The notes below the pieces were generated by a model that saw only the letters and a program-made list of their open reading frames with translations, was not told where the DNA came from and did no database searches. The position numbers and the translations under genes were made by a program. DNA of 64,000 bases from Gordonibacter urolithinfaciens (lineage in GTDB: Bacteria; Actinomycetota; Coriobacteriia; Coriobacteriales; Eggerthellaceae): the NCBI RefSeq assembly GCF_900199375.1, contig NZ_LT900217.1, forward strand, positions 2,294,001-2,358,000, written 5' to 3'. Below are positions 1 through 64,000 of the stretch, one piece after another. The stretch's first letter is position 1. Every line of letters starts with the position of its first letter.

Positions 1-37
1 GCGCGGAACGGAACCGTCCGTTTACTACCTCGTTTAG
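1..37 (+). CDS. DmsB-like 4Fe-4S ferredoxin subunit, C-terminal end only
   Basis: The first bases, read from base 2, give eleven codons ending in TAG at 35-37. The peptide (RGTEPSVYYLV) lines up with the last residues of the complete ferredoxin subunit at 10306-10923 (QGTRPQVRYFN). It sits just upstream of an NrfD gene, as that homologue does. I therefore read it as the tail of the electron-transfer subunit of a first molybdoenzyme complex whose catalytic gene lies outside the window. The call rests on a short match plus gene order. Confidence 0.6.
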   Translation, partial: RGTEPSVYYLV

Positions 38-55
38 CTTGGAAGGAGAACTATC

Positions 56-1288
56 ATGACCGAGGATATTTCGGCGACACCATCGCCTAGAGCTTCGTCG
101 CCCAAGGTCCCTGCTGCCAAATTCGGGGGCAGGGGAATCAATATCGGCATCGCGGTCGCTGCCGTCGTGACCGTCGCGGGCCTCGCCCTGTGGGTCGTGC
201 AGCTCTCCGGCGGCCTCGTGCAGACGGGGATGCGCAACTTCGACTCGTGGGGGCTCTACATCACCCTGTTCATGTTCCTGGTGGGCCTGTCGGCTGGCGG
301 CCTCATCATCTCATCGGTGCCGCGCGCGTTCGGTATGAAGGGCTTCGGCGGCATCTCGAAGGTGGCTGTGTGGACGTCCATCTGCTGCACGGTGCTCGCC
401 ATCGCCTTCGTGGTGGTGGACCTGGGGCACCCGGCGCGATTGTGGGAGCTGTTCGCGTACTCGAACCTCGGCTCGCCGCTCATGTGGGACATCGTCGTGC
501 TGGGCACCTACCTCGTCCTTTCCATCGCGTACCTGTGGGCCACGCTGCGCTTCGAGGGCGGCAAGGGGTCCGAGAGGTCGCTGCGCGCCATCAGCGTGGT
601 CGCGCTTGCGTGCGCCATCCTGGTGCACTCGGTGACGGCCTGGATCTTCGGCCTGCAGCAGAGCCACGAGATGTGGTACACGGCGCTTCTGGCCCCGTGG
701 TTCGTGTCCTCGGCGCTCGTGTGCGGCACCTCGCTCGTGCTCGTGGTGGTCATCGCGCTGCGCCGGGCGGGCTACCTCGAGCTCGACCAGGCGAGCATCG
801 TGAAGCTGGCGAAGATGCTGGGTGCGTTCGTGCTGGTGGACCTGTACTTCTTCGCCTGCGACCTCCTGACCGCCGGCTTCCCGAACGCCTCGGGCGCGGA
901 GGTCGTCGCCATGCTGACCGCTGGGCCGCTCGCACCGTTCTTCTGGACCGAGGTCGTGGGCTGCATCCTCTGCGCCGTGGTGTGCTTCGTGCCGAGGCTG
1001 CGCACGAGCCCGCTCATCGTGGTGGCATCGCTGCTGGCCATCGTGGGCATCTTCTGCAAGCGCGTGCAGCTGCTGGTCGGTGGCTTCCAGATCCCGAACA
1101 TCGACATGGCCGGTCCCCTGACGCCTTACACCGTCACCGGCTGGGAGTCCGGCATGGCGGGCGCCTACCAGGGTATGGTCTACTTCCCGACGCCGCTCGA
1201 GTTCGGCGTGGCGCTGGGCGTGATGGGCCTGGGGGCGCTCCTTTTGCTGGCGGGACTGAAGTTCCTGCCGCTCAAGCCCGCGAAGTAA
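56..1288 (+). CDS. NrfD/PsrC-family membrane anchor of a molybdoenzyme complex
   Basis: This 410-residue polytopic membrane protein belongs to the NrfD/PsrC family. These subunits anchor Fe-S/molybdoenzyme complexes and exchange electrons with the quinone pool. After a short N-terminal tail, about ten hydrophobic segments run to the C-terminus. The WGLYIT(L/M)FMF-VGLSAGG block near residues 60-80 and the HSVTAWIFGL block near 195-205 are shared with the paralogue at 10940-12148. A strong ribosome site (AAGGAGAA, 41-48) precedes the ATG. It follows the ferredoxin tail by 18 bases and is probably co-transcribed with the next genes through TorD. Substrate of the complex cannot be told from this subunit. 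Confidence 0.9.
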   Translation: MTEDISATPSPRASSPKVPAAKFGGRGINIGIAVAAVVTVAGLALWVVQLSGGLVQTGMRNFDSWGLYITLFMFLVGLSAGGLIISSVPRAFGMKGFGGISKVAVWTSICCTVLAIAFVVVDLGHPARLWELFAYSNLGSPLMWDIVVLGTYLVLSIAYLWATLRFEGGKGSERSLRAISVVALACAILVHSVTAWIFGLQQSHEMWYTALLAPWFVSSALVCGTSLVLVVVIALRRAGYLELDQASIVKLAKMLGAFVLVDLYFFACDLLTAGFPNASGAEVVAMLTAGPLAPFFWTEVVGCILCAVVCFVPRLRTSPLIVVASLLAIVGIFCKRVQLLVGGFQIPNIDMAGPLTPYTVTGWESGMAGAYQGMVYFPTPLEFGVALGVMGLGALLLLAGLKFLPLKPAK

Positions 1289-1414
1289 CGACGACTGTTC
1301 GTTCGAAGCGCGCCGGGTCCGACCCCCTCCCTGCCCGGCGTGCCTTCGCAGTTCGACGGGCGTCTATCGTCGCTTGCGCGTTGTCGCGCGGCAGGCTCCC
1401 CGGATTGAAGGGCG

Positions 1415-1780
1415 ATGGTTTTCATGGTGAGAAAACTTGCGGTGACGTTGACGGTGTTTCTGCTGGTAGGCCTCTGCGTGTTCGGCGCAGGACTGGCGGT
1501 CGATGCCGCGGTGGGCCCGCCGCAGGCGATAACGGCCGATTCCCCCTGCCCGGCCGTCGGGTGCGTCTCGGGGGAGTGCCATGGGTTCGACAACGTGCCC
1601 GCGCCCGACGGCGTCCACGAGATGAGCTGCCCCGAGGCATCGTGCTCGAGCTTGGAATGCCATGCATGGGACACGTTGGCAACGCGCTACCACCAGGCGA
1701 GCGACGCGAGCCTGAACCTGTGGGTGCTCGCGCCGGTGGTGCTGGTGGTCGGCCTGGTGCTGATCGTACGGAAGCTTTAG
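1415..1780 (+). CDS. Small membrane protein with two C-x4-C-x4-C-H repeats (possible c-type haem protein)
   Basis: This 121-residue protein has an N-terminal hydrophobic signal or anchor (residues 8-29) and a C-terminal hydrophobic helix (about 100-119). Between them lie two copies of a Cys/His motif 27 residues apart: C45-C50-C55-H56 and C72-C77-C82-H83, each reading C-P-x3-C-x3-E-C-H. The last part of each, C-x4-C-H, is the variant haem-attachment motif known from cytochrome c3. The extra upstream cysteine is unusual. Its place between NrfD and a b-type cytochrome-like protein suggests an electron-transfer role on the outer face. An alternative ATG at 1424 has better spacing to the ribosome site (GAAGGG, 1407-1412). 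Haem binding is inferred, not shown. Confidence 0.7.
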   Translation: MVFMVRKLAVTLTVFLLVGLCVFGAGLAVDAAVGPPQAITADSPCPAVGCVSGECHGFDNVPAPDGVHEMSCPEASCSSLECHAWDTLATRYHQASDASLNLWVLAPVVLVVGLVLIVRKL

Positions 1781-1789
1781 GAGGGGGCT

Positions 1790-2242
1790 GTGGACGCCAG
1801 GAAAAACCTTGGGATCGATGCTCTCGCGCTGGGGATATACGCGGTTGCGGCCAATCCCGCCTTCACGGGTATCGCGGTGCACGAGTGGGCAGGGCTCGGG
1901 CTTGCGGTCGTGTTTGTGGTGCATGCGGCCGCCCATGCCGATTGGGCGGCCGATGCGGTGCGCTCGGCGTGGGGCGAGCCCTCGTGGGCGCGTACGGGCT
2001 ACCTCGTGCTGGACGCGCTTATCGTGGCGAGCTTTATGGTGGTGACGGTGTCCGGCCTCATGGTGTCGGGCGCGGTTCTGCAGGCGTTCGGATTGTATGC
2101 GCCTGGCTATTATTTCTGGGACCCGTTGCACGCGGTTGCGGCGAAGGTCTTGCTTACGTTGCTGCTGGTGCACGTGGTGGTGCATGCACGATGGATCGTG
2201 CGCATGGTGAGGAAGGGGAAGGGCGATGGCGAACTTGATTGA
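1790..2242 (+). CDS. DUF4405-like cytochrome b-type membrane protein
   Basis: This 150-residue protein has four hydrophobic segments with histidines placed as in small di-haem b cytochromes: an HEW near residue 33, H-x3-H near 45-49, and H-x3-H near 127-131. The pattern fits the DUF4405 family, small cytochrome b561-like proteins often found beside c-type or flavinylated redox proteins. It starts at GTG 1790, chosen because AGGAGGGGG (1778-1786) sits at good spacing and overlaps the stop of the preceding gene. It probably passes electrons between the quinone pool and the Cys/His protein just upstream. Family call is from the pattern; haem ligation is inferred. Confidence 0.72.
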   Translation: MDARKNLGIDALALGIYAVAANPAFTGIAVHEWAGLGLAVVFVVHAAAHADWAADAVRSAWGEPSWARTGYLVLDALIVASFMVVTVSGLMVSGAVLQAFGLYAPGYYFWDPLHAVAAKVLLTLLLVHVVVHARWIVRMVRKGKGDGELD

Positions 2243-2888
2243 CGAGCCGAAGGAGTGGCAGGCCCGCGCGGCCCTGTGGGAGCTGGCGGCGCTGTCCTTC
2301 CGCTATCCGGGCTCGGAGCTGGCCGAGGCGGTGGCATCCGGCGAGTGGGCCGAGGCTGCCGAGGAGCTGGCGGCGGTGCTCGGTCTCGAGGTACGGGGCG
2401 GCCGCGAGGAGGAGGGGCCGGGGTGTTCCAGCTCGGATGCCCTCCTGGGCGCCCTGCGCCCCGAGGCCACGCGCCTGTTCGTGGGCGCGCCCGCGCCCGC
2501 GGTCTCGCCCTACGAGGGCGTGTGGCGCGCGGCCGACGACGGGGTGCAGGCGCTCCTGTTCGTGAACCCGCACTCCATGGAGGTGGAGCGCTTCATGCGC
2601 GCGTGCGGCCTCGGGCGCCCGGAGGGCACGAACGAGCCGCTCGACCATGTGGCCACCGAATGCGAGCTCTTGGAGCACCTGGCCCTGCGCGCCGCCGGCG
2701 CGGTGCCGCCCGAGGGAGCGCCCGCCGGCGCCGACCTCCCCGGCGGCTCGCCCGAGGCGGCCTACGACGCCTTCCTCGAGGGGCACGCCCGCGCGTGGAT
2801 GCCCCGCTTCGCCGAGCGCGTCGCCGCGAAGTCGCGCGTCCCCTTCTACCGCGACGCGGCCGCGCTGCTGGGCGCGCTCGTCGGGTAG
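2226..2888 (+). CDS. TorD/DmsD-family molybdoenzyme maturation chaperone
   Basis: This 220-residue soluble, mostly helical protein resembles TorD/DmsD chaperones, which bind the Tat leader and apo form of a molybdoenzyme until the cofactor is inserted. Typical features are the mid-protein TRLFVGAPAPAVSPYEGV stretch (near residue 85, the family's YxxLF-G-P-PxPPYESV region) and the HLALR helix with the PFYRDAA stretch near the end. It overlaps the previous gene by 17 bases and has its own ribosome site (AGGAAGGGGAAGG, 2210-2222). It closes the first respiratory operon and is a paralogue of the TorD at 12176-12811. Confidence 0.85.
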   Translation: MANLIDEPKEWQARAALWELAALSFRYPGSELAEAVASGEWAEAAEELAAVLGLEVRGGREEEGPGCSSSDALLGALRPEATRLFVGAPAPAVSPYEGVWRAADDGVQALLFVNPHSMEVERFMRACGLGRPEGTNEPLDHVATECELLEHLALRAAGAVPPEGAPAGADLPGGSPEAAYDAFLEGHARAWMPRFAERVAAKSRVPFYRDAAALLGALVG

Positions 2889-2905
2889 GGGAGGCCGCTT
2901 TCGGG

Positions 2906-3004
2906 CCACAGCCCCGATTCTCGTCCACGTGGCCGCAGGTTTCTGAACAGGCACGATGATGTGTTTCTCCTGATCAGGAGTGTGGACGAGAATCGAGGCT
3001 GTGG
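2906..3004. repeat. Long inverted repeat with nested palindrome
   Basis: A 23-base arm at 2906-2928 pairs with 2982-3004 at 22 of 23 positions, separated by 53 bases. Within the spacer, CTCCTGATCAGGAG (2967-2980) is a perfect 14-base palindrome. The element lies between two convergent genes (TorD, plus strand; 3126-3509, minus strand), so it could stop transcription in both directions, but no T-run follows and the arms are far apart for a simple terminator. Confidence 0.8.
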
Positions 3005-3051
3005 CAGCGGCGGGGCTGCCCGGCGACGGTCGGCGGCGCTTCTGGGCGATT

Positions 3052-3117
3052 GGGGGGGGCGCTGCTCCGCGAGCGCGGCCACCCCCGCCTGCGGCTGCCG
3101 CGGCCACCCCCGCCTGC
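3052..3117. repeat. G8 tract and two-copy tandem repeat
   Basis: A run of eight G (3052-3059) is followed by two exact copies of an 18-base GC-rich unit (3075-3092 and 3100-3117), 25 bases apart. They sit in the gap between TorD and the minus-strand gene ending at 3126. No coding or regulatory role is evident. Confidence 0.7.
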
Positions 3118-3125
3118 AACTTCCG

Positions 3126-3509
3126 CTAACGCTTCTCCATCGCGGGTTTGAAGCAAGCGAGCGCCCAGGCGTCGTCGAGCGCAAGGCCGATCCGCTCCTC
3201 CAATCCCTCGCGGCGGGCGGTCAGCCAGAGCGCGTGCCACCCGAATGTGCGCCCCTGCCGTCCGCGCGGCTTCGGGAAGGCCACCCACAGCTCGCCGCGG
3301 CGGGAAAGCGCTTCGCGTGCCTCGGCTATGCGCGCGCGGTACTCGTCCAGGTTCGTGGCGAACAGCACCGCGAAGTCGTACGGCCCTCTGGAGGGGAAGG
3401 CGACCAGCTCCTGGCCGGCCGCCATGGCGTGGAACTCGGGCGGGGCGTACAGCGCGACCCCTTTCGCGCCCTCTTCCAGATGCATTTTCTTGAACACGGT
3501 GGACTCCAT
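3126..3509 (-). CDS. Small conserved-looking protein, possibly DUF3052-like
   Basis: This 127-residue soluble protein has no signal peptide or membrane segment. I chose ATG 3509 because a strong ribosome site (GGAAGGGAGGACG, 3511-3523 on the minus strand) precedes it; longer readings to 3632 lack one. The middle part (about 40-80, PYDFAVLFATNLDEYRARIA) and the following GELWVAFPKPRG stretch recall the DUF3052 family, in which an acidic strand is followed by a helix and a (W)(V/I)xxPK motif. I do not know a function. It is transcribed toward TorD and away from the NrfD operon at 3838. Confidence 0.6.
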   Translation of the reverse strand: MESTVFKKMHLEEGAKGVALYAPPEFHAMAAGQELVAFPSRGPYDFAVLFATNLDEYRARIAEAREALSRRGELWVAFPKPRGRQGRTFGWHALWLTARREGLEERIGLALDDAWALACFKPAMEKR

Positions 3510-3837
3510 ACGTCCTCCTTCCCTCACGAGCTTGACAGTTTTCCCGGCCAGTCTAACGCGAGCGTCACCCCGCCGCGACCATCGCTGCCGTTCTGCAACG
3601 CGTGCGTCGCCCGGCCTTCGCACGATGCGCACATGGCACGGTCGCTCAAAATGCCCTACAATAGCCCCATGATTGTCTTAGGATAATTTGCATCGCGCAG
3701 CGTCGACGAACGGGCTCGACGCACGTCGCATCGGCGTGCACGGTACGCGGTCGGATGCCTGGGCGGCGGGCCATGCGCTCGCTGCGCGGCGCGTCTGACG
3801 CGCGTGCCCAACGGCCGAAAAGGGAAGGGGTGGCTCG
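3510..3837. other. Intergenic gap upstream of the orphan NrfD operon
   Basis: This 328-base divergent gap has no credible gene. It contains a -10-like TACAAT (3657-3662) followed directly by the half-palindrome at 3670-3689 described separately. The ribosome site of the NrfD gene (GGGAAGGGG, 3822-3830) closes it. Confidence 0.6.
3670..3689 (+). promoter_or_regulatory. Half-site shared with the 39-bp operator at 7702-7740
   Basis: The 20 bases starting TGATTGTCTTAGGATAATTT match 7722-7741, upstream of the molybdoenzyme operon, at 19 of 20 positions. The opposite arm is poorly conserved here. It follows a TACAAT hexamer (3657-3662) and would overlie the transcription start of the NrfD-GntR-slipin operon. 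The sharing of a rare AT-rich motif by two respiratory operons suggests one DNA-binding regulator. Confidence 0.55.
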
Positions 3838-4821
3838 ATGCTCGGTCCGCTGATCGTGTGCTACCTGTTCCTGGGCGGGACGGGCGCGGGCGCGTGCCTC
3901 GTGCTCGCCGTGCTGGGGATGCTGGCGCCGCGCGAGCTCGTTGCGGTGCAGGGTGTCGGCGGGCGCGGCGTCGGCCGCGGCCCGGCGGGCGCGCACGCGG
4001 TGCTGCGGCCCCCGGCGCCCTACCGCAGGTTGCTGGCTCCCGGCTATGCGGCGGCGCTCGTGGCGCTCGCGCTGGGCATGGTGTGCCTGCTGGCCGACGT
4101 GGGCCGTGCCGACCGCCTGCTTCTGCTGCTCACCAGCCCTGCGCTCTCGCATGTGGCGGTGGGCGCCTGGTCGCTGGTGGTTTGCGCGGCGCTGGCCGTG
4201 CTGGCGGGGCTTGCTTGGGCTGGCCTGGCGCGGCGCTGGCGCTTCGCGGCGGTGCGGGTGCTGCAGGCGGCGCTGGCGTTGGCGGCGCTCGCAGTCATGC
4301 TGTACACGGGGCTGCTGCTGCAGAGCCTGAACGCGGTGCCGCTGTGGGCCACACCGTGGCTGCCGGCGCTGTTCGTGCTGTCGTCGCTGTCGTGCGGCAT
4401 GGCGCTCGTGCTGGCCGCGGCCCAACTCACCGGCGCGGCGTCTGCGTTCGCCACGGTACTCGGCCGGCTGGCTGCCGTCGATGCCGTCGTCATCATGCTG
4501 GAGGCGGTGGTGCTGGCCGCGTTCGCGGGCACGGCGCTCGCGGGCATCGGCGGCGACTTCCTGGTCGACCGCACGGCCGAGGCCCTGGCGGCATCGGCCG
4601 AGGCCCTGGTGGCGGGCGAGGCGGCCTGGCTGTTCTGGGGCGGGTTCGTGCTGGCGGGGCTTGCCGTGCCGTTCGCGCTCGACGTGGCCTTGGCCCGGCT
4701 GCGGCGCCCGCGCCCGGTGATCGCCCTCGTGACGGCGGCGTGTGTGCTGGCTGGCGGGCTCATCATGCGGTACTGCGTGGTGGAGGCGGGCATGCATCCG
4801 CTGCTTGCGATGGCGTCTTGA
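3838..4821 (+). CDS. Orphan NrfD/PsrC-like membrane subunit
   Basis: This 327-residue protein is almost entirely hydrophobic, with eight to nine membrane segments, and starts with a LFLGGTGAGACLVLA segment typical of NrfD/PsrC quinone-interacting subunits. Unlike the other two NrfD genes here it has no adjacent ferredoxin or catalytic gene; it heads an operon with a GntR regulator and a slipin. It may serve a complex encoded elsewhere. The ATG follows GGGAAGGGG (3822-3830). Composition is extremely Ala/Leu/Val rich. The fold assignment is fairly secure, the partner unknown. Confidence 0.8.
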   Translation: MLGPLIVCYLFLGGTGAGACLVLAVLGMLAPRELVAVQGVGGRGVGRGPAGAHAVLRPPAPYRRLLAPGYAAALVALALGMVCLLADVGRADRLLLLLTSPALSHVAVGAWSLVVCAALAVLAGLAWAGLARRWRFAAVRVLQAALALAALAVMLYTGLLLQSLNAVPLWATPWLPALFVLSSLSCGMALVLAAAQLTGAASAFATVLGRLAAVDAVVIMLEAVVLAAFAGTALAGIGGDFLVDRTAEALAASAEALVAGEAAWLFWGGFVLAGLAVPFALDVALARLRRPRPVIALVTAACVLAGGLIMRYCVVEAGMHPLLAMAS

Positions 4822-4842
4822 CGAAGAGAAGGCTGGAGGAAC

Positions 4843-5316
4843 ATGTTCCCGTTCGAAGTTGATACCACGACCGACGTGCCCCTGTGGGTGCAGCTGCGGC
4901 AACGGCTGATCCATCTTATCAACACCGGCTACTTCAAGCCGGGCGACCAGCTGCCCACGGTGCGCGGTCTGGCGTCCGAGATATCCATCAACTACAACAC
5001 CGTGAACAAGGCGTACCTGAGCCTGGTCTCCGACGGGTACCTGGAGTCCACGCGCGGGCGCGGCGTGTTCGTGCGGGGCCTCGATGCCGATGTGGGCGAC
5101 GAGCACGCCCAGGAGATCGACGCCATCCTGGGCGATTGCGTGGCGTCGTGCCGCGATCTGGGGCTGACGCTCGACGACGTGCAGAAGTGCATGGCGCGCA
5201 AGATCAAGCAGATGAAGCGCGCAGCCGGGGAGGAGCCGGCCGGCGAGGCCGGAGGCGGCCGTATCGTGGAGATCGACGTGGGCTGCGTTGGCCGCGCGTC
5301 GCAGACGGGAGCGTGA
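4843..5316 (+). CDS. GntR-family transcriptional regulator, YtrA type
   Basis: This 157-residue protein has an N-terminal winged helix (about residues 10-76) with the GntR signature: PLWVQLRQRLI, GDQLPTVRGLASE, NYNTVNKAYLSL, and the wing GYLESTRGRGVFV. The C-terminal part is only a short helical stretch, as in the YtrA subfamily, rather than a large ligand domain. It begins 21 bases after NrfD with a good ribosome site (CTGGAGGAA) and ends TGATG, overlapping the slipin start. It probably autoregulates this operon, the usual behaviour of YtrA-type genes that sit with membrane transport or complex genes. Confidence 0.9.
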   Translation: MFPFEVDTTTDVPLWVQLRQRLIHLINTGYFKPGDQLPTVRGLASEISINYNTVNKAYLSLVSDGYLESTRGRGVFVRGLDADVGDEHAQEIDAILGDCVASCRDLGLTLDDVQKCMARKIKQMKRAAGEEPAGEAGGGRIVEIDVGCVGRASQTGA

Positions 5317-6341
5317 TGGCATTGGCAAGGAGAAGCGGTGCGCAGGGCTTCGCGCCCGATACGGCGGCGTTCGCCGGCAAGGGGGCACCGCCGCCCGCCC
5401 ATCGGCGGTCTTTCCAGGTGGTGCCCGATGCGAGCACCGAGGTCGTGGGCGAGCGCGCCTCCAACGCCGGCGTGCTGCTGTTCTCGGCGGTGGTGTTCGC
5501 CGTGTCCTTCTGCGCTGTGCTGGGCGCAGCATGGGTTCTCGCCGGCGGCATCGGCCTCGGCGCGGTGGTTGCCGCCTTGGTGGTGGCCGTGCTCGCCACC
5601 ATGTCGGTGCACATCGCGCAGCAGTGGGAGAAGGTCGTGGTGCTGCGCCTGGGCAAGTTCAACCGCGTGTCGGGCCCGGGCCTGTTCTGGACCTGGCCCG
5701 TTATCGAGCAGAACACCATGCGCGTGGACGGCCGCGTGCGCGTGACCACGTTCGGCGCCGAGGAAACGCTCACGGCCGACCTGGTGCCCCTCGACGTGAA
5801 CGCCGTCTTGTTCTGGCATGTTTGGGACGCGAAGGCCGCTTGCACCGAGGTGGGCGACTTCACGCGCGCCGTGGAGCTGGCTGCCCAGACCGCGCTGCGC
5901 GACGCCATAGGCCGCGCGGGCGCCGCCGAGGTGGCCATCCGCCGCGAGCAGCTCGACCGCGAGCTCAAGCGCGTGCTGGAGGAGAAGGTGGCCGCCTGGG
6001 GCGTGACCATCCTGTCCGTGGAGGTGCGCGACATCCTGCTGCCGAAAGAGCTGCAAGACGTCATGAGCCTGGAGGCCCAGGCCGAGCAGCGCAAGAAGGC
6101 CCGGATCATTCTCATGGAGGCCGAACAAGACATCTGCGAGATGATGGACGACATGGGCGACACCTACGCGAAGAACGACGCCGCCCTGCGCCTGCGCTCG
6201 ATGCACCTCCTGTACGAGAGCGTGCGCGAGACGGGCGGCACCGTCGTGGTGCCGAGCTCGTTCAGCGAGGGCTTCGGCGACGTGCTGGGCGACGCGGCGA
6301 AGGATGCGCTAGGCGGAAAGGCGGGCAGCGGGAAAGCATGA
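5316..6341 (+). CDS. Slipin/SPFH (band 7) membrane protein
   Basis: This 341-residue protein has two adjacent N-terminal membrane segments (about 45-90) followed by an SPFH/band-7 domain (about 95-270). The domain shows QQWEKVVVLRLGKFNRVSGPGLFWTWP and the LDRELKRVLEEKVAAWGVTILSVEVRDILLP stretch characteristic of slipins, then a helical tail. ATG 5316 overlaps the GntR stop (TGATG), so translation is probably coupled; upstream in-frame codons would run through the GntR gene. Slipins scaffold membrane microdomains and commonly pair with NfeD, which is absent here; the NrfD in the same operon may be its membrane partner. Confidence 0.88.
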   Translation: MALARRSGAQGFAPDTAAFAGKGAPPPAHRRSFQVVPDASTEVVGERASNAGVLLFSAVVFAVSFCAVLGAAWVLAGGIGLGAVVAALVVAVLATMSVHIAQQWEKVVVLRLGKFNRVSGPGLFWTWPVIEQNTMRVDGRVRVTTFGAEETLTADLVPLDVNAVLFWHVWDAKAACTEVGDFTRAVELAAQTALRDAIGRAGAAEVAIRREQLDRELKRVLEEKVAAWGVTILSVEVRDILLPKELQDVMSLEAQAEQRKKARIILMEAEQDICEMMDDMGDTYAKNDAALRLRSMHLLYESVRETGGTVVVPSSFSEGFGDVLGDAAKDALGGKAGSGKA

Positions 6342-6396
6342 GAGAACCCTGCGCAAAGGATTTCCGCTTTTTACATTGATCCAGGTAGACAGCTCA

Positions 6397-6442
6397 TGCA
6401 AAAGTTGCAAAAGTTTGCAAAAAACGAAAAAGTTTGCAAAAA
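6397..6442 (+). promoter_or_regulatory. Repeated TGCAAAA sites before the ATPase gene
   Basis: Four copies of TGCAAAA begin at 6397, 6406, 6415 and 6435. AAAAGTTTGCAAAAA also occurs twice (6409-6423 and 6428-6442). The stretch is markedly A-rich in a GC-rich region and ends 36 bases before the chosen start of the ATPase gene. Repeats with this spacing look like a protein-binding array, possibly an operator. Confidence 0.5.
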
Positions 6443-6477
6443 TGATGCTCGCAAGGCCCTTCTGGAAAGGTATAGCC

Positions 6478-7578
6478 ATGGTATTGCACAACCCTTTCAC
6501 ACCCTCGTTCGGCATCATCCCGCCCTACATGGCAGGAAGGGAGGATCTTATCGAGGAGCTTTCGAACGCCTTTTCCAACGGCCTCGGGGATCCCAATCTT
6601 TCGACCATCGTGTCGGGCCCGCGCGGTTCGGGCAAGACCGCCCTCCTTTCTTTTGTGGCCGAGGAGGCGGCATCGCAAGGATGGATATCCGCCAACACCA
6701 CTGCGGCGACAGGAATGCTCGAGGACGTTCTCGACCAGGCGACCGTTGCGGCGCGTGATTTCCTTGACTCGTTGGACGGTAAGAAGCTCAAAGGTATAAC
6801 CATCGGCCAGTTTGTCGGATTCGAGTGGGATAACGAGACCCCGCGTTCGGGCAATTGGCGCACGCAGATGAACGCGCTTCTCGATCAACTTGCGGAGCAC
6901 GAGGTGGGCCTGCTCATCACGGTCGACGAAGTACGGGTCGATCTCGAGGAAATGCGGCAACTTGCCCGAGTGTACCAGCATTTCGTGCGCGAAGGCCGCA
7001 AAGTCGCCCTTCTGATGGCGGGGCTTCCCCATGCAGTGTCAGCTCTTTTAGGCGACGAAAGCGTGTCGTTTCTTCGCAGGGCGCGCAAGCATGCTCTTGG
7101 CCGTATTCCCGATAACGACGTGCGTGATGCCATGAGCATCACCATCGTGCAGGGCGGTAGGGCCATATCGCCAACGGCGCTCGATACCGCCGTACGCGCT
7201 GTCGATGGGTTTCCCTATATGATGCAGCTTGTTGGCTATCGTATTTGGGCGGAGAGGCCTGCATCCAAGGAGATATCGCCAGACGATGTCGCCCGAGGTG
7301 TGGAGCTTGCCCGTCGCGAGATGATGGAGGGGATTCTCGAATACACCTATCGCGAGCTGTCGAAGGGGGACAAGCGCTTTTTGGCCGCCATGCTTCCCGA
7401 TGCCAAGGACAGCTCCCTTGCCGACATAGCCGAGCGTATGGGTGTGAAGAGCAATTACGCCTCCCAGTACAAACGGCGTTTGTTGGAGCAGGGCGTGATC
7501 GGCGAGTATCAAAAAGGATACGTGCGCTTCGACATGCCGTCGTTCAGGGAGTACCTGCAAACGCAGTTGGAGGGATAG
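6478..7578 (+). CDS. AAA-family ATPase with C-terminal winged helix
   Basis: This 366-residue protein has a Walker A GPRGSGKT (47-54), a Walker B LLITVDE (145-151), and a C-terminal helix-turn-helix-like region (about 300-360; SLADIAERMGVKSNYASQYKRRLLEQGVI). It resembles the predicted ATPase family (ATPase_2/Cdc6-like AAA plus wHTH) found as stand-alone genes in many genomes, with no agreed function. I chose ATG 6478 over an earlier in-frame codon because GGAAAGG (6463-6469) precedes it and the protein then starts at the conserved PFTPSFG region. Its codon use is less GC-biased than its neighbours, hinting at acquisition by transfer. Confidence 0.8.
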   Translation: MVLHNPFTPSFGIIPPYMAGREDLIEELSNAFSNGLGDPNLSTIVSGPRGSGKTALLSFVAEEAASQGWISANTTAATGMLEDVLDQATVAARDFLDSLDGKKLKGITIGQFVGFEWDNETPRSGNWRTQMNALLDQLAEHEVGLLITVDEVRVDLEEMRQLARVYQHFVREGRKVALLMAGLPHAVSALLGDESVSFLRRARKHALGRIPDNDVRDAMSITIVQGGRAISPTALDTAVRAVDGFPYMMQLVGYRIWAERPASKEISPDDVARGVELARREMMEGILEYTYRELSKGDKRFLAAMLPDAKDSSLADIAERMGVKSNYASQYKRRLLEQGVIGEYQKGYVRFDMPSFREYLQTQLEG

Positions 7579-7701
7579 CATCCTAGATGCCCCAGTTGCG
7601 CGTCGAGGATGATGTGCTACGCTGCGGAGGTAGCAGCCTGACAATTCAATGACCTGCGCAATCAGGAAAAACTATGTTAAAAATAGAATAATCATATGAC
7701 A

Positions 7702-7740
7702 AATTATCCTATGACAATCATTGATTGTCATAGGATAATT
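7702..7740. promoter_or_regulatory. Perfect 39-bp palindromic operator
   Basis: Two 19-base arms (7702-7720 and 7722-7740) are exact reverse complements around one central T. The arm contains ATCCTATGACAATCA. The octamer TATGACAA occurs at 7695-7702, 7710-7717 and inverted at 7725-7732, 15 bases apart. The centre lies on the predicted -35 box, a position used by activators and by repressors. No regulator gene is adjacent; in Eggerthella-like genomes such operons often answer to LuxR-type regulators, but that is only a guess here. Confidence 0.85.
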
Positions 7741-7749
7741 TCGTATAGT
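7721..7749 (+). promoter_or_regulatory. Predicted promoter of the molybdoenzyme operon
   Basis: TTGATT (7721-7726) and TATAGT (7744-7749) are separated by exactly 17 bases. The -35 box and half of the spacer fall in the right arm of the palindrome, so binding there must affect polymerase access. Confidence 0.6.
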
Positions 7750-7881
7750 GAAGCCGAGGGAATTTGGCCAATTCTCACGAGAAGCAGGGGGATATTCTCG
7801 CATGGGGCTTGTCGGCTGGGGCGCTAAGCTCGCTTGGCAGGCAAAGCGGGGATATCTTGACGACATCTTCGAGGAGGATCC

Positions 7882-10296
7882 ATGTCAGGAACCAGAAGCC
7901 CGCGAAGCGGGCTCACGAGAAGGGGTTTTCTCAAGGCGACGGGTGCTGCGGCAGGCGCGTTGGGCCTTGCAGGCGCCGCCGGCATGACCACGGCCGACAG
8001 CTGGCTCGCACCGGCGCAGGCGCATGCCGAACCCGAGGAGCGGGTGGGGTATACGTTCCACTATCGCCACTGCCAATGCAACTGCCATTTGAAGTGCACG
8101 GTTCGCGACGGACGCATGGTTTTGGTCGAGCCGAACGAATGGCCCGACAAGCGCAACGAAACCATCTGCCTGAAGGGCATTTCCGAGATTCAGCATACGT
8201 ACAGCAAAGAGCGCCTGCAGGTTCCGCTCAAGCGCGTGGGCGAGCGTGGTGCGGGCGAGTTTGTCGAGATTACCTGGGATGAGGCGCTCGACACCATTGC
8301 CGAAAAGGTGAAGGAGACCCAGGAGAAATATGGGCCGGAGGCCATTGCCATCCAAACGGCCGTTGACTCGCTCACCACGTTCCTTCCTAAACTGCTCAAG
8401 GGCCAGGAGAAACCCCACCGCGGGATCGATATCGGGCTGGGCAATGGCTTCTCCCCGGCGCTTGCCGAATCAGGTCAGCAGGGGGCCTCGTCGAACGAGG
8501 TGACCGATTGGAAGAACGCCAAGACCATCCTGAACGTGGGATGCAACATGCTGGAGACATGCATGGTAACCGCGCGCTACTTCTTCGAGGCAAAGGAGGC
8601 GGGAGCCGAGATCATTACGCTCGATCCCAACTTCTGCACGACTGCCGAGAAGAGCACGCGATGGATTCCCATGGTCGCCGGAACCGATCCGGCACTCTAC
8701 TTGGGCATGATCTCGATCATCTTGGACAACGAGTGGTACAACGCCCCGTACCTGAAAGCCAACACGAGCATGCCGTTCCTCGTGAAGCGTTCCGATGGGT
8801 CGCTGCTGCGTAAAAACCCTGCCGGCGATATCAAGCAGCCCGGCTCCGACAATCCTTTCATGGTGTGGGATGAGGCTGCAGGATCCTTGGCCGCCTATAA
8901 TACCGAAGGCGTGAACCCTGCGCTTGAATATGAGGCGACTGTCGACGGAGAGGCGTATGCCACGGTTTTCAAGCTGCTGAAAGAGGGCCAAAAGCAGTAC
9001 ACATCCTCTTGGGCTGCCGAAACGACGGGCATAGGCGAAGACGTGCTCGTTGAGATCACCGATAAGTATGCGAACCATGGCCCTTCGATCCTCTCCTTTG
9101 GCTTCGGCGGTGGGGAGAAGTTCTACAATGCTGACGTCGCAGGTCATGCGGCAGTGCTGCTGGCTACGCTCGTCGGCTCGTTCGGAACCGGCATTCCCGG
9201 ATGGGGAGCGGGCGCGTACGTGAACGCGTACCAGAAGATATTTGGTACGGGCAAGCTGGCCTCGTGGCCGTTGCCGACGGAGTGCAAGACCGCCTCGGCA
9301 CCGAAGGCGAGCGTCGACTACCGCGACGAGAAAAGCGGCATCCGCTTCATGTGGGTGCAGAACGGCGCGTTCCAACAGATCGCCGGCAACCAGAATCGCA
9401 CGAACGAGTGGGCGAAGACCCTCGATTTCGTTGTCGTGCAGGACATCTGGCATACGCCTTCGGTGGATTGGGCCGATATCGTTTTGCCGGTGTGCTCCCA
9501 CTTCGAAGTGGACGAGGAGATCGGCTTCGTGCGCGCCCTGCGCGGCCATGTCCTTCTGCAGCAGAAGGTACTCGACCCCCTGTTCGAGAGCAAGACGGAT
9601 TTCTGGATCGATCGCGAGATGGCCAAGCGTCTGGGATACGGGGATGCGCTTCCCAAGAGCCAGGAGGAGCTGACGCGCTTCCAGTTGGAAAAGGCGACCG
9701 ACAAGGCGCTCGCCGGCATCACCCTCGACGAGGTCGTATCGCACAACGGCGTGGTCGCGCTGAAGAACCAACCGGATATCGCGCGCAGCTACGGCAACCA
9801 GACCTACAAGACGACATCGGGCAAGATCGACCTGTACTACGAGAACCTGGTGGAATACGGCCAAGCTCTTCCCCAATACGAAGCGCCTCATGAAGCGTTC
9901 GAGGGCAACCCCCTGCGGGACACATATCCGCTTGTCATGACGCAGCGTCGCTCCAAATACTTCATCCACCAGAACCTCATGGACGCCTCGTGGCTGCGCC
10001 AGCATTACGAGCCGACGCTCGAGATGAACCCCGTCGACATGGAGGCGCGCGGCCTGGAGTCCGGTGACGTGATCGAGGCGTTCAACGATCGTGGGTCGTT
10101 CCAATGCGCGTGTGTTGCCACCGAGGCGGTGCGTCCGGGGACGACGGTCATCGTCGAGGGCATTTGGAGCAAGTATATGACTGCCGGCGATTTGCAGAAC
10201 GTTACCAACGACGCTGCGAACCCCCGTGGAAAAGCGCTCGCCAAGGGGAGGGTTACTCCCTTCAACGACACGCTTATCGAAGTGAAGAAAGCATAG
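7882..10296 (+). CDS. Tat-exported molybdopterin oxidoreductase, catalytic subunit (DMSO reductase superfamily)
   Basis: This 804-residue protein begins with a twin-arginine signal (TRRGFLK, 12-18) and a hydrophobic stretch ending near A-x-A at 46-50. A 4Fe-4S site follows (C64-x3-C68-x3-C72-x23-C96; C66 is an additional cysteine), then the molybdopterin domains (ILNVGCNMLET near 215; DIVLPVCSHFEVDEEIGF near 535) and a C-terminal dinucleotide-binding domain (from about 670). Length and layout fit periplasmic-facing DmsA-type enzymes. The next genes give the ferredoxin, NrfD anchor and TorD chaperone, so the complex is self-contained. The strong ribosome site GAGGAGGAT fixes the start. The substrate cannot be assigned from sequence alone. 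Confidence 0.93.
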   Translation: MSGTRSPRSGLTRRGFLKATGAAAGALGLAGAAGMTTADSWLAPAQAHAEPEERVGYTFHYRHCQCNCHLKCTVRDGRMVLVEPNEWPDKRNETICLKGISEIQHTYSKERLQVPLKRVGERGAGEFVEITWDEALDTIAEKVKETQEKYGPEAIAIQTAVDSLTTFLPKLLKGQEKPHRGIDIGLGNGFSPALAESGQQGASSNEVTDWKNAKTILNVGCNMLETCMVTARYFFEAKEAGAEIITLDPNFCTTAEKSTRWIPMVAGTDPALYLGMISIILDNEWYNAPYLKANTSMPFLVKRSDGSLLRKNPAGDIKQPGSDNPFMVWDEAAGSLAAYNTEGVNPALEYEATVDGEAYATVFKLLKEGQKQYTSSWAAETTGIGEDVLVEITDKYANHGPSILSFGFGGGEKFYNADVAGHAAVLLATLVGSFGTGIPGWGAGAYVNAYQKIFGTGKLASWPLPTECKTASAPKASVDYRDEKSGIRFMWVQNGAFQQIAGNQNRTNEWAKTLDFVVVQDIWHTPSVDWADIVLPVCSHFEVDEEIGFVRALRGHVLLQQKVLDPLFESKTDFWIDREMAKRLGYGDALPKSQEELTRFQLEKATDKALAGITLDEVVSHNGVVALKNQPDIARSYGNQTYKTTSGKIDLYYENLVEYGQALPQYEAPHEAFEGNPLRDTYPLVMTQRRSKYFIHQNLMDASWLRQHYEPTLEMNPVDMEARGLESGDVIEAFNDRGSFQCACVATEAVRPGTTVIVEGIWSKYMTAGDLQNVTNDAANPRGKALAKGRVTPFNDTLIEVKKA

Positions 10297-10305
10297 GTGA
10301 TCCTC

Positions 10306-10923
10306 ATGACGCGATTGGCTATTGCCATCAACCTGGATCGTTGCACGGGGTGCAACACCTGCGCCATGGCGTGCAAGATGCAGAACAACGTTCCCATGGG
10401 CATGGCTTGGAACCGCGTGCTCAACGAAGAATGTGAGTTCGAGGTGGGCGTGCAGGGTACGTATCCCCATGTCTCGCGCGCGCATCTGCCCGTTGCCTGC
10501 CAGCATTGCGAGAACCCGGCATGCCTGCGCGTGTGTCCCACGGGTGCCACGTACAAGGACGACAAGGGCCGCGTGGAGATCGACTACGACAAGTGCATCG
10601 GCTGCCGCATGTGCATGGCGGCATGCCCGTACAACGCGCGTGTCTTCAACTGGAGCGAGCCGGTGCGCGACCCCGACTTCAACTACGGTGACAGGGATGT
10701 GCCGGTGCGGGGAAAGGGTGTTGTGGAGAAGTGCACGCTCTGCAAGGAGCGCACCGACCGCGGCGACGAGCCCATGTGCGTGAAATGCTGCCTTGCCAAA
10801 GCGCGCGTCTTCGGCGACCTCGACGATCCCGAGAGCGAGATCTCGCGTGTCATTCGCGAGCGCAATGCGACCGTCCTGCTTCCCGAGCAGGGAACCCGCC
10901 CGCAAGTCCGTTACTTCAACTAA
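10306..10923 (+). CDS. DmsB-like ferredoxin subunit with four 4Fe-4S clusters
   Basis: This 205-residue electron-transfer subunit has four cysteine groups: C13-x2-C16-x2-C19-x3-C23, then CQHCENPACLRVC near 65-77, CIGCRMCMAAC near 95-105, and a final CTLCKER with CVKCC near 140-165. This is the standard DmsB/NrfC pattern for wiring the molybdenum subunit to the membrane anchor. I chose ATG 10306, 10 bases after the catalytic gene and with AGGTGAT upstream; GTG 10297 is a possible alternative. It has no signal of its own and is probably carried by the Tat leader of its partner. Confidence 0.93.
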   Translation: MTRLAIAINLDRCTGCNTCAMACKMQNNVPMGMAWNRVLNEECEFEVGVQGTYPHVSRAHLPVACQHCENPACLRVCPTGATYKDDKGRVEIDYDKCIGCRMCMAACPYNARVFNWSEPVRDPDFNYGDRDVPVRGKGVVEKCTLCKERTDRGDEPMCVKCCLAKARVFGDLDDPESEISRVIRERNATVLLPEQGTRPQVRYFN

Positions 10924-10939
10924 GGAGGAGGTGCGAACC

Positions 10940-12148
10940 ATGCAAACCTCTACGAAAACCAAAGCCGCAATCGGCGTGCTCGGCGCGCTGACGGCGGTGG
11001 GAGTCGCCGCCTGGATCTACCAGCTCATGGGCGGCCTCGGCGTGACCGGCATGAACAACGGCACGTCGTGGGGCCTCTACATCACCATGTTCATGTTCTT
11101 CGTGGGCCTCTCCGCCGGCGGCCTGATCGTGGCATCGTCCGCCAGCGTGTTCCACGTGGCAGACTACAAGAAGGTGGCGCTTCCCGCCGTCATCCTGTCC
11201 ACGGTGTGCATCTGCTGCGCCGGCATGTTCGTGCTCATCGACCTCGGCGGCATCCAGCGCGTGTGGCGCATCGTCACGGGGCCGAATCCGACGTCGCCGC
11301 TGTTCTGGGACATCTGCGTCATCACGCTGTACCTCGTCATCAACATCGTGTATCTGCGCTTCATGACGTCGAAGAAGCCGGGCGCGCAGGACAAGGTGGC
11401 CATCGTGTCGCGCTTCGCGCTTCCCGTCGCTATCCTCGTGCACTCCGTGACGGCGTGGATCTTCGGCCTCGAGATGGCGCGCGAGGGCTGGTACTCGGCC
11501 ATCATGGCGCCCTTGTTCGTGGTGTCGGCTATGGACTCCGGCCTGGCGCTGCTCATACTGTCGCTCATGGGGCTCAACAAGTCCGGCCGCTTCAAAACCG
11601 ACAAGAAGCTGCTGTCGAACCTCGCCGGGCTCTTGGCGGTCTGCATCGCCGTCGATGGCTTTCTCGTGGGCTGCGAGGTCCTGACCATGGCCTATCCGGG
11701 CGCCGCCGGCGCCGAGACGCTCGCCGTCATGGCGACGGGCGCCACCGCCCCGTTCTTCTGGTTCGAGATCGTCGTGGGCATTCTCATCCCGTTCTGCATC
11801 CTCGTGTTTGTGAAGAACCGCGCGCGCATGGGGCTGGTGGCTGCCGCCAGCGCGTGCGTGGTGGCGGGCGTGTTCTTCAAGCGCGTGTGGCTGCTGCTCA
11901 CCTCGTTCGTCGAGTTCAATGTGATGGGCGCCCCCGGTGTGTCGCTCGGCACGACGGCGGCGCAGCAGGGCGGCACCGGCATGTGGGCCCTTGCCGGCTC
12001 GTATACCCCCACCTGGGTGGAGATCGTCGTCGCCATCGGCGTGGTGTCCCTCGGCGTCCTCGCGTTCGTCATGCTGGCGCAGAAGCTGCTGCCCGGGCGC
12101 GCGGAGGCGTGCGAAGCCGTCAACGTTGCAGCGGGAGAGGCCGCGTAG
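10940..12148 (+). CDS. NrfD/PsrC-family membrane anchor of the molybdoenzyme complex
   Basis: This 402-residue protein has about ten membrane segments and is a close paralogue of the NrfD at 56-1288 (shared SWGLYITMFMFFVGLSAGGL, HSVTAWIFGLE and FKRVWLLL regions). It would anchor the catalytic and ferredoxin subunits and connect them to menaquinone. The start at ATG 10940 follows AAGGAGGAG (10922-10930), which overlaps the ferredoxin stop; upstream in-frame codons lie inside the ferredoxin gene. Confidence 0.92.
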   Translation: MQTSTKTKAAIGVLGALTAVGVAAWIYQLMGGLGVTGMNNGTSWGLYITMFMFFVGLSAGGLIVASSASVFHVADYKKVALPAVILSTVCICCAGMFVLIDLGGIQRVWRIVTGPNPTSPLFWDICVITLYLVINIVYLRFMTSKKPGAQDKVAIVSRFALPVAILVHSVTAWIFGLEMAREGWYSAIMAPLFVVSAMDSGLALLILSLMGLNKSGRFKTDKKLLSNLAGLLAVCIAVDGFLVGCEVLTMAYPGAAGAETLAVMATGATAPFFWFEIVVGILIPFCILVFVKNRARMGLVAAASACVVAGVFFKRVWLLLTSFVEFNVMGAPGVSLGTTAAQQGGTGMWALAGSYTPTWVEIVVAIGVVSLGVLAFVMLAQKLLPGRAEACEAVNVAAGEAA

Positions 12149-12175
12149 GCGCCTCGTGCTGAAAGGAGTTTTAGC

Positions 12176-12811
12176 ATGTGCAAGGACATTCCCTGGAAAA
12201 CCCTGTCCGAGGCCTATGCGTTTGTGGGGAACTCGCTGTTGAAGCCTATGACGATGACGTTGACGGTAGGTTTGGATCCGGCATTCTGGGAGGCGTTTCC
12301 CGCGTTCGACGGCGCCGTGGCCCAGGCCGTGGAAGTTTGCGCATGCTATGCCGAAGAGGCCGGGCGTCGCGCCGAGGGAGGCGAGGACGGGCCGCAGCGC
12401 GCATCGGTGGAATACACGCGGCTGTTCGTCGGCCCGCCCTCGCCCGCGGCGGCGCCGTGGGAGACGATGTACCGCGGCAAGGATGTCACGGTGGGGTTCG
12501 GTCAGGCCACGTTCGAGATGCGCGAGTTGCTGCGCGAGGCCGGCCTTGAGGTGAGGAACGCTAACAACCAGTACGAGGATCACATGGGCATCGAGCTTCT
12601 GTACCTTTCGGAGCTATGCCGTCGCGAGGCCACGGGGGAGGGCGCTACCGAGTCGGCGGACATCGCCGCATTCATCGAGCAGCATCCGCTGGCGTGGATC
12701 GAGCCGTTCCTCGATCGCGTGTCCGAAGCGGCTCCCAACGGCTACTTCGCGGGCTTGCTCCTGGTGGCGCAACGGGTTCTCGAGCACCATGCGAGGCTTC
12801 TCGCGCGCTAG
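12176..12811 (+). CDS. TorD/DmsD-family molybdoenzyme chaperone
   Basis: This 211-residue helical protein carries the family's central YTRLFVGPPSPAAAPWETMY segment (near residue 80) and the D-HMGIELLYLSEL helix (near 135-145) that contacts the Tat leader. It starts 28 bases after the NrfD gene with AAAGGAG as ribosome site and ends the operon at a strong hairpin. Its dedicated client should be the Tat protein at 7882-10296. Confidence 0.88.
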   Translation: MCKDIPWKTLSEAYAFVGNSLLKPMTMTLTVGLDPAFWEAFPAFDGAVAQAVEVCACYAEEAGRRAEGGEDGPQRASVEYTRLFVGPPSPAAAPWETMYRGKDVTVGFGQATFEMRELLREAGLEVRNANNQYEDHMGIELLYLSELCRREATGEGATESADIAAFIEQHPLAWIEPFLDRVSEAAPNGYFAGLLLVAQRVLEHHARLLAR

Positions 12812-12892
12812 CGCTCGGACTGGTGTAGCCGACTCAACCTTTGAAGCTGCCGTTTTACATCATGCGCGTCGCTTGGTTTTCGCGCGCTAAAC

Positions 12893-12933
12893 GCAGAGAA
12901 GCCCGGCGGGCAATGCCTGCCGGGCTTCTCTGC
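12893..12933. terminator. Bidirectional hairpin between convergent genes
   Basis: Arms 12893-12912 and 12914-12933 pair over 20 positions with one G-T type mismatch and a minimal loop. It lies between TorD (plus) and the lipoprotein gene (minus). There is no long T-run. Confidence 0.75.
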
Positions 12934-12955
12934 ATTCTTGTGGGTTGCGGGCCGC

Positions 12956-13804
12956 TTAGAACAGGAACGCCCCGTCCACGGTCATGGAGATGCAGTTGCC
13001 GTTGGGCTCGCATATCAGGCGCACGTTCGCAGTGGTCGGCGTGACGCCGTCGGCCCCCAGGATGGACACGTCGTTCACATACTCGTAGCCGCCGCCTTCC
13101 TGGGGCGTCACGGTGGCGGTGGAGGTGTCGACGCTTTGGAACGTGTAGAACGTGTTGTTGGTGAACAGCGAGGGCATCTCGGCCTCGAGGGCGGCCACGG
13201 CCTGCTTCTGCGCCTCGGCGGCCGCGTCATTCTTCGGCTCCTGCTTCTTCGGCTCGTCGGCCTTCGGCTCGTCCGTCTCGGCTGGCTGGGTGCCTTCGTT
13301 CCCTCCCTCCTGGTCGGGCTGCACGGCGGGCAGCGTGAGGTCCCACGTGCCCTCGGTGGCGCCGTCGTTCCAGAACAGGCGCTCGGAGCCGTACCGGTCG
13401 TCGAACGTGAGCGTGCCCGACGCCTCCTCGCCAGCCGGCACGGCGATGATGCCGTCTTCGAACGACGAGTCCACCGGCGGCATGCCGAACGACAGCAGGC
13501 AGTCGGCCCTGAGCGTCTGCGGCAGCGTGTGGCTCCTCACGGTCACATGTGCGGTGAGCTTGCCGTCGGCGCGCTCGACGGACGCCACCGTTACCTCGTA
13601 GTCGCGCCAGACGGCCGTCTCGCCTATGGCCAGGGCCTTCAGCTTCTCGGCATCGGTGAGCGTGTAGCTGTAGCTGCTGGAGGCGGCTGCGGAGCTGCCG
13701 TCTGCCGGCACATTGGGCTCCTCGACTTCCGAGTTGCATCCCGACAGCATGAGCGTTGCGGCTACGACGCAGGCCGCGGTAGCGAGAGCCATCTTTTTGT
13801 TCAC
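12956..13804 (-). CDS. Putative lipoprotein of unknown function
   Basis: This 282-residue protein starts at GTG 13804 (ribosome site GAAGGGG). It has a short basic N-terminus, a hydrophobic core and a lipobox LSGC with the acylated cysteine at 23. The rest is a beta-rich domain (about 45-170), a Glu/Lys/Pro-rich linker with repeated DEPK/EPK units (about 175-205), and a second domain (about 210-282) in which CEPNGNC could form a disulphide. It is a cell-surface lipoprotein with two folded parts joined by a charged linker. I do not recognise a named family. Confidence 0.75.
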   Translation of the reverse strand: MNKKMALATAACVVAATLMLSGCNSEVEEPNVPADGSSAAASSSYSYTLTDAEKLKALAIGETAVWRDYEVTVASVERADGKLTAHVTVRSHTLPQTLRADCLLSFGMPPVDSSFEDGIIAVPAGEEASGTLTFDDRYGSERLFWNDGATEGTWDLTLPAVQPDQEGGNEGTQPAETDEPKADEPKKQEPKNDAAAEAQKQAVAALEAEMPSLFTNNTFYTFQSVDTSTATVTPQEGGGYEYVNDVSILGADGVTPTTANVRLICEPNGNCISMTVDGAFLF

Positions 13805-13909
13805 AACGTACCCCTTCGTCAAGAGCGAGCAGGCGGGCGGACGCGGACGCCCTGTAGGCCGACGCATGCGTTTGCGGGGCGTCGTGCCAGCCGTTTTCGG
13901 TTGAGCCGT

Positions 13910-13918
13910 ATCATACCA
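13910..13918 (-). promoter_or_regulatory. Extended -10 for the lipoprotein gene
   Basis: On the minus strand this reads TGGTATGAT, an extended -10 (TG-n-TATGAT), about 105 bases before the GTG start. No good -35 is visible, as is usual for extended -10 promoters. Confidence 0.45.
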
Positions 13919-14615
13919 GTTCGTAAAAGTTTCGTGCGCCTCTCATCGAAAGTGCATGGAGCCCGTCTTCGAAGACGTCTTGGCAGGCTCACGGGGCGTT
14001 TTGGGCTGCGGGCTTGCAAGGTGCCGGTATAGCAACCCGGATGAACGGCCTCGCATGCATGAAACCGGCTCGAAGGGACGAAGCGGCTGCTTCGGCGGGT
14101 TCTCGTGGGCGAGATCGGAACCCATGGCATGGTTTTCGCGCGGAATCAAGCAGTCGGGGTCTCGTGAACAGGCGCTTCTCCGAAACAGCTCGCGCGCGGG
14201 CGCTGAAAACAAGCTATGGGCTGCGATCTCGTCCCTGTGCCAATTGGTCATGGTATAGCCGAACGGCAGAGAAGCTGGCAAGGGACCCGCCCGAGCGTCC
14301 TGCCCGGCCGATGCAAGCGCCCCCATGCCCTCTGCATGGCCTTTCGGCTTCCAGCGGCCGCAAGAGCATCGCGCCCGTGCGTCTTGAGGTCCGGTGATCC
14401 GCAAGCGCGCCGTTCTTCCGCTCCGCCCCGCCTTTCCTGCATTCCGCTCGGGCGTTCGGCTCCGGCGGCTGCGGGGCCGCGCCCTGTGCGCACCCTGCCC
14501 GGTCCCCGGCCTCCCGATTCCCGGCCCCGCATGGGCGCGCCTTCCTCCCGCTTGACCTCCGACGGCAAAATGGCGAGACTGTGCAGCGCAGGAAGGACTC
14601 CACGGGAAGGCGCGC
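13919..14615. other. Long gap without a convincing gene
   Basis: About 700 bases between the lipoprotein promoter and the TRIC-like gene. Open frames on both strands lack ribosome sites, signal or domain patterns. A 14-base palindrome CGTCTTCGAAGACG lies at 13970-13983. The composition is GC-rich but without clear codon periodicity. It could be a degraded gene or hold an untranslated RNA; I see no specific structure. Confidence 0.5.
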
Positions 14616-15503
14616 ATGGACATTGCGGAACTCATAGGCTCGGCGTTCGCGGACGGGCAGGTGCTCACGGTGCCGTGGGGCATCGACTACTTCTCCGTGG
14701 TGGTGGGCGTGCTCACCGGCGCGCTGTTCGCGTGCGACCGCAAGCTGGATATCATCGGCACGGTGGTGCTGGGCCTGGTCACGGGCTACGGCGGCGGCAT
14801 TATCCGCGATGTGCTGCTGCAGGACAAGGGCGTGTACTTCACGTCGCACCCCGACCTTATCCTGCTGTGCATCGTGCTGTGCGTGTTCGTGTTCTACTTC
14901 CGCGGGCTGTTCAAGCACCTCGACGCCATGGTGTTCTTCGCCGACGCGCTGTCGGTGGGCCTGTTCGCGCTCGCGGGCGCGTCGAAGGCCTACGCCTGTG
15001 GCGAGGGCTTCGTGCTCACCGTCATCCTGGGCGCCATCACGGCCGTGGGCGGCGGCGCTGTGCGCGACATCTGCGTGGGCGAGACGCCCGGCATCTTCCA
15101 GCAGTCGAACTTCTATGCGGTGGCGGGCCTGGGAGGCGCGCTGCTGTTCACCGTGCTGGCCTATGCGGGCGTGCCGCTCGTGGTGGCCGGCATCGCCTGC
15201 GTGTTCACGGTGGGCTTCCTGCGCTATTGGAGCGTGTACTTCGACTGGAAGACCCGCAACGAGGCCGACCTCACCCCGCATGTGGCGCGCGGCGTGGGCA
15301 AGGCGAAGCGCGTGGTGTCGGGCGTGTTCCTGCAGGGCGGCGACCGCATCTCGGTGCGGCGGCAGCGCAGGCGCTCGCGCGTGCGGAAGGGGGATGGCCA
15401 GGGCGCGGCTAGGGAGGCGACTTGCGAGGACGAAGGTCCCGAGGATGCGGATCGCCGCAGCGGCGCGCGCAAGGATGCGGATGGGGGAGACGGCGCGAGC
15501 TGA
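14616..15503 (+). CDS. TRIC-like (UPF0126/YadS-type) cation channel protein
   Basis: This 295-residue protein has seven hydrophobic segments in residues 20-205, arranged as a duplicated three-helix unit with GGGIIRD (near 58-64) and GGGAVRD (near 146-152). This internal repeat with the glycine-rich kinks is the mark of prokaryotic trimeric intracellular cation channels. A long basic then acidic C-terminal tail (about 225-295, rich in R, then D/G) is extra to the family. ATG 14616 follows GGGAAGG (14604-14610). It appears to be transcribed alone. Confidence 0.85.
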   Translation: MDIAELIGSAFADGQVLTVPWGIDYFSVVVGVLTGALFACDRKLDIIGTVVLGLVTGYGGGIIRDVLLQDKGVYFTSHPDLILLCIVLCVFVFYFRGLFKHLDAMVFFADALSVGLFALAGASKAYACGEGFVLTVILGAITAVGGGAVRDICVGETPGIFQQSNFYAVAGLGGALLFTVLAYAGVPLVVAGIACVFTVGFLRYWSVYFDWKTRNEADLTPHVARGVGKAKRVVSGVFLQGGDRISVRRQRRRSRVRKGDGQGAAREATCEDEGPEDADRRSGARKDADGGDGAS

Positions 15504-15647
15504 TGTGCCGGACGCCGGGAAGGTGGACGTGAGGGCGAGAGGTGCGGCCGAGCAGGCTGTCGCGAAGCGTTAGGCGGTTCCGCGTCGCGCTGAATGTGCG
15601 GAAACGATGTCGAAAACATCACCCTATGGGTTAATGATGAAAAATTC

Positions 15648-15660
15648 GGGGGGGGGGGGG
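15648..15660. repeat. Homopolymer of 13 G
   Basis: Thirteen consecutive G lie immediately upstream of the promoter of the diguanylate cyclase gene. Tracts of this length commonly slip during replication, so the length may differ between cells. Confidence 0.9.
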
Positions 15661-15689
15661 CATTTTTTGCCTTGACACTATGCTAGTAT
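15661..15689 (+). promoter_or_regulatory. Predicted extended -10 promoter of the diguanylate cyclase
   Basis: TGCTAGTAT (15681-15689) is an extended -10. With a 17-base spacer the -35 position (15661-15666) directly touches the G13 tract. A TTGACA at 15672-15677 lies too close to act as its -35. Confidence 0.45.
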
Positions 15690-15728
15690 GGTGCTCTCAA
15701 TTAAGGCGGCGGTACGCCGCAGGTTGCG

Positions 15729-17252
15729 ATGGAGGCGAAAGCTGGCGATATGGGGAACCTGGCGTTCTTGCTAGTTGACAAGACTCGAGAGTTCGTGGAG
15801 GCCTGCTACGAGCGAGGAGACCTCGACGCGGCGCTGGCTTGCCTCGACCCTGTCCGTACGACCTGCTACGGTTACGCCAGCGAGCTCCATGCCTTCGACA
15901 CCGATGCCGTCGCTCGGCTCCTTGATGCCTCTTGCGCGTTCGCGCGCCGTATCGGGTCGCGCATCGTATCCCATGAATGCCACCTCTCCTATCGCAACGA
16001 GTCATGCGCCATCGTGCTGTCGAACCTGCGTACGCGGGCGACGAAGGGCGACGCGGGCGACGGGCCTTCCCGCGACGAGTATGTGCGCCGCCTGACGTTC
16101 GTGTATGCCCCCGACGGTGACGACTGGCGCATCGTCCACATGCACAGCTCGGCTCCCGATGCACCGCACAACCCGCTTGCTTCGCGCAGGATGACCGCGC
16201 GCGACGTGGGCGCGCTCGACCTCGATGCCGTGCTGTCGCAGGCCAAGGTCGAGCGGGAGCGCTACGAGATCGTCTCCGAGCTGTCGGACGACGTCATCTA
16301 CGAATACGATGTGGCGCTCGACACGCTGTACCTGTTCTCGACCCGCTTCGGGGCGACCCCGGACATCAGGCGCAACAAGATCGTGGTGGAGCACTGCCTG
16401 GACACGCTCAACCCCGAGGGCTTCGTGCATCCCGACGACCGGGAGCGCTATGCCGCCGACGCGCATATGCTGTCGCAGGCCCAGCCCGAGCCCGGCACGG
16501 AGCACGACGCCTACGCCTACGTGTACCGCCTTCGCCCCGTGTTCTTCTTCGGCGGCTACAAGGGCGAGCGGGAGGGGTACGTGCACCAGCGCGTTATGGG
16601 CCGCCGCATCTACGACGCCGAGGGGCGGCTCGTGAGGTACGTGGGCAAGATCGTGGACGTGTCCGAGGAGTACGAGCTGCTGGAGCAATCCTCAATCGAC
16701 GCGCTTACCAAGGCATACAACCGTTCTTACCTGCAGGGCCGTCTGCGCGAGTACTGCTCCTCCAAGCAGCCCGACGTGTCCTACGCGTGCCTTCTGGCCG
16801 ACGTGGACTACTTCAAGTCGGTCAACGACCAGTTCGGCCACCTGGTGGGCGACAACCTGCTCACGGCGTTCGTCGACACCGCCCGCACGCTTTTCCGATC
16901 GAGCGACATCGTGGCGCGCCTGGGGGGCGACGAGTTCATGGTGCTCATGCGCGACGTGTACGACCCGCGCGTTGCCATGGAGCGCTCGGAGGCCCTCATC
17001 GGCGCGTTCCGCGCCATGGCGGCCGACCGCGGTTTCCCGCATGACGTCAGCCTCAGCGTGGGCGTGGTGGTGGAGCGGGATCCGCATCCGTTCTCCGAGC
17101 TGTACCGCCGGGCCGACATCGCGCTCTACCGGGCGAAGGCCGAGGGGAAGAACCGCGCCGTTTCCTACCTGGAGGGCATGGCGTATCCGGAGGGCGGGAC
17201 CTTGGCGAAGCCGGTGCCTCCGAACCCCCCGATGCCCTCGCCGGGCGATTGA
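15729..17252 (+). CDS. Diguanylate cyclase with SnoaL-like and PAS sensor domains
   Basis: This 507-residue cytoplasmic protein has an N-terminal SnoaL/NTF2-like region (about 8-150, including RLTFVYAPDGDDWRIVHMHSS), a PAS region (about 180-325), then a GGDEF domain (about 330-490). The active motif GGDEF is at about 399-403. RSSD nine residues before it forms the inhibitory I-site (RxxD-x5-GGDEF), so the enzyme should make cyclic di-GMP and be product-inhibited. The small N-terminal domain probably binds a ligand. A second cyclase lies at 20946-22583 and lacks the I-site. Confidence 0.85.
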   Translation: MEAKAGDMGNLAFLLVDKTREFVEACYERGDLDAALACLDPVRTTCYGYASELHAFDTDAVARLLDASCAFARRIGSRIVSHECHLSYRNESCAIVLSNLRTRATKGDAGDGPSRDEYVRRLTFVYAPDGDDWRIVHMHSSAPDAPHNPLASRRMTARDVGALDLDAVLSQAKVERERYEIVSELSDDVIYEYDVALDTLYLFSTRFGATPDIRRNKIVVEHCLDTLNPEGFVHPDDRERYAADAHMLSQAQPEPGTEHDAYAYVYRLRPVFFFGGYKGEREGYVHQRVMGRRIYDAEGRLVRYVGKIVDVSEEYELLEQSSIDALTKAYNRSYLQGRLREYCSSKQPDVSYACLLADVDYFKSVNDQFGHLVGDNLLTAFVDTARTLFRSSDIVARLGGDEFMVLMRDVYDPRVAMERSEALIGAFRAMAADRGFPHDVSLSVGVVVERDPHPFSELYRRADIALYRAKAEGKNRAVSYLEGMAYPEGGTLAKPVPPNPPMPSPGD

Positions 17253-17292
17253 CGCAGTTTTTATCGAAGCCCCGCGCGTGCTGCGTGCCGCG

Positions 17293-17301
17293 TGGTACAC
17301 T
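17293..17301 (+). promoter_or_regulatory. Extended -10 upstream of rlmB
   Basis: TGGTACACT (17293-17301) is an extended -10 about 67 bases before the rlmB start, in the 115-base gap after the cyclase gene. Confidence 0.45.
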
Positions 17302-17367
17302 TTCCGCTTGACATCGAACCCGAAACGCGCAGCGCCGGCCCCGTGCCGCCTGCGGAAAGCGATTCCC

Positions 17368-18114
17368 ATGGCAGATTACATCGAGGGCAAACGCCCCATC
17401 ATCGAGGCGCTGCGCACGCAGGTGCCCATCAAGCGCATCCTGCTGGCCGACAATGCGAAGCGCGACGGCCTGGTGGAGGACATCCTGCGCAAGGCGAAGC
17501 ATTTCGACGTGACCGTGACCACGGTGCCGCGTAAGACGCTGGACGACAAGTCCGAGCGCGGCAGCCACCAGGGCGTCATGGCGGAGACCAAGCCGCACGC
17601 CTACGTGGACATCACCGAGATCGAGCGGGCTGCCGAGGTTTATGCCGAGGAGAACGGGGGCCGCGCGCTCGTGGTCATCCTCGACCACCTCACCGACGCC
17701 GGCAACCTGGGCGCCATCGCCCGCAGCGCCGAGGCCGTGGGCGCGTGCGGCCTGGTCATTCCCAACAAGCGCAGCGCGAAGGTGGATGCCTCCACCTACA
17801 AGAGCTCGGCGGGCGCCATCGCGCACATGCCCGTGGCACAGGTGCCGAACCTCGTGCAGGTCATGGCGCGCCTCAAAGAGCGCGGCTTCTGGGTGGCGGG
17901 AGCCAGCGAGCAGGCAGACGACGTGATCTGGTGCTCGAACCTGAAAGGCAAGATCGCCCTCGTCATGGGGAACGAATCCGAGGGCCTGTCCCGCGTGGTG
18001 AAGGAGAGCTGCGACTTCCTGGTGAAGCTGCCCCAGATGGGCGAGGTGGCCTCCCTGAACGTGGCGCAGGCCTCCACCGCCTGCATGTACGAGTGGCTCA
18101 GGCAGAACTACTAG
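17368..18114 (+). CDS. rlmB: 23S rRNA (guanosine-2'-O)-methyltransferase RlmB, SPOUT family
   Basis: This 248-residue SpoU-type enzyme transfers a methyl group from SAM to a ribose in 23S rRNA. The N-terminal part (1-85) is the substrate-binding domain. The C-terminal knotted domain shows the three SpoU motifs: DAGNLGAIARSAEAVG (near 105-120), IALVMGNESEGLSR (near 195-205) and SLNVAQASTACMYEW (near 225-240). ATG 17368 starts at the usual MADYIEGKRPIIEAL. The following gene is a YacP-type NYN protein, as in Bacillus where these two are neighbours. Confidence 0.92.
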   Translation: MADYIEGKRPIIEALRTQVPIKRILLADNAKRDGLVEDILRKAKHFDVTVTTVPRKTLDDKSERGSHQGVMAETKPHAYVDITEIERAAEVYAEENGGRALVVILDHLTDAGNLGAIARSAEAVGACGLVIPNKRSAKVDASTYKSSAGAIAHMPVAQVPNLVQVMARLKERGFWVAGASEQADDVIWCSNLKGKIALVMGNESEGLSRVVKESCDFLVKLPQMGEVASLNVAQASTACMYEWLRQNY

Positions 18115-18115
18115 A

Positions 18116-18143
18116 GTTCCGGCGGCCTGCCGGCCGCCGGAAC
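18116..18143 (+). terminator. Hairpin after rlmB
   Basis: A perfect 12-base stem (18116-18127 with 18132-18143) and a TGCC loop start one base after the stop codon. No T-run follows. Confidence 0.65.
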
Positions 18144-18182
18144 GCAGCCGACATGCTGCGCCGCGAAGCAAGTCCCCGAAGG

Positions 18183-18287
18183 GGGCGGCCGGCCGTGGCA
18201 CCCGGCCTTCGCACGATCCCGGGGGCTCGCGTACCGAAGTACGCTTCGCCCCCGCGATCCCGCGAATTCCGGGCACCACGGCCGCCC
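18183..18287. repeat. Nested inverted repeat in the rlmB-NYN gap
   Basis: An outer pair of imperfect arms (18183-18205 with 18269-18287) encloses a second pair (18215-18234 with 18239-18259) around a CGAA loop. The whole could fold as one long GC-rich stem. It occupies most of the 276-base gap, which otherwise has no gene. Confidence 0.65.
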
Positions 18288-18390
18288 TCGCTGGCTTACT
18301 ACGCCAACCTGGGCGGTTCGGCAACAGGACCAGCGCGGTAAAGTTCGCGCTCCGCGCGAATCGGATGGAAGCTAACGGGAGTCGAGAGCA

Positions 18391-18930
18391 TTGCCCAAGC
18401 AACGCAAAAAACTGCTGATCGTGGACGGATACAACGTGCTGCGGTCGGGGAGCCGCTACCGCGAGATCACGGGGCCCGACTACACCGATGACGCGTTCAA
18501 CACGGCGCGCGAGCGCCTCATCAACGACGTGGTGAACTACGCCGGCCGCGACTGGCGCGCCATCATCGTGTTCGACGGCGGCCGCAACGAGTTCTCCACG
18601 GGCGAGGCCGAGAGCGTGGGCGGCGTGCGCATCATGTTCAGCCCGTCCGGCCAGTCGGCCGACAAGGTCATCGAGAAGCTCGCGCACGACGCGCGCGAGC
18701 GCCAGGTGGAGACGCTCGTGGTCACGAGCGACGCCACCATCCAGGACACCGTGTTCGGCTTCGGCGTGGACCGCATGAGCGCGAACGGCTTCAGCCTGGA
18801 GGTCGACCGCTACTACGACGACGCCCGCCTCGACGAGACCCCGAAGGTGGCCGAGAAGAACACCGTGGCCTCCCGCATCGACCCGTCCACCCTGGCGAAG
18901 CTCAAGGCCCTGCGCGACAGCACCCGCTGA
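18391..18930 (+). CDS. NYN/PIN-like endoribonuclease, YacP (Rae1) family
   Basis: This 179-residue protein starts at TTG 18391. It opens with LLIVDGYNVL, the first catalytic Asp motif of NYN domains, followed by IIVFDGG (near 55) and VVTSDATIQD (near 112-121), giving the expected set of acidic metal ligands. The family includes Bacillus Rae1, a ribosome-associated mRNA endonuclease. Its position after rlmB supports a role in RNA metabolism. The ribosome site is weak (CGGGAG). Confidence 0.82.
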   Translation: MPKQRKKLLIVDGYNVLRSGSRYREITGPDYTDDAFNTARERLINDVVNYAGRDWRAIIVFDGGRNEFSTGEAESVGGVRIMFSPSGQSADKVIEKLAHDARERQVETLVVTSDATIQDTVFGFGVDRMSANGFSLEVDRYYDDARLDETPKVAEKNTVASRIDPSTLAKLKALRDSTR

Positions 18931-18957
18931 GGCGTCCTGCCTCTCCCGCATGAGCGC

Positions 18958-18999
18958 CCCATGACAAATGTCATGGGTTTCGGCGCGCTTTGTCACAAA
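18958..18999. promoter_or_regulatory. Two palindromes before the XRE regulator operon
   Basis: CCCATGACA-AA-TGTCATGGG (18958-18977) is a perfect 9-base inverted repeat, and TTTGTCACAAA (18989-18999) a second, with centres about 27 bases apart. Both contain TGACA or TGTCA. They lie 140-180 bases before the XRE gene and are candidates for its autoregulatory operator. Confidence 0.5.
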
Positions 19000-19137
19000 A
19001 TCCCCTTTCACACAGGGAGGCAACCGGCGGTTGCGTAAAATGGTTACCAGAGATGCTGGTGCAACCAGCCACGCTACCGCACACTGGAGGGCGAGAAAGA
19101 GGTTCGCATGACGCCAACGCCGAGAAAGGGATCGTTC

Positions 19138-20004
19138 ATGAACGTCGAAATCGCCCAACGCCTAGCCGAGATGAGGCGCGAGAAGGGCTTCAGCCAGGAA
19201 GAGCTGGCTGCGCGGCTGGGGTTGTCGCGCCAGGCCGTGTCGAAGTGGGAGCGCGCCGAGTCGTCGCCCGACACGGGCAACCTCATCGCGCTCGCCGACC
19301 TGTACGGCGTCACGCTCGACGAGCTCGTGCGCGTGGAGGCGGACATCGCCGACGACGTGACGTTCGAGTCGTCCGACCGTGCCGCCTCCGCCGAGGTCGA
19401 GGCGCGCGAGGCTGCCACGGCTGCCGCAGCAGCCGCCGCGACTGCCGCCGCCGCGGCTGCTGCGGCCCAGGCGGCAGCCCGTCCGGAAACCCGGCAATCG
19501 ACGCAACCGGCCACGTCGCAAACGGCGTCCGTGCCGGCCCAGCAGCCGGCTCCTGCATCTGCTCCGCGGCAGTCGGCGGCATCGACGGCGGCCTGCCAGC
19601 CCGGCTCTCCCTTCCACGAGGCGGGTGCCCGCCCGGCAGCCCCATCCCAGCCGGACGCCGCGTCGGCGGCAGCGGGGTCGACCGGCCCCGCCCCGCATCC
19701 CTGCACCGGCGCGCCCGTGCCGCCTCCGCCGCACGGCTACGCGCCGGTGCAGCAACCCGGCTACGGCGCCTCCGTCCCGCCGCAGCAGCCGGCGGGCTCC
19801 TACGACGCGCCGGACGGACGCCGTCGCCACAGCCCGTGGATGACGTTCCCTTATCCCGTGCTGTGCGTCATCCTGTTCCTGCTCGTCGGGTTCCTCTTCG
19901 GGGCCTGGCATCCTGCCTGGGTGATCTTCCTCACCATCCCTCTGTACTACTGGATAGCCCGCATCATCGAGAACGACCCGAACTATCGGGCCGGGCGCCG
20001 GTAA
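19138..20004 (+). CDS. XRE-type helix-turn-helix protein with C-terminal membrane segments
   Basis: This 288-residue protein has an N-terminal XRE domain (about 3-58; GFSQEELAARLGLSRQAVSKWER) followed by a low-complexity linker rich in Ala, Pro and Gln (about 75-215). Two hydrophobic helices follow (about 228-270), which would tether it to the membrane. It probably senses an envelope condition and regulates the neighbouring beta-strand protein gene. Both ATG 19108 and ATG 19138 have ribosome sites; I took 19138 because it begins right at the HTH domain. Confidence 0.8.
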   Translation: MNVEIAQRLAEMRREKGFSQEELAARLGLSRQAVSKWERAESSPDTGNLIALADLYGVTLDELVRVEADIADDVTFESSDRAASAEVEAREAATAAAAAAATAAAAAAAAQAAARPETRQSTQPATSQTASVPAQQPAPASAPRQSAASTAACQPGSPFHEAGARPAAPSQPDAASAAAGSTGPAPHPCTGAPVPPPPHGYAPVQQPGYGASVPPQQPAGSYDAPDGRRRHSPWMTFPYPVLCVILFLLVGFLFGAWHPAWVIFLTIPLYYWIARIIENDPNYRAGRR

Positions 20005-20019
20005 GGGCGGGTGGTGAAC

Positions 20020-20871
20020 ATGACAAGGCTCACCCGGTCGTCGTATGTCAAGATAGCGCTCATCGTCTTGTTGGCCCTGCTGCTGTTTGCCGTGGCGGGC
20101 GTGGGGTCGATGCGCGGATGCTCGCAGGGAATCTACTTCGGAGGGGGTACGGAAATGGGCAATGCAAGCGTGGACGCGAACGGCGTGAAAAACCTGTCCG
20201 TCAGCTGGGCGGCCGGCTCGGTGGACATCTCGGTGGTCGACGACGGGGCAGGCGACGTTATCGAGCTCGTGGAAACGGCCCCCACCGGTCTTACGAAGGC
20301 GCAGCAGATGCGCTGGAGCGTGTCCGGCGGCACGCTCAAGGTGGATTACGGCAGCTGGTGGTCGTGTTTCGCGCTGGGGCAGAAGCGCCTCGAGGTGCGC
20401 ATCCCCGAGCGTTACGCGAAAAGCCTCGGCACCGTGACCGTCGACGGCGCGTCGGGCTACTACCGAGTGGCCGGCATCGGCTGCGACACGCTCCGGTTCA
20501 AGCTGGCGTCGGGCGAGATCGACGCAGACGGCCTCGCCGCCGCCTCGCTCGACGTGGACGTGGCCAGCGGCCAGGTGCGCGCCGAGGGCTCGTTCTCCGA
20601 GCGCGTGAGCACGAAGACGGCGTCGGGCCAGCTGGACGTCGTCTGCCAGGGCGTGGCCCCGAGGCAGGTGGACTCGGATCTGGCCAGCGGCCAGGTGAGC
20701 GTGGCCCTGCCTGCCGACACGGGCTTCACGGCCAAGGTCAGCAAGGCGTCGGGCAGCTTCTCCAGCGCCTTCGAGACCATGCAGCAAGGCGGCTCGTACG
20801 TGCACGGCGACGGCTCCACCGCCATAAAGGTGCATCTGGCCAGCGGCGACTTCAAGGTGGAGAAGGCATAG
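20020..20871 (+). CDS. DUF4097-like membrane-anchored beta-repeat protein
   Basis: This 283-residue protein has one N-terminal membrane helix (about 10-30) and an extracellular part built of repeated short beta-strands with L-ASG(E/Q/D)-V type turns (LASGEIDADGL, VASGQVRAEGS, TASGQLDVVCQ, LASGQVSVALP, LASGDFKVEKA). This is the pattern of DUF4097/LiaG-type adhesin-like repeats. Such proteins are usually paired with a regulator and belong to envelope-stress modules. GTG 20011 and 20014 are alternative starts. It is 15 bases after the XRE gene. Confidence 0.8.
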   Translation: MTRLTRSSYVKIALIVLLALLLFAVAGVGSMRGCSQGIYFGGGTEMGNASVDANGVKNLSVSWAAGSVDISVVDDGAGDVIELVETAPTGLTKAQQMRWSVSGGTLKVDYGSWWSCFALGQKRLEVRIPERYAKSLGTVTVDGASGYYRVAGIGCDTLRFKLASGEIDADGLAAASLDVDVASGQVRAEGSFSERVSTKTASGQLDVVCQGVAPRQVDSDLASGQVSVALPADTGFTAKVSKASGSFSSAFETMQQGGSYVHGDGSTAIKVHLASGDFKVEKA

Positions 20872-20877
20872 CAAGGC

Positions 20878-20932
20878 GGGTGCCGGACGCATCGCCTGGC
20901 CCTCCGGGGCCTTGCGCTGCGTCCGGCATCCC
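20878..20932. terminator. Bidirectional hairpin
   Basis: Arms 20878-20891 and 20918-20932 pair with one bulged base, and the loop contains a further GGCCC-GGGGCC stem. It separates the DUF4097-like gene from the convergent cyclase gene. Confidence 0.7.
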
Positions 20933-20945
20933 ACCAGCCCGTCCC

Positions 20946-22583
20946 TCAGGCCGGGTCTGGGCCGGCCACGCACGGCGAGGCGCCCTCGCGCTTGGCGCGG
21001 TAGAGCGCCTCGTCGCTCTTCCTGATGAGGGCGTCGATGGGCAGCGCTGGGTCGTCGGTGGCGGCTATGCCGGCGCTCGCCGTGACCGCCCAGGCGTTCC
21101 CGTCTGCCGCGGACTCGTGCGCGAGCTCCGCGAGCAGCGCGCGCACGGTCGCCTCCGTCCGCTCGGTCGACCGCTCTCCCATGAGCGCTACCACGAACTC
21201 GTCGCCGCCCCAGCGCACCACGAACCCGTCGGGAAACGCCTCCCGCAGCATCTTCGCCGTCATGCCGAGTGCCGCGTCGCCGGCCGCATGGCCGTAGCGG
21301 TCGTTGATGTTCTTGAAATCGTCCAGGTCGAACGTGATGAGCGTGACCGGCTGGTTACCGCGATGCTCCTCCACGTGCTCGTAGAAGTAGCGCCGGTTGT
21401 ACAGCCCGGTCAGGTAGTCGGTGCGTGCGGCGGCTATCACGCGCTGCTCGAGTTTCCGCTCGTTCGTCACGTCGCGGTAGATGCGCAGCACCCCTGTCGC
21501 GTTGCCGAACACGTCGAGGATGGCGCGCTCGTTGACCTCGAACGTCTTCGACTCCCCGCGGATGGATGCCGTGAAGAAGGACGAATCCTCGAAATCGTTC
21601 GCGTCCACCACGGCATCGCCCAGCACGATGCGCCGCCAGCGGTCGAAGTTGCCGCCTACCACGCGCTCGCGTCTTACGTCGAAATAGTCCTCGGCGCGCT
21701 CGTTGATGTTGACGATGGCGCCCTCGTTGTCGAGCACCACGACGGCGTAGGGCATCGAGTCGATGAATATCTCCAGCTCGGTCCTGATGTTTCCCAGGTC
21801 CGTCACATCGTGGGCCACGCCGACGGTGCCCATGACGGAGCCGTCGTAGTCTATGAGCGGCGTCTTGTACGTCTTGAACTGGCGCATGCCGCCTCTCGTC
21901 TTCACCTGCTCGTCGAACAGGAGCGTCGTGTTCGAGCGCATGGTCTCCTCCTCGGATTCCAGGCACACGAACTCGCCCTGCGCGTACTCGTCGGGCGTGA
22001 TGTCCCATATATAGTAGTGTCCTCGGCCTTCCACCTGGTCCTTCGTCTTGCCCACCGTCTCGCAGAACGCGTCGTTCACCTTGAGGTGGGCGCCGTGGGC
22101 GTCCTTGAACCACACGAGCTCGGGGATGGAGTCGATGGCGGTGTCGAGGTACTGCTGCGCGAGGGCCAAGTCGGCGTCGCGCTTCGCCGACCGCTGCAGC
22201 CGGGCGAGCTCGAATGCGGCCCGCGTCCCGTCGAGCGGGCCCGTCCACAGCGCGTCGATCACCCGGTAGTCCTCCGGCGTCCAGCGCGCCGCCTCGGCGG
22301 CGTCGGCTACGACCGCTACGGCGCTGTAGAACGTGTCGAGCCGCTCGCGCCGTCTCGCCGCGAGGTCCGCAAGGCAGCGCGACGGCCGGGCCCCGCCCGG
22401 TGAGCCGGCGAAGAGCCGCAGGTCGACGACCGCGATGTCGCAGCTGCAGAATGCCTCGCCGTCCACAGTGGGGAAGGCCTCGACTGCATGCTCGAACCGA
22501 TCGAGGGGCGCCGCGCGGCGCAGGGCCTCCTCCACGGGCGGCTCGATGCCGAACAGGTTGATGCGCAGCGTCTTGCGGTACAT
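20946..22583 (-). CDS. Diguanylate cyclase with two PAS domains
   Basis: This 545-residue protein has an N-terminal receiver-like region (1-120), two PAS domains (about 140-265 and 275-390, each ending in a PAC-type stretch) and a C-terminal GGDEF domain (about 395-540; RWGGDEFVVAL near 480). The residues nine and six before GGDEF are not R and D, so there is no canonical I-site and product inhibition is not expected. No membrane helices are seen; it probably senses a cytosolic ligand or redox state. It is transcribed divergently from the DUF2156 gene. Confidence 0.88.
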   Translation of the reverse strand: MYRKTLRINLFGIEPPVEEALRRAAPLDRFEHAVEAFPTVDGEAFCSCDIAVVDLRLFAGSPGGARPSRCLADLAARRRERLDTFYSAVAVVADAAEAARWTPEDYRVIDALWTGPLDGTRAAFELARLQRSAKRDADLALAQQYLDTAIDSIPELVWFKDAHGAHLKVNDAFCETVGKTKDQVEGRGHYYIWDITPDEYAQGEFVCLESEEETMRSNTTLLFDEQVKTRGGMRQFKTYKTPLIDYDGSVMGTVGVAHDVTDLGNIRTELEIFIDSMPYAVVVLDNEGAIVNINERAEDYFDVRRERVVGGNFDRWRRIVLGDAVVDANDFEDSSFFTASIRGESKTFEVNERAILDVFGNATGVLRIYRDVTNERKLEQRVIAAARTDYLTGLYNRRYFYEHVEEHRGNQPVTLITFDLDDFKNINDRYGHAAGDAALGMTAKMLREAFPDGFVVRWGGDEFVVALMGERSTERTEATVRALLAELAHESAADGNAWAVTASAGIAATDDPALPIDALIRKSDEALYRAKREGASPCVAGPDPA

Positions 22584-22759
22584 GGCAGGACCTTTCTACG
22601 GTTGGTTGACAGTGTACCCCCTTTCGCCGCCTCGTGGGGGCGGGAAGGGCGCCGGTGGCCGTTGCGAACTTGAGGCTGTTCGCCCGGGGTGCATTCGTCT
22701 ACACTAGGGTGCCGGTGCCCGCCGGCACCGTTGAGGAGAAGCCCCGAGGAAAGTGATCC

Positions 22760-23686
22760 ATGGAATACAGAACGCTGCAGCTTGCCGACAAAGAGGCCGT
22801 CGATCAGGTGCTTGCCCCGCTCGGGCGCAACGACTCCGCGCTCGGGTTCGCCAACCTGTACTCGCTTACGGAGAAGTACGGCACGGAGGTCCGCCTCGAG
22901 GGGCGCGCGCTGCACGTGCGCCAGACCCGCCGGCTTCCGGGGGCCGTGGCATACTACCCGCCGCTCGGCGGGGAGGACGTCGTCGCCGATGCCGGCCGCC
23001 TTCTGGAGGAGGCGGCCCGGACGGGGGAGCGGCCCGTGCTCGTGGGCGTGACCCCCTCGCAGCGCCAGCGCCTCGAGGAGGCGCTGCCCGGTATGTTCGC
23101 ATTTTCCACCGACCGCGCTTTCGCCGACTACCTCTACCGCACTCGGGACATCGCCGCCTACGCGGGTCCGGCGCTCGCGAAGAAGCGCCGCGAGACGAAC
23201 AAGTTCTTCCAGCTCTACGGCGATGAGGTGTCCTTCGAGCCCATCGTCCCCGCCTGCCTCGACGAGCTGCGCGCGTTCCAGCAGGCCTGGCACGACGGGA
23301 GCCGCCGCCGCGGCACCGAGGAGCACCCCCTGGAGCTGGAACACCGCAAGATCGCGCTCGACCTGGACCATTTCGAGGCCTTGGGCCTGGAGGGCATCCT
23401 GCTGCGCATCGCCGGCGACGTGCAGGGCTACGCCTACGGGTCCCTCCTGTCTGGCGGCGCCTTCGACGTCATGGTGCTCAAGGGCAACCTGGACTTCCGC
23501 TATATCTGGCGCGCCCTCCTACGCGAGCTGGCCCGCACCGTGGCCCCCCGCGCCGAGTACCTCAACCTTGAGGAGGACCTGGGCCTTCCCGGCCTGCGCG
23601 AGAACAAGCTGAGCTACCAGCCCTGCGAATTGCTGGAGCGCTACCAGGCAACTCTGGCGGGCGAGGCGGCGCAGTGCTCCGGGTAG
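22760..23686 (+). CDS. DUF2156-family protein (acyl/aminoacyl transferase-like)
   Basis: This 308-residue soluble protein matches the DUF2156 pattern seen in the C-terminal half of phosphatidylglycerol lysyltransferases and in stand-alone proteins: DSALGFANLYSLTEKYG at the start, LAKKRRETNKFFQLYG near 135-150, and AEYLNLEEDLGLPGLRENKLSYQP near 265-290. These have a duplicated GNAT fold. No membrane domain is present, so it is a cytosolic member of uncertain substrate. GAGGAAAG precedes the ATG, and a GGTGCCGG stem-loop (22708-22729) lies in the leader. Confidence 0.82.
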   Translation: MEYRTLQLADKEAVDQVLAPLGRNDSALGFANLYSLTEKYGTEVRLEGRALHVRQTRRLPGAVAYYPPLGGEDVVADAGRLLEEAARTGERPVLVGVTPSQRQRLEEALPGMFAFSTDRAFADYLYRTRDIAAYAGPALAKKRRETNKFFQLYGDEVSFEPIVPACLDELRAFQQAWHDGSRRRGTEEHPLELEHRKIALDLDHFEALGLEGILLRIAGDVQGYAYGSLLSGGAFDVMVLKGNLDFRYIWRALLRELARTVAPRAEYLNLEEDLGLPGLRENKLSYQPCELLERYQATLAGEAAQCSG

Positions 23687-23834
23687 GCTGCGTCCTGCCG
23701 ATTTCGCGGTGCGCCGCGCGGGTCGTATTCCGCTTCAAGCCGCATCCTGCTTGATCTCGCCATCGCACGGGGCGCCCATCGGAAAAGGCGGAACGTGCAG
23801 TCGCGAGCGCATGTCGGCCCAGAGGCCGTCAAGC

Positions 23835-23995
23835 GTCAAAAACGGACCGGTTTGGCAATCGACCGCAGCGTGCTCCTCTGGCTTGCAGCGCGCGTCTGCT
23901 ACCTGAACTGGTGAAACTGCAAAAGGTTTGAAAAACGTCTGCGGCTTGCAAGCGAAATGACAGGGTCGAGATTGCCAAACCGTCCATATTTTGAC
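23835..23995. repeat. Inverted-repeat element, copy A
   Basis: Arms of 25 bases (23835-23859 and 23971-23995) pair at 20 positions and contain the core CGGTTTGGCAAT. The left arm matches the right arm of the element at 46023-46174 at 22 of 24 positions. Total length is 161 bases and the interior has no gene. Shared ends with different interiors suggest a mobile non-coding element or a conserved processing signal. Confidence 0.7.
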
Positions 23996-24013
23996 AGAAC
24001 CCGCCGAAAAAGA

Positions 24014-24224
24014 GGACACCTCGTGCAGAAGCTCCCGCACAGCGCGGAGACACCCCCGCCGGCCGGCTGCATGCGAGCGGAAACGCCCCCCGTCAGCCGG
24101 CCGCATGTGCACAGACACCTCGTGCAGAAGCCCCGCACAACGGCAGAGACGCCTTGCCGGCCGGCCACATACGCGCAGAGACCCTCATCATTGAATCGCC
24201 GGCCGATTGCTCACGTGCAGGGGG
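24014..24224. repeat. Degenerate tandem repeats before rpoB
   Basis: GACACCTCGTGCAGAAG occurs at about 24014 and again about 99 bases later, each followed by a similar CCCGCACA-CGG-GAGAC block. Within these units a GCCGGCCG-based segment with a trailing CAT/CG-rich tail recurs about four times (near 24058, 24095, 24155 and 24200). It reads as an eroded minisatellite. Confidence 0.6.
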
Positions 24225-24431
24225 ACCGCCCCGACGCATGCGGTCACCCCCCCCCGAGTCCTCCCGATGCGCCGCTCGCCCCTCCCCGCATGCACCCGAG
24301 CTCTCGACCTTCCGCTCGGCGGGCGTTCGCAGTGTGCCGAAACCCTTCGCGCCACCAAAAAGTTTCCTCGCCATTTCCCCAGCTAAACCCGTGAAACTAC
24401 AGCAAATCACCACAGTTCGTAAAAATTTTCC

Positions 24432-24460
24432 TTGACACCTCTTGACAACCGAAGTATTTT
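24432..24460 (+). promoter_or_regulatory. Predicted rpoBC promoter
   Basis: TTGACA (24432-24437) and TATTTT (24455-24460) are separated by 17 bases, about 55 bases before the rpoB start. A second TTGACA at 24442-24447 lies inside the spacer. The surrounding stretch is unusually AT-rich for this genome. Confidence 0.6.
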
Positions 24461-24515
24461 TAGAAATTGCGACTTTTCGCAGTTTCACGGATTTTCTTGA
24501 AGGAGGAAAAGCCTC

Positions 24516-32477
<7,962 letters not shown>

Positions 32478-32482
32478 CAATC

Positions 32483-32506
32483 GGGGGCGCGCCAAGGCGC
32501 GCCCCC
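32483..32506 (+). terminator. Terminator after rpoC
   Basis: GGGGGCGCGCC (32483-32493) and GGCGCGCCCCC (32496-32506) pair perfectly, followed by TCTT. It lies five bases after the stop codon. Confidence 0.8.
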
Positions 32507-32552
32507 TCTTCATGCGGCGCCCTGTCAGGTTCAAGAGATCGAAAGGCACGAC

Positions 32553-33041
32553 ATGTCCGATAAAACCTACCTTCCGGCCGGCGAGGTGCCGCCCGCCTCG
32601 CAGATCGGGGCCACGCTCGAGGCGCTCGCGGCCACCATCGCAGCGCGACGCGAAGCGGGGGAGGAGAGCTACACGCACCGCCTGCTCTCCGGTCCGGCCG
32701 ACGAGGTGCTGAAGAAGGTCATGGAGGAGGCGGGAGAGACGGCGCTCGCCGCCAAGGACGTGGAGTCCTGGGCCTGCTCGTCGCTCGCCGCCACGCTGGC
32801 GGTCGCCGGCGCGGACGCGGACGACGCGCTTTCCGTGGAGCTGCCGCCCGAGTACGATGCGGCGGTGGACCATCTGCGCTACGAGGCGGCCGACGTGGTG
32901 TACCACCTGCTGGTGGCGCTGGAGCGCTACGGCATCGGCCTCGACGAGTTCGCCGCCGAGCTCAACACCCGCATGACCGACGCGGAGCGCCCGCAAGGCG
33001 CCGTCTGCCTCCACGAAGAACACGTGAAAAGGGGGAAGTAA
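32553..33041 (+). CDS. hisE: Phosphoribosyl-ATP pyrophosphatase (HisE) with extension and insertion
   Basis: This 162-residue protein matches HisE (second step of histidine synthesis, phosphoribosyl-ATP to phosphoribosyl-AMP): SYTHRLLSGPADEVLKKVMEEAGE and LRYEAADVVYHLLVALE give the MazG-fold metal-binding acidic residues. HisE is usually about 90-110 residues. Here there is a 25-residue N-terminal extension and roughly 35 extra residues between the two metal-binding helices. It is not in a his cluster but sits one base before glmM, so a different nucleotide pyrophosphatase role is possible. Confidence 0.78.
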   Translation: MSDKTYLPAGEVPPASQIGATLEALAATIAARREAGEESYTHRLLSGPADEVLKKVMEEAGETALAAKDVESWACSSLAATLAVAGADADDALSVELPPEYDAAVDHLRYEAADVVYHLLVALERYGIGLDEFAAELNTRMTDAERPQGAVCLHEEHVKRGK

Positions 33042-33042
33042 C

Positions 33043-34377
33043 ATGGCACGACTTTTCGGGACCGACGGGGTTCGCGGGGTGGCGAACACGCAGCTCACGT
33101 GCGACCTCGCCTTCAAGCTCGGCCAGGCGGCCGTGGCGTTCCAGGGCAAGACCATCCTCATCGGCAAGGACACGCGCCTTTCGGGCGACATGCTGGAATC
33201 GGCCGTGGCGGCCGGCATCATGTCGATGGGCGGCACGGCGCTGCTGGCCGGCATCATCCCGACGCCCGCCATCGCGCTGCTCGTGCGCGAGCTGCACTGC
33301 GACGGCGGCATCGTCATCTCGGCCTCGCACAACCCGCCCGAGTACAACGGCATCAAGCTGTTCGACGCCCAGGGCTTCAAGCTGCCGGATGCGGTGGAGG
33401 ACGAGATCGAGTCGTTCGTGGCGAAGGGCGGTGCCGCGGCCGAGGAGCTGCCGGCCGGCGACGCCGTGGGCGTGGCCCTGCCGGTGGACGACGCCTGCGA
33501 GCTCTACATCGCGCACGCCGTGGCGACCGTGGCCGACGAGGGCATCGACCTTGCGGGCCTCAAGGTGGCGCTCGACGTGGGCCACGGCGCCTCGTGCATG
33601 ACGAGCGCCGAGGCGCTGCGCCGCCTGGGCGCGCACGTCACGGTCGTTAACGAGGACTTCGACGGCACCGACATCAACGTGCAGTGCGGCTCCACCCATC
33701 TGGGCCCCGTGCGCGACCTCGTGGCCGAGATCGGCGCGGACGTGGGTATCGCCCACGACGGCGACGCGGACCGCGTCATGCTGGTGGACGCCAACGGCAA
33801 CGAGATAGACGGCGACGTGGTTGAGGCCGTGTGCGCCATCGACCTCAAGGAGCGCGGGCTCCTGGCCGGCAACACCGCCGTGTCCACCGTCATGTGCAAC
33901 CTGGGCCTCGCGCATGCGATGCGCGACGCGGGCATCGAGCTCGTCCAGACGAAGGTGGGCGACCGCTACGTGCTGGAGGCCATGCGCGAGGGCGGCTTCG
34001 TCCTGGGCGGCGAGCAGAGCGGCCATATGATCTTTCTCGAGCACAATTCCACGGGCGACGGCCTGGTCACGGCGCTGCAGTTCCTCGCGGCCTGCAAACG
34101 CGCCGGCAAATCCATCGCCGACGCAGCCGCCGTGATGACGCGCTTCCCGCAAACGCTCGTGAACGTGCACGTGAACGACAAGCACGCCGTGGACAACAAC
34201 GCCGCCGTGGCCGCCGCCGTGCAGGCCGCCGAGGCCGAGCTGGGCGATTCCGGCCGCGTGCTGCTGCGCCCGAGCGGTACCGAGCCCGTCGTCCGCGTCA
34301 TGGTGGAGGCTGCCAGCGCCGAGGAAGCCGACCGCCATGCCCACGCCATCGCTGCTGTGGTGGAGCGCGAGGTGTAG
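33043..34377 (+). CDS. glmM: Phosphoglucosamine mutase
   Basis: This 444-residue enzyme converts glucosamine-6-phosphate to glucosamine-1-phosphate for peptidoglycan precursors. It starts MARLFGTDGVRG, has the phosphoserine loop ISASHNPPEYNGIK (active Ser near 97), the metal loop HDGDADRVM (near 240), the sugar-binding GGEQSGH (near 325) and the phosphate-binding RPSGTEPVVRVMVE at the end. The ATG is one base after the hisE stop, behind AAAAGGGGGAAG, so the two are co-transcribed. Confidence 0.96.
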   Translation: MARLFGTDGVRGVANTQLTCDLAFKLGQAAVAFQGKTILIGKDTRLSGDMLESAVAAGIMSMGGTALLAGIIPTPAIALLVRELHCDGGIVISASHNPPEYNGIKLFDAQGFKLPDAVEDEIESFVAKGGAAAEELPAGDAVGVALPVDDACELYIAHAVATVADEGIDLAGLKVALDVGHGASCMTSAEALRRLGAHVTVVNEDFDGTDINVQCGSTHLGPVRDLVAEIGADVGIAHDGDADRVMLVDANGNEIDGDVVEAVCAIDLKERGLLAGNTAVSTVMCNLGLAHAMRDAGIELVQTKVGDRYVLEAMREGGFVLGGEQSGHMIFLEHNSTGDGLVTALQFLAACKRAGKSIADAAAVMTRFPQTLVNVHVNDKHAVDNNAAVAAAVQAAEAELGDSGRVLLRPSGTEPVVRVMVEAASAEEADRHAHAIAAVVEREV

Positions 34378-34416
34378 CGCTGGACGCACGACGAGCCTCG
34401 CTGTCATCGCACTGCC

Positions 34417-34442
34417 CGAGGGCCCCGGAAACGGGGCCCTCG
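34417..34442 (+). terminator. Terminator after glmM
   Basis: An 11-base perfect stem (34417-34427 with 34432-34442) and a GAAA tetraloop, followed by CTGCAAAAAA. Confidence 0.8.
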
Positions 34443-34549
34443 CTGCAAAAAATGGAGGGGGCTTTGGAGCGGGTCCTTCTTTGCGGGAACCCCGGTTCGG
34501 AACGCTCGCCAAACGTCGTTCCCTTCCCCAGATACTTGTGATAAGCTAT

Positions 34550-34585
34550 TATAGGATTAGGTCTAGTAGTATACGGTATCCTATG
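34550..34585. promoter_or_regulatory. ATAGGAT / ATCCTAT inverted pair before the ABC transporter
   Basis: TATAGGAT (34550-34557) and ATCCTATG (34578-34585) face each other across 20 bases, in an AT-rich patch 70-100 bases before the substrate-binding gene. The core is the same as in the 39-bp operator at 7702-7740 (ATCCTATGACAA). Spacing differs, so the link is tentative. Confidence 0.35.
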
Positions 34586-34653
34586 AGGGATGCAGGGTGC
34601 AACTTGCGAGGCGCGGTCGCCTCCACGGTGCCAATCGATGAGGAGGATGCACT

Positions 34654-35793
34654 ATGAACTTTACGCGACGTAGTTTCTGCGCGCTCTCGGGCGTGGCGGC
34701 GGCTTCTGTGCTGGGTCTCGGCCTCGCCGGCTGCGGCGGCCAGGCACCCCAGGCCGAGACGAAGGCCGAGGGGCCGGCCGACGAGGCGTCCCAGGACTAC
34801 CTGACCCAGGGCAAGGGCGAGCACCTCGTGTGCGGCGTTACGGGCAAGCTCATCAAGATCGCCCCCGCCATCGTGGCCGACAAGCTGGGCTACTTCGAAG
34901 AAGAGGGCTGCGACGTGGAGTTCCAGCAGATCGCGCTCAACGACGCCATGACCGCGCTCACGAGCAACCAGCTTGACATGGACCTGTTCGGCGTCGTGCC
35001 CGCCTGCACCTATGTGTCGCAGGGCGCGAAGGCCTACATCTTCGGCGGCACCATCCTCAACGGCTCGGAGATCTGCGCGCTCGACTCGTTCGACCGCGAG
35101 CTCAAGACGGCCGCGGACTACAAGGGGCTGCGCATCGGCGTGAACCGCCCCGAGACCGGCCAGATGGTGTTCAAGGAGTGGCTGCAGGACGAGGGCCTGG
35201 ATATCAACGGCGGCGACGTGACGTTCACGTACTTCGACAACGACCAAGGCGGCTTCGAGGCGGTGAAGAAGGGCGAGTTCGACCTGTACATCACGAACAA
35301 CGCCCAGGGCTTCGTGCAGCGCGGCAACGGCATAAAGGTGGTCGCCACCGTCAAGCAGTACGCGGGCGATTACCCGTGCTGCCGCCAGAACTGCTCCGAG
35401 CAGGCGCTTCACGAGAAGTACCTGTCGCTCGTGGACTTCGAGACGGCCCTGCTGCGCGGCTACAAGACCTACAAGCAGGAGCCCGACACGGTCATCCCGC
35501 TGCTCGTGGACTACTCCGGCCAGGAGGAGGCCTACGTGCGCGCCGCCATGTACGGCACGGACGACTACGACAACGTCATGGACCCGTCGCCCGATCCCAA
35601 CAGGAACGCCGTCCTCAAGTTCTACGACACGCTGAAGAACATCGGCGAGATCGACAAGGCCACGGCGTACTCCATGGACGACTACGTGGTGACGTCGATC
35701 TACCGCACGGCGCTCGATACGCTGCTCGAGCGGGAGCCCGACGAGCAGCTGTGGAAGAACCTCGACCAGGCGTACGCGAAGAACAACGAATAG
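34654..35793 (+). CDS. ABC transporter substrate-binding lipoprotein (nitrate/sulfonate/taurine type)
   Basis: This 379-residue protein has a twin-arginine motif (TRRSF, 4-8) followed by a hydrophobic core and lipobox LAGC (Cys27), so it appears to be a Tat-exported lipoprotein. The mature part is a two-lobed binding protein of the SsuA/TauA/NMT1 class: KIAPAIVADKLGYFEEEGCDVEFQQ near 70, GLRIGVNRPETGQMVFKEWL near 155. A cysteine-rich PCCRQNC lies near 245-251. Gene order SBP-ATPase-permease is standard. The ligand is unknown; the cysteine cluster is unusual for the family. Confidence 0.87.
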   Translation: MNFTRRSFCALSGVAAASVLGLGLAGCGGQAPQAETKAEGPADEASQDYLTQGKGEHLVCGVTGKLIKIAPAIVADKLGYFEEEGCDVEFQQIALNDAMTALTSNQLDMDLFGVVPACTYVSQGAKAYIFGGTILNGSEICALDSFDRELKTAADYKGLRIGVNRPETGQMVFKEWLQDEGLDINGGDVTFTYFDNDQGGFEAVKKGEFDLYITNNAQGFVQRGNGIKVVATVKQYAGDYPCCRQNCSEQALHEKYLSLVDFETALLRGYKTYKQEPDTVIPLLVDYSGQEEAYVRAAMYGTDDYDNVMDPSPDPNRNAVLKFYDTLKNIGEIDKATAYSMDDYVVTSIYRTALDTLLEREPDEQLWKNLDQAYAKNNE

Positions 35794-35819
35794 CGGGCCT
35801 GCGGGCTATCGGGTACCAT

Positions 35820-35847
35820 GGATGCGGGCGCTCCGGCGCCCGCATCC
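35820..35847 (+). terminator. Perfect 12-bp hairpin between SBP and ATPase genes
   Basis: Arms 35820-35831 and 35836-35847 are exact complements with a TCCG loop. Inside an operon this likely reduces read-through or protects the upstream message, giving more binding protein than transporter. No T-run follows. Confidence 0.65.
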
Positions 35848-35877
35848 GGCGTTCGGAAACGGAGAAGGGGAGGGCGC

Positions 35878-36761
<884 letters not shown>

Positions 36762-36765
<4 letters not shown>

Positions 36766-37688
36766 GGCGCCTGTTCGGGAAGGAGTTCGCGTTCGCCCAT
36801 GTGCTGCTGGCGTCCCTCGTGCTCGTGGTGACGTGCATGCCGAACCAGCGCATGGTCACGGTGTCGTACTACCCGCTGCTCGCCGGCCTCGCCGTCATCG
36901 AGGTGCTCTACCTGCTGCGCCTGGCCGCGCTGCGCCGTCGCGGCGCGTTCTCCACGGGTCCCACCGACATCGTGGTGCTCGTATGGGCGCTGTTCATCGC
37001 GTGGGACGTGTGCGCCACGAAGCTCGACATCGCGCCCACCGTGATCGTGCCCGCGCCCGAGGCCGTGTTCAACGTGTTCTTCGCCCAGGCCGACGTCATC
37101 GGCGCCGACATCGTCTCGTCGGTCACGTTGCTGGTCATGGGGTATGTGGGAGGTCTCGCGCTCGGCGTGGTGCTGGGCATCGTCTGCGGGTGGATACCGC
37201 GGTTGCGGGCCATGTTCTTCCCGATAGCGAACGTGTTGGCGCCCATCCCGCCCACAGTGTTCGCGCCGTACCTCATCGTGCTGCTGCCCACGTTCCGCAC
37301 GGCGTCGTGCTTCATCATCCTGCTGGGCGTGTTCTGGCCGCAGTTCCTCAACATGGTGGTGCGCACGTCCTCGCTCGATGCCCAGCTGCTGGACAACGCG
37401 CGCACGCTGGGGGTGCGCACTTTCACCATGATCACGCGCATTATCCTGCCCTACGTGCTCCCCGAGGTGCTCAAGGGCCTGCGCGTGTCGCTGACCACCG
37501 CGTTCCTCATGCTCACGTTCGCCGAGATGCTGGGCGCGTCGTCGGGCATCGGCTACTTCATCAGCAACGCGAACAACTACGCCAACTACACCAACGTCGT
37601 GGCGGGCATCATCGTGTGCGGCGTGGTGGTGACGGTGCTGAGCTTCGCGACGGCCTGGGTGCAGCGCCGGTTCACCACCTGGCGATAG
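36762..37688 (+). CDS. ABC transporter permease (SsuC/TauC type)
   Basis: This 308-residue membrane protein has about eight hydrophobic segments. The first two are extra to the usual six-helix BPD core. The cytoplasmic EAA-type loop is near residues 205-235 (LLDNARTLGVRTFTMITRIILPYVLPEVLKGLR). It starts at ATG 36762 within the ATPase stop (ATGA) and completes the transporter. Confidence 0.92.
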
Positions 37689-37734
37689 GCAGCGGGCCGT
37701 GGCGGGCCCTGCCTGCGGCATCTTCTTAGTTGAG

Positions 37735-37762
37735 CGTAGGACAAGGGCCCTGCGCGTGCCGC
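37735..37762. repeat. Diverged copy of the 28-bp repeat found at 59047-59129
   Basis: These 28 bases match 59047-59074 at 24 positions. No inverted partner is seen here. It lies between the permease gene and the convergent radical SAM gene. Confidence 0.6.
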
Positions 37763-37847
37763 CCGTTGAGAGCGTCCTGCAGGTTGCGCAGGGCTGAGCC
37801 CACTCGGCCGATCGGGGGCCGCCTTGTTGCAGCCCCCGGAGCCGGGT

Positions 37848-38852
37848 CTAGCCGGAGTAGGGCGGGTAGAACTGCGACGGGCCCTCGTGGACGGGCCAGT
37901 CGGTGTCGAAGTAGATCTCGCGCACCTGGTCGACGGACAGGCCGCGCGTCGTCTCGGTGGCGGTGTCGCGGGGCGACGTGCCGCGCTCGGCCCACATGAT
38001 GTTGGCGCCGGCCTGGCCGCAGAGCTGGCTGGGCTCGTGCGTGCAGTTGCCGCGGATGCCCGGGCCGGTGGCCAGCGCGGTGGCGCCGGCGTAGGTGGCC
38101 AGGCGGCCGTAGCTGATGTTGCCATAGCGCTCGAACTCGGTTCCGGGCACGGTGTTGCGCCGCATGGCGCCGCTGAAGCCCACCTCGAAGTCGCGTGCGA
38201 GCAGGATGAGGTCGGCAATCTCCTCGGGCGTGTGCTCGGGGCCGATGGGGTCGATGCAGTTGCCCAGCACGAGCCCGGCGCTCTTCGCGGCCTCCATGGT
38301 CTTCAGGCGCGTCTCCACCTTGCAGCGCGTGAACACGCCCTCGCCCAGGCGCACCACGTGGTATACGCCGGCTATGCCGATGCGCACGAGCTCGCGCGCA
38401 TAGTCCTCGTCGAAGTCGGGCACGTTCGCGATGAGCGGGACGTCGGTGGAGAGCCCGGCGCGGACCGCCTGCGCCGTCTCCAGGAACTTCTCCTCGCCGT
38501 AGTGCACCGTGGTCACGAGGTAGAGCGCGTTCGCCCCGGCGGCCTCCATGGCCTGCGCCTCGGCGATCACCTGCTCGAGCGGGAAGATCTCGTGCGTGCG
38601 GAAGATCTTGTTCGATGCCGCGAACGAGCAGAACTTGCAGTCGTTCGGGCACGGCGCCGCGTCAAGGCCGATGTGCGCGTGGATCTCCGCCTCGCCCCCG
38701 CACAGCTGCGAGGTGAACGCACGGCCCGCCTGCTGGATGGCGAACGCCTCGGGCGAGAGGTTCTCCACCGACAGCAGGGCCATGATCTCCTTCTTGCCGA
38801 GCAGGCCGCCATCGAGCGCCTTGTTGATGATGCGGATGATCTCGGTGTCCAT
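37848..38852 (-). CDS. Radical SAM enzyme of the BioB/HydE-like group
   Basis: This 334-residue enzyme has the radical SAM cluster motif CPNDCKFC (C-x3-C-x2-C, near residues 68-75) preceded by a helical N-terminus, then a TIM-barrel and a C-terminal BATS-type region (GNISYGRLATYAGATALATGPGIRGNCTHEPSQLCGQAGAN near 245-290). It is related to biotin synthase, HydE and HmdB/PylB, but does not read as a true BioB and no biotin genes are nearby. ATG 38852 follows AAGGGGGAAG. Product unknown. Confidence 0.82.
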   Translation of the reverse strand: MDTEIIRIINKALDGGLLGKKEIMALLSVENLSPEAFAIQQAGRAFTSQLCGGEAEIHAHIGLDAAPCPNDCKFCSFAASNKIFRTHEIFPLEQVIAEAQAMEAAGANALYLVTTVHYGEEKFLETAQAVRAGLSTDVPLIANVPDFDEDYARELVRIGIAGVYHVVRLGEGVFTRCKVETRLKTMEAAKSAGLVLGNCIDPIGPEHTPEEIADLILLARDFEVGFSGAMRRNTVPGTEFERYGNISYGRLATYAGATALATGPGIRGNCTHEPSQLCGQAGANIMWAERGTSPRDTATETTRGLSVDQVREIYFDTDWPVHEGPSQFYPPYSG

Positions 38853-39172
38853 GGAAGTGCTTCCCCCTTGCGTCCGTAACGGCGCCACGCCGGCCCGGCA
38901 CAGCGCCGGGTTGCCTTGTTGGCCGCCAATGATAGATTACGTCCATTATACCCTTTCGAAGCATCGGAATTGCCCGAACCGGTGCGAACGTAACCAACCG
39001 GCGGAGGACCGTCAACGGATCGGCTGTCTTGATTGCGCGCGTCAGGGAGTCGTGGGATCGTTCTCGGCGCGGCACGGGACGCGGCCGCGACGCGTGCGCC
39101 GGTCGACCGCGGCGCGGTCGGACCGCGTTCCTGCCGCATCAGGAACTCATCTGAGCGGAAAGGCATCCCCCT
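38853..39172. other. Divergent gap between the radical SAM gene and the antiporter
   Basis: A 320-base gap with no gene. On the minus strand TATAAT (38945-38950) lies about 93 bases before the radical SAM start and is a plausible -10 without a clear -35. The antiporter ribosome site GGAAAGG is at 39157-39163. Confidence 0.55.
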
Positions 39173-40603
39173 ATGGAAGAGGAAAAGAAGGGCATCGGGC
39201 TGTTCGGCCTCATCGGCCTCGTGGTCAGCTCCTGCATCGGCTCGGGCGTGTTCGCCCTCACCGGGCAGATCGGCCAGGTGGCCGCCCCGGGCAGCGCTCT
39301 CGTGGCGTGGGGCGTCGTGGGCGTGGGCTTCCTCGCGCTGGCGCTCTCGTTCGCGAACCTGGGCGCGAAGCGGGCTGACCTGCACGGCATCTTCTCGTAT
39401 GCCGAGGAGGGTTTCGGCAAGTTCTCGGGCTTCATCAGCGGCTGGGGTTACTGGCTGTCGGCGTGGCTCGGCAACGTGGCGTTCGCCACCATCCTCATGT
39501 CCACGCTCGGGTTCTTCCTGCCGTACTTCCTTCCGGGCAACAACATCGGCAGCATCGTGGTGGCCAGCGTCATCATGTGGGGCATCACGTTCCTCGTCAT
39601 CCGCGGTGTTGAGAGCGCGGCGTTCCTCAACGCCATCGTCATGATCGCGAAGGTCGTGCCCATCGTGGTGTTCATCCTGTTCAGCATCGTGCTGTTCAAC
39701 GCCGGCGTGTTCACGGCCGACTTCTGGGGGCAGATGGCCGGCAACGCCGCCGCCATGGCGGGCGAGGGCGTGGACCTGGGCGGCGTGGGCGACCAGATAG
39801 TGAACTGCCTGATCATCATGATGTGGTCGTTCATCGGCATCGAGGGCGCCATGGTGGTGTCGGCCCGTGCGCGCAAGAAGAGCGAGGCCGGCAAGGCCAC
39901 GGTCATCGGCTTGGTGGTGCTGCTTTTGGTGTACGTGGGCGCGTCGGTGCTGCCGTTCGGGTATATGCCCTACGCCGAGATCGGGGCGCTGGACAAGCCG
40001 GCCATGCTGTATGTGTTCGAGAGCATGGCGCCGGGCTGGGGCGGAGCGTTCATCAGCGTGGCGCTCATCATCGCCGTGCTGGGGTCGTGGCTGTCGTTCA
40101 CCATCCTGCCGTCCGAGACCACGTCGCTCATGGCTAAGCACGAGCTGCTGCCGCCCGTGTTCAACCGGCTGAACAAGAAGGGCTCGCCGCAGATCTCGCT
40201 CATCGTGGTGGGCGCGTGCACGCAGGCGTTCATGATCACGCTCCTGTTCACCGAGGACGCGTACAACTTCGCGTTCTCCATGTGCACGGTGGCCATCGTC
40301 ATCACGTGGGCGTTCGCGGCGGCCTACCAGGTGAAGTTCTCGGCGCAGCACCATGAGTGGGGCCAGTGCGCCATCGGTATCGTGGCCGTTGCGTTCCAGG
40401 TGGTGGGCGTGCTGTTCAACGGCTGGTCGTTCCTGCTGCTCACGTGCGTGGGCTACATCCCTGGCTTCTTCTTCTACTGGCGGGCGCGCAAGGAGGCCGG
40501 CGCGAAGGCCCTCACCATGGGCGAGAAGGTTGGCATGGGCGCCATCTCCGCGCTCGGCGTGCTGTCGCTTGTGCTGTTGGCAATGGGCGTCATCAGCTTC
40601 TAG
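39173..40603 (+). CDS. APC-family amino acid antiporter (arginine/ornithine type)
   Basis: This 476-residue protein has about twelve membrane helices and the APC-family opening GLVVSSCIGSGVFAL with the glycine-rich unwound helix that binds the amino-group. The helix 6 region MMWSFIGIEGAMVVSARA (near 222-240) fits basic amino acid/polyamine antiporters such as ArcD/YdgI. Arginine-ornithine exchange would feed the arginine deiminase energy pathway common in Eggerthella, but those genes are not in the window. It is followed after 14 bases by an aminotransferase, which may act on the same substrate. Confidence 0.85.
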   Translation: MEEEKKGIGLFGLIGLVVSSCIGSGVFALTGQIGQVAAPGSALVAWGVVGVGFLALALSFANLGAKRADLHGIFSYAEEGFGKFSGFISGWGYWLSAWLGNVAFATILMSTLGFFLPYFLPGNNIGSIVVASVIMWGITFLVIRGVESAAFLNAIVMIAKVVPIVVFILFSIVLFNAGVFTADFWGQMAGNAAAMAGEGVDLGGVGDQIVNCLIIMMWSFIGIEGAMVVSARARKKSEAGKATVIGLVVLLLVYVGASVLPFGYMPYAEIGALDKPAMLYVFESMAPGWGGAFISVALIIAVLGSWLSFTILPSETTSLMAKHELLPPVFNRLNKKGSPQISLIVVGACTQAFMITLLFTEDAYNFAFSMCTVAIVITWAFAAAYQVKFSAQHHEWGQCAIGIVAVAFQVVGVLFNGWSFLLLTCVGYIPGFFFYWRARKEAGAKALTMGEKVGMGAISALGVLSLVLLAMGVISF

Positions 40604-40617
40604 GGAAGGAAACGAAC

Positions 40618-41796
40618 ATGGACATCGCACCGTTCGGGGTGGAGGACTGGCTCAACGTGCACGAGAAGAGCGCGACGCACGACATCGCGCAATCGACCAT
40701 CGCGTCGATGACGCTCGACGAGCTCGTGGCGCTGGGAGCGGCGCCCGGCATCGTAGCCGACGGGGCCGAGGCGGCCTTCCCGCAGGACGCCCGGGAGGGC
40801 GCCGCCCAGATGGACTTCTTCGCACGCCTGGGCGCCGAGAAGATGAACTACGGCTGGATCGAGGGCTCGCCCGCGTTCAAGCGGGCGGCGGCCGCGCTCT
40901 ACGAGCGCGTGGAGCCCGAGGCCGTGCTGCAGACGAACGGCGCGACGGGCGCGAACCTGCTGGCCGCGCTCGCGCTCGTTTCGCGCGGCGACCACGTGGT
41001 CGCCGAGTACCCCAGCTATCAGCAGCTCTACGACATACCGCGGGCGCTCGGCGCCGAGGTTGACCTATGGCGCATCCACGAGGACCGCGGCTGGTACCCC
41101 GACCTGGACGAGCTCGAGCGCCTCGTGCGCCCCGACACGAAACTCATCTGCCTGAACAACGCGAACAACCCCACGGGCACGTTCCTCGACCGCGCGTTCA
41201 TGGAGCAGGTGGCCGACATCGCGCGCAGCGTGGGCGCCTACGTGCTCGTGGACGAGGTGTACCTGCCCCTCGTGGGCACGGAGGACTTCGCCTCCATCGC
41301 GGATATCTACGAGCGCGGCGTGGCCACGAACAGCCTGTCGAAGACGTACTCGGTGCCCGGTGCCCGCATCGGCTGGACGGCGTCGAGCCCGGAGGTCGCC
41401 GAGATGCTGCGGCCGTACCGCGACTACACCATGATCTGCTGCGGCGTGGTGGACGACGCGCTTGCCGTGCACGTGCTGGAGAACCGCGATGCCGTGCTGG
41501 CCCGCAACCGCCCCCTGGTGATGGGCAACCTGTCCATCGCGCAGGCCTGGATCGACGACGAGCCGCGCGTGTCATGGGCGGCGCCGCAAGGCGTGTCCAC
41601 GTCGTGCATCAAGCTGGACATCCCCGAGGACGACGAGACGTTCTGCCTGCAGCTGCTCAAGGACGAGGGCGTGCTGCTCGTGCCGGGGAGCCGCTTCGAC
41701 CTGCCGGGCCACGCGCGCCTCGGCTACTGCGCCCCCGAGCCGGTGCTGCGGGCGGGCCTGGCCGGCCTCGGCCGCGCCCTGCGCCGCTTCGACTGA
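40618..41796 (+). CDS. Class I/II PLP-dependent aminotransferase
   Basis: This 392-residue enzyme has the fold-type I pattern: NGATGANLLAALAL near 103, NNANNPTG near 181 (cofactor-binding Asn), VDEVY near 211 and the Schiff-base lysine in SLSKTYSVPGARIGW near 241. The nearest group is the aspartate/tyrosine aminotransferase-like subfamily. It shares an operon with the antiporter, so an amino acid taken up by that protein is a likely substrate. The operon ends at the hairpin at 41818. Confidence 0.9.
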   Translation: MDIAPFGVEDWLNVHEKSATHDIAQSTIASMTLDELVALGAAPGIVADGAEAAFPQDAREGAAQMDFFARLGAEKMNYGWIEGSPAFKRAAAALYERVEPEAVLQTNGATGANLLAALALVSRGDHVVAEYPSYQQLYDIPRALGAEVDLWRIHEDRGWYPDLDELERLVRPDTKLICLNNANNPTGTFLDRAFMEQVADIARSVGAYVLVDEVYLPLVGTEDFASIADIYERGVATNSLSKTYSVPGARIGWTASSPEVAEMLRPYRDYTMICCGVVDDALAVHVLENRDAVLARNRPLVMGNLSIAQAWIDDEPRVSWAAPQGVSTSCIKLDIPEDDETFCLQLLKDEGVLLVPGSRFDLPGHARLGYCAPEPVLRAGLAGLGRALRRFD

Positions 41797-41817
41797 GCGG
41801 GCGGCGCGCCTGCAAAA

Positions 41818-41850
41818 GAACGGGGCCGATCCGCAGGACCGGCCCCGTTC
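41818..41850. terminator. Bidirectional terminator
   Basis: GAACGGGGCC (41818-41827) pairs with GGCCCCGTTC (41841-41850). It separates the aminotransferase from convergent ppk1. Confidence 0.75.
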
Positions 41851-41856
41851 TCGCCC

Positions 41857-44676
41857 CTATCGCACGAACTTGCTCAGGATGCGCACGAGCAGGCTGGGCT
41901 TGTGCGGGTGCGCCGGGCGTGCCGGACGCGCCATGGCCTTGGACGTGGGAGCTGCCGGAGCCGCCTTCGGCGCCCGGGTCGGCTGCGACTTCGGCAGAGC
42001 CTCCGGGACGGCCGTTTCCTCGGCGAGCACCTCCTCCGCAGCGCTCTCTGCCGCCGCCTCGGCCGCGGCCAGGGCGCGCGCCACCGACTGGGCGGTCGCG
42101 GCGGCGCCGTCGGCTTCGCCCTGCGCCGCGCGCTCCTCGGCCACGCGCCCGACCGCGGCTTCCACGGCGGCCTGGGCAGCGGCCAGCACGGCCTCCTGCG
42201 CCCCGTTCTCCCCTCGCCCGCGGTTGGCTGTGCGCGCGGCCGCCTCCTCGGCCGCCGACAGGCGGTGCTCCTGCGCCTGCTTGATGAAGAACTCCTGCGA
42301 GTCGAACAGCACGGTGCCGCCCTCGCCGTCCTTGCGCGCGAACGCGCCGAGCGGCGTATAGCTCTTGTCGGGCAGCAGCTCGCGCAGCTTCGCCGTGTCT
42401 TCCAGGCTCACGTCAAGGTAGCCCAGTATCTGCTCGCGCAGCTCGTCGTTCAGCACGGGCCAGGCTATCTCGATGCGCTTGTCCATGTTGCGCGTCATGA
42501 GGTCGGCGCTCGACAGGTACAGCTTCATCGTCTCGCGCGGCCCGAACCCGTAGATGCGGCTGTGCTCCAAAAGCCGGCCCACGATGGACACCACGCGCAC
42601 GTTCTCGGTGAGCCGCTCGAGCCCCGGCACGATGCAGGAGATCCCGCGCACGAACAGCGTCACGGGCACGCCCGCCTGCGACGCCTCTACCAGCTTCTCG
42701 ATCACGTCCTTGTCGGTGATGGAGTTCGTCTTGAAGAACAGCCCGCTCGGCTCCCCGGCCTGCGCGTGCGCGATCTGCGTGTCGATGCCCGCGAGGATCA
42801 TGGGCTTGATCTGCAGCGGCGCTACCCACATGATGTCGTAGTTGTCCGAGGTGTTCTCCAGTCCCATGTTGCGGAAGAACTCCACGGCGTCGCGCCCGAA
42901 CGTGGCATCGCAGGTGATGAACGACAGGTCGGTGTAGAGCTTGGCGGTCTTCTCGTTGTAGTTGCCGGTGCCCAGCTGCGTGATGTGCTGCAGGCCGTGC
43001 TCGGTCTGGCGCGTGATGCAGCAGATCTTCGAGTGCACCTTGAAGTCGCGGAAACCGTAGATCACCTTGCAGCCCGCCTGCTCGAAGCGCTGCGACCACT
43101 CGATGTTGTTGCTCTCGTCGAAGCGGGCGCGCAATTCGAACAGCGCGGTGACCTCCTTGCCCATCTCGGCGGCGGCGATGAGCGCTTCGGCGAGGTGCGA
43201 CTGGCTGGCCAGGCGGTACAGCGTGATCTTGATGGAGATGACCGCCGGGTCGTTCGCCGCCTCGCGCAGAAGCTGCACGAACGGGTCCATGCTCTCGTAG
43301 GGGTAGGAGAGCAGCGTCTCGCGTTCCGTCACCTGCTCGATGAGGGAGCGGTTGCGGTCGAGGCTCGCCGGCCACTGCGGCGAGAACGGCGGGTTCGTGA
43401 GCGCCGCGCGCTCCTTCGCCGGCAGCCGCGACGCCAGAGCGAACGTGTAGCCCAAATCGAGCGGCACCGAGGTAGAGAACACCTGGTGGGGCTTCAGGTT
43501 AAGGCGCGCCAGCAGCAGCTTCTCCAGCGTGGCCGACAGCGGGCGCTCGCTTTCCAGCCGCACGGGGGCCAGGCGGGAGCGCTTCTTCAGGATGCGCTTC
43601 ATGTGCTCGCGGTAGTCCTCGTCGGCCTCGTCGGAGCCCTCGGTGGCGTCGAGGTCGGCGTTGCGGGTGACGCAGATGACGTTCGTGTGCTTCACGGTGT
43701 ACATGGAGAATATCTCGGCCGCCACCATCTCTATGGCGTGCTCCAGCAGGACGAAGGCCAGCTCCTTGCCCTTGCCCGGCAGCGCGATGACGCGCTCGCA
43801 CTGGCGCGGCATCGGCACGAGCCCCAGCGTCACGCCCTCGGCGCCCAGGTTCTTCGCCTTCTTGGCCTCCTTGACGGCGGCCTTGTCCGTCTTCCCGTCC
43901 TTGTCTGCCTTTGCCTTCGCGGCCTCCTTCTTGCGCTGCCGCTCCGCCTCGTCGTTCAGGCGCACCACCACGTACAGGGCGCCGTTCTCCAGGTGGGGGA
44001 AGGGGTGGCGCGCGTTGATGATCTGCGGCGACAGGAACGGCATGACGTTGTCGTGCACGTAGGCGGAAAGCCATGCGCGCTGCCCGTCGTCCAGCTCGTC
44101 GGGGCGCAGGTGCTGCACGCCGTGTTCGCCCAGCAGGCGACGTACCTCCTCGAACGTGCGCTCCTGGATGGGGTACAGCTCGTGGCAGCGTGCGTAGATG
44201 GCGTCGAGCTGCTCGGCGGGCGTCATACCCGACTTCGAGTCCACGATGTGCTTCTTCACGAGCGACAGGTCGGTCAGGCTGCCCACGCGCACCATGAAGA
44301 ACTCCTGCAGGTTGCTCCAGAAGATGGAGACGAAGTTCAGGCGCTCGAGCAGCGGCACCGTCTCGTCGGCGCCCTGGTCCAGCACGCGCTCGTTGAACGT
44401 GAGCCACGACAGCTCGCGGTTCTGCATATAAGGGGCCGCGCCCGGCCCGGGGTCGGCGGCCTGCGCTGCTTCCTCGCCCCGCACCGGGGCGGAGACCTGC
44501 ATTGCGGCGGCATCGGCCAGGGCGGCAACGTCGGCCTGCGCTGCGATTTCGTCCCGCGATGAGGCGGAAGCCCTCTTCGTTTCGGCCTCGACCTGGGCGG
44601 CGGGGGCGGCTTGCGTTGCGGCGGCCGCCGGGTCCGCGGTTTCCTCGGGGTTCGGCATATCCTTCGGGGTGTCCAT
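41857..44676 (-). CDS. ppk1: Polyphosphate kinase 1 with Ala-rich extensions
   Basis: This 939-residue protein makes inorganic polyphosphate from ATP. The core starts near residue 88 (YMQNRELSWLTFNERVL) and carries the two PLD-like sites with the phospho-histidine motif KVHSKIC and the second site YLSSADLMTRNMDKRIE. It is longer than usual PPK1 (about 700). The excess is an Ala/Glu-rich N-terminus (about 1-85), a Lys/Ala-rich insertion inside the head domain (about 255-285) and an Ala-rich C-terminal tail (about 800-939) ending in a basic stretch. ATG 44676 follows AAGGGAGC. ppx lies 25 bases upstream in the same direction. Confidence 0.94.
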   Translation of the reverse strand: MDTPKDMPNPEETADPAAAATQAAPAAQVEAETKRASASSRDEIAAQADVAALADAAAMQVSAPVRGEEAAQAADPGPGAAPYMQNRELSWLTFNERVLDQGADETVPLLERLNFVSIFWSNLQEFFMVRVGSLTDLSLVKKHIVDSKSGMTPAEQLDAIYARCHELYPIQERTFEEVRRLLGEHGVQHLRPDELDDGQRAWLSAYVHDNVMPFLSPQIINARHPFPHLENGALYVVVRLNDEAERQRKKEAAKAKADKDGKTDKAAVKEAKKAKNLGAEGVTLGLVPMPRQCERVIALPGKGKELAFVLLEHAIEMVAAEIFSMYTVKHTNVICVTRNADLDATEGSDEADEDYREHMKRILKKRSRLAPVRLESERPLSATLEKLLLARLNLKPHQVFSTSVPLDLGYTFALASRLPAKERAALTNPPFSPQWPASLDRNRSLIEQVTERETLLSYPYESMDPFVQLLREAANDPAVISIKITLYRLASQSHLAEALIAAAEMGKEVTALFELRARFDESNNIEWSQRFEQAGCKVIYGFRDFKVHSKICCITRQTEHGLQHITQLGTGNYNEKTAKLYTDLSFITCDATFGRDAVEFFRNMGLENTSDNYDIMWVAPLQIKPMILAGIDTQIAHAQAGEPSGLFFKTNSITDKDVIEKLVEASQAGVPVTLFVRGISCIVPGLERLTENVRVVSIVGRLLEHSRIYGFGPRETMKLYLSSADLMTRNMDKRIEIAWPVLNDELREQILGYLDVSLEDTAKLRELLPDKSYTPLGAFARKDGEGGTVLFDSQEFFIKQAQEHRLSAAEEAAARTANRGRGENGAQEAVLAAAQAAVEAAVGRVAEERAAQGEADGAAATAQSVARALAAAEAAAESAAEEVLAEETAVPEALPKSQPTRAPKAAPAAPTSKAMARPARPAHPHKPSLLVRILSKFVR

Positions 44677-44701
44677 GCAAGCTCCCTTCGTCTTGAACCC
44701 G

Positions 44702-45628
44702 CTATCCCAGCACGCGTTCCACGAGATAACCCTCGCGCACGCCGTACTTGCAGATATCAAGCCGCCTCGCGCAAAAGGCGCTCATGAGGGTGTCCAGGAT
44801 CAGGCATCCCGGCACGAGCGTGTGGATGCGCTCCGCCGACGCCTTGAGCGCCAGATGCGCGAACGCGTCGGGGTCGGTGCGGCACAGGTTCAGTATCGCA
44901 CGAATCTGGGCGGCCGTCATCGTTTTGGGGCGGACGATTTCACGCGATATCTGCGCGCTCATCTTCGCCGCCGCGCGCACGCTGCCGCCAATGCCGTACA
45001 CGACGTCCGCGCGGTACGCGTCGCGGTCGGGCAGCGCGGCCAACCGCTCGAAGAGGGCGCCCGCCACGGCGTCCATCTCCTCGGGCGTGGGCAGGATGGC
45101 GCGCACGAACGCGGCATAGGAGGAGAGCGAGCCCTGGCCCAGGCTCACGTTGTCGAAGTCGCGCCCGTCCTCTATGCGGGTGAGCTCCGTGGAGCCGCCG
45201 CCGATGTCCACCAGCGTGCCGCGCTCGATCGTGCGGTCGCAGGTAGCGCCTACGAAGCCAAGGTGCGCCTCGTCGGCCGCCGACAGCAGGTCGATGGCCA
45301 GCCCGCCCTCGCGCTCGATGGCGGCCACGGCCTCGGCGCTGTTCGCGGCATTGCGCAGCACGGCGGTGGCGAACACGTCGATGCGCTTGCAGTCGAAGTA
45401 CCGCGCGCGCTTCGCATGCCCCTTGAGGACGCTTGCCGCGCGGCGCACCCCATCATCCGTGAACGTGCCGTCGTCGGCTACGAAGGCGGACAGCCCTGCC
45501 ATGACCTTGTCGTTGATGAGGCTCTTGAAGTCCTTGCTGGAATAGGTTTTCCGGCGGTCGTCCTTCACCTCGTACACCACGAGGCGGATGGTGTTCGACC
45601 CCAGGTCGATTACGGCATAGTTGGGCAT
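44702..45628 (-). CDS. ppx: Exopolyphosphatase / Ppx-GppA family phosphatase
   Basis: This 308-residue protein has the ASKHA-type phosphate loops AVIDLGSNTIRL (near 4-15) and LVDIGGGSTEL (near 137-147), the family's two nucleotide/polyphosphate-binding motifs, and the catalytic Glu region near ADEAHLGFVGA. It is the short form without the C-terminal HD domain. With ppk1 in the same operon it would balance polyphosphate synthesis and breakdown; pppGpp hydrolysis is an alternative. A TTGCGG/TAGAAT pair on the minus strand (45728-45701) may be its promoter. Confidence 0.92.
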   Translation of the reverse strand: MPNYAVIDLGSNTIRLVVYEVKDDRRKTYSSKDFKSLINDKVMAGLSAFVADDGTFTDDGVRRAASVLKGHAKRARYFDCKRIDVFATAVLRNAANSAEAVAAIEREGGLAIDLLSAADEAHLGFVGATCDRTIERGTLVDIGGGSTELTRIEDGRDFDNVSLGQGSLSSYAAFVRAILPTPEEMDAVAGALFERLAALPDRDAYRADVVYGIGGSVRAAAKMSAQISREIVRPKTMTAAQIRAILNLCRTDPDAFAHLALKASAERIHTLVPGCLILDTLMSAFCARRLDICKYGVREGYLVERVLG

Positions 45629-45842
45629 GGCGGGTTCTCTTGTCTGTCGGGCGGCGCCTATCCACGCCGGGATGCGCCGCGCTCTCCGGTCAACGAATCC
45701 ATTCTAGGGAATCGGCGCGCCTCCGCAAGCGCGCGGCGCGAACCGGGGCCAAAGTTTTACGTGCCGTTGATGTGGGCGGGGAGGCGGGCTTTTGCCGATG
45801 AGGGTAAGGACTCCTTTTTTATCGGCCGGCCGAGCGCGCACC

Positions 45843-45853
45843 GGGGGGGGGGG
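45843..45853. repeat. Homopolymer of 11 G
   Basis: Eleven consecutive G in the divergent ppx-crp gap, between imperfect inverted arms. It is liable to length change. Confidence 0.9.
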
Positions 45854-46022
45854 TCGCCAACGCACGCGGTCGGCCTCGGAGGCTTTGCGCGCCGGATCGA
45901 CACTCTTGACTCGCGCGTTCCCGGCCGACTGATAAGGGGGACCCTTCCTTCCCCTGGCGCTCTCTCCAAACCGTGCGCGCTTCCTTCGTTATGGGGGCTT
46001 GACGCGAAAACCGGCTCCCTAT

Positions 46023-46174
46023 GACAAAAAAGAGCCGGTTTGGCAATTCCTACTGTGTCTATATGGTTATGAGGAATGCAAGTGACCTGGTAAAACATTC
46101 TTTCGACTTGGCTCGCTGCTGGCATGTTCGCCTTTGCGGCGCCTTGCCGGTTGCCAAACCGGCTCGTTTTTGAC
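46023..46174. repeat. Inverted-repeat element, copy B
   Basis: Arms of 24 bases (46023-46046 and 46151-46174) pair at 22 positions around a 104-base interior. The arm core CCGGTTTGGCAA matches copy A (23835-23995). The left arm also pairs with AAACCGGCTC at 46008-46017, giving a smaller local hairpin. The interiors of the two copies are not clearly related. Confidence 0.75.
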
Positions 46175-46294
46175 AGTTGAGGGCGTTTTCGGCGTCACTT
46201 GCCCCTGTGCGAACCCGAGCACCTTGCCGCGCTGCCTCGCGGCCCATGCTAAGATGGGATCGAAGGTGGCAAGAAAGGAGGGGGCGGCAGCGTG

Positions 46295-46945
46295 ATGGAA
46301 CCGGCGGAGTTCTCCTTGTTCGCGGGTGTGGAACCCGGCGAGGTGCCAAGGCTCCTCGCGCGTTTCGATGCGCACGAGGAATCGTTCGAGAAGGGGGAGC
46401 TGCTGTTCCGCGAGGGCGACGTGCCGCATGAGGTAGGGCTCGTGCTGTCGGGTGCGCTCCATGTGATGCAGGACGACTTCTGGGGCAACGCCAGCATCGT
46501 GTCCGAGGTGGGGGAGGGCGACCTGTTCGGCGCGTCGAGTGCCTGCGATCCGGTGCCCGCGCTCGACACGCACGGCCTGGCGCTGGTTCCCACGCGCGCG
46601 CTGTACCTGGATACGGGCCGGATACTGAACCCGCCGCCCGGCGCGCCCGCCTGCCACGTGCGCGCGCTCGCCAACTTCGCGCGCATGCTCGCCGGCAAGT
46701 ACGCCGTGCTCAACCGCAAGATCACCCATACGGCGAAGCGCACGACGCGCGGCAAGGTCCTGTCGTACCTCTCCGAGCAGGCCGCCCTCGCCGGAAGCGA
46801 CCTCTTCGCCATCCCGTTCAACCGCCAGCAGCTGGCCGACTACCTGGAGGTGGACCGCGCGGCGCTGTCGAAGGTGCTCGCGCGCATGCGCGACGAGGGC
46901 GTGATCGACTTCGACCGCTCGACGTTCCGTCTGCTGAAGCCGTAA
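46295..46945 (+). CDS. Crp/Fnr-family transcriptional regulator
   Basis: This 216-residue protein has a cyclic-nucleotide-binding-type beta barrel (about 10-115; FEKGELLFREGDVPHEVGLVLSGALHV) and a C-terminal winged helix (about 140-210) with FNRQQLADYLEVDRAALSKVLARM as recognition segment. There are no N-terminal cysteines for an Fe-S cluster and the cAMP pocket residues are not evident, so the effector is unknown. AAAGGAGGGGG precedes the start. Its place between the polyphosphate genes hints that it could control them. Confidence 0.88.
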   Translation: MEPAEFSLFAGVEPGEVPRLLARFDAHEESFEKGELLFREGDVPHEVGLVLSGALHVMQDDFWGNASIVSEVGEGDLFGASSACDPVPALDTHGLALVPTRALYLDTGRILNPPPGAPACHVRALANFARMLAGKYAVLNRKITHTAKRTTRGKVLSYLSEQAALAGSDLFAIPFNRQQLADYLEVDRAALSKVLARMRDEGVIDFDRSTFRLLKP

Positions 46946-47076
46946 AGGTCCCGTCAGGCAGCTTGCCTTCGAAAACTCGCGGTGGTTCTCTCGATCGTTG
47001 CATTTGACACATACGGTGCCGTTGTTGCGCCGTACGATGCTCTTCGTCGATAAAACGAGCGAAGGAGTTACCTCAC

Positions 47077-47373
47077 GTGAGCATTTTCGAGATCATCATG
47101 CTTATCTGCTTCGGGGCCGCCTGGCCCTTTTCCATCTACCGGTCGGCGAAGGCGCGCTCTACGAAAGGCAAGAGCCTGCTGTTCATGCTGGTGGTTGCCA
47201 CCGGCTACGTGGCGGGCATCGCCAACAAGCTCGTGTACAACTTCGACGGCGTGGTGTACCTCTACGTGTTCGACCTGGTGCTCGTGTCGACGGACATCGC
47301 CCTGTTCGCACGAAACCGCCGCCTGGAGCGCCGCGGCGAGGGCGCCGCTGCGCGGGTCGTCGAGGCTGCCTGA
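47077..47373 (+). CDS. Small membrane protein with three to four helices
   Basis: This 98-residue protein starts at GTG 47077 with GAAGGAG (47061-47067) at good spacing. It has three or four hydrophobic segments (3-18, 33-52, 58-78) with the stretch FGAAWPFSIYRSAKARSTKGKSLLF, which recalls PQ-loop/SemiSWEET-like proteins: one such three-helix unit would need to dimerise. Function unknown. It is placed between the Crp/Fnr regulator and PPK2. Confidence 0.72.
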   Translation: MSIFEIIMLICFGAAWPFSIYRSAKARSTKGKSLLFMLVVATGYVAGIANKLVYNFDGVVYLYVFDLVLVSTDIALFARNRRLERRGEGAAARVVEAA

Positions 47374-47518
47374 CCGTCCTCCCGCGGTGCCCGACCGCCC
47401 ATGCGCAGGCTCGCGCGCCTCGGGCGCCCGGAACCCCGTTTCCCCTTCCTGTTCAAGCTGCCGGACCCGTCCGCGGCCTGTGCTATGATGGGCGCACCGT
47501 TTCGGGAAAGGATGCCCT

Positions 47519-49276
47519 ATGCTCGAGTCAGTCGACCTCTCACGTCCCCCGCTGCCCAAAGAGGAGTACAAGCCGCGTCGCGACGCGCTCATGGAGGAGC
47601 TCGTGGTGCTGCAGCAGGAAGCGGTGAAGAAGGGCGTGGGGCTGGTGGTGCTGTTCGAGGGCTGGAACGGCGCCGGCAAGGGCAGCCGCATCTCCGACCT
47701 CATGTACAACCTGGACGCGCGCGCCACGAGCGTCTACGTCACCGAGGACCTGGACGTGGAGGCCGCCCGCGCCTTCGCGGGGGCCGACCAGGGGGTGACG
47801 GGCTTCTTCCCGGTCATGCAGGAGTTCTGGCGCGCGCTCGGCCCGCGCGGCGCCATGACGTTCTACGACCGCGGCTGGTACACGGCCGCCACGCAGCACC
47901 TGCTGTACACGGAGTTCGGCGCGCTCTCGCTGGGCGGGTCGGACGGCGGCGCCGGCAAGGACGGGAAGAAGGCCGGCAAGAAGGCTGTCGCCGCCGTGGA
48001 GCGGGCGCGCGACGAGCGGCACATCGACCTCTTGCACCGCTACCTCACCTCCGCTGCCGACTTCGAGCAGCAGCTCGTGGACGACGGCTACGTGGTGGTG
48101 AAGTTCTTCGTGCACGTGGGCCAGGACGCGCAGAAGAAGCGTCTCGAGCGCCTGCACGACGACCCGGCCACGCGCTGGCGCGTGAGCAAGGAGAAGCTGG
48201 CCAGCGTGCGCAACTACGCGCAGGCGTATCGACTCTACGACCATCTGCTGGAGGGGAGCAACTTCTCGTACGCGCCGTGGCACCTGGTGAACGGCGAGGA
48301 CAAGCGCGCGGCGAACCTCGCCATAGCCGAGACGCTCGTGGAGGCCGTGAAGGGCGCGCTCGCCGCCCAGCCCGATCCTGCCGTGGCCGAGGCGGCCGCG
48401 AAGGCGCAGGCGAACTCGGCCGGCCTTTTGGGCGAGGCGCCGGCTGGCGAGCGCACGTTAGAGCAGGAGCAGGCCGTGCGCGCCGCCGCCGAGCAGGAGG
48501 CTGCCGAGGCCTCGGCACGCGCCCCCCGCGTCTCGCGCTTCGTCATCGTGGACGACTATCCCGCCCTCGATGCGGTGGACCACTCACTGGTGCTGGCGCC
48601 CGACGACTACAAACGCCAGATCAAAACCGAGCAGGAGCGTTTGAACAAGCTGGAGATGGAGATGTACCAGAAGCGCATCCCCCTCATGGTCATGTACGAG
48701 GGCTGGGACGCGGCGGGCAAGGGCGGCAACATCAAGCGCGTGGCCCAGGCGCTCGACGCCCGCGCCTACACCGTGTTCCCGAGCCCGGCACCCACGAAGC
48801 CGGAGCTTTTGCATCCGCACCTGTGGCGCTACTGGACGCGCCTGCCCAAGGCCGGCCACGTGGGCATCTACGACCGCAGCTGGTACGGCCGCGTGCTCGT
48901 GGAGCGCGTCGAGGGGTTCGCCACGCCTTCCGAGTGGGGCCGTGCCTACGACGAGATCAACGAGTTCGAGCGCGAGCTGGTGCGCTGGGGCGCCATCCTG
49001 CTGAAGTTCTGGGTCGATGTGAGCCCGGAGGAGCAGCTGCGCCGCTTCCGCGACCGCGAGCAGGATCCGGCGAAGCAGTGGAAGATCACCGACGAGGACT
49101 GGCGCAACCGCGACAAGTACCCCCAGTACAAAGCGGCTATCGAGGACATGTTCCGCCTGACGTCCACGCCTTTCGCGCCCTGGATGGTGCTGGAGAGCGA
49201 CGACAAGCGCCATGCTCGCGTCAAGGCCCTCAAAATAATCAACGATGCGCTCGAAGCGCGCTTGCGCGAAAAGTGA
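47519..49276 (+). CDS. Two-domain polyphosphate kinase 2 (polyphosphate:AMP phosphotransferase type)
   Basis: This 585-residue protein has two PPK2 domains in tandem, each with a Walker A (GWNGAGKGSR near 48-57 and GWDAAGKGGN near 395-404) and a lid/catalytic stretch (FYDRGWYTAA; IYDRSWYGRVLVERVEG). Such fused class II PPK2 proteins (Pap) use polyphosphate to phosphorylate AMP to ADP. The first domain has an insertion rich in Gly/Lys (about 140-160), and a low-complexity linker joins the domains (about 280-330). Together with ppk1 and ppx it makes a complete polyphosphate cycle in this region. Confidence 0.93.
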   Translation: MLESVDLSRPPLPKEEYKPRRDALMEELVVLQQEAVKKGVGLVVLFEGWNGAGKGSRISDLMYNLDARATSVYVTEDLDVEAARAFAGADQGVTGFFPVMQEFWRALGPRGAMTFYDRGWYTAATQHLLYTEFGALSLGGSDGGAGKDGKKAGKKAVAAVERARDERHIDLLHRYLTSAADFEQQLVDDGYVVVKFFVHVGQDAQKKRLERLHDDPATRWRVSKEKLASVRNYAQAYRLYDHLLEGSNFSYAPWHLVNGEDKRAANLAIAETLVEAVKGALAAQPDPAVAEAAAKAQANSAGLLGEAPAGERTLEQEQAVRAAAEQEAAEASARAPRVSRFVIVDDYPALDAVDHSLVLAPDDYKRQIKTEQERLNKLEMEMYQKRIPLMVMYEGWDAAGKGGNIKRVAQALDARAYTVFPSPAPTKPELLHPHLWRYWTRLPKAGHVGIYDRSWYGRVLVERVEGFATPSEWGRAYDEINEFERELVRWGAILLKFWVDVSPEEQLRRFRDREQDPAKQWKITDEDWRNRDKYPQYKAAIEDMFRLTSTPFAPWMVLESDDKRHARVKALKIINDALEARLREK

Positions 49277-49350
49277 GATAGCGCTACCATGAGCAGATAA
49301 TCGGAATCGAACCGCGTGCTTCGGCGCGCTTGGACAAAGGGGTAGCCACC

Positions 49351-49473
49351 ATGGTGGAACTTTTCGGAATGCAGATTCCCATGTGGGCGATTTGGGTAAT
49401 CGTGGCCATCATCGTTCTTATCATCGTCGTCTTCATCGCCAAGGGCTTCATCGACGAGATGAAGAAGAAGTAG
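49351..49473 (+). CDS. Single-helix 40-residue membrane protein
   Basis: An ATG at 49351 opens a 40-codon frame ending TAG at 49471-49473. The peptide has a hydrophobic helix (about 8-30) rich in Ile/Val and a basic end (DEMKKK). AAAGGGGTA lies 13 bases upstream and a terminator follows at 49523. Size, composition and signals fit a small membrane protein; function unknown. Confidence 0.65.
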
Positions 49474-49522
49474 ATCTGCTGGAACTGCCGCTTCGTGAAA
49501 TATGAGCGTTTTCGAGGCATCG

Positions 49523-49541
49523 CGCCCCCATTCCGGGGGCG
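49523..49541 (+). terminator. Terminator after the small membrane protein
   Basis: CGCCCCC (49523-49529) and GGGGGCG (49535-49541) pair around ATTCC, followed by TTTGCTTATT. Confidence 0.75.
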
Positions 49542-49622
49542 TTTGCTTATTATGGTAACGGTCTGGAAACGGCGGGTGAGGATCCGCGCGTAGCCCGGCA
49601 TTCGTCCATCCGAAAGGGAGCT

Positions 49623-50945
49623 ATGGCCGAGTATCGACAATACCCCGACCCGACGCCGCGCGGTCGCCACGCGCAGCGCGGCTCCGCGCAGCCTGATGAG
49701 CGGGCCCCCCGGCACGCCGCCCGCCAGCAGCAACCGCAGCAGCCTTCGCAACCTCAACCGCAACTGCAGCAGCCGCGGCGCCAGGCCCGGACCGAAGCAC
49801 GCCAGGCGGGGCAGGCGCAGCAACGCGTTCCCCAGCAGCGCCAGGCGGGCTCCCCGCAGGCAACTCGCCCGCAGGCGGCCCAGCGTCCGGCGGCGCGGCA
49901 GCACGCCGCGCAGCAACGGCAGGCGGCCCCCCAAGGACGCCTGCAACAGCAAGGTCGGCAGGGCCATAACCCGCCCCAGCAGGGAACCCGCTCGCAGGGC
50001 TTCCGTCCTGTCCAGGCGGGGCATGCGGCTCCGGCCGCGTACTGCGCGGATGCCGCCGACGGCGGTCGTGGCGGCAAGGGCAAGGGCCGCGGCGGCGCGA
50101 GGAAGGGCGGCCCCTGGCGCATCGTGTTCTGGGTCGCGCTCGTGGTGTTCGTGGTCGCGCTTGCGGCTCTCGGCGCCATCGGTTACAGCTACTGGCAGGG
50201 GCAGAACGCCTACGACTCCGTGGCGGAAGAAGTGTTCATGGCGCCGGAGGACATCGAGGGCACGGCGCTTTCCGACCTCACGGTGGACTGGGACCGTCTC
50301 CTGGCCATCAACCCCGATACCGTGGGATGGGTCTACATCCCCGGCACCGCGGTGAACTACCCCATCGTTCACACGACCGACGACGAGAAGTACCTCGCCA
50401 CCGACTTCAACGGCCAGCAAACATGGGGCGCCACGTACGGCTCCATCTTCCTGTCGGCGGCGAACGCGGCCGACTTCTCCGACGCGAACAACATCGTGTA
50501 TGGGCACCATCTGAACAACGGCTCCATGTTCGCCGCCATCGCGGATTTCGAGAATCCGGACCAGTTCAACGCCCACCGCACGGCCTATATCCTCACCCCG
50601 CAGGGCAACTTCAAACTGCGGTCGCTCTCGCTCGTCCATGTGGCGGCCGACGATCCGCTGGCCCAGACGGCGTTCGCGACCGGCGAGGAGCTGGCCTCCT
50701 ACATCCAGGACAAGGTCGACCGCTCGGTCGTGGCGGTTTCCGACGCGCCGGCAGCGGCGGACATCGCGCACCTGTTCGCGTTCGCCACCTGCGATAATCT
50801 CCCGAGCGACGGGCGCTACGTGCTGTTCTCGTACCTCGAGGAGAGCACGGTGGCAAACGTCGCGGCCGTAGGCGGCGCCGATGCCGCCGTCGACCCGGAG
50901 GCCGCTGCCGCCGTGGGCGGCGCGTCGAAGGAGGTCGCCGCGTGA
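49623..50945 (+). CDS. Class B sortase with long cytoplasmic Gln/Arg-rich domain
   Basis: This 440-residue protein has an N-terminal cytoplasmic region (1-160) made of Gln, Arg, Pro and Ala, one membrane helix (about 164-190) and an extracellular sortase domain (about 205-405). The catalytic residues are visible: His in NIVYGHHLNNG near 300, Cys in FATCDN near 385 and Arg in DGRYVLFSY near 395. The length of the sortase part and its WVYIPGTAVNYPIV start fit class B. It attaches surface proteins or pilins to the wall. It ends with an Ala-rich tail and overlaps purF by four bases. Confidence 0.86.
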   Translation: MAEYRQYPDPTPRGRHAQRGSAQPDERAPRHAARQQQPQQPSQPQPQLQQPRRQARTEARQAGQAQQRVPQQRQAGSPQATRPQAAQRPAARQHAAQQRQAAPQGRLQQQGRQGHNPPQQGTRSQGFRPVQAGHAAPAAYCADAADGGRGGKGKGRGGARKGGPWRIVFWVALVVFVVALAALGAIGYSYWQGQNAYDSVAEEVFMAPEDIEGTALSDLTVDWDRLLAINPDTVGWVYIPGTAVNYPIVHTTDDEKYLATDFNGQQTWGATYGSIFLSAANAADFSDANNIVYGHHLNNGSMFAAIADFENPDQFNAHRTAYILTPQGNFKLRSLSLVHVAADDPLAQTAFATGEELASYIQDKVDRSVVAVSDAPAAADIAHLFAFATCDNLPSDGRYVLFSYLEESTVANVAAVGGADAAVDPEAAAAVGGASKEVAA

Positions 50946-52420
50946 GCACGTCCGTGCTTCCCGGGGAACGTCCTGACCGTCTGGAGGAGGAGTGCGCCGT
51001 GTTCGGCGTGTTCGCCCCCGGCGAGGATGTGGCCCGCATGGTCTGCTTCGGGCTGCAGGCGTTGCAGCACCGCGGCCAGGAGAGCGCCGGCATTGCCGTG
51101 GGCGACGGCGAGACCGTGGTGGCGGCGAAGGATCTGGGCCTGGTGACGCAGGTGTTCGACGAGGCTACCCTCGCGGCGCTCGAGGGCTTCGTGGCCGTGG
51201 GGCATGCCCGTTACTCCACGAGCGGCGGTGCCGCGTCGTGGGAGGCTGCCCAGCCGCACATCTCGGCCATCGACGACGTGCTCATCGCGCTGGCGCACAA
51301 CGGCACGCTCGTGAACACGAGCCGCCTGCGCGCCCGCCTCGTGGACGAGGGCGTGCAGTTCCGCTCGAACACCGACAGCGAGGTGGCCGCGAAGGCCATC
51401 GGCCAGGTGACGCAGGCCACGCACCATCTTCGCAGCGGCATCCGCCGCGCCATGGAGGACCTGTCGGGCGCCTACGCCATGGTGCTGGCCAGCCCCGACT
51501 CGCTCTACGCGTTCCGCGACCCGAACGGCATCCGCCCGCTGTGCATCGGCGAGCTGCCGGGCGGACGCGGCTGGGTGGTGTCCAGCGAGACGTGCGGGCT
51601 GGACATCGTGGGCGCGCGCTACGTGCGCGACGTCGCCCCGGGCGAGATCGTGCGTTTCAACGATGACGGCATGCACGCCGAGCAGGGCGTTCCCGCAGGC
51701 AGGCAGGCCGCGTGCATCTTCGAGTACGTGTACTTCGCCCGCCCCGACAGCGTGATCGACGGGCAGAGCGTGTACCAGGCCCGCCGCAGCATGGGGCGCA
51801 TCCTGGCGCAGGAGGCGCCCGTGGAGGCCGACCTCGTGCTGGGCGTGCCCGACTCGGGCGTGCCGCCGGCGCTCGGGTTCGCGGCCGAGAGCGGCATCCC
51901 GTATGCCGACGGCATCGTGAAGAACCGCTACGTGGGCCGCACGTTCATCGAGCCCACCCAGGCCATGCGGCAGCTGGGCATTCGCCTGAAGCTGAACCCG
52001 CTGCGCTCGGTGATCGAGGGGCAGCGCCTCGTGGTCATCGACGACAGCATCGTGCGCGGCAACACTTCCAAGAAGCTCGTGCAGATGCTGCGCGACGCGG
52101 GCGCGGCCGAGGTGCACCTGCGCATCGTGAGCCCGGAGGTCAGGTGGCCGTGCTTCTACGGCATCGACACCGACACGCGCGACCAGCTTATCGCGGCGAA
52201 CATGACGCTTGACGAGATGAACGCGTGGATCGGCTCGGACTCGCTGGCGTTCATCTCGCTCGCGGGCCTGCGCGCCGCCGTGCCCGATGCGCGGTGCCAG
52301 GGCTTCTGCGATGCCTGCTTCACGGGCGATTACCCGGTGGAGATTCCCTCCTCCGTGGCGAAGAAGAGCTTCATGACGAAGAAGGATTTCGAGGACATTT
52401 ACGCCGAAGGCGACCAGTAG
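50942..52420 (+). CDS. purF: Amidophosphoribosyltransferase
   Basis: This 492-residue enzyme makes phosphoribosylamine from PRPP and glutamine, the first committed purine step. The glutaminase nucleophile is Cys18 (LEEECAVFGVF) after a short propeptide; the domain runs to about 240. The PRPP loop VVIDDSIVRGNTSKK (near 363) lies in the phosphoribosyltransferase domain. C-terminal cysteines (CFYGID, CQGFCDACF) fit the 4Fe-4S type enzyme. GTG 50942 overlaps the sortase stop (GTGA). Confidence 0.96.
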   Translation: MSTSVLPGERPDRLEEECAVFGVFAPGEDVARMVCFGLQALQHRGQESAGIAVGDGETVVAAKDLGLVTQVFDEATLAALEGFVAVGHARYSTSGGAASWEAAQPHISAIDDVLIALAHNGTLVNTSRLRARLVDEGVQFRSNTDSEVAAKAIGQVTQATHHLRSGIRRAMEDLSGAYAMVLASPDSLYAFRDPNGIRPLCIGELPGGRGWVVSSETCGLDIVGARYVRDVAPGEIVRFNDDGMHAEQGVPAGRQAACIFEYVYFARPDSVIDGQSVYQARRSMGRILAQEAPVEADLVLGVPDSGVPPALGFAAESGIPYADGIVKNRYVGRTFIEPTQAMRQLGIRLKLNPLRSVIEGQRLVVIDDSIVRGNTSKKLVQMLRDAGAAEVHLRIVSPEVRWPCFYGIDTDTRDQLIAANMTLDEMNAWIGSDSLAFISLAGLRAAVPDARCQGFCDACFTGDYPVEIPSSVAKKSFMTKKDFEDIYAEGDQ

Positions 52421-52449
52421 GGGACCACGATCAAGCAAGGAGCGTTACC

Positions 52450-53607
52450 ATGACCGAGAGAATAACCGTGAGCGCCGCCGGATCCGACGACGCCCCCGCG
52501 ATGCCCAGCTGGATGGACGAGGAGGCCACGACCTACGCGCAGGCGGGCGTGGACACGGCCGAGGGCGCGCGTGCCGTGGACGCCATCAAGGGCGTTGTGC
52601 ACGACACGTACCGGCCCGAGGTGGTGGGCGACATCGGCGGTTTCGGCGGGCTGTTCTCCATCGCGGCGGCCAAGGACATGGACGACCCGCTGCTGGTGAG
52701 CGGAACCGACGGCGTGGGCACGAAGCTCAAGGTGGCCCAGCTGGCCGGCAAGCATGACACGGTGGGCATCGACCTCGTGGCCATGTGCGCGAACGACATA
52801 CTGGCCACGGGCGCCGAGCCGCTGTTCTTCCTCGATTATGTGGCCATCGGCAAGCTCAAGGCCGAGAATGTGGCCGAGATCGTGGCGGGCATCGGCGAGG
52901 GCTGCAAGCAGGCCGGCTGCGCGCTCATCGGCGGCGAGATGGCCGAGCACCCCGGCGTCATGGATCCGGACGACTACGACCTGTCCGGTTTCTGCGTGGG
53001 CGTGGTCGACCGCGCGAAGATGCTCGATCCGGCGGCTGTTCGCGAGGGCGACGTGCTGATAGGCCTCGCGTCGAGCGGCCTGCACTCCAACGGCTACTCG
53101 CTGGCCCGCAAGGTATGCGTAGAGGGCAAGACCCACTACGAGCTGCGCATCGAGCGCGAGGAGCTGGACGGCGCGAGCCTGCAGGATGCCCTGCTCACGC
53201 CCACGCGCATCTACGTGAAGCCCGTGCGTGCCGTGTTGGACGCATGCCCCGGCGCCGTGCGTGCGCTCGCGCACATCACGGGCGGCGGCATCTCCGAGAA
53301 CCTGGACCGCGCGCTGTCGAAGAGCGTGGACGCCGAGGTGGACCTGGGTACCTGGCCCGTGCCGCCCATCGCGAGGTTCGTATGCGGCGCCGCGCACCTC
53401 GACGAGGCGGAGGCGCTGAAGACGTTCAACATGGGCCTGGGCATGGTCTTGATCGTCGATCCCGAGCGCGCCGGCGAGGTGGAGGCCGCCCTGGCCGAGG
53501 CTGGCGAGGCCACGTACCGCGTGGGCCGCATCGTGGCCGGCGAAGGCGAGGTCCGCTACGCGAACGACGGCGAGCTCTACGGGTACGACGCCGGCGCGGA
53601 GGCGTAG
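52450..53607 (+). CDS. purM: Phosphoribosylformylglycinamidine cyclo-ligase
   Basis: This 385-residue enzyme closes the imidazole ring to make AIR in purine synthesis. Conserved features are TTYAQAGVD, the GTDGVGTKLKVA loop near 87, CANDILATGAEPLFFLDY near 117, GGEMAEHPG near 163 and HITGGGISENL near 280. An N-terminal extension of about 20 residues precedes the family start. ATG 52450 follows AAGGAG. It lies between purF and purN. Confidence 0.97.
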   Translation: MTERITVSAAGSDDAPAMPSWMDEEATTYAQAGVDTAEGARAVDAIKGVVHDTYRPEVVGDIGGFGGLFSIAAAKDMDDPLLVSGTDGVGTKLKVAQLAGKHDTVGIDLVAMCANDILATGAEPLFFLDYVAIGKLKAENVAEIVAGIGEGCKQAGCALIGGEMAEHPGVMDPDDYDLSGFCVGVVDRAKMLDPAAVREGDVLIGLASSGLHSNGYSLARKVCVEGKTHYELRIEREELDGASLQDALLTPTRIYVKPVRAVLDACPGAVRALAHITGGGISENLDRALSKSVDAEVDLGTWPVPPIARFVCGAAHLDEAEALKTFNMGLGMVLIVDPERAGEVEAALAEAGEATYRVGRIVAGEGEVRYANDGELYGYDAGAEA

Positions 53608-53611
53608 GGTC

Positions 53612-54229
53612 ATGGCCGAACCGCTTAAAATCGGGGTGCTGCTCTCCGGGAGCGGCACGAACCTGCAGGCCATCATCGACGCGGCGGGCGAGGGGCTGCC
53701 GGTGGAGATCGTGCGGGTGGTGTCGTCGCGACCGGACGCATACGGCATTGAGCGCGCGAAGGCGGCAGGCATCCCCGTGACTGTCCTCAACCGCGATGCG
53801 TACGCCGACCCGGAGGCGGCCGATGCGTGCATCGTGGCTGAACTGCGCGAGGCGGGGGCGGAATACGTGGTCATGGCGGGCTACATGCGCAAGGTGACGC
53901 CGGTCATGCTCGACGCGTTCCCCGACCGCGTGCTCAACCTGCATCCGGCGCTGCTGCCGTCCTTCAAGGGCGCACATGCCATCGCCGACGCGTTCGGCGC
54001 GGGCGTGAAGGTGACGGGTATCACCGTGCACTTCGCCAACGAGGACTACGACAAGGGCCCTATCGTGGCGCAGCGTGCCGTGGAGGTGCGCGAGGACGAC
54101 ACGCTGGAGGCGCTCGAGGCGCGCATCCATGAGGCCGAGCACGCGCTGTACCCCGAGGTGCTGCGCCTCGTGGCCGAGGGCCGCGTGAGCGTGGGCGAGG
54201 ATCGCAAAGTGCATATCGCCCCTGCCTGA
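53612..54229 (+). CDS. purN: Phosphoribosylglycinamide formyltransferase
   Basis: This 205-residue enzyme transfers a formyl group from 10-formyl-THF to GAR. It has the GSGTNLQAIIDA phosphate loop near 13 and catalytic Asn and His in LNLHPALLPSFKGAHA (near 108-122), plus VTGITVHFANEDYDKGPIVAQ (near 132-150) with the catalytic Asp. It follows purM by four bases. Confidence 0.97.
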   Translation: MAEPLKIGVLLSGSGTNLQAIIDAAGEGLPVEIVRVVSSRPDAYGIERAKAAGIPVTVLNRDAYADPEAADACIVAELREAGAEYVVMAGYMRKVTPVMLDAFPDRVLNLHPALLPSFKGAHAIADAFGAGVKVTGITVHFANEDYDKGPIVAQRAVEVREDDTLEALEARIHEAEHALYPEVLRLVAEGRVSVGEDRKVHIAPA

Positions 54230-54371
54230 CGTTCGCTTTCCCGGTCCGGTCGTGCGAAAGGCGCGCCTGACGTGCAGGGCCCCTCTTTCGGCGCGCGGGG
54301 AGGGGCGTGCGTATTCGGCCGTGTCCAGCGCGCAGCTCGCAACTGCTTGTCGACCGTAAGGAGCCCTGCCC

Positions 54372-55361
54372 ATGAACAAGGAAACGCTGCAAAGCATCGT
54401 CGACGACCTGATGGCGGGGCGTACGCCCCGGCTCTCGCCCGAGGATTTCCCCTGCTTCTCGCCCGAGGCCCTCGAGGGCAACCAGCATGTGGATCCATCG
54501 TACCTTGACGTGGTCGCCGCGAGCTTGACTGCGGCCGACGTCCCCACGTTCGAGCGTGCCCTACGGGCGATGGACGAGGGCGACCTCGCCTGGCTCGGCT
54601 TCAAGGTGGTCTACGACGCCGCCGAGGCGCAGCGCAACACCGACAACGAGGTGACGAAGAAGTACGGCGACGCGGGCTCCGCCGACGGCGAGCCGCTCGT
54701 GTTCTTCTGCAACGACGCCAAGGGGATCGCAGCCTCGCGGCCGTTCAGCCCGCGCGACACGTTCCAGATGAAGGACGCCACGCGCGGCCCCTCGATGCAC
54801 AACGAGCAGTTCGAAGGCCTCACCTGGCTCTCCGTGCCGTTGTTCGACCAGGTGCAGGTGTGGCTGCTGGGTGCGTCGGACGCCGCGAGCGAGGTGGCGG
54901 CGCTCGCCGACCACGTGGGCTTCGCCGTGACCGCGGTGGACTACGACGAGGCGTATCTGAACGAGGCGCGCTTCCCCCGCGCCCGGCGAATCGTGCTGCC
55001 CGGCGGCAACTTCGACGCGCTCGGCGAGCTGGACTGCGCGCCCGAGGATTACGTGTGCGTGCTCACGCGCGGCCACATGTTCGACCCTGAAGGTTGCGTG
55101 TGGGCCACCGGGCATCATGCGCACTACGTGGGCATGATGGGCTGCGCCGGCAAGAACGACCGCGTGCACGAGCTGGTGCTGGCGGCCGGCGCCACCGAGG
55201 AGGATTGGGCGCGCGTCAAGCGCCCCATCGGCTTGAAGTTCGGCGCGAAGACGCCTGCCGAGCTGGCCATCGCCATCGTCGCCGAGCTCGTGGACGTGCG
55301 CTACCGACAGCGGTACAGCGACGAGGCGCGCGAGCGCCACGAGAAGAGTCTGGGCCGCTGA
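54372..55361 (+). CDS. XdhC/CoxI-family protein
   Basis: This 329-residue protein has an N-terminal XdhC domain and a C-terminal Rossmann-like domain: QVWLLGASDAASEVAALADHVGFAVTAVD near 165-190, CVLTRGHMFDPEGCVWA near 227-243 and YVGMMGCAGKNDRV near 251-264 (the family's YIGMIGSxxK motif). XdhC proteins insert or sulphurate the molybdenum cofactor of xanthine dehydrogenase-type enzymes. No such enzyme is adjacent, but the purine genes on both sides make a purine hydroxylase client plausible. Ribosome site TAAGGAG (54356-54362). Confidence 0.85.
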   Translation: MNKETLQSIVDDLMAGRTPRLSPEDFPCFSPEALEGNQHVDPSYLDVVAASLTAADVPTFERALRAMDEGDLAWLGFKVVYDAAEAQRNTDNEVTKKYGDAGSADGEPLVFFCNDAKGIAASRPFSPRDTFQMKDATRGPSMHNEQFEGLTWLSVPLFDQVQVWLLGASDAASEVAALADHVGFAVTAVDYDEAYLNEARFPRARRIVLPGGNFDALGELDCAPEDYVCVLTRGHMFDPEGCVWATGHHAHYVGMMGCAGKNDRVHELVLAAGATEEDWARVKRPIGLKFGAKTPAELAIAIVAELVDVRYRQRYSDEARERHEKSLGR

Positions 55362-55429
55362 GGCTCGCCTTCTCCAGATGCGGTGCGCTCGGGAGGCTGC
55401 CGCTCGCCCCGAGCGCGCGAACAATCCTG

Positions 55430-55590
55430 TTTCGTGGCAGAAATCGACGTTAGTTGATCATCTGCGGGCGCCTTCGTTAGCTGGTGACGAAGGCGCCCGT
55501 CTGTTTCGCCTGGTCATCATCGAGTGTCTTTTCGCACCCGTCCGATGGCCCTGTTTCGATGATCAACTATCGTCGATTTCTGCCACGAGA
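55430..55590. repeat. Large inverted repeat with nested terminator before purH
   Basis: Arms of 33 bases (55430-55462 and 55558-55590) pair at 31 positions around 95 bases. The arm includes GTGGCAGAAATCGACG and AGTTGATCATC. The interior holds a perfect 12-base hairpin (55466-55477 with 55487-55498). The element fills most of the gap between the XdhC gene and purH. Confidence 0.85.
55466..55498 (+). terminator. Hairpin within the inverted repeat
   Basis: GGGCGCCTTCGT pairs exactly with ACGAAGGCGCCC across a nine-base loop, followed by GTCTGTTTCG. It probably ends the XdhC transcript. Confidence 0.65.
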
Positions 55591-55803
55591 GGGCGGTTCT
55601 CGCGCGCGGAGAGACGCTCGCGACGGACGGAGGCGCGCGCCGCTCCAAGGCTCCGCGTTCGCCGCGCCGCCTCCGTGCGTTTTGGCTGCTTCTGGCGATG
55701 CTGTGCGCGTAGGGCGCCGTTCGGCTGCTATCATTGTTGCCGTATCGTTGCCGCCGGACCTGCGGAGAGGCGGCACCACCCAACAGAAAGGATGTAAGAC
55801 CAT

Positions 55804-57378
55804 ATGAGCGATCCTAAGATCAAGCGCGTGCTCGTGTCCGTGACGGACAAGACGGGCGTCGCGGACTTCGCCCGCGCGCTCGTGGACGAGTTCGGGGCGG
55901 AGATCATCTCCACCGGCGGCACGGCCCGCGCCCTCAAGGACGCCGGCGTGCCGGTCACGCCCATCGACGACGTGACGCAGTTCCCCGAGATGATGGACGG
56001 CCGCGTGAAGACGCTGCACCCGCGCGTGCACGGCGGCCTGCTGGCCAAGCGCGACAACGAGGCCCACATGGCCCAGGCGGCCGAGCACGGCATCGAGATG
56101 ATCGACATGGTGGTGGTGAACCTCTACGCCTTCGAGAAGACGGTGGCCGGCGGGGCCGACTTCGGCACCTGCATCGAGAACATCGACATCGGCGGCCCGT
56201 CCATGCTGCGCTCCGCCGCGAAGAACTTCGAGAGCGTGGCCGTGGTCACGCGCCCCGAGAGCTACGACGCCATCCTGGCCGAGATGCGTGCCAACGGCGG
56301 CGCCACGACGCGCGACACGCGCGCCAAGCTCGCGCTCGACGTGTTCCAGACCACGGCGGCCTACGACGGCGCCATCGCCGCGTGGATGGGCGCCCAGCTG
56401 GAGGGCGAGGGCGACGCGAAGTTCCCGGCCGAACGCTGCCTGCGCCTGCAGAAGGTGCAGGACCTGCGCTACGGCGAGAACCCGCATCAGGGCGCCGCGT
56501 TCTACCGCCGCGACGGCTACGCGAACGCCGAGCACTCGCTCGCGCATGCCAAGCAGCACCAGGGCAAGGAGCTGTCGTACAACAACTACCTCGACCTCGA
56601 CGCCGCCTGGACGGCCGTGCGTGAGTTCGACGGGCCGGCCTGCGTCATCGTGAAGCACCTCACGCCCTGCGGCGTGTGCCAGGACGACGACCTCGTGGCC
56701 GCCTACCAGCGCGCGCACGCGTGCGACCCGGTGAGCGCCTACGGCGGCGTCATGGCGTTCAACCGCCCCGTGACGAGCGACATCGTGGTGGCCATCTTCG
56801 ACAACAAGCAGTTCGTGGAGGCCATCATCGCGCCCGAGTTCGCGGGCGACGCGCTGGACATGTACAGCGCCAAGAAGAACGCGCGCCTGCTGTCCACGGG
56901 CGGCGTGAACCCGGCCGGCGGGGAAGTGGAGTACCGTGCCGTGGAGGGCGGCCTACTCTGCCAGGACTCCGATGCCGTGGCGGAGGATCCCGCGACGTTC
57001 ACGGTGCCCACGAAGCGCCAGCCCACCGAGGACGAGCTCGCCGAGCTCTTGTTCGCGTGGAAGGTGTGCAAGTCCGTCAAGTCCAACGCCATCGCCATCA
57101 CGAAGGATCACGCCACCATCGGCGTGGGCGGCGGCCAGCCGAACCGCGTGAACTCCGCGCGCATCGCCGTGGAGCAGGCGGGCGACGCCGCGCAGGGCGC
57201 CGTGGCGGCGTCCGACGCGTTCTTCCCGTTCCGCGACGGCCTCGACGCGCTGGCTGAAGCCGGCGTCACGGCCGTCATCGAGCCGGGCGGCTCCATCCGC
57301 GACGAGGAAGTGATCGCCGCCGCCGACGAGCACGGCATCGCCCTCGTGTTCACCGGGCATCGCCACTTCCGGCACTAG
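55804..57378 (+). CDS. purH: Bifunctional AICAR formyltransferase / IMP cyclohydrolase
   Basis: This 524-residue enzyme performs the last two steps to IMP. The N-terminal cyclohydrolase domain (1-200) has [14 protein letters not shown] and [15 protein letters not shown]; the transformylase domain has the catalytic KHLTPCGV (near 283-290) and [17 protein letters not shown] near 440. It is 440 bases downstream of the XdhC gene with its own leader (AGAAAGGA), so it is likely expressed apart from purFMN. Confidence 0.97.
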
Positions 57379-57422
57379 CGCCTTTTCATGCGGCCTCCCG
57401 GCCGTCGAAACGCTCGAAAACG

Positions 57423-57450
57423 AAGGGACGCCCGCAAGGACGTCCCTTTT
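57423..57450. terminator. Terminator between purH and the convergent MoxR gene
   Basis: AAGGGACG (57423-57430) and CGTCCCTT (57441-57448) pair around ten bases, followed by TTCG. Confidence 0.7.
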
Positions 57451-57501
57451 CGATGGGTGAGGAAGGCGCCTCGTCGCGCGATGGCGGCCGGCCGCCGGGT
57501 G

Positions 57502-59013
57502 CTACTCGTCTTCCGTCAAATCCAAACGGTTGATGCGGTCGATCAGATCGGAGCCGCGCTCGTAGAACAGCAGGTCCTCGTTGTGGGCGAAGTAGCGCTC
57601 GCAGCCGTGGTCGTTGATGAAGGACATGCCGTAGCGGTTGACGGACAGGTCGGTGACGAGCAACAGCATCTCCTGGCCGCCGCCGAACGCGTCCTCGACG
57701 AACCGGAAAGCGCTGTCGAGCGCGCTCGAGGTGTCTGCGATGCGCGCGTCGAGCGCGTTGACCTGCTCGGCGAACAGCTCCTTGACGCGCGAGAACGGCA
57801 CGCCGCCGCCCGCCGCGTCGCAGCGCAGCGCGCGGTCGACCAGCGCGAGCGTGCGCTCGTACGCCACGTACTTCTCGTCCGACAGCAGCCCCGCCTTGCG
57901 CTCGGTGGTCAGCCGCGCTTGCAGCGAGGCGGCTTCCTCGCGCAGCAGGGGCAGCGCGTTCGCGTCGTCGCCTTCGAGGTCATCGCGCAGCGCGGCAAGC
58001 CTGCCGTGCATGAACTCCACGGCGCGCTCCTCCAGCACGGCGTCGCGCAGGCGGCTGCCGAGGGCGTCGGTGATGAGGCCCATGAGCGAGACGCGCTCGT
58101 CGAAGGCGGCCTCGCGGGCGCGGTCGAGCACGCCCGGCTCGGCCTCGCCGGCCAGGATGCGGTCGATCTGGTAGTCGGCGCGGTACTTCGTGAACAGGTC
58201 GTAGTACACGCTGAAGCGTTTCGCGATTTCGGCGTTCTGCACGTATTGGCCGATCAGCAGCTCGTCAACGGGGATGCCCCGTTCCTCGTACAGCTTCATC
58301 ATGGCCGACAGGTCGTCCCAGCCGCGCGCGGTGACGAACGACTTGCCGTCCACGGTGGTCTCCACGCGGTAGAAGTGGTCGCGTTCGATGTCGAGGTAGG
58401 TGAGCACGGCGGGATGCACGCCTGTCTCCACGGCGAAGTCGCGCCAGGCGGCGAAGTCGGGCTCCACGTCGATGCGCTTGAGGCGGTCCCATGTGGCGAT
58501 GTCGAAATCGTGCGCCGTGCGGTTGTACTCGGGCGGGTTGCCGGCCGTCACCACGATCCAGCCGTCCGGCACGCGATGGCGTCCGAAGATCTTGTACTGC
58601 AAAAACTGCAGCATCGCGGGCGTCAGCGTTTCCGACACGCAGTTGATCTCGTCGAGGAACAGGATGCCTTCGCGCTTGCCGGTGGCCTCCATGGAATCGT
58701 ACACGGCGGCGATGATCTCGCTCATCGTGTACTCGGACACGTCGTACTCCACGCCGTCGTAGGTCTTCTTCGCGATGAAGGGCAGGCCGAGCGCGCTTTG
58801 GCGCGTGTGGTGCGTCATCGAGTACGACACGAACCCCACGTCGAGATCCTGCGCGATCTGCTCCATGATGGCCGTCTTGCCGATGCCGGGCGCGCCCAGC
58901 AGGAACACGGGGCGCTGTCGCTCGGTGGGGAGGCGGTAGTTGCCGAACTCGTCCTTCGAGAAGTAGGCGACCATCGCGTTTTTGATCTGCTGCTTGGCTT
59001 GCTGGATGTCCAT
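57502..59013 (-). CDS. MoxR-type AAA ATPase
   Basis: This 503-residue ATPase has Walker A GAPGIGKT (near 38-45), Walker B ILFLDEINCV (near 117) and sensor 1 VTAGNPPEY (near 158), followed by the arginine-rich lid and a long helical C-terminal region (about 270-503) beyond the usual length. It is the first half of a MoxR/VWA pair with the upstream gene at 59125-60675. Such pairs act as chaperones that remodel or insert metal cofactors in enzymes. ATG 59013 has AAGAGGAA upstream. Confidence 0.88.
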   Translation of the reverse strand: MDIQQAKQQIKNAMVAYFSKDEFGNYRLPTERQRPVFLLGAPGIGKTAIMEQIAQDLDVGFVSYSMTHHTRQSALGLPFIAKKTYDGVEYDVSEYTMSEIIAAVYDSMEATGKREGILFLDEINCVSETLTPAMLQFLQYKIFGRHRVPDGWIVVTAGNPPEYNRTAHDFDIATWDRLKRIDVEPDFAAWRDFAVETGVHPAVLTYLDIERDHFYRVETTVDGKSFVTARGWDDLSAMMKLYEERGIPVDELLIGQYVQNAEIAKRFSVYYDLFTKYRADYQIDRILAGEAEPGVLDRAREAAFDERVSLMGLITDALGSRLRDAVLEERAVEFMHGRLAALRDDLEGDDANALPLLREEAASLQARLTTERKAGLLSDEKYVAYERTLALVDRALRCDAAGGGVPFSRVKELFAEQVNALDARIADTSSALDSAFRFVEDAFGGGQEMLLLVTDLSVNRYGMSFINDHGCERYFAHNEDLLFYERGSDLIDRINRLDLTEDE

Positions 59014-59046
59014 GGTTCCTCTTCTCGTTCGCGGTTCGGGGGCTTT

Positions 59047-59129
59047 CGTAGGGCAAGGGCTCTGCCCTTGCCGCTGGACCTGCATTGATCGTTCCGGCTG
59101 GGCGGCAAGGGCAGAGCCCTTGCCCTACG
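59047..59129. repeat. Perfect 28-bp inverted repeat (BIME-like)
   Basis: Arms 59047-59074 and 59102-59129 are exact reverse complements, and each arm is itself nearly palindromic (GGGCAAGGGCTCTGCCCTTGC). The right arm runs into the stop codon of the VWA gene. It lies in the 111-base gap between the VWA and MoxR genes and resembles bacterial interspersed mosaic elements. A diverged copy is at 37735-37762. Confidence 0.85.
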
Positions 59130-60675
59130 GGGCTCCCGGGGACGCTTCTTCCATCATGACGGTTTCGTCGAGCTCCACCTTCATGGCCCACGCGGGAACG
59201 TGCGGGCTGGCGGCGGCGGATGCGTCGTCGACGAAGACGAACGCGGTATCGTAGTCGGGTTTGCGGGCCGGGTAAGTGCCCTGGCCGTCGGTGAAGTAGA
59301 TGAGGCCGCCCAGGTTCGTGAGGTCGCCGCGCTCCACGGCGTCGTCGACGTAGGCGAACACGGGGCGGAAGTCGGTGCCACCCAGCCCCTTGATCTCGAG
59401 ATCGTCCAGGTAGTCGTCCAGATCGCGCAGGTTCGCGATGCGGGCGACGTCCGTGACGGCGGCGTCGCACTGCACGATGAGCACGTTCATGTCGGCGAAG
59501 AAGCTCGTTTCCTGCTCGAGGATGGCGTACGTCTTCTCGATGAAGCGGCGCACGAGCCCGTCCTTCGTCGATGCCGAGGTGTCGATGGCGATGACGAAGT
59601 CGCGGATGCGCTTCTCCTCCACGTACTCGAGCGGCTCGATGAGCGGCAGGTTTCCGTAGCGCTCCAAGCCGTAGCAGTAGTAGACGTAGTCGAACTCGTC
59701 GTCGTTCACGCGGATCTGCTCAGCGCAGCGGGCGAACTTGCGCAGGAATTCGCGGTAGTCCTGCTTCTCGCGCGTGACCGCGCGCAGGTTCATGGCGAGG
59801 TTCGCGCCTTTGACGCCCCAGAGCTTGGCGTAGGCGTCCAGCTGCACGCCCATCTCGAGCGCGGCGTTCTTCCATTGCTCGCGCGAGCGGTCGAGGTTCA
59901 CGGTGTCGGCGAACCGCTCGCCCACGGAGGGCTTGGCGTTCTCGGGCGCTTCCTTCTGCGTTATGTCGTCCGGGTCCATGCCGCGGTGCGAGGCGTGGCT
60001 GCGCTTGGCGCTGGCGGCGTCCGGCGGCAGCTCGGCGTCGGTGCCGCTCTCGGCGGGCCCGGATGCGGGCGCCGTGGACGAGCCGTCCTCCTGCTCCTCG
60101 GCGCGCCGACCCTCCTCGGTGACGTCGCCCTCGCCCTCGGCGGCCATCAGGCGGTACCAGGGATCGTGGTCGTCCACGTAGAAGGGAGCGCGCAGCTCGG
60201 CCAGCTCGGAGGCGTCCAGGCCCTCGTCCTGCAAGTAGCGGTACACCGTCTCGGCGGTGGCCAGCGGCAATGCCGCGTCGATGCGGGCGCGCGCGGCCTG
60301 CTGCCGCGCGGCGCGCGCGGTGCGGGTGGCGGGCAGGTCGAGCTCGGCGATGGTGCGCTCCGCGACGATGTCGCAGGCCGCGTCCCAGCGCGCTGCGTCG
60401 ACATGCGGCCCGGGATAGAGGTGGAGGAACACGTTGTGCAGCACGATGTGAAGGTAGGCGCGGGTGAGCTCGGCCGGCTCGGCGGCGTAGAGGCGCGCGA
60501 GCGCGGCGGGATCGTAGCGGAGGCGCGCGCCGTCGGTGGCGAGCGTGGAGCCCGCGACGGGGAAGGGATGCAGGCGCGCGAACGCGGCGTTCATGAAGCG
60601 CAGGTTCACGAGCAGTGCGTTTTTCGCGAGGTCGAGGGCTTGGCGGGCAAGCGGCTCGGCAGCATCGGACGCCAT
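59125..60675 (-). CDS. VWA-domain protein, DUF2201-like
   Basis: This 516-residue cytoplasmic protein has an N-terminal DUF2201/metallopeptidase-like region (1-180; YLHIVLHNVFLHLYPG near 75-90 carries several histidines), an acidic linker (about 185-255) and a C-terminal von Willebrand A-like domain with MIDAS motif DTSAS near 365 (FVIAIDTSAST) and GGTDF near 440. It is the partner of the MoxR ATPase downstream. AAGGAGG lies before ATG 60675. The stop codon falls inside the inverted repeat at 59102-59129. Confidence 0.83.
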   Translation of the reverse strand: MASDAAEPLARQALDLAKNALLVNLRFMNAAFARLHPFPVAGSTLATDGARLRYDPAALARLYAAEPAELTRAYLHIVLHNVFLHLYPGPHVDAARWDAACDIVAERTIAELDLPATRTARAARQQAARARIDAALPLATAETVYRYLQDEGLDASELAELRAPFYVDDHDPWYRLMAAEGEGDVTEEGRRAEEQEDGSSTAPASGPAESGTDAELPPDAASAKRSHASHRGMDPDDITQKEAPENAKPSVGERFADTVNLDRSREQWKNAALEMGVQLDAYAKLWGVKGANLAMNLRAVTREKQDYREFLRKFARCAEQIRVNDDEFDYVYYCYGLERYGNLPLIEPLEYVEEKRIRDFVIAIDTSASTKDGLVRRFIEKTYAILEQETSFFADMNVLIVQCDAAVTDVARIANLRDLDDYLDDLEIKGLGGTDFRPVFAYVDDAVERGDLTNLGGLIYFTDGQGTYPARKPDYDTAFVFVDDASAAASPHVPAWAMKVELDETVMMEEASPGAP

Positions 60676-60777
60676 GGGGCCTCCTTCGACGGGCGTTTCG
60701 TGCGGCGGCGGGCGGCATGCTCGTTGCCTGTGCGCGCGGCGCGCGTCGGCTTGACGCTTGCCATCGCCACCACGGGC

Positions 60778-60786
60778 AGTGTAGCA
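60778..60786 (-). promoter_or_regulatory. Extended -10 for the VWA-MoxR operon
   Basis: The minus strand reads TGCTACACT, an extended -10 about 100 bases before the VWA start. Confidence 0.4.
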
Positions 60787-60799
60787 TGGGGGAAGCGGG

Positions 60800-60808
60800 T
60801 GGTAAACT
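60800..60808 (+). promoter_or_regulatory. Extended -10 for the LRR gene
   Basis: TGGTAAACT is an extended -10 about 38 bases before the LRR protein start, back to back with the promoter of the VWA operon. Confidence 0.4.
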
Positions 60809-60846
60809 GCTACTAAAAAGGTACATTTGGGAGGTCGCACAATTCT

Positions 60847-62829
60847 ATGACAGGGAATATGCTGGTATTTCACGATACGTCAACCGAATTGAACGAGCTC
60901 ATTGAGCATGTGCGCAAAAATCCGCCCAACCTTTGCGCACAGGATGTCGACGTGGTCCGCGCCGCGCAGGCTGCAGAGGGCGAGGTGTGGTCCCCGCAGC
61001 TGCCGCCGTACCGGGCGTGGGCGTCGCGGGACGAGGCGGGTGCCGGGGGCCAGGGCCGGCAGGGCGCGGACGGCGACCTGCTGGTGGTGGGCGCGCTGGG
61101 CATGGGGTTGTCGGACGAGGAGCGCGAAAAGCTGCTCGCACATGCGGCGGAGCGGGGAGGCGCAGAGGAGCGCATCGGAAAGGACGGCGCAGCGCCCTTT
61201 CCGAGCGCGGGCCCGACGGCCCCTGCGCGCGAGCGCATGGGCGACGACCTGCGCGGGGCGCTGCGCGTGCGCCAGGATGCCGACGGGTACGCGCTCGTGG
61301 GATTCGACCTGCGCCGGCTCGCCGCGGCGGCGGGAAGCGACGACGGCCTGGTGGTCAGCTTGCCCGCGTTCGTGGACGGCGTGCCGGTGGTGCGCGTAAC
61401 GGCCGAGGCGTTCACGCGCCGACTCGTGCAGGGCGTGGGCGTGCGTTTGCTCGCGATGCCCGACACGGTGCAGATCGTCGGCGCGAACGCGTTTCTGGCG
61501 CTGTCGGTGCAGCATATCCACGTGGGGGCGGGCGTGCGCATTCTGGGTGAGCAGCCGTGCGACCTCGCCGGCGTCTCGCCGCGCCTCAAACGTCGCGAGT
61601 ATTCCGTCGATGCGCGCAACGGGCGGTTCTGCGCGCGGGATGGCAACCTGTTCGCCGATGGCGGGTCGACGCTGTTGTTTTTAGCCTCGCCGTACGACGA
61701 GCGCATCGAGCTTCCCGCTGGCGTCGAACGCATCGGCGCGGCCGCGTTCGCCGCCGGGTGCGAACCTCCTTCGGTGGTGTCGTGCCCGCCGACGCTTGCG
61801 CGCGTGGATGCGAAGGGCTGGGACGATGCCGTGTGGCTGTGCCCGCCCGAAGCGCTGGCGCATCGCCCGCTCGCCGCTCGCGGCGTGCGGCTGGCGGGTC
61901 CGCGAGCGGTGGAGCTTGACGGATGCTGGTACGACTTCGACGACGCTGGCGCGGTGCTGGTGGCCGGGCCGCCCGCGCCCACCTCGGTGTCCAAGCGGTT
62001 CGCGGCGGCCGCCGCCGTTCGCGCGGCGACGCTGCGCGGGCAGAGCGCGGTGGAACAGGCGCCGTCGCCGGGGCAGGTGGCGCACGTGGCCGCGCATTCC
62101 GCCGCACCGGAGGACGCGCTCGTGCTGCCGCGCTCGGTGGAAGGCCGCCCGCTCGTCCGCGTGGGCGTGCGCGCGCTGCCCTACGCTCCCGCATCGCTCG
62201 TGGTGGCCGATACCGTGCGCGTCGTCGAGCGCGACAACGCATGCCGCAACGCGAAGCGGCTCGTGCTTCCCGAGGGGCTCGAGGCTATCGGGCCCCACTG
62301 CTTCTGCTCGCGCATCCTCGAAGGGCCCGTGTCTATCCCGGCCAGCGTGCGCTCCATCGGAGAAGGCAGCTTCGAGTACGCGGTGTGCCGTCTCGAGCGC
62401 ACGGGAACGATCGTGCACGTATCGGCCGATCAGCTGCTCACGTGCTTTCTGACGGACGCGGAGGACGGCGTGCCGTTCGACTACGGGCGCTACGACGAGC
62501 TGCTGCGCTCGGGGAAGAACCTGCCGGACAAGCTGGGCGCGGTGCTGCATCGGCTGACCGTGCCGTACCGCTTGGAGGACGCGACGCGCACGGCGCTCGT
62601 GGCGTATCTGCGCGATCACGAGCGTGAGGCTCAGAAGCGTGTGGCGCAGGAGGGCGACCGGGCGATGGTAGAGGCGCTCGTGCGGGACGGCTTCGTCGAC
62701 GAGCGCACGTTCGACCGGCAGATCGAGCTGCTGCGCGCCTGCAACCGAACCGACTGCGTGCTCTACCTCATGGAGCAGCACCGCGCCCAGTCCAAGCCGA
62801 CGAGCGTGAGGGAGCGGTTCGCGTTGTGA
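60847..62829 (+). CDS. Leucine-rich-repeat (LRR_5/BspA-like) protein
   Basis: This 660-residue protein has no signal peptide. After a variable N-terminus (1-130) it contains BspA/LRR_5-type units: VVSLPAFVDGVPVVRVTAEAF, MPDTVQIVGANAF, LPAGVERIGAAAFA, LPEGLEAIGPHCF, IPASVRSIGEGSFEYA. The C-terminal part (about 530-660) is helical with an ankyrin-like ending (RACNRTDCVLYLMEQH). Similar cytosolic proteins are common in gut anaerobes, with unknown function. GGGAGG at 60829 supports ATG 60847. Confidence 0.78.
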   Translation: MTGNMLVFHDTSTELNELIEHVRKNPPNLCAQDVDVVRAAQAAEGEVWSPQLPPYRAWASRDEAGAGGQGRQGADGDLLVVGALGMGLSDEEREKLLAHAAERGGAEERIGKDGAAPFPSAGPTAPARERMGDDLRGALRVRQDADGYALVGFDLRRLAAAAGSDDGLVVSLPAFVDGVPVVRVTAEAFTRRLVQGVGVRLLAMPDTVQIVGANAFLALSVQHIHVGAGVRILGEQPCDLAGVSPRLKRREYSVDARNGRFCARDGNLFADGGSTLLFLASPYDERIELPAGVERIGAAAFAAGCEPPSVVSCPPTLARVDAKGWDDAVWLCPPEALAHRPLAARGVRLAGPRAVELDGCWYDFDDAGAVLVAGPPAPTSVSKRFAAAAAVRAATLRGQSAVEQAPSPGQVAHVAAHSAAPEDALVLPRSVEGRPLVRVGVRALPYAPASLVVADTVRVVERDNACRNAKRLVLPEGLEAIGPHCFCSRILEGPVSIPASVRSIGEGSFEYAVCRLERTGTIVHVSADQLLTCFLTDAEDGVPFDYGRYDELLRSGKNLPDKLGAVLHRLTVPYRLEDATRTALVAYLRDHEREAQKRVAQEGDRAMVEALVRDGFVDERTFDRQIELLRACNRTDCVLYLMEQHRAQSKPTSVRERFAL

Positions 62830-63025
62830 AATTGGTGCGGTATGGAAGGCATGCCTTTGGATTCGGCAAAAGCGCCGCGATGGCGTAAGCGCCGGCTTAG
62901 CAACTTTATCCACGATGGTCTACTATGTGTTGACAGCTCGATTGGCAAAGCGGCCCGGATGCGGTAGCAGGGCGTTGGAAGTGCGGCACGTGCCACATTC
63001 GGTCGGCGGAAAGCGGGGAGATGCG

Positions 63026-63478
63026 ATGAAGATGAAGAGGTTCTTCAAGGTTGTCCTGGTCGGAGTGTGCATGGTTGCCTTGGCTGCGGCCGTCGCGGGT
63101 TGTACGGCGCCTGCCGCGGATTCGCAGGCGGGCGGCAAGGAGATCGACGTCTCGTTCGAGGGCGGCATGCTCTCATGTACGGGCGACACGATGACCGTGG
63201 CGCTCGATGCGAATGCCACCACCGGCTACGAGTGGGCCAGCTCGATCGAGGGCGAAGCCGTCAAGGCCGTCGGCGACGAGTACAAGGCCGAAACGAGCTC
63301 GGACGGCAAGGCGGGCGCCGGCGGCGTGCACACGTTCACCTACCAGGCCGAGGGCTCGGGCGAAGCGACCATCACGTTGAAGTACGCGCGCTCCTGGGAA
63401 GCCTCCGACGCCGACAAGACGGTGGTTGTCAAAACCGAGGTGAAGGACGGCGCGTTCGCGGAAGCCTCCGTGCAGTAA
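63026..63478 (+). CDS. Chagasin-like (I42 family) peptidase-inhibitor lipoprotein
   Basis: This 150-residue protein has a lipoprotein signal (lipobox VAGC, Cys26) and one domain of about 110 residues with the three loops of chagasin-type cysteine peptidase inhibitors: ATTGYEW near 64-70, GAGGVHTF near 97-104, and the YARSWE stretch near 120-125. Cell-surface tethered inhibitors of this type block papain-like peptidases, its own or a host's. ATG 63026 has GGGGAG at proper spacing. No peptidase gene is in the window. Confidence 0.83.
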   Translation: MKMKRFFKVVLVGVCMVALAAAVAGCTAPAADSQAGGKEIDVSFEGGMLSCTGDTMTVALDANATTGYEWASSIEGEAVKAVGDEYKAETSSDGKAGAGGVHTFTYQAEGSGEATITLKYARSWEASDADKTVVVKTEVKDGAFAEASVQ

Positions 63479-63553
63479 GTCTCCCGGCACGCTTCCTTGC
63501 GGCGGATGCGCGGTGCAGGGAAGCGTGGTTGTTTCGAGATGGCGTGCAACCGC

Positions 63554-63562
63554 TGCTATACT
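63554..63562 (+). promoter_or_regulatory. Extended -10 upstream of recN
   Basis: TGCTATACT is an extended -10 ending 39 bases before the recN ATG. Confidence 0.5.
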
Positions 63563-63601
63563 TGATAGTTCTAGGAACGATCGAGGTGTGAGGGGTGCGC
63601 G

Positions 63602-64000
63602 ATGATCGATGAGATCCAGGTTGAGAACCTCGCGTTGATCCGCGAGGCGACGCTCGTGCCGGCGCGCGGGCTGACCGTGCTCACGGGCGAGACGGGCGCC
63701 GGCAAGACGGCGCTGCTCTCGGCGTTGAAGCTGCTCATGGGCGCGCGCGCCGACAAGGACGCCGTCCGCGACGGCGAAGATTCCCTCACCGTTTCGGGAA
63801 GATTCTACGGCATCGCCTCCGCCGACGGCTCCGAATCCGACGCTGCCCTGGCTGCGGGCGACTTCGACGAACTCCGGGAGCTCGTGGCCACCCGTCGCGT
63901 GACGTCGGACGGCCGCTCGCGCGTGTCCATCGACGGCCGCATGGCCAGCGTCGGCGAGCTCGCGCGCGCCGTGGCGTCCACCATCGACCTGTGCGGCCAG
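63602..64000 (+). CDS. recN: DNA repair protein RecN, N-terminal part (runs off the window)
   Basis: The 133 codons visible give MIDEIQVENLALIREATLVPARGLTVLTGETGAGKTALLSALKLLMG, the SMC-like head with Walker A GETGAGKT (near 29-36), then the IDGRMASVGELARAV stretch common to RecN. RecN acts at DNA double-strand breaks. The frame remains open to the last base. Confidence 0.93.
   Translation, partial: MIDEIQVENLALIREATLVPARGLTVLTGETGAGKTALLSALKLLMGARADKDAVRDGEDSLTVSGRFYGIASADGSESDAALAAGDFDELRELVATRRVTSDGRSRVSIDGRMASVGELARAVASTIDLCGQ

Follow-up and report, generated by a model that had tools for sequence, protein, structure and literature searches.

The perfect palindrome at positions 7701–7741 of the Gordonibacter urolithinfaciens stretch analyzed here (64,000 nucleotides, hereafter the window) most likely provides paired docking sites for a repressor from the neighboring operon. 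We consider it quite probable that this element is a twin operator for the local YtrA-type GntR protein (encoded at 4843–5316), which would repress both a molybdoenzyme and its own operon. The operator serves these two neighboring transcription units and no wide regulon.

Structure of the palindrome and promoter geometry

The palindrome is 41 bp long, with exact arms of 20 nt each and a 1-nt center; the initial annotation had recognized it correctly as a palindrome but had given it 39 bp and 19-base arms. In 2000 simulated 300-nt Markov sequences matching the local composition, the maximum arm was 10 nt versus the 20 nt observed, and local composition alone gives an expectation of approximately 1e-6 for such a palindrome in 64 kb. 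With 3 mismatches allowed, the palindrome core occurred once in the genome (3,294,868 bases, one contig), and an 18-base half was found genome-wide only at the palindrome and at 3671–3688, two places 4 kb apart. The latter is the same match that had been noted before as a 19/20 recurrence of the right half at 3670–3689. Within the window, the 17-base arm matched only at 3673, 7686, 7701, and 7725 (within 3 mismatches). A genome-wide regulon of the palindrome, as proposed initially, was rejected because the genome holds these two places only.

The palindrome (no strand assigned) contains two adjoining near-palindromic sites of 16 bp (ATTRTCMTAKGAYAAT) at a spacing of 21 bp. These are the predicted GntR operators O1 (ATTATCCTATGACAAT, 7703–7718, plus strand) and O2 (ATTGTCATAGGATAAT, 7724–7739, plus strand), located between the −35 and −10 hexamers. 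By inspection, the 16-mer inside each arm is symmetric at 12 of 16 positions; several genera have one site of the pair as a perfect palindrome over all 16 bp (ATTGTCATATGACAAT). The 41-bp palindrome can thus be read as two operators abreast, and this twin layout was found in 32 of the 33 loci compared. Situated 15 bp upstream of O1 is a degenerate extra operator copy with 3 mismatches (7688–7703, plus strand), which L051, L040, and L061 have as well. The octamer TATGACAA, described earlier as repeated three times in 15-base steps, does occur at 7695 and 7710, but the third copy, at 7725, is on the opposite strand. A predicted single operator, O3 (ATTGTCTTAGGATAAT, 3672–3687, plus strand), precedes the NrfD–GntR–slipin operon.

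The promoter previously proposed for the molybdoenzyme was confirmed, with the −35 hexamer TTGATT at 7721–7726 and the −10 hexamer TATAGT at 7744–7749 (both plus strand), separated by a 17-nt spacer. For the comparison of this region we used 33 loci, namely, the window and 32 others, excluding L079 as a near copy of L057. In all 33, a TTG lies between the operators or opens the right one. When a single fixed place was scored against TATAAT, the hexamer found 4 nt past the right operator agreed at 4 or 5 of the 6 positions in 29 loci and was TATAGT in 19. The spacing of the twin sites was 21 bp in 22 loci, 22 bp in 10, and 20 bp in one, and the molybdoenzyme promoter has an ordinary spacer of 17 to 18 nt with a good −10. 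The TTG at the junction and the −10-like hexamer 4 nt downstream indicate that the right site occupies the −35/−10 interval. In the window, O3 starts 9 nt after a −10-like TACAAT (3657–3662). Both promoters show repressor geometry.

Gene cassette and candidate regulator

All genes of the locus discussed here are on the plus strand. O3 is followed by an NrfD-family membrane protein gene (NrfD2, 3838–4821; PF03916, 3.3e-27), the gene for the 157-residue GntR regulator of YtrA type (4843–5316; PF00392, 1.5e-15), which is the candidate for binding O1 to O3, and a slipin gene (SPFH/Band_7, 5316–6341; PF01145, 2e-34), whose ATG overlaps the gntR stop codon. Downstream of the twin operator are the genes for a molybdopterin oxidoreductase of the DMSO reductase family (7882–10296; PF00384, 2.3e-39), a 4Fe-4S subunit (10297–10923), the NrfD-family membrane subunit of the enzyme (NrfD3, 10940–12148; PF03916, 9.2e-43), and a TorD/DmsD-type chaperone (12176–12811; PF02613, 3.8e-26). 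The molybdoenzyme is 97% identical to that of Gordonibacter pamelaeae 7-10-1-b (L040), also of the Eggerthellaceae. An AAA_16 ATPase (6478–7578) is encoded between the slipin gene and the twin operator; it was dropped as a candidate regulator because a close copy (96% identity) is found at the same place only in G. pamelaeae (L040/L061). ATPases of 25 to 26% identity lie close to the cassettes of L046 and L070; no ATPase was detected elsewhere among the stretches.

The GntR protein has an N-terminal winged helix-turn-helix (PF00392, 57 bits against a cut-off of 27), and its predicted model contains two C-terminal helices (residues 86–106 and 110–127) with a mean pLDDT of only 63. The available text of PMC4494728 defines the YtrA subfamily by a C-terminal domain of two α helices of approximately 50 residues and gives NyGTNxACNy as the GntR consensus. 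At the moderate confidence of the model, the protein thus has the short C-terminal domain of this subfamily. Foldseek returned 3neu, 3by6, 6sbs, and 2du9 as whole-length matches of the model, and the closest solved relative by sequence is 6sbs, the YtrA of Sulfolobus. The operator core in the compared loci (TTGTC-N4-GACAA-like) fits the GT-N-AC palindrome type of the YtrA subfamily. The partners of this GntR are, however, NrfD and slipin, and its putative target is a molybdoenzyme with a twin site, rather than the ABC transporter and single site typical of YtrA. Among 80 distinct GntR proteins with a slipin neighbor, 70 have Cys103; the four proteins without such a neighbor have alanine or histidine at residue 103 and differ at several positions. 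Cys103 is possibly a thiol switch. The regulator had been left unidentified in the initial annotation. A distant one is unneeded, because the conserved cassette places the gene of a YtrA-type GntR between the sites, and we infer that the product of this gene is the binding protein.

Conservation, paralogous cassettes, and neighboring elements

The operator 16-mer matched within 2 mismatches in 67 of 138 Eggerthellaceae genomes, and 36 stretches were fetched from 35 of those 67; because the stretches were picked by the motif, only their gene context counts as independent evidence. Paired sites precede a molybdoenzyme gene in 33 of the 36 (all except L066, L074, and L077), and in L075 one site is good and its partner poor (9 of 16 positions). 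The usual order is single site, NrfD, GntR, slipin, twin site, molybdoenzyme, Fe-S protein, and mostly NrfD and TorD. GntR and slipin genes are on all paired-site stretches except L067 and L078, which are short contigs (slipin is kept in L078). A single site was found in 24 of the 33 twin-site loci, with that of L050 being weak; among the nine loci without one, the contigs of L067 and L078 are truncated, and the sequence of L056 reaches only 135 nt upstream of the gene. This family-wide conservation supports the earlier proposal that the molybdoenzyme and the NrfD operon have an operator in common. In L037 the enzyme is 87% identical, yet neither cassette nor site was found within 6 kb upstream. 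L066 has an orphan perfect ATTGTCATATGACAAT at 8411 with no GntR cassette detected nearby, and three enzyme loci from outside the phylum (L041–L043, two records) are without GntR or slipin neighbors.

Single and twin sites also vary together. At operator position 10, which is G or T, they agree in 15 of 19 loci; these are 19 of 25 single sites, with L050, L057, L058, L071, L074, and L079 omitted because the site is of another form or the locus has no available twin. A change in the helix-turn-helix as the cause of this operator change is unsupported, since the helix-turn-helix is identical in the window and L064 although their operators differ at position 10. We also compared 21 enzymes from 20 paired-site loci (L057 contributed two, one of which has a single recognized site). 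Identity to the window enzyme was 41 to 89% for 12 of them and 27 to 32% for seven (L046, L049, L051, L055, L059, L060, and L067), and two (L045 and L075) were alignable only partly. The seven divergent enzymes are nearer to molybdoenzymes of other groups (up to 36–48%), and GntR remains recognizable (48–97%) while the enzyme subfamily changes. The presence of one operator type before different enzymes suggests that the signal need not be the substrate of one enzyme.

The genome encodes six GntR–slipin pairs, each adjoining a molybdoenzyme operon. Across five genomes of the genus, 30 of the 40 GntR matches listed reached 1e-20. Slipin adjoins all 30 (in L061 only a slipin fragment was matched), and a molybdoenzyme shares the stretch with all 30, for L111 the neighboring C1 enzyme. 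Most cassettes include an NrfD gene; in group C5 and in L128 an NrfD-like gene lies within the enzyme operon, and the C1 cassette of L061 yielded no NrfD gene. In a phylum-wide sample, 8 of 296 genomes, all among the 10 Eggerthellaceae genomes listed, matched the GntR at 1e-20, with 37 matches in total; in 25 newly fetched loci, slipin was adjacent in 25 and an NrfD-like gene in 23.

The paralogous cassette L098 keeps the layout of twin and single sites around a different core. Its 16-mer was found genome-wide at three places within 1 mismatch, all inside its own cassette, and at 2 mismatches additionally at the enzyme promoter of cassette L097. We then compared cassette and enzyme promoters blindly in ten cassette groups (28 pairs), using as the control the 99th percentile (14.0) of 686 cross-cassette pairs; L111 was omitted because the sole enzyme on its stretch is the C1 enzyme. 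A shared operator rose above the control in C1 (3/3), C3 (3/4), and narrowly C8 (one locus, 14.5). C2 and C6 had half-sites only in common between the two promoters, and no shared element stood out in C5, C7, C9, and C10. In the three divergent C4 loci the region was compared with itself, which inflates the mean, and C4 is therefore outside this comparison. By this sequence comparison, private operators are clear in two of the ten groups, so that the docking sequence apparently differs in at least two of the gene sets; "one GntR, one operator" is hypothetical for the remaining groups.

A second palindromic element, P1 (TATNCTNAAAATAGNATAAT, 7673–7692, plus strand), ends 10 nt upstream of O1 and was found within 3 mismatches in 21 of the 33 loci versus 3 of 3300 shuffles. 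In the genome of the window, 14 places match P1 at up to 3 mismatches (control, 0). Half of them have no more than 2 mismatches; six of these seven lie at the promoters of molybdoenzymes, namely, those of four cassettes and of a divergent enzyme pair, and the seventh precedes a gene for a 246-residue protein without a Pfam match. Among the seven with 3 mismatches, one precedes a molybdate transporter operon, 97 nt before the modA start (modA and modB were above the NCBIfam cut-offs and the ATP-binding gene was below), three are near a FecCD-type transporter and a DUF364 gene, and three are chance-like. A ModE regulon would have the same site before molybdate transport and molybdoenzyme genes, and P1, which precedes molybdoenzymes and, with 3 mismatches, modA, may be similar in this respect; its sequence does not look like the Escherichia coli ModE consensus. 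P1 may be a molybdenum-linked operator, for which a 114-residue ModE-domain-like protein encoded in the genome (L202, 1477–1821, minus strand; below the family cut-off) is a possible partner.

The initial annotation had also linked the palindrome to transport through a related pair at 34550–34585, before an ABC transporter operon. The arms ATAGGAT/ATCCTAT exist there (34551 and 34578), but the best 16-mers of the region match the operator at only 12 and 11 of 16 positions, which is the background level, versus 16, 16, 16, and 14 for the four sites; the region was accordingly rejected as an operator relative. A 7-bp inverted repeat arises by chance in 3.3% of random 61-mers with the composition of this region; the one at 34551–34584 precedes a gene for an NMT1-like solute-binding protein and is unrelated to the operator. 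A link between respiration and transport, if any, may run instead through P1, and a molybdenum-linked regulon of this kind may be the true connection behind the initial proposal.

Just after the predicted start is a conserved dyad, P3 (GGAATTTGGCCAATTCTC, 7759–7776, plus strand). In 27 of 33 loci it was found 18 to 22 nt past the twin site, with arms that change in matching fashion. P3 could be either a DNA site or a 5′ mRNA hairpin; a pattern search for it barely separated from the control (25/15 versus 12/13). Two further repeats were observed: a near-perfect palindrome of 51 bp (ACAGGCCAATGAACAGGTAAAATACAATATATTACCTGTTCATTGGCCTGT) on the downstream side of a TorD-like gene (L096, 18012–18062; about 2284011 in the genome of the window), and a perfect inverted repeat of 28 nt with a gap of 27 nt at 59047–59129, perhaps a terminator or a repeat.

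Proposed mechanism, alternatives, and known systems

In the mechanism we propose, one GntR dimer would bind each 16-bp unit. Two dimers sitting abreast, two helical turns apart, would cover the −35 hexamer and the −35/−10 spacer and switch off the molybdoenzyme promoter, and a single dimer at 3672–3687 would switch off the NrfD–GntR–slipin operon of the regulator itself. Release would follow a signal, perhaps passed on by the co-encoded membrane pair of NrfD and slipin. The same protein could bind these sites and activate the molybdoenzyme instead, which we regard as unlikely. O1 lies just upstream of −35, a position open to activators too, and in MerR-type systems binding between −35 and −10 can activate. 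The spacer here is, however, of ordinary length with a good −10, O2 fills this spacer, O3 is at the predicted start, and the characterized YtrA relative is a repressor according to the available text of PMC6746942.

Ownership of the sites by another regulator, such as a membrane LuxR protein, with the GntR gene lying between them for other reasons, is quite improbable. In the available text of PMC9734109, molybdoenzymes of Eggerthella lenta are controlled by membrane LuxR regulators. A LuxR regulator at the locus was nevertheless rejected, as no LuxR domain, behind 10 to 12 transmembrane helices or elsewhere, was found in a scan of twelve genes located between 56 and 12811 (a minus-strand ORF at 3126 excluded). 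The constant neighbors are GntR and slipin, the sites fit the GntR consensus of PMC4494728, and the paralogous GntR is accompanied by a changed operator in an unchanged layout. An RNA hairpin or terminator, which the perfect inverted repeat might suggest, is very improbable: the palindrome contains the −35 and lies upstream of the conserved −10, so that it would be outside the molybdoenzyme transcript. It is scarcely conceivable that the inverted copies at 3670–3689 and 7701–7720, around 4 kb, are ends of a mobile element. Their geometry in the window is compatible with terminal inverted repeats, but in related loci the content between slipin and the twin site varies while the sites keep the same promoters, the promoter spacing is fixed, and the genome has no further copies.

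Local autoregulated GntR repressors are already known, and YtrA of Sulfolobus acidocaldarius (6sbs) can be regarded as the proven analogue of the system proposed here. In the available text of PMC6746942, it is described as an autorepressor that has two targets; a 14-bp semi-palindrome covers the start site, and secondary half-sites are present. The two systems have in common a YtrA-type GntR with a short C-terminal domain, a co-encoded membrane-protein gene, a short semi-palindromic site, and two targets including the regulator's own operon, predicted from sequence in the present case; the degenerate copy at 7688–7703 recalls the secondary half-sites. Unlike in Sulfolobus, the second target would be a molybdoenzyme of respiration whose promoter carries a twin operator; the regulator is partnered by NrfD and slipin, and a single genome contains several copies of the cassette. 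The domain layout, the local operon with predicted autoregulation, and the GT...AC palindrome are also those of the bacterial YtrA subfamily, whose members, in the available text of PMC4494728, mostly regulate ABC transporters and have long motifs and single sites, with very few double sites. The LuxR regulators of E. lenta with 10 to 12 transmembrane helices (PMC9734109, available text) are similar in being many paralogues, each beside an enzyme, in the same bacterial family; they differ in belonging to another DNA-binding family, acting as activators, and having the sensor fused to the regulator. The terms "GntR," "slipin," and "NrfD" are absent from the main text of that paper. The open-licence literature searched yielded no paper that treats GntR together with slipin or NrfD in these bacteria, and no precedent for a multiplied NrfD–GntR–slipin cassette at molybdoenzymes.

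More speculatively, NrfD, slipin, and GntR might form a membrane-anchored redox switch, multiplied as a cassette with its own operator code for each copy. The orphan NrfD would sense either the quinone pool or electron flow through the partner enzyme, with the complex held by slipin, and GntR would be kept at the membrane or thiol-switched. Such a switch would constitute a second dedicated regulator family of the Eggerthellaceae for anaerobic respiration beside the membrane LuxR proteins. If the repressor reading is true, each NrfD–GntR–slipin cassette would identify the regulator of one molybdoenzyme and also, where resolved, its operator, and derepression could be used to find the signal of the enzyme. 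The paralogous regulator–operator pairs would offer natural material for studying how specificity diverges, as well as an entry to what orphan NrfD and slipin do in regulation.
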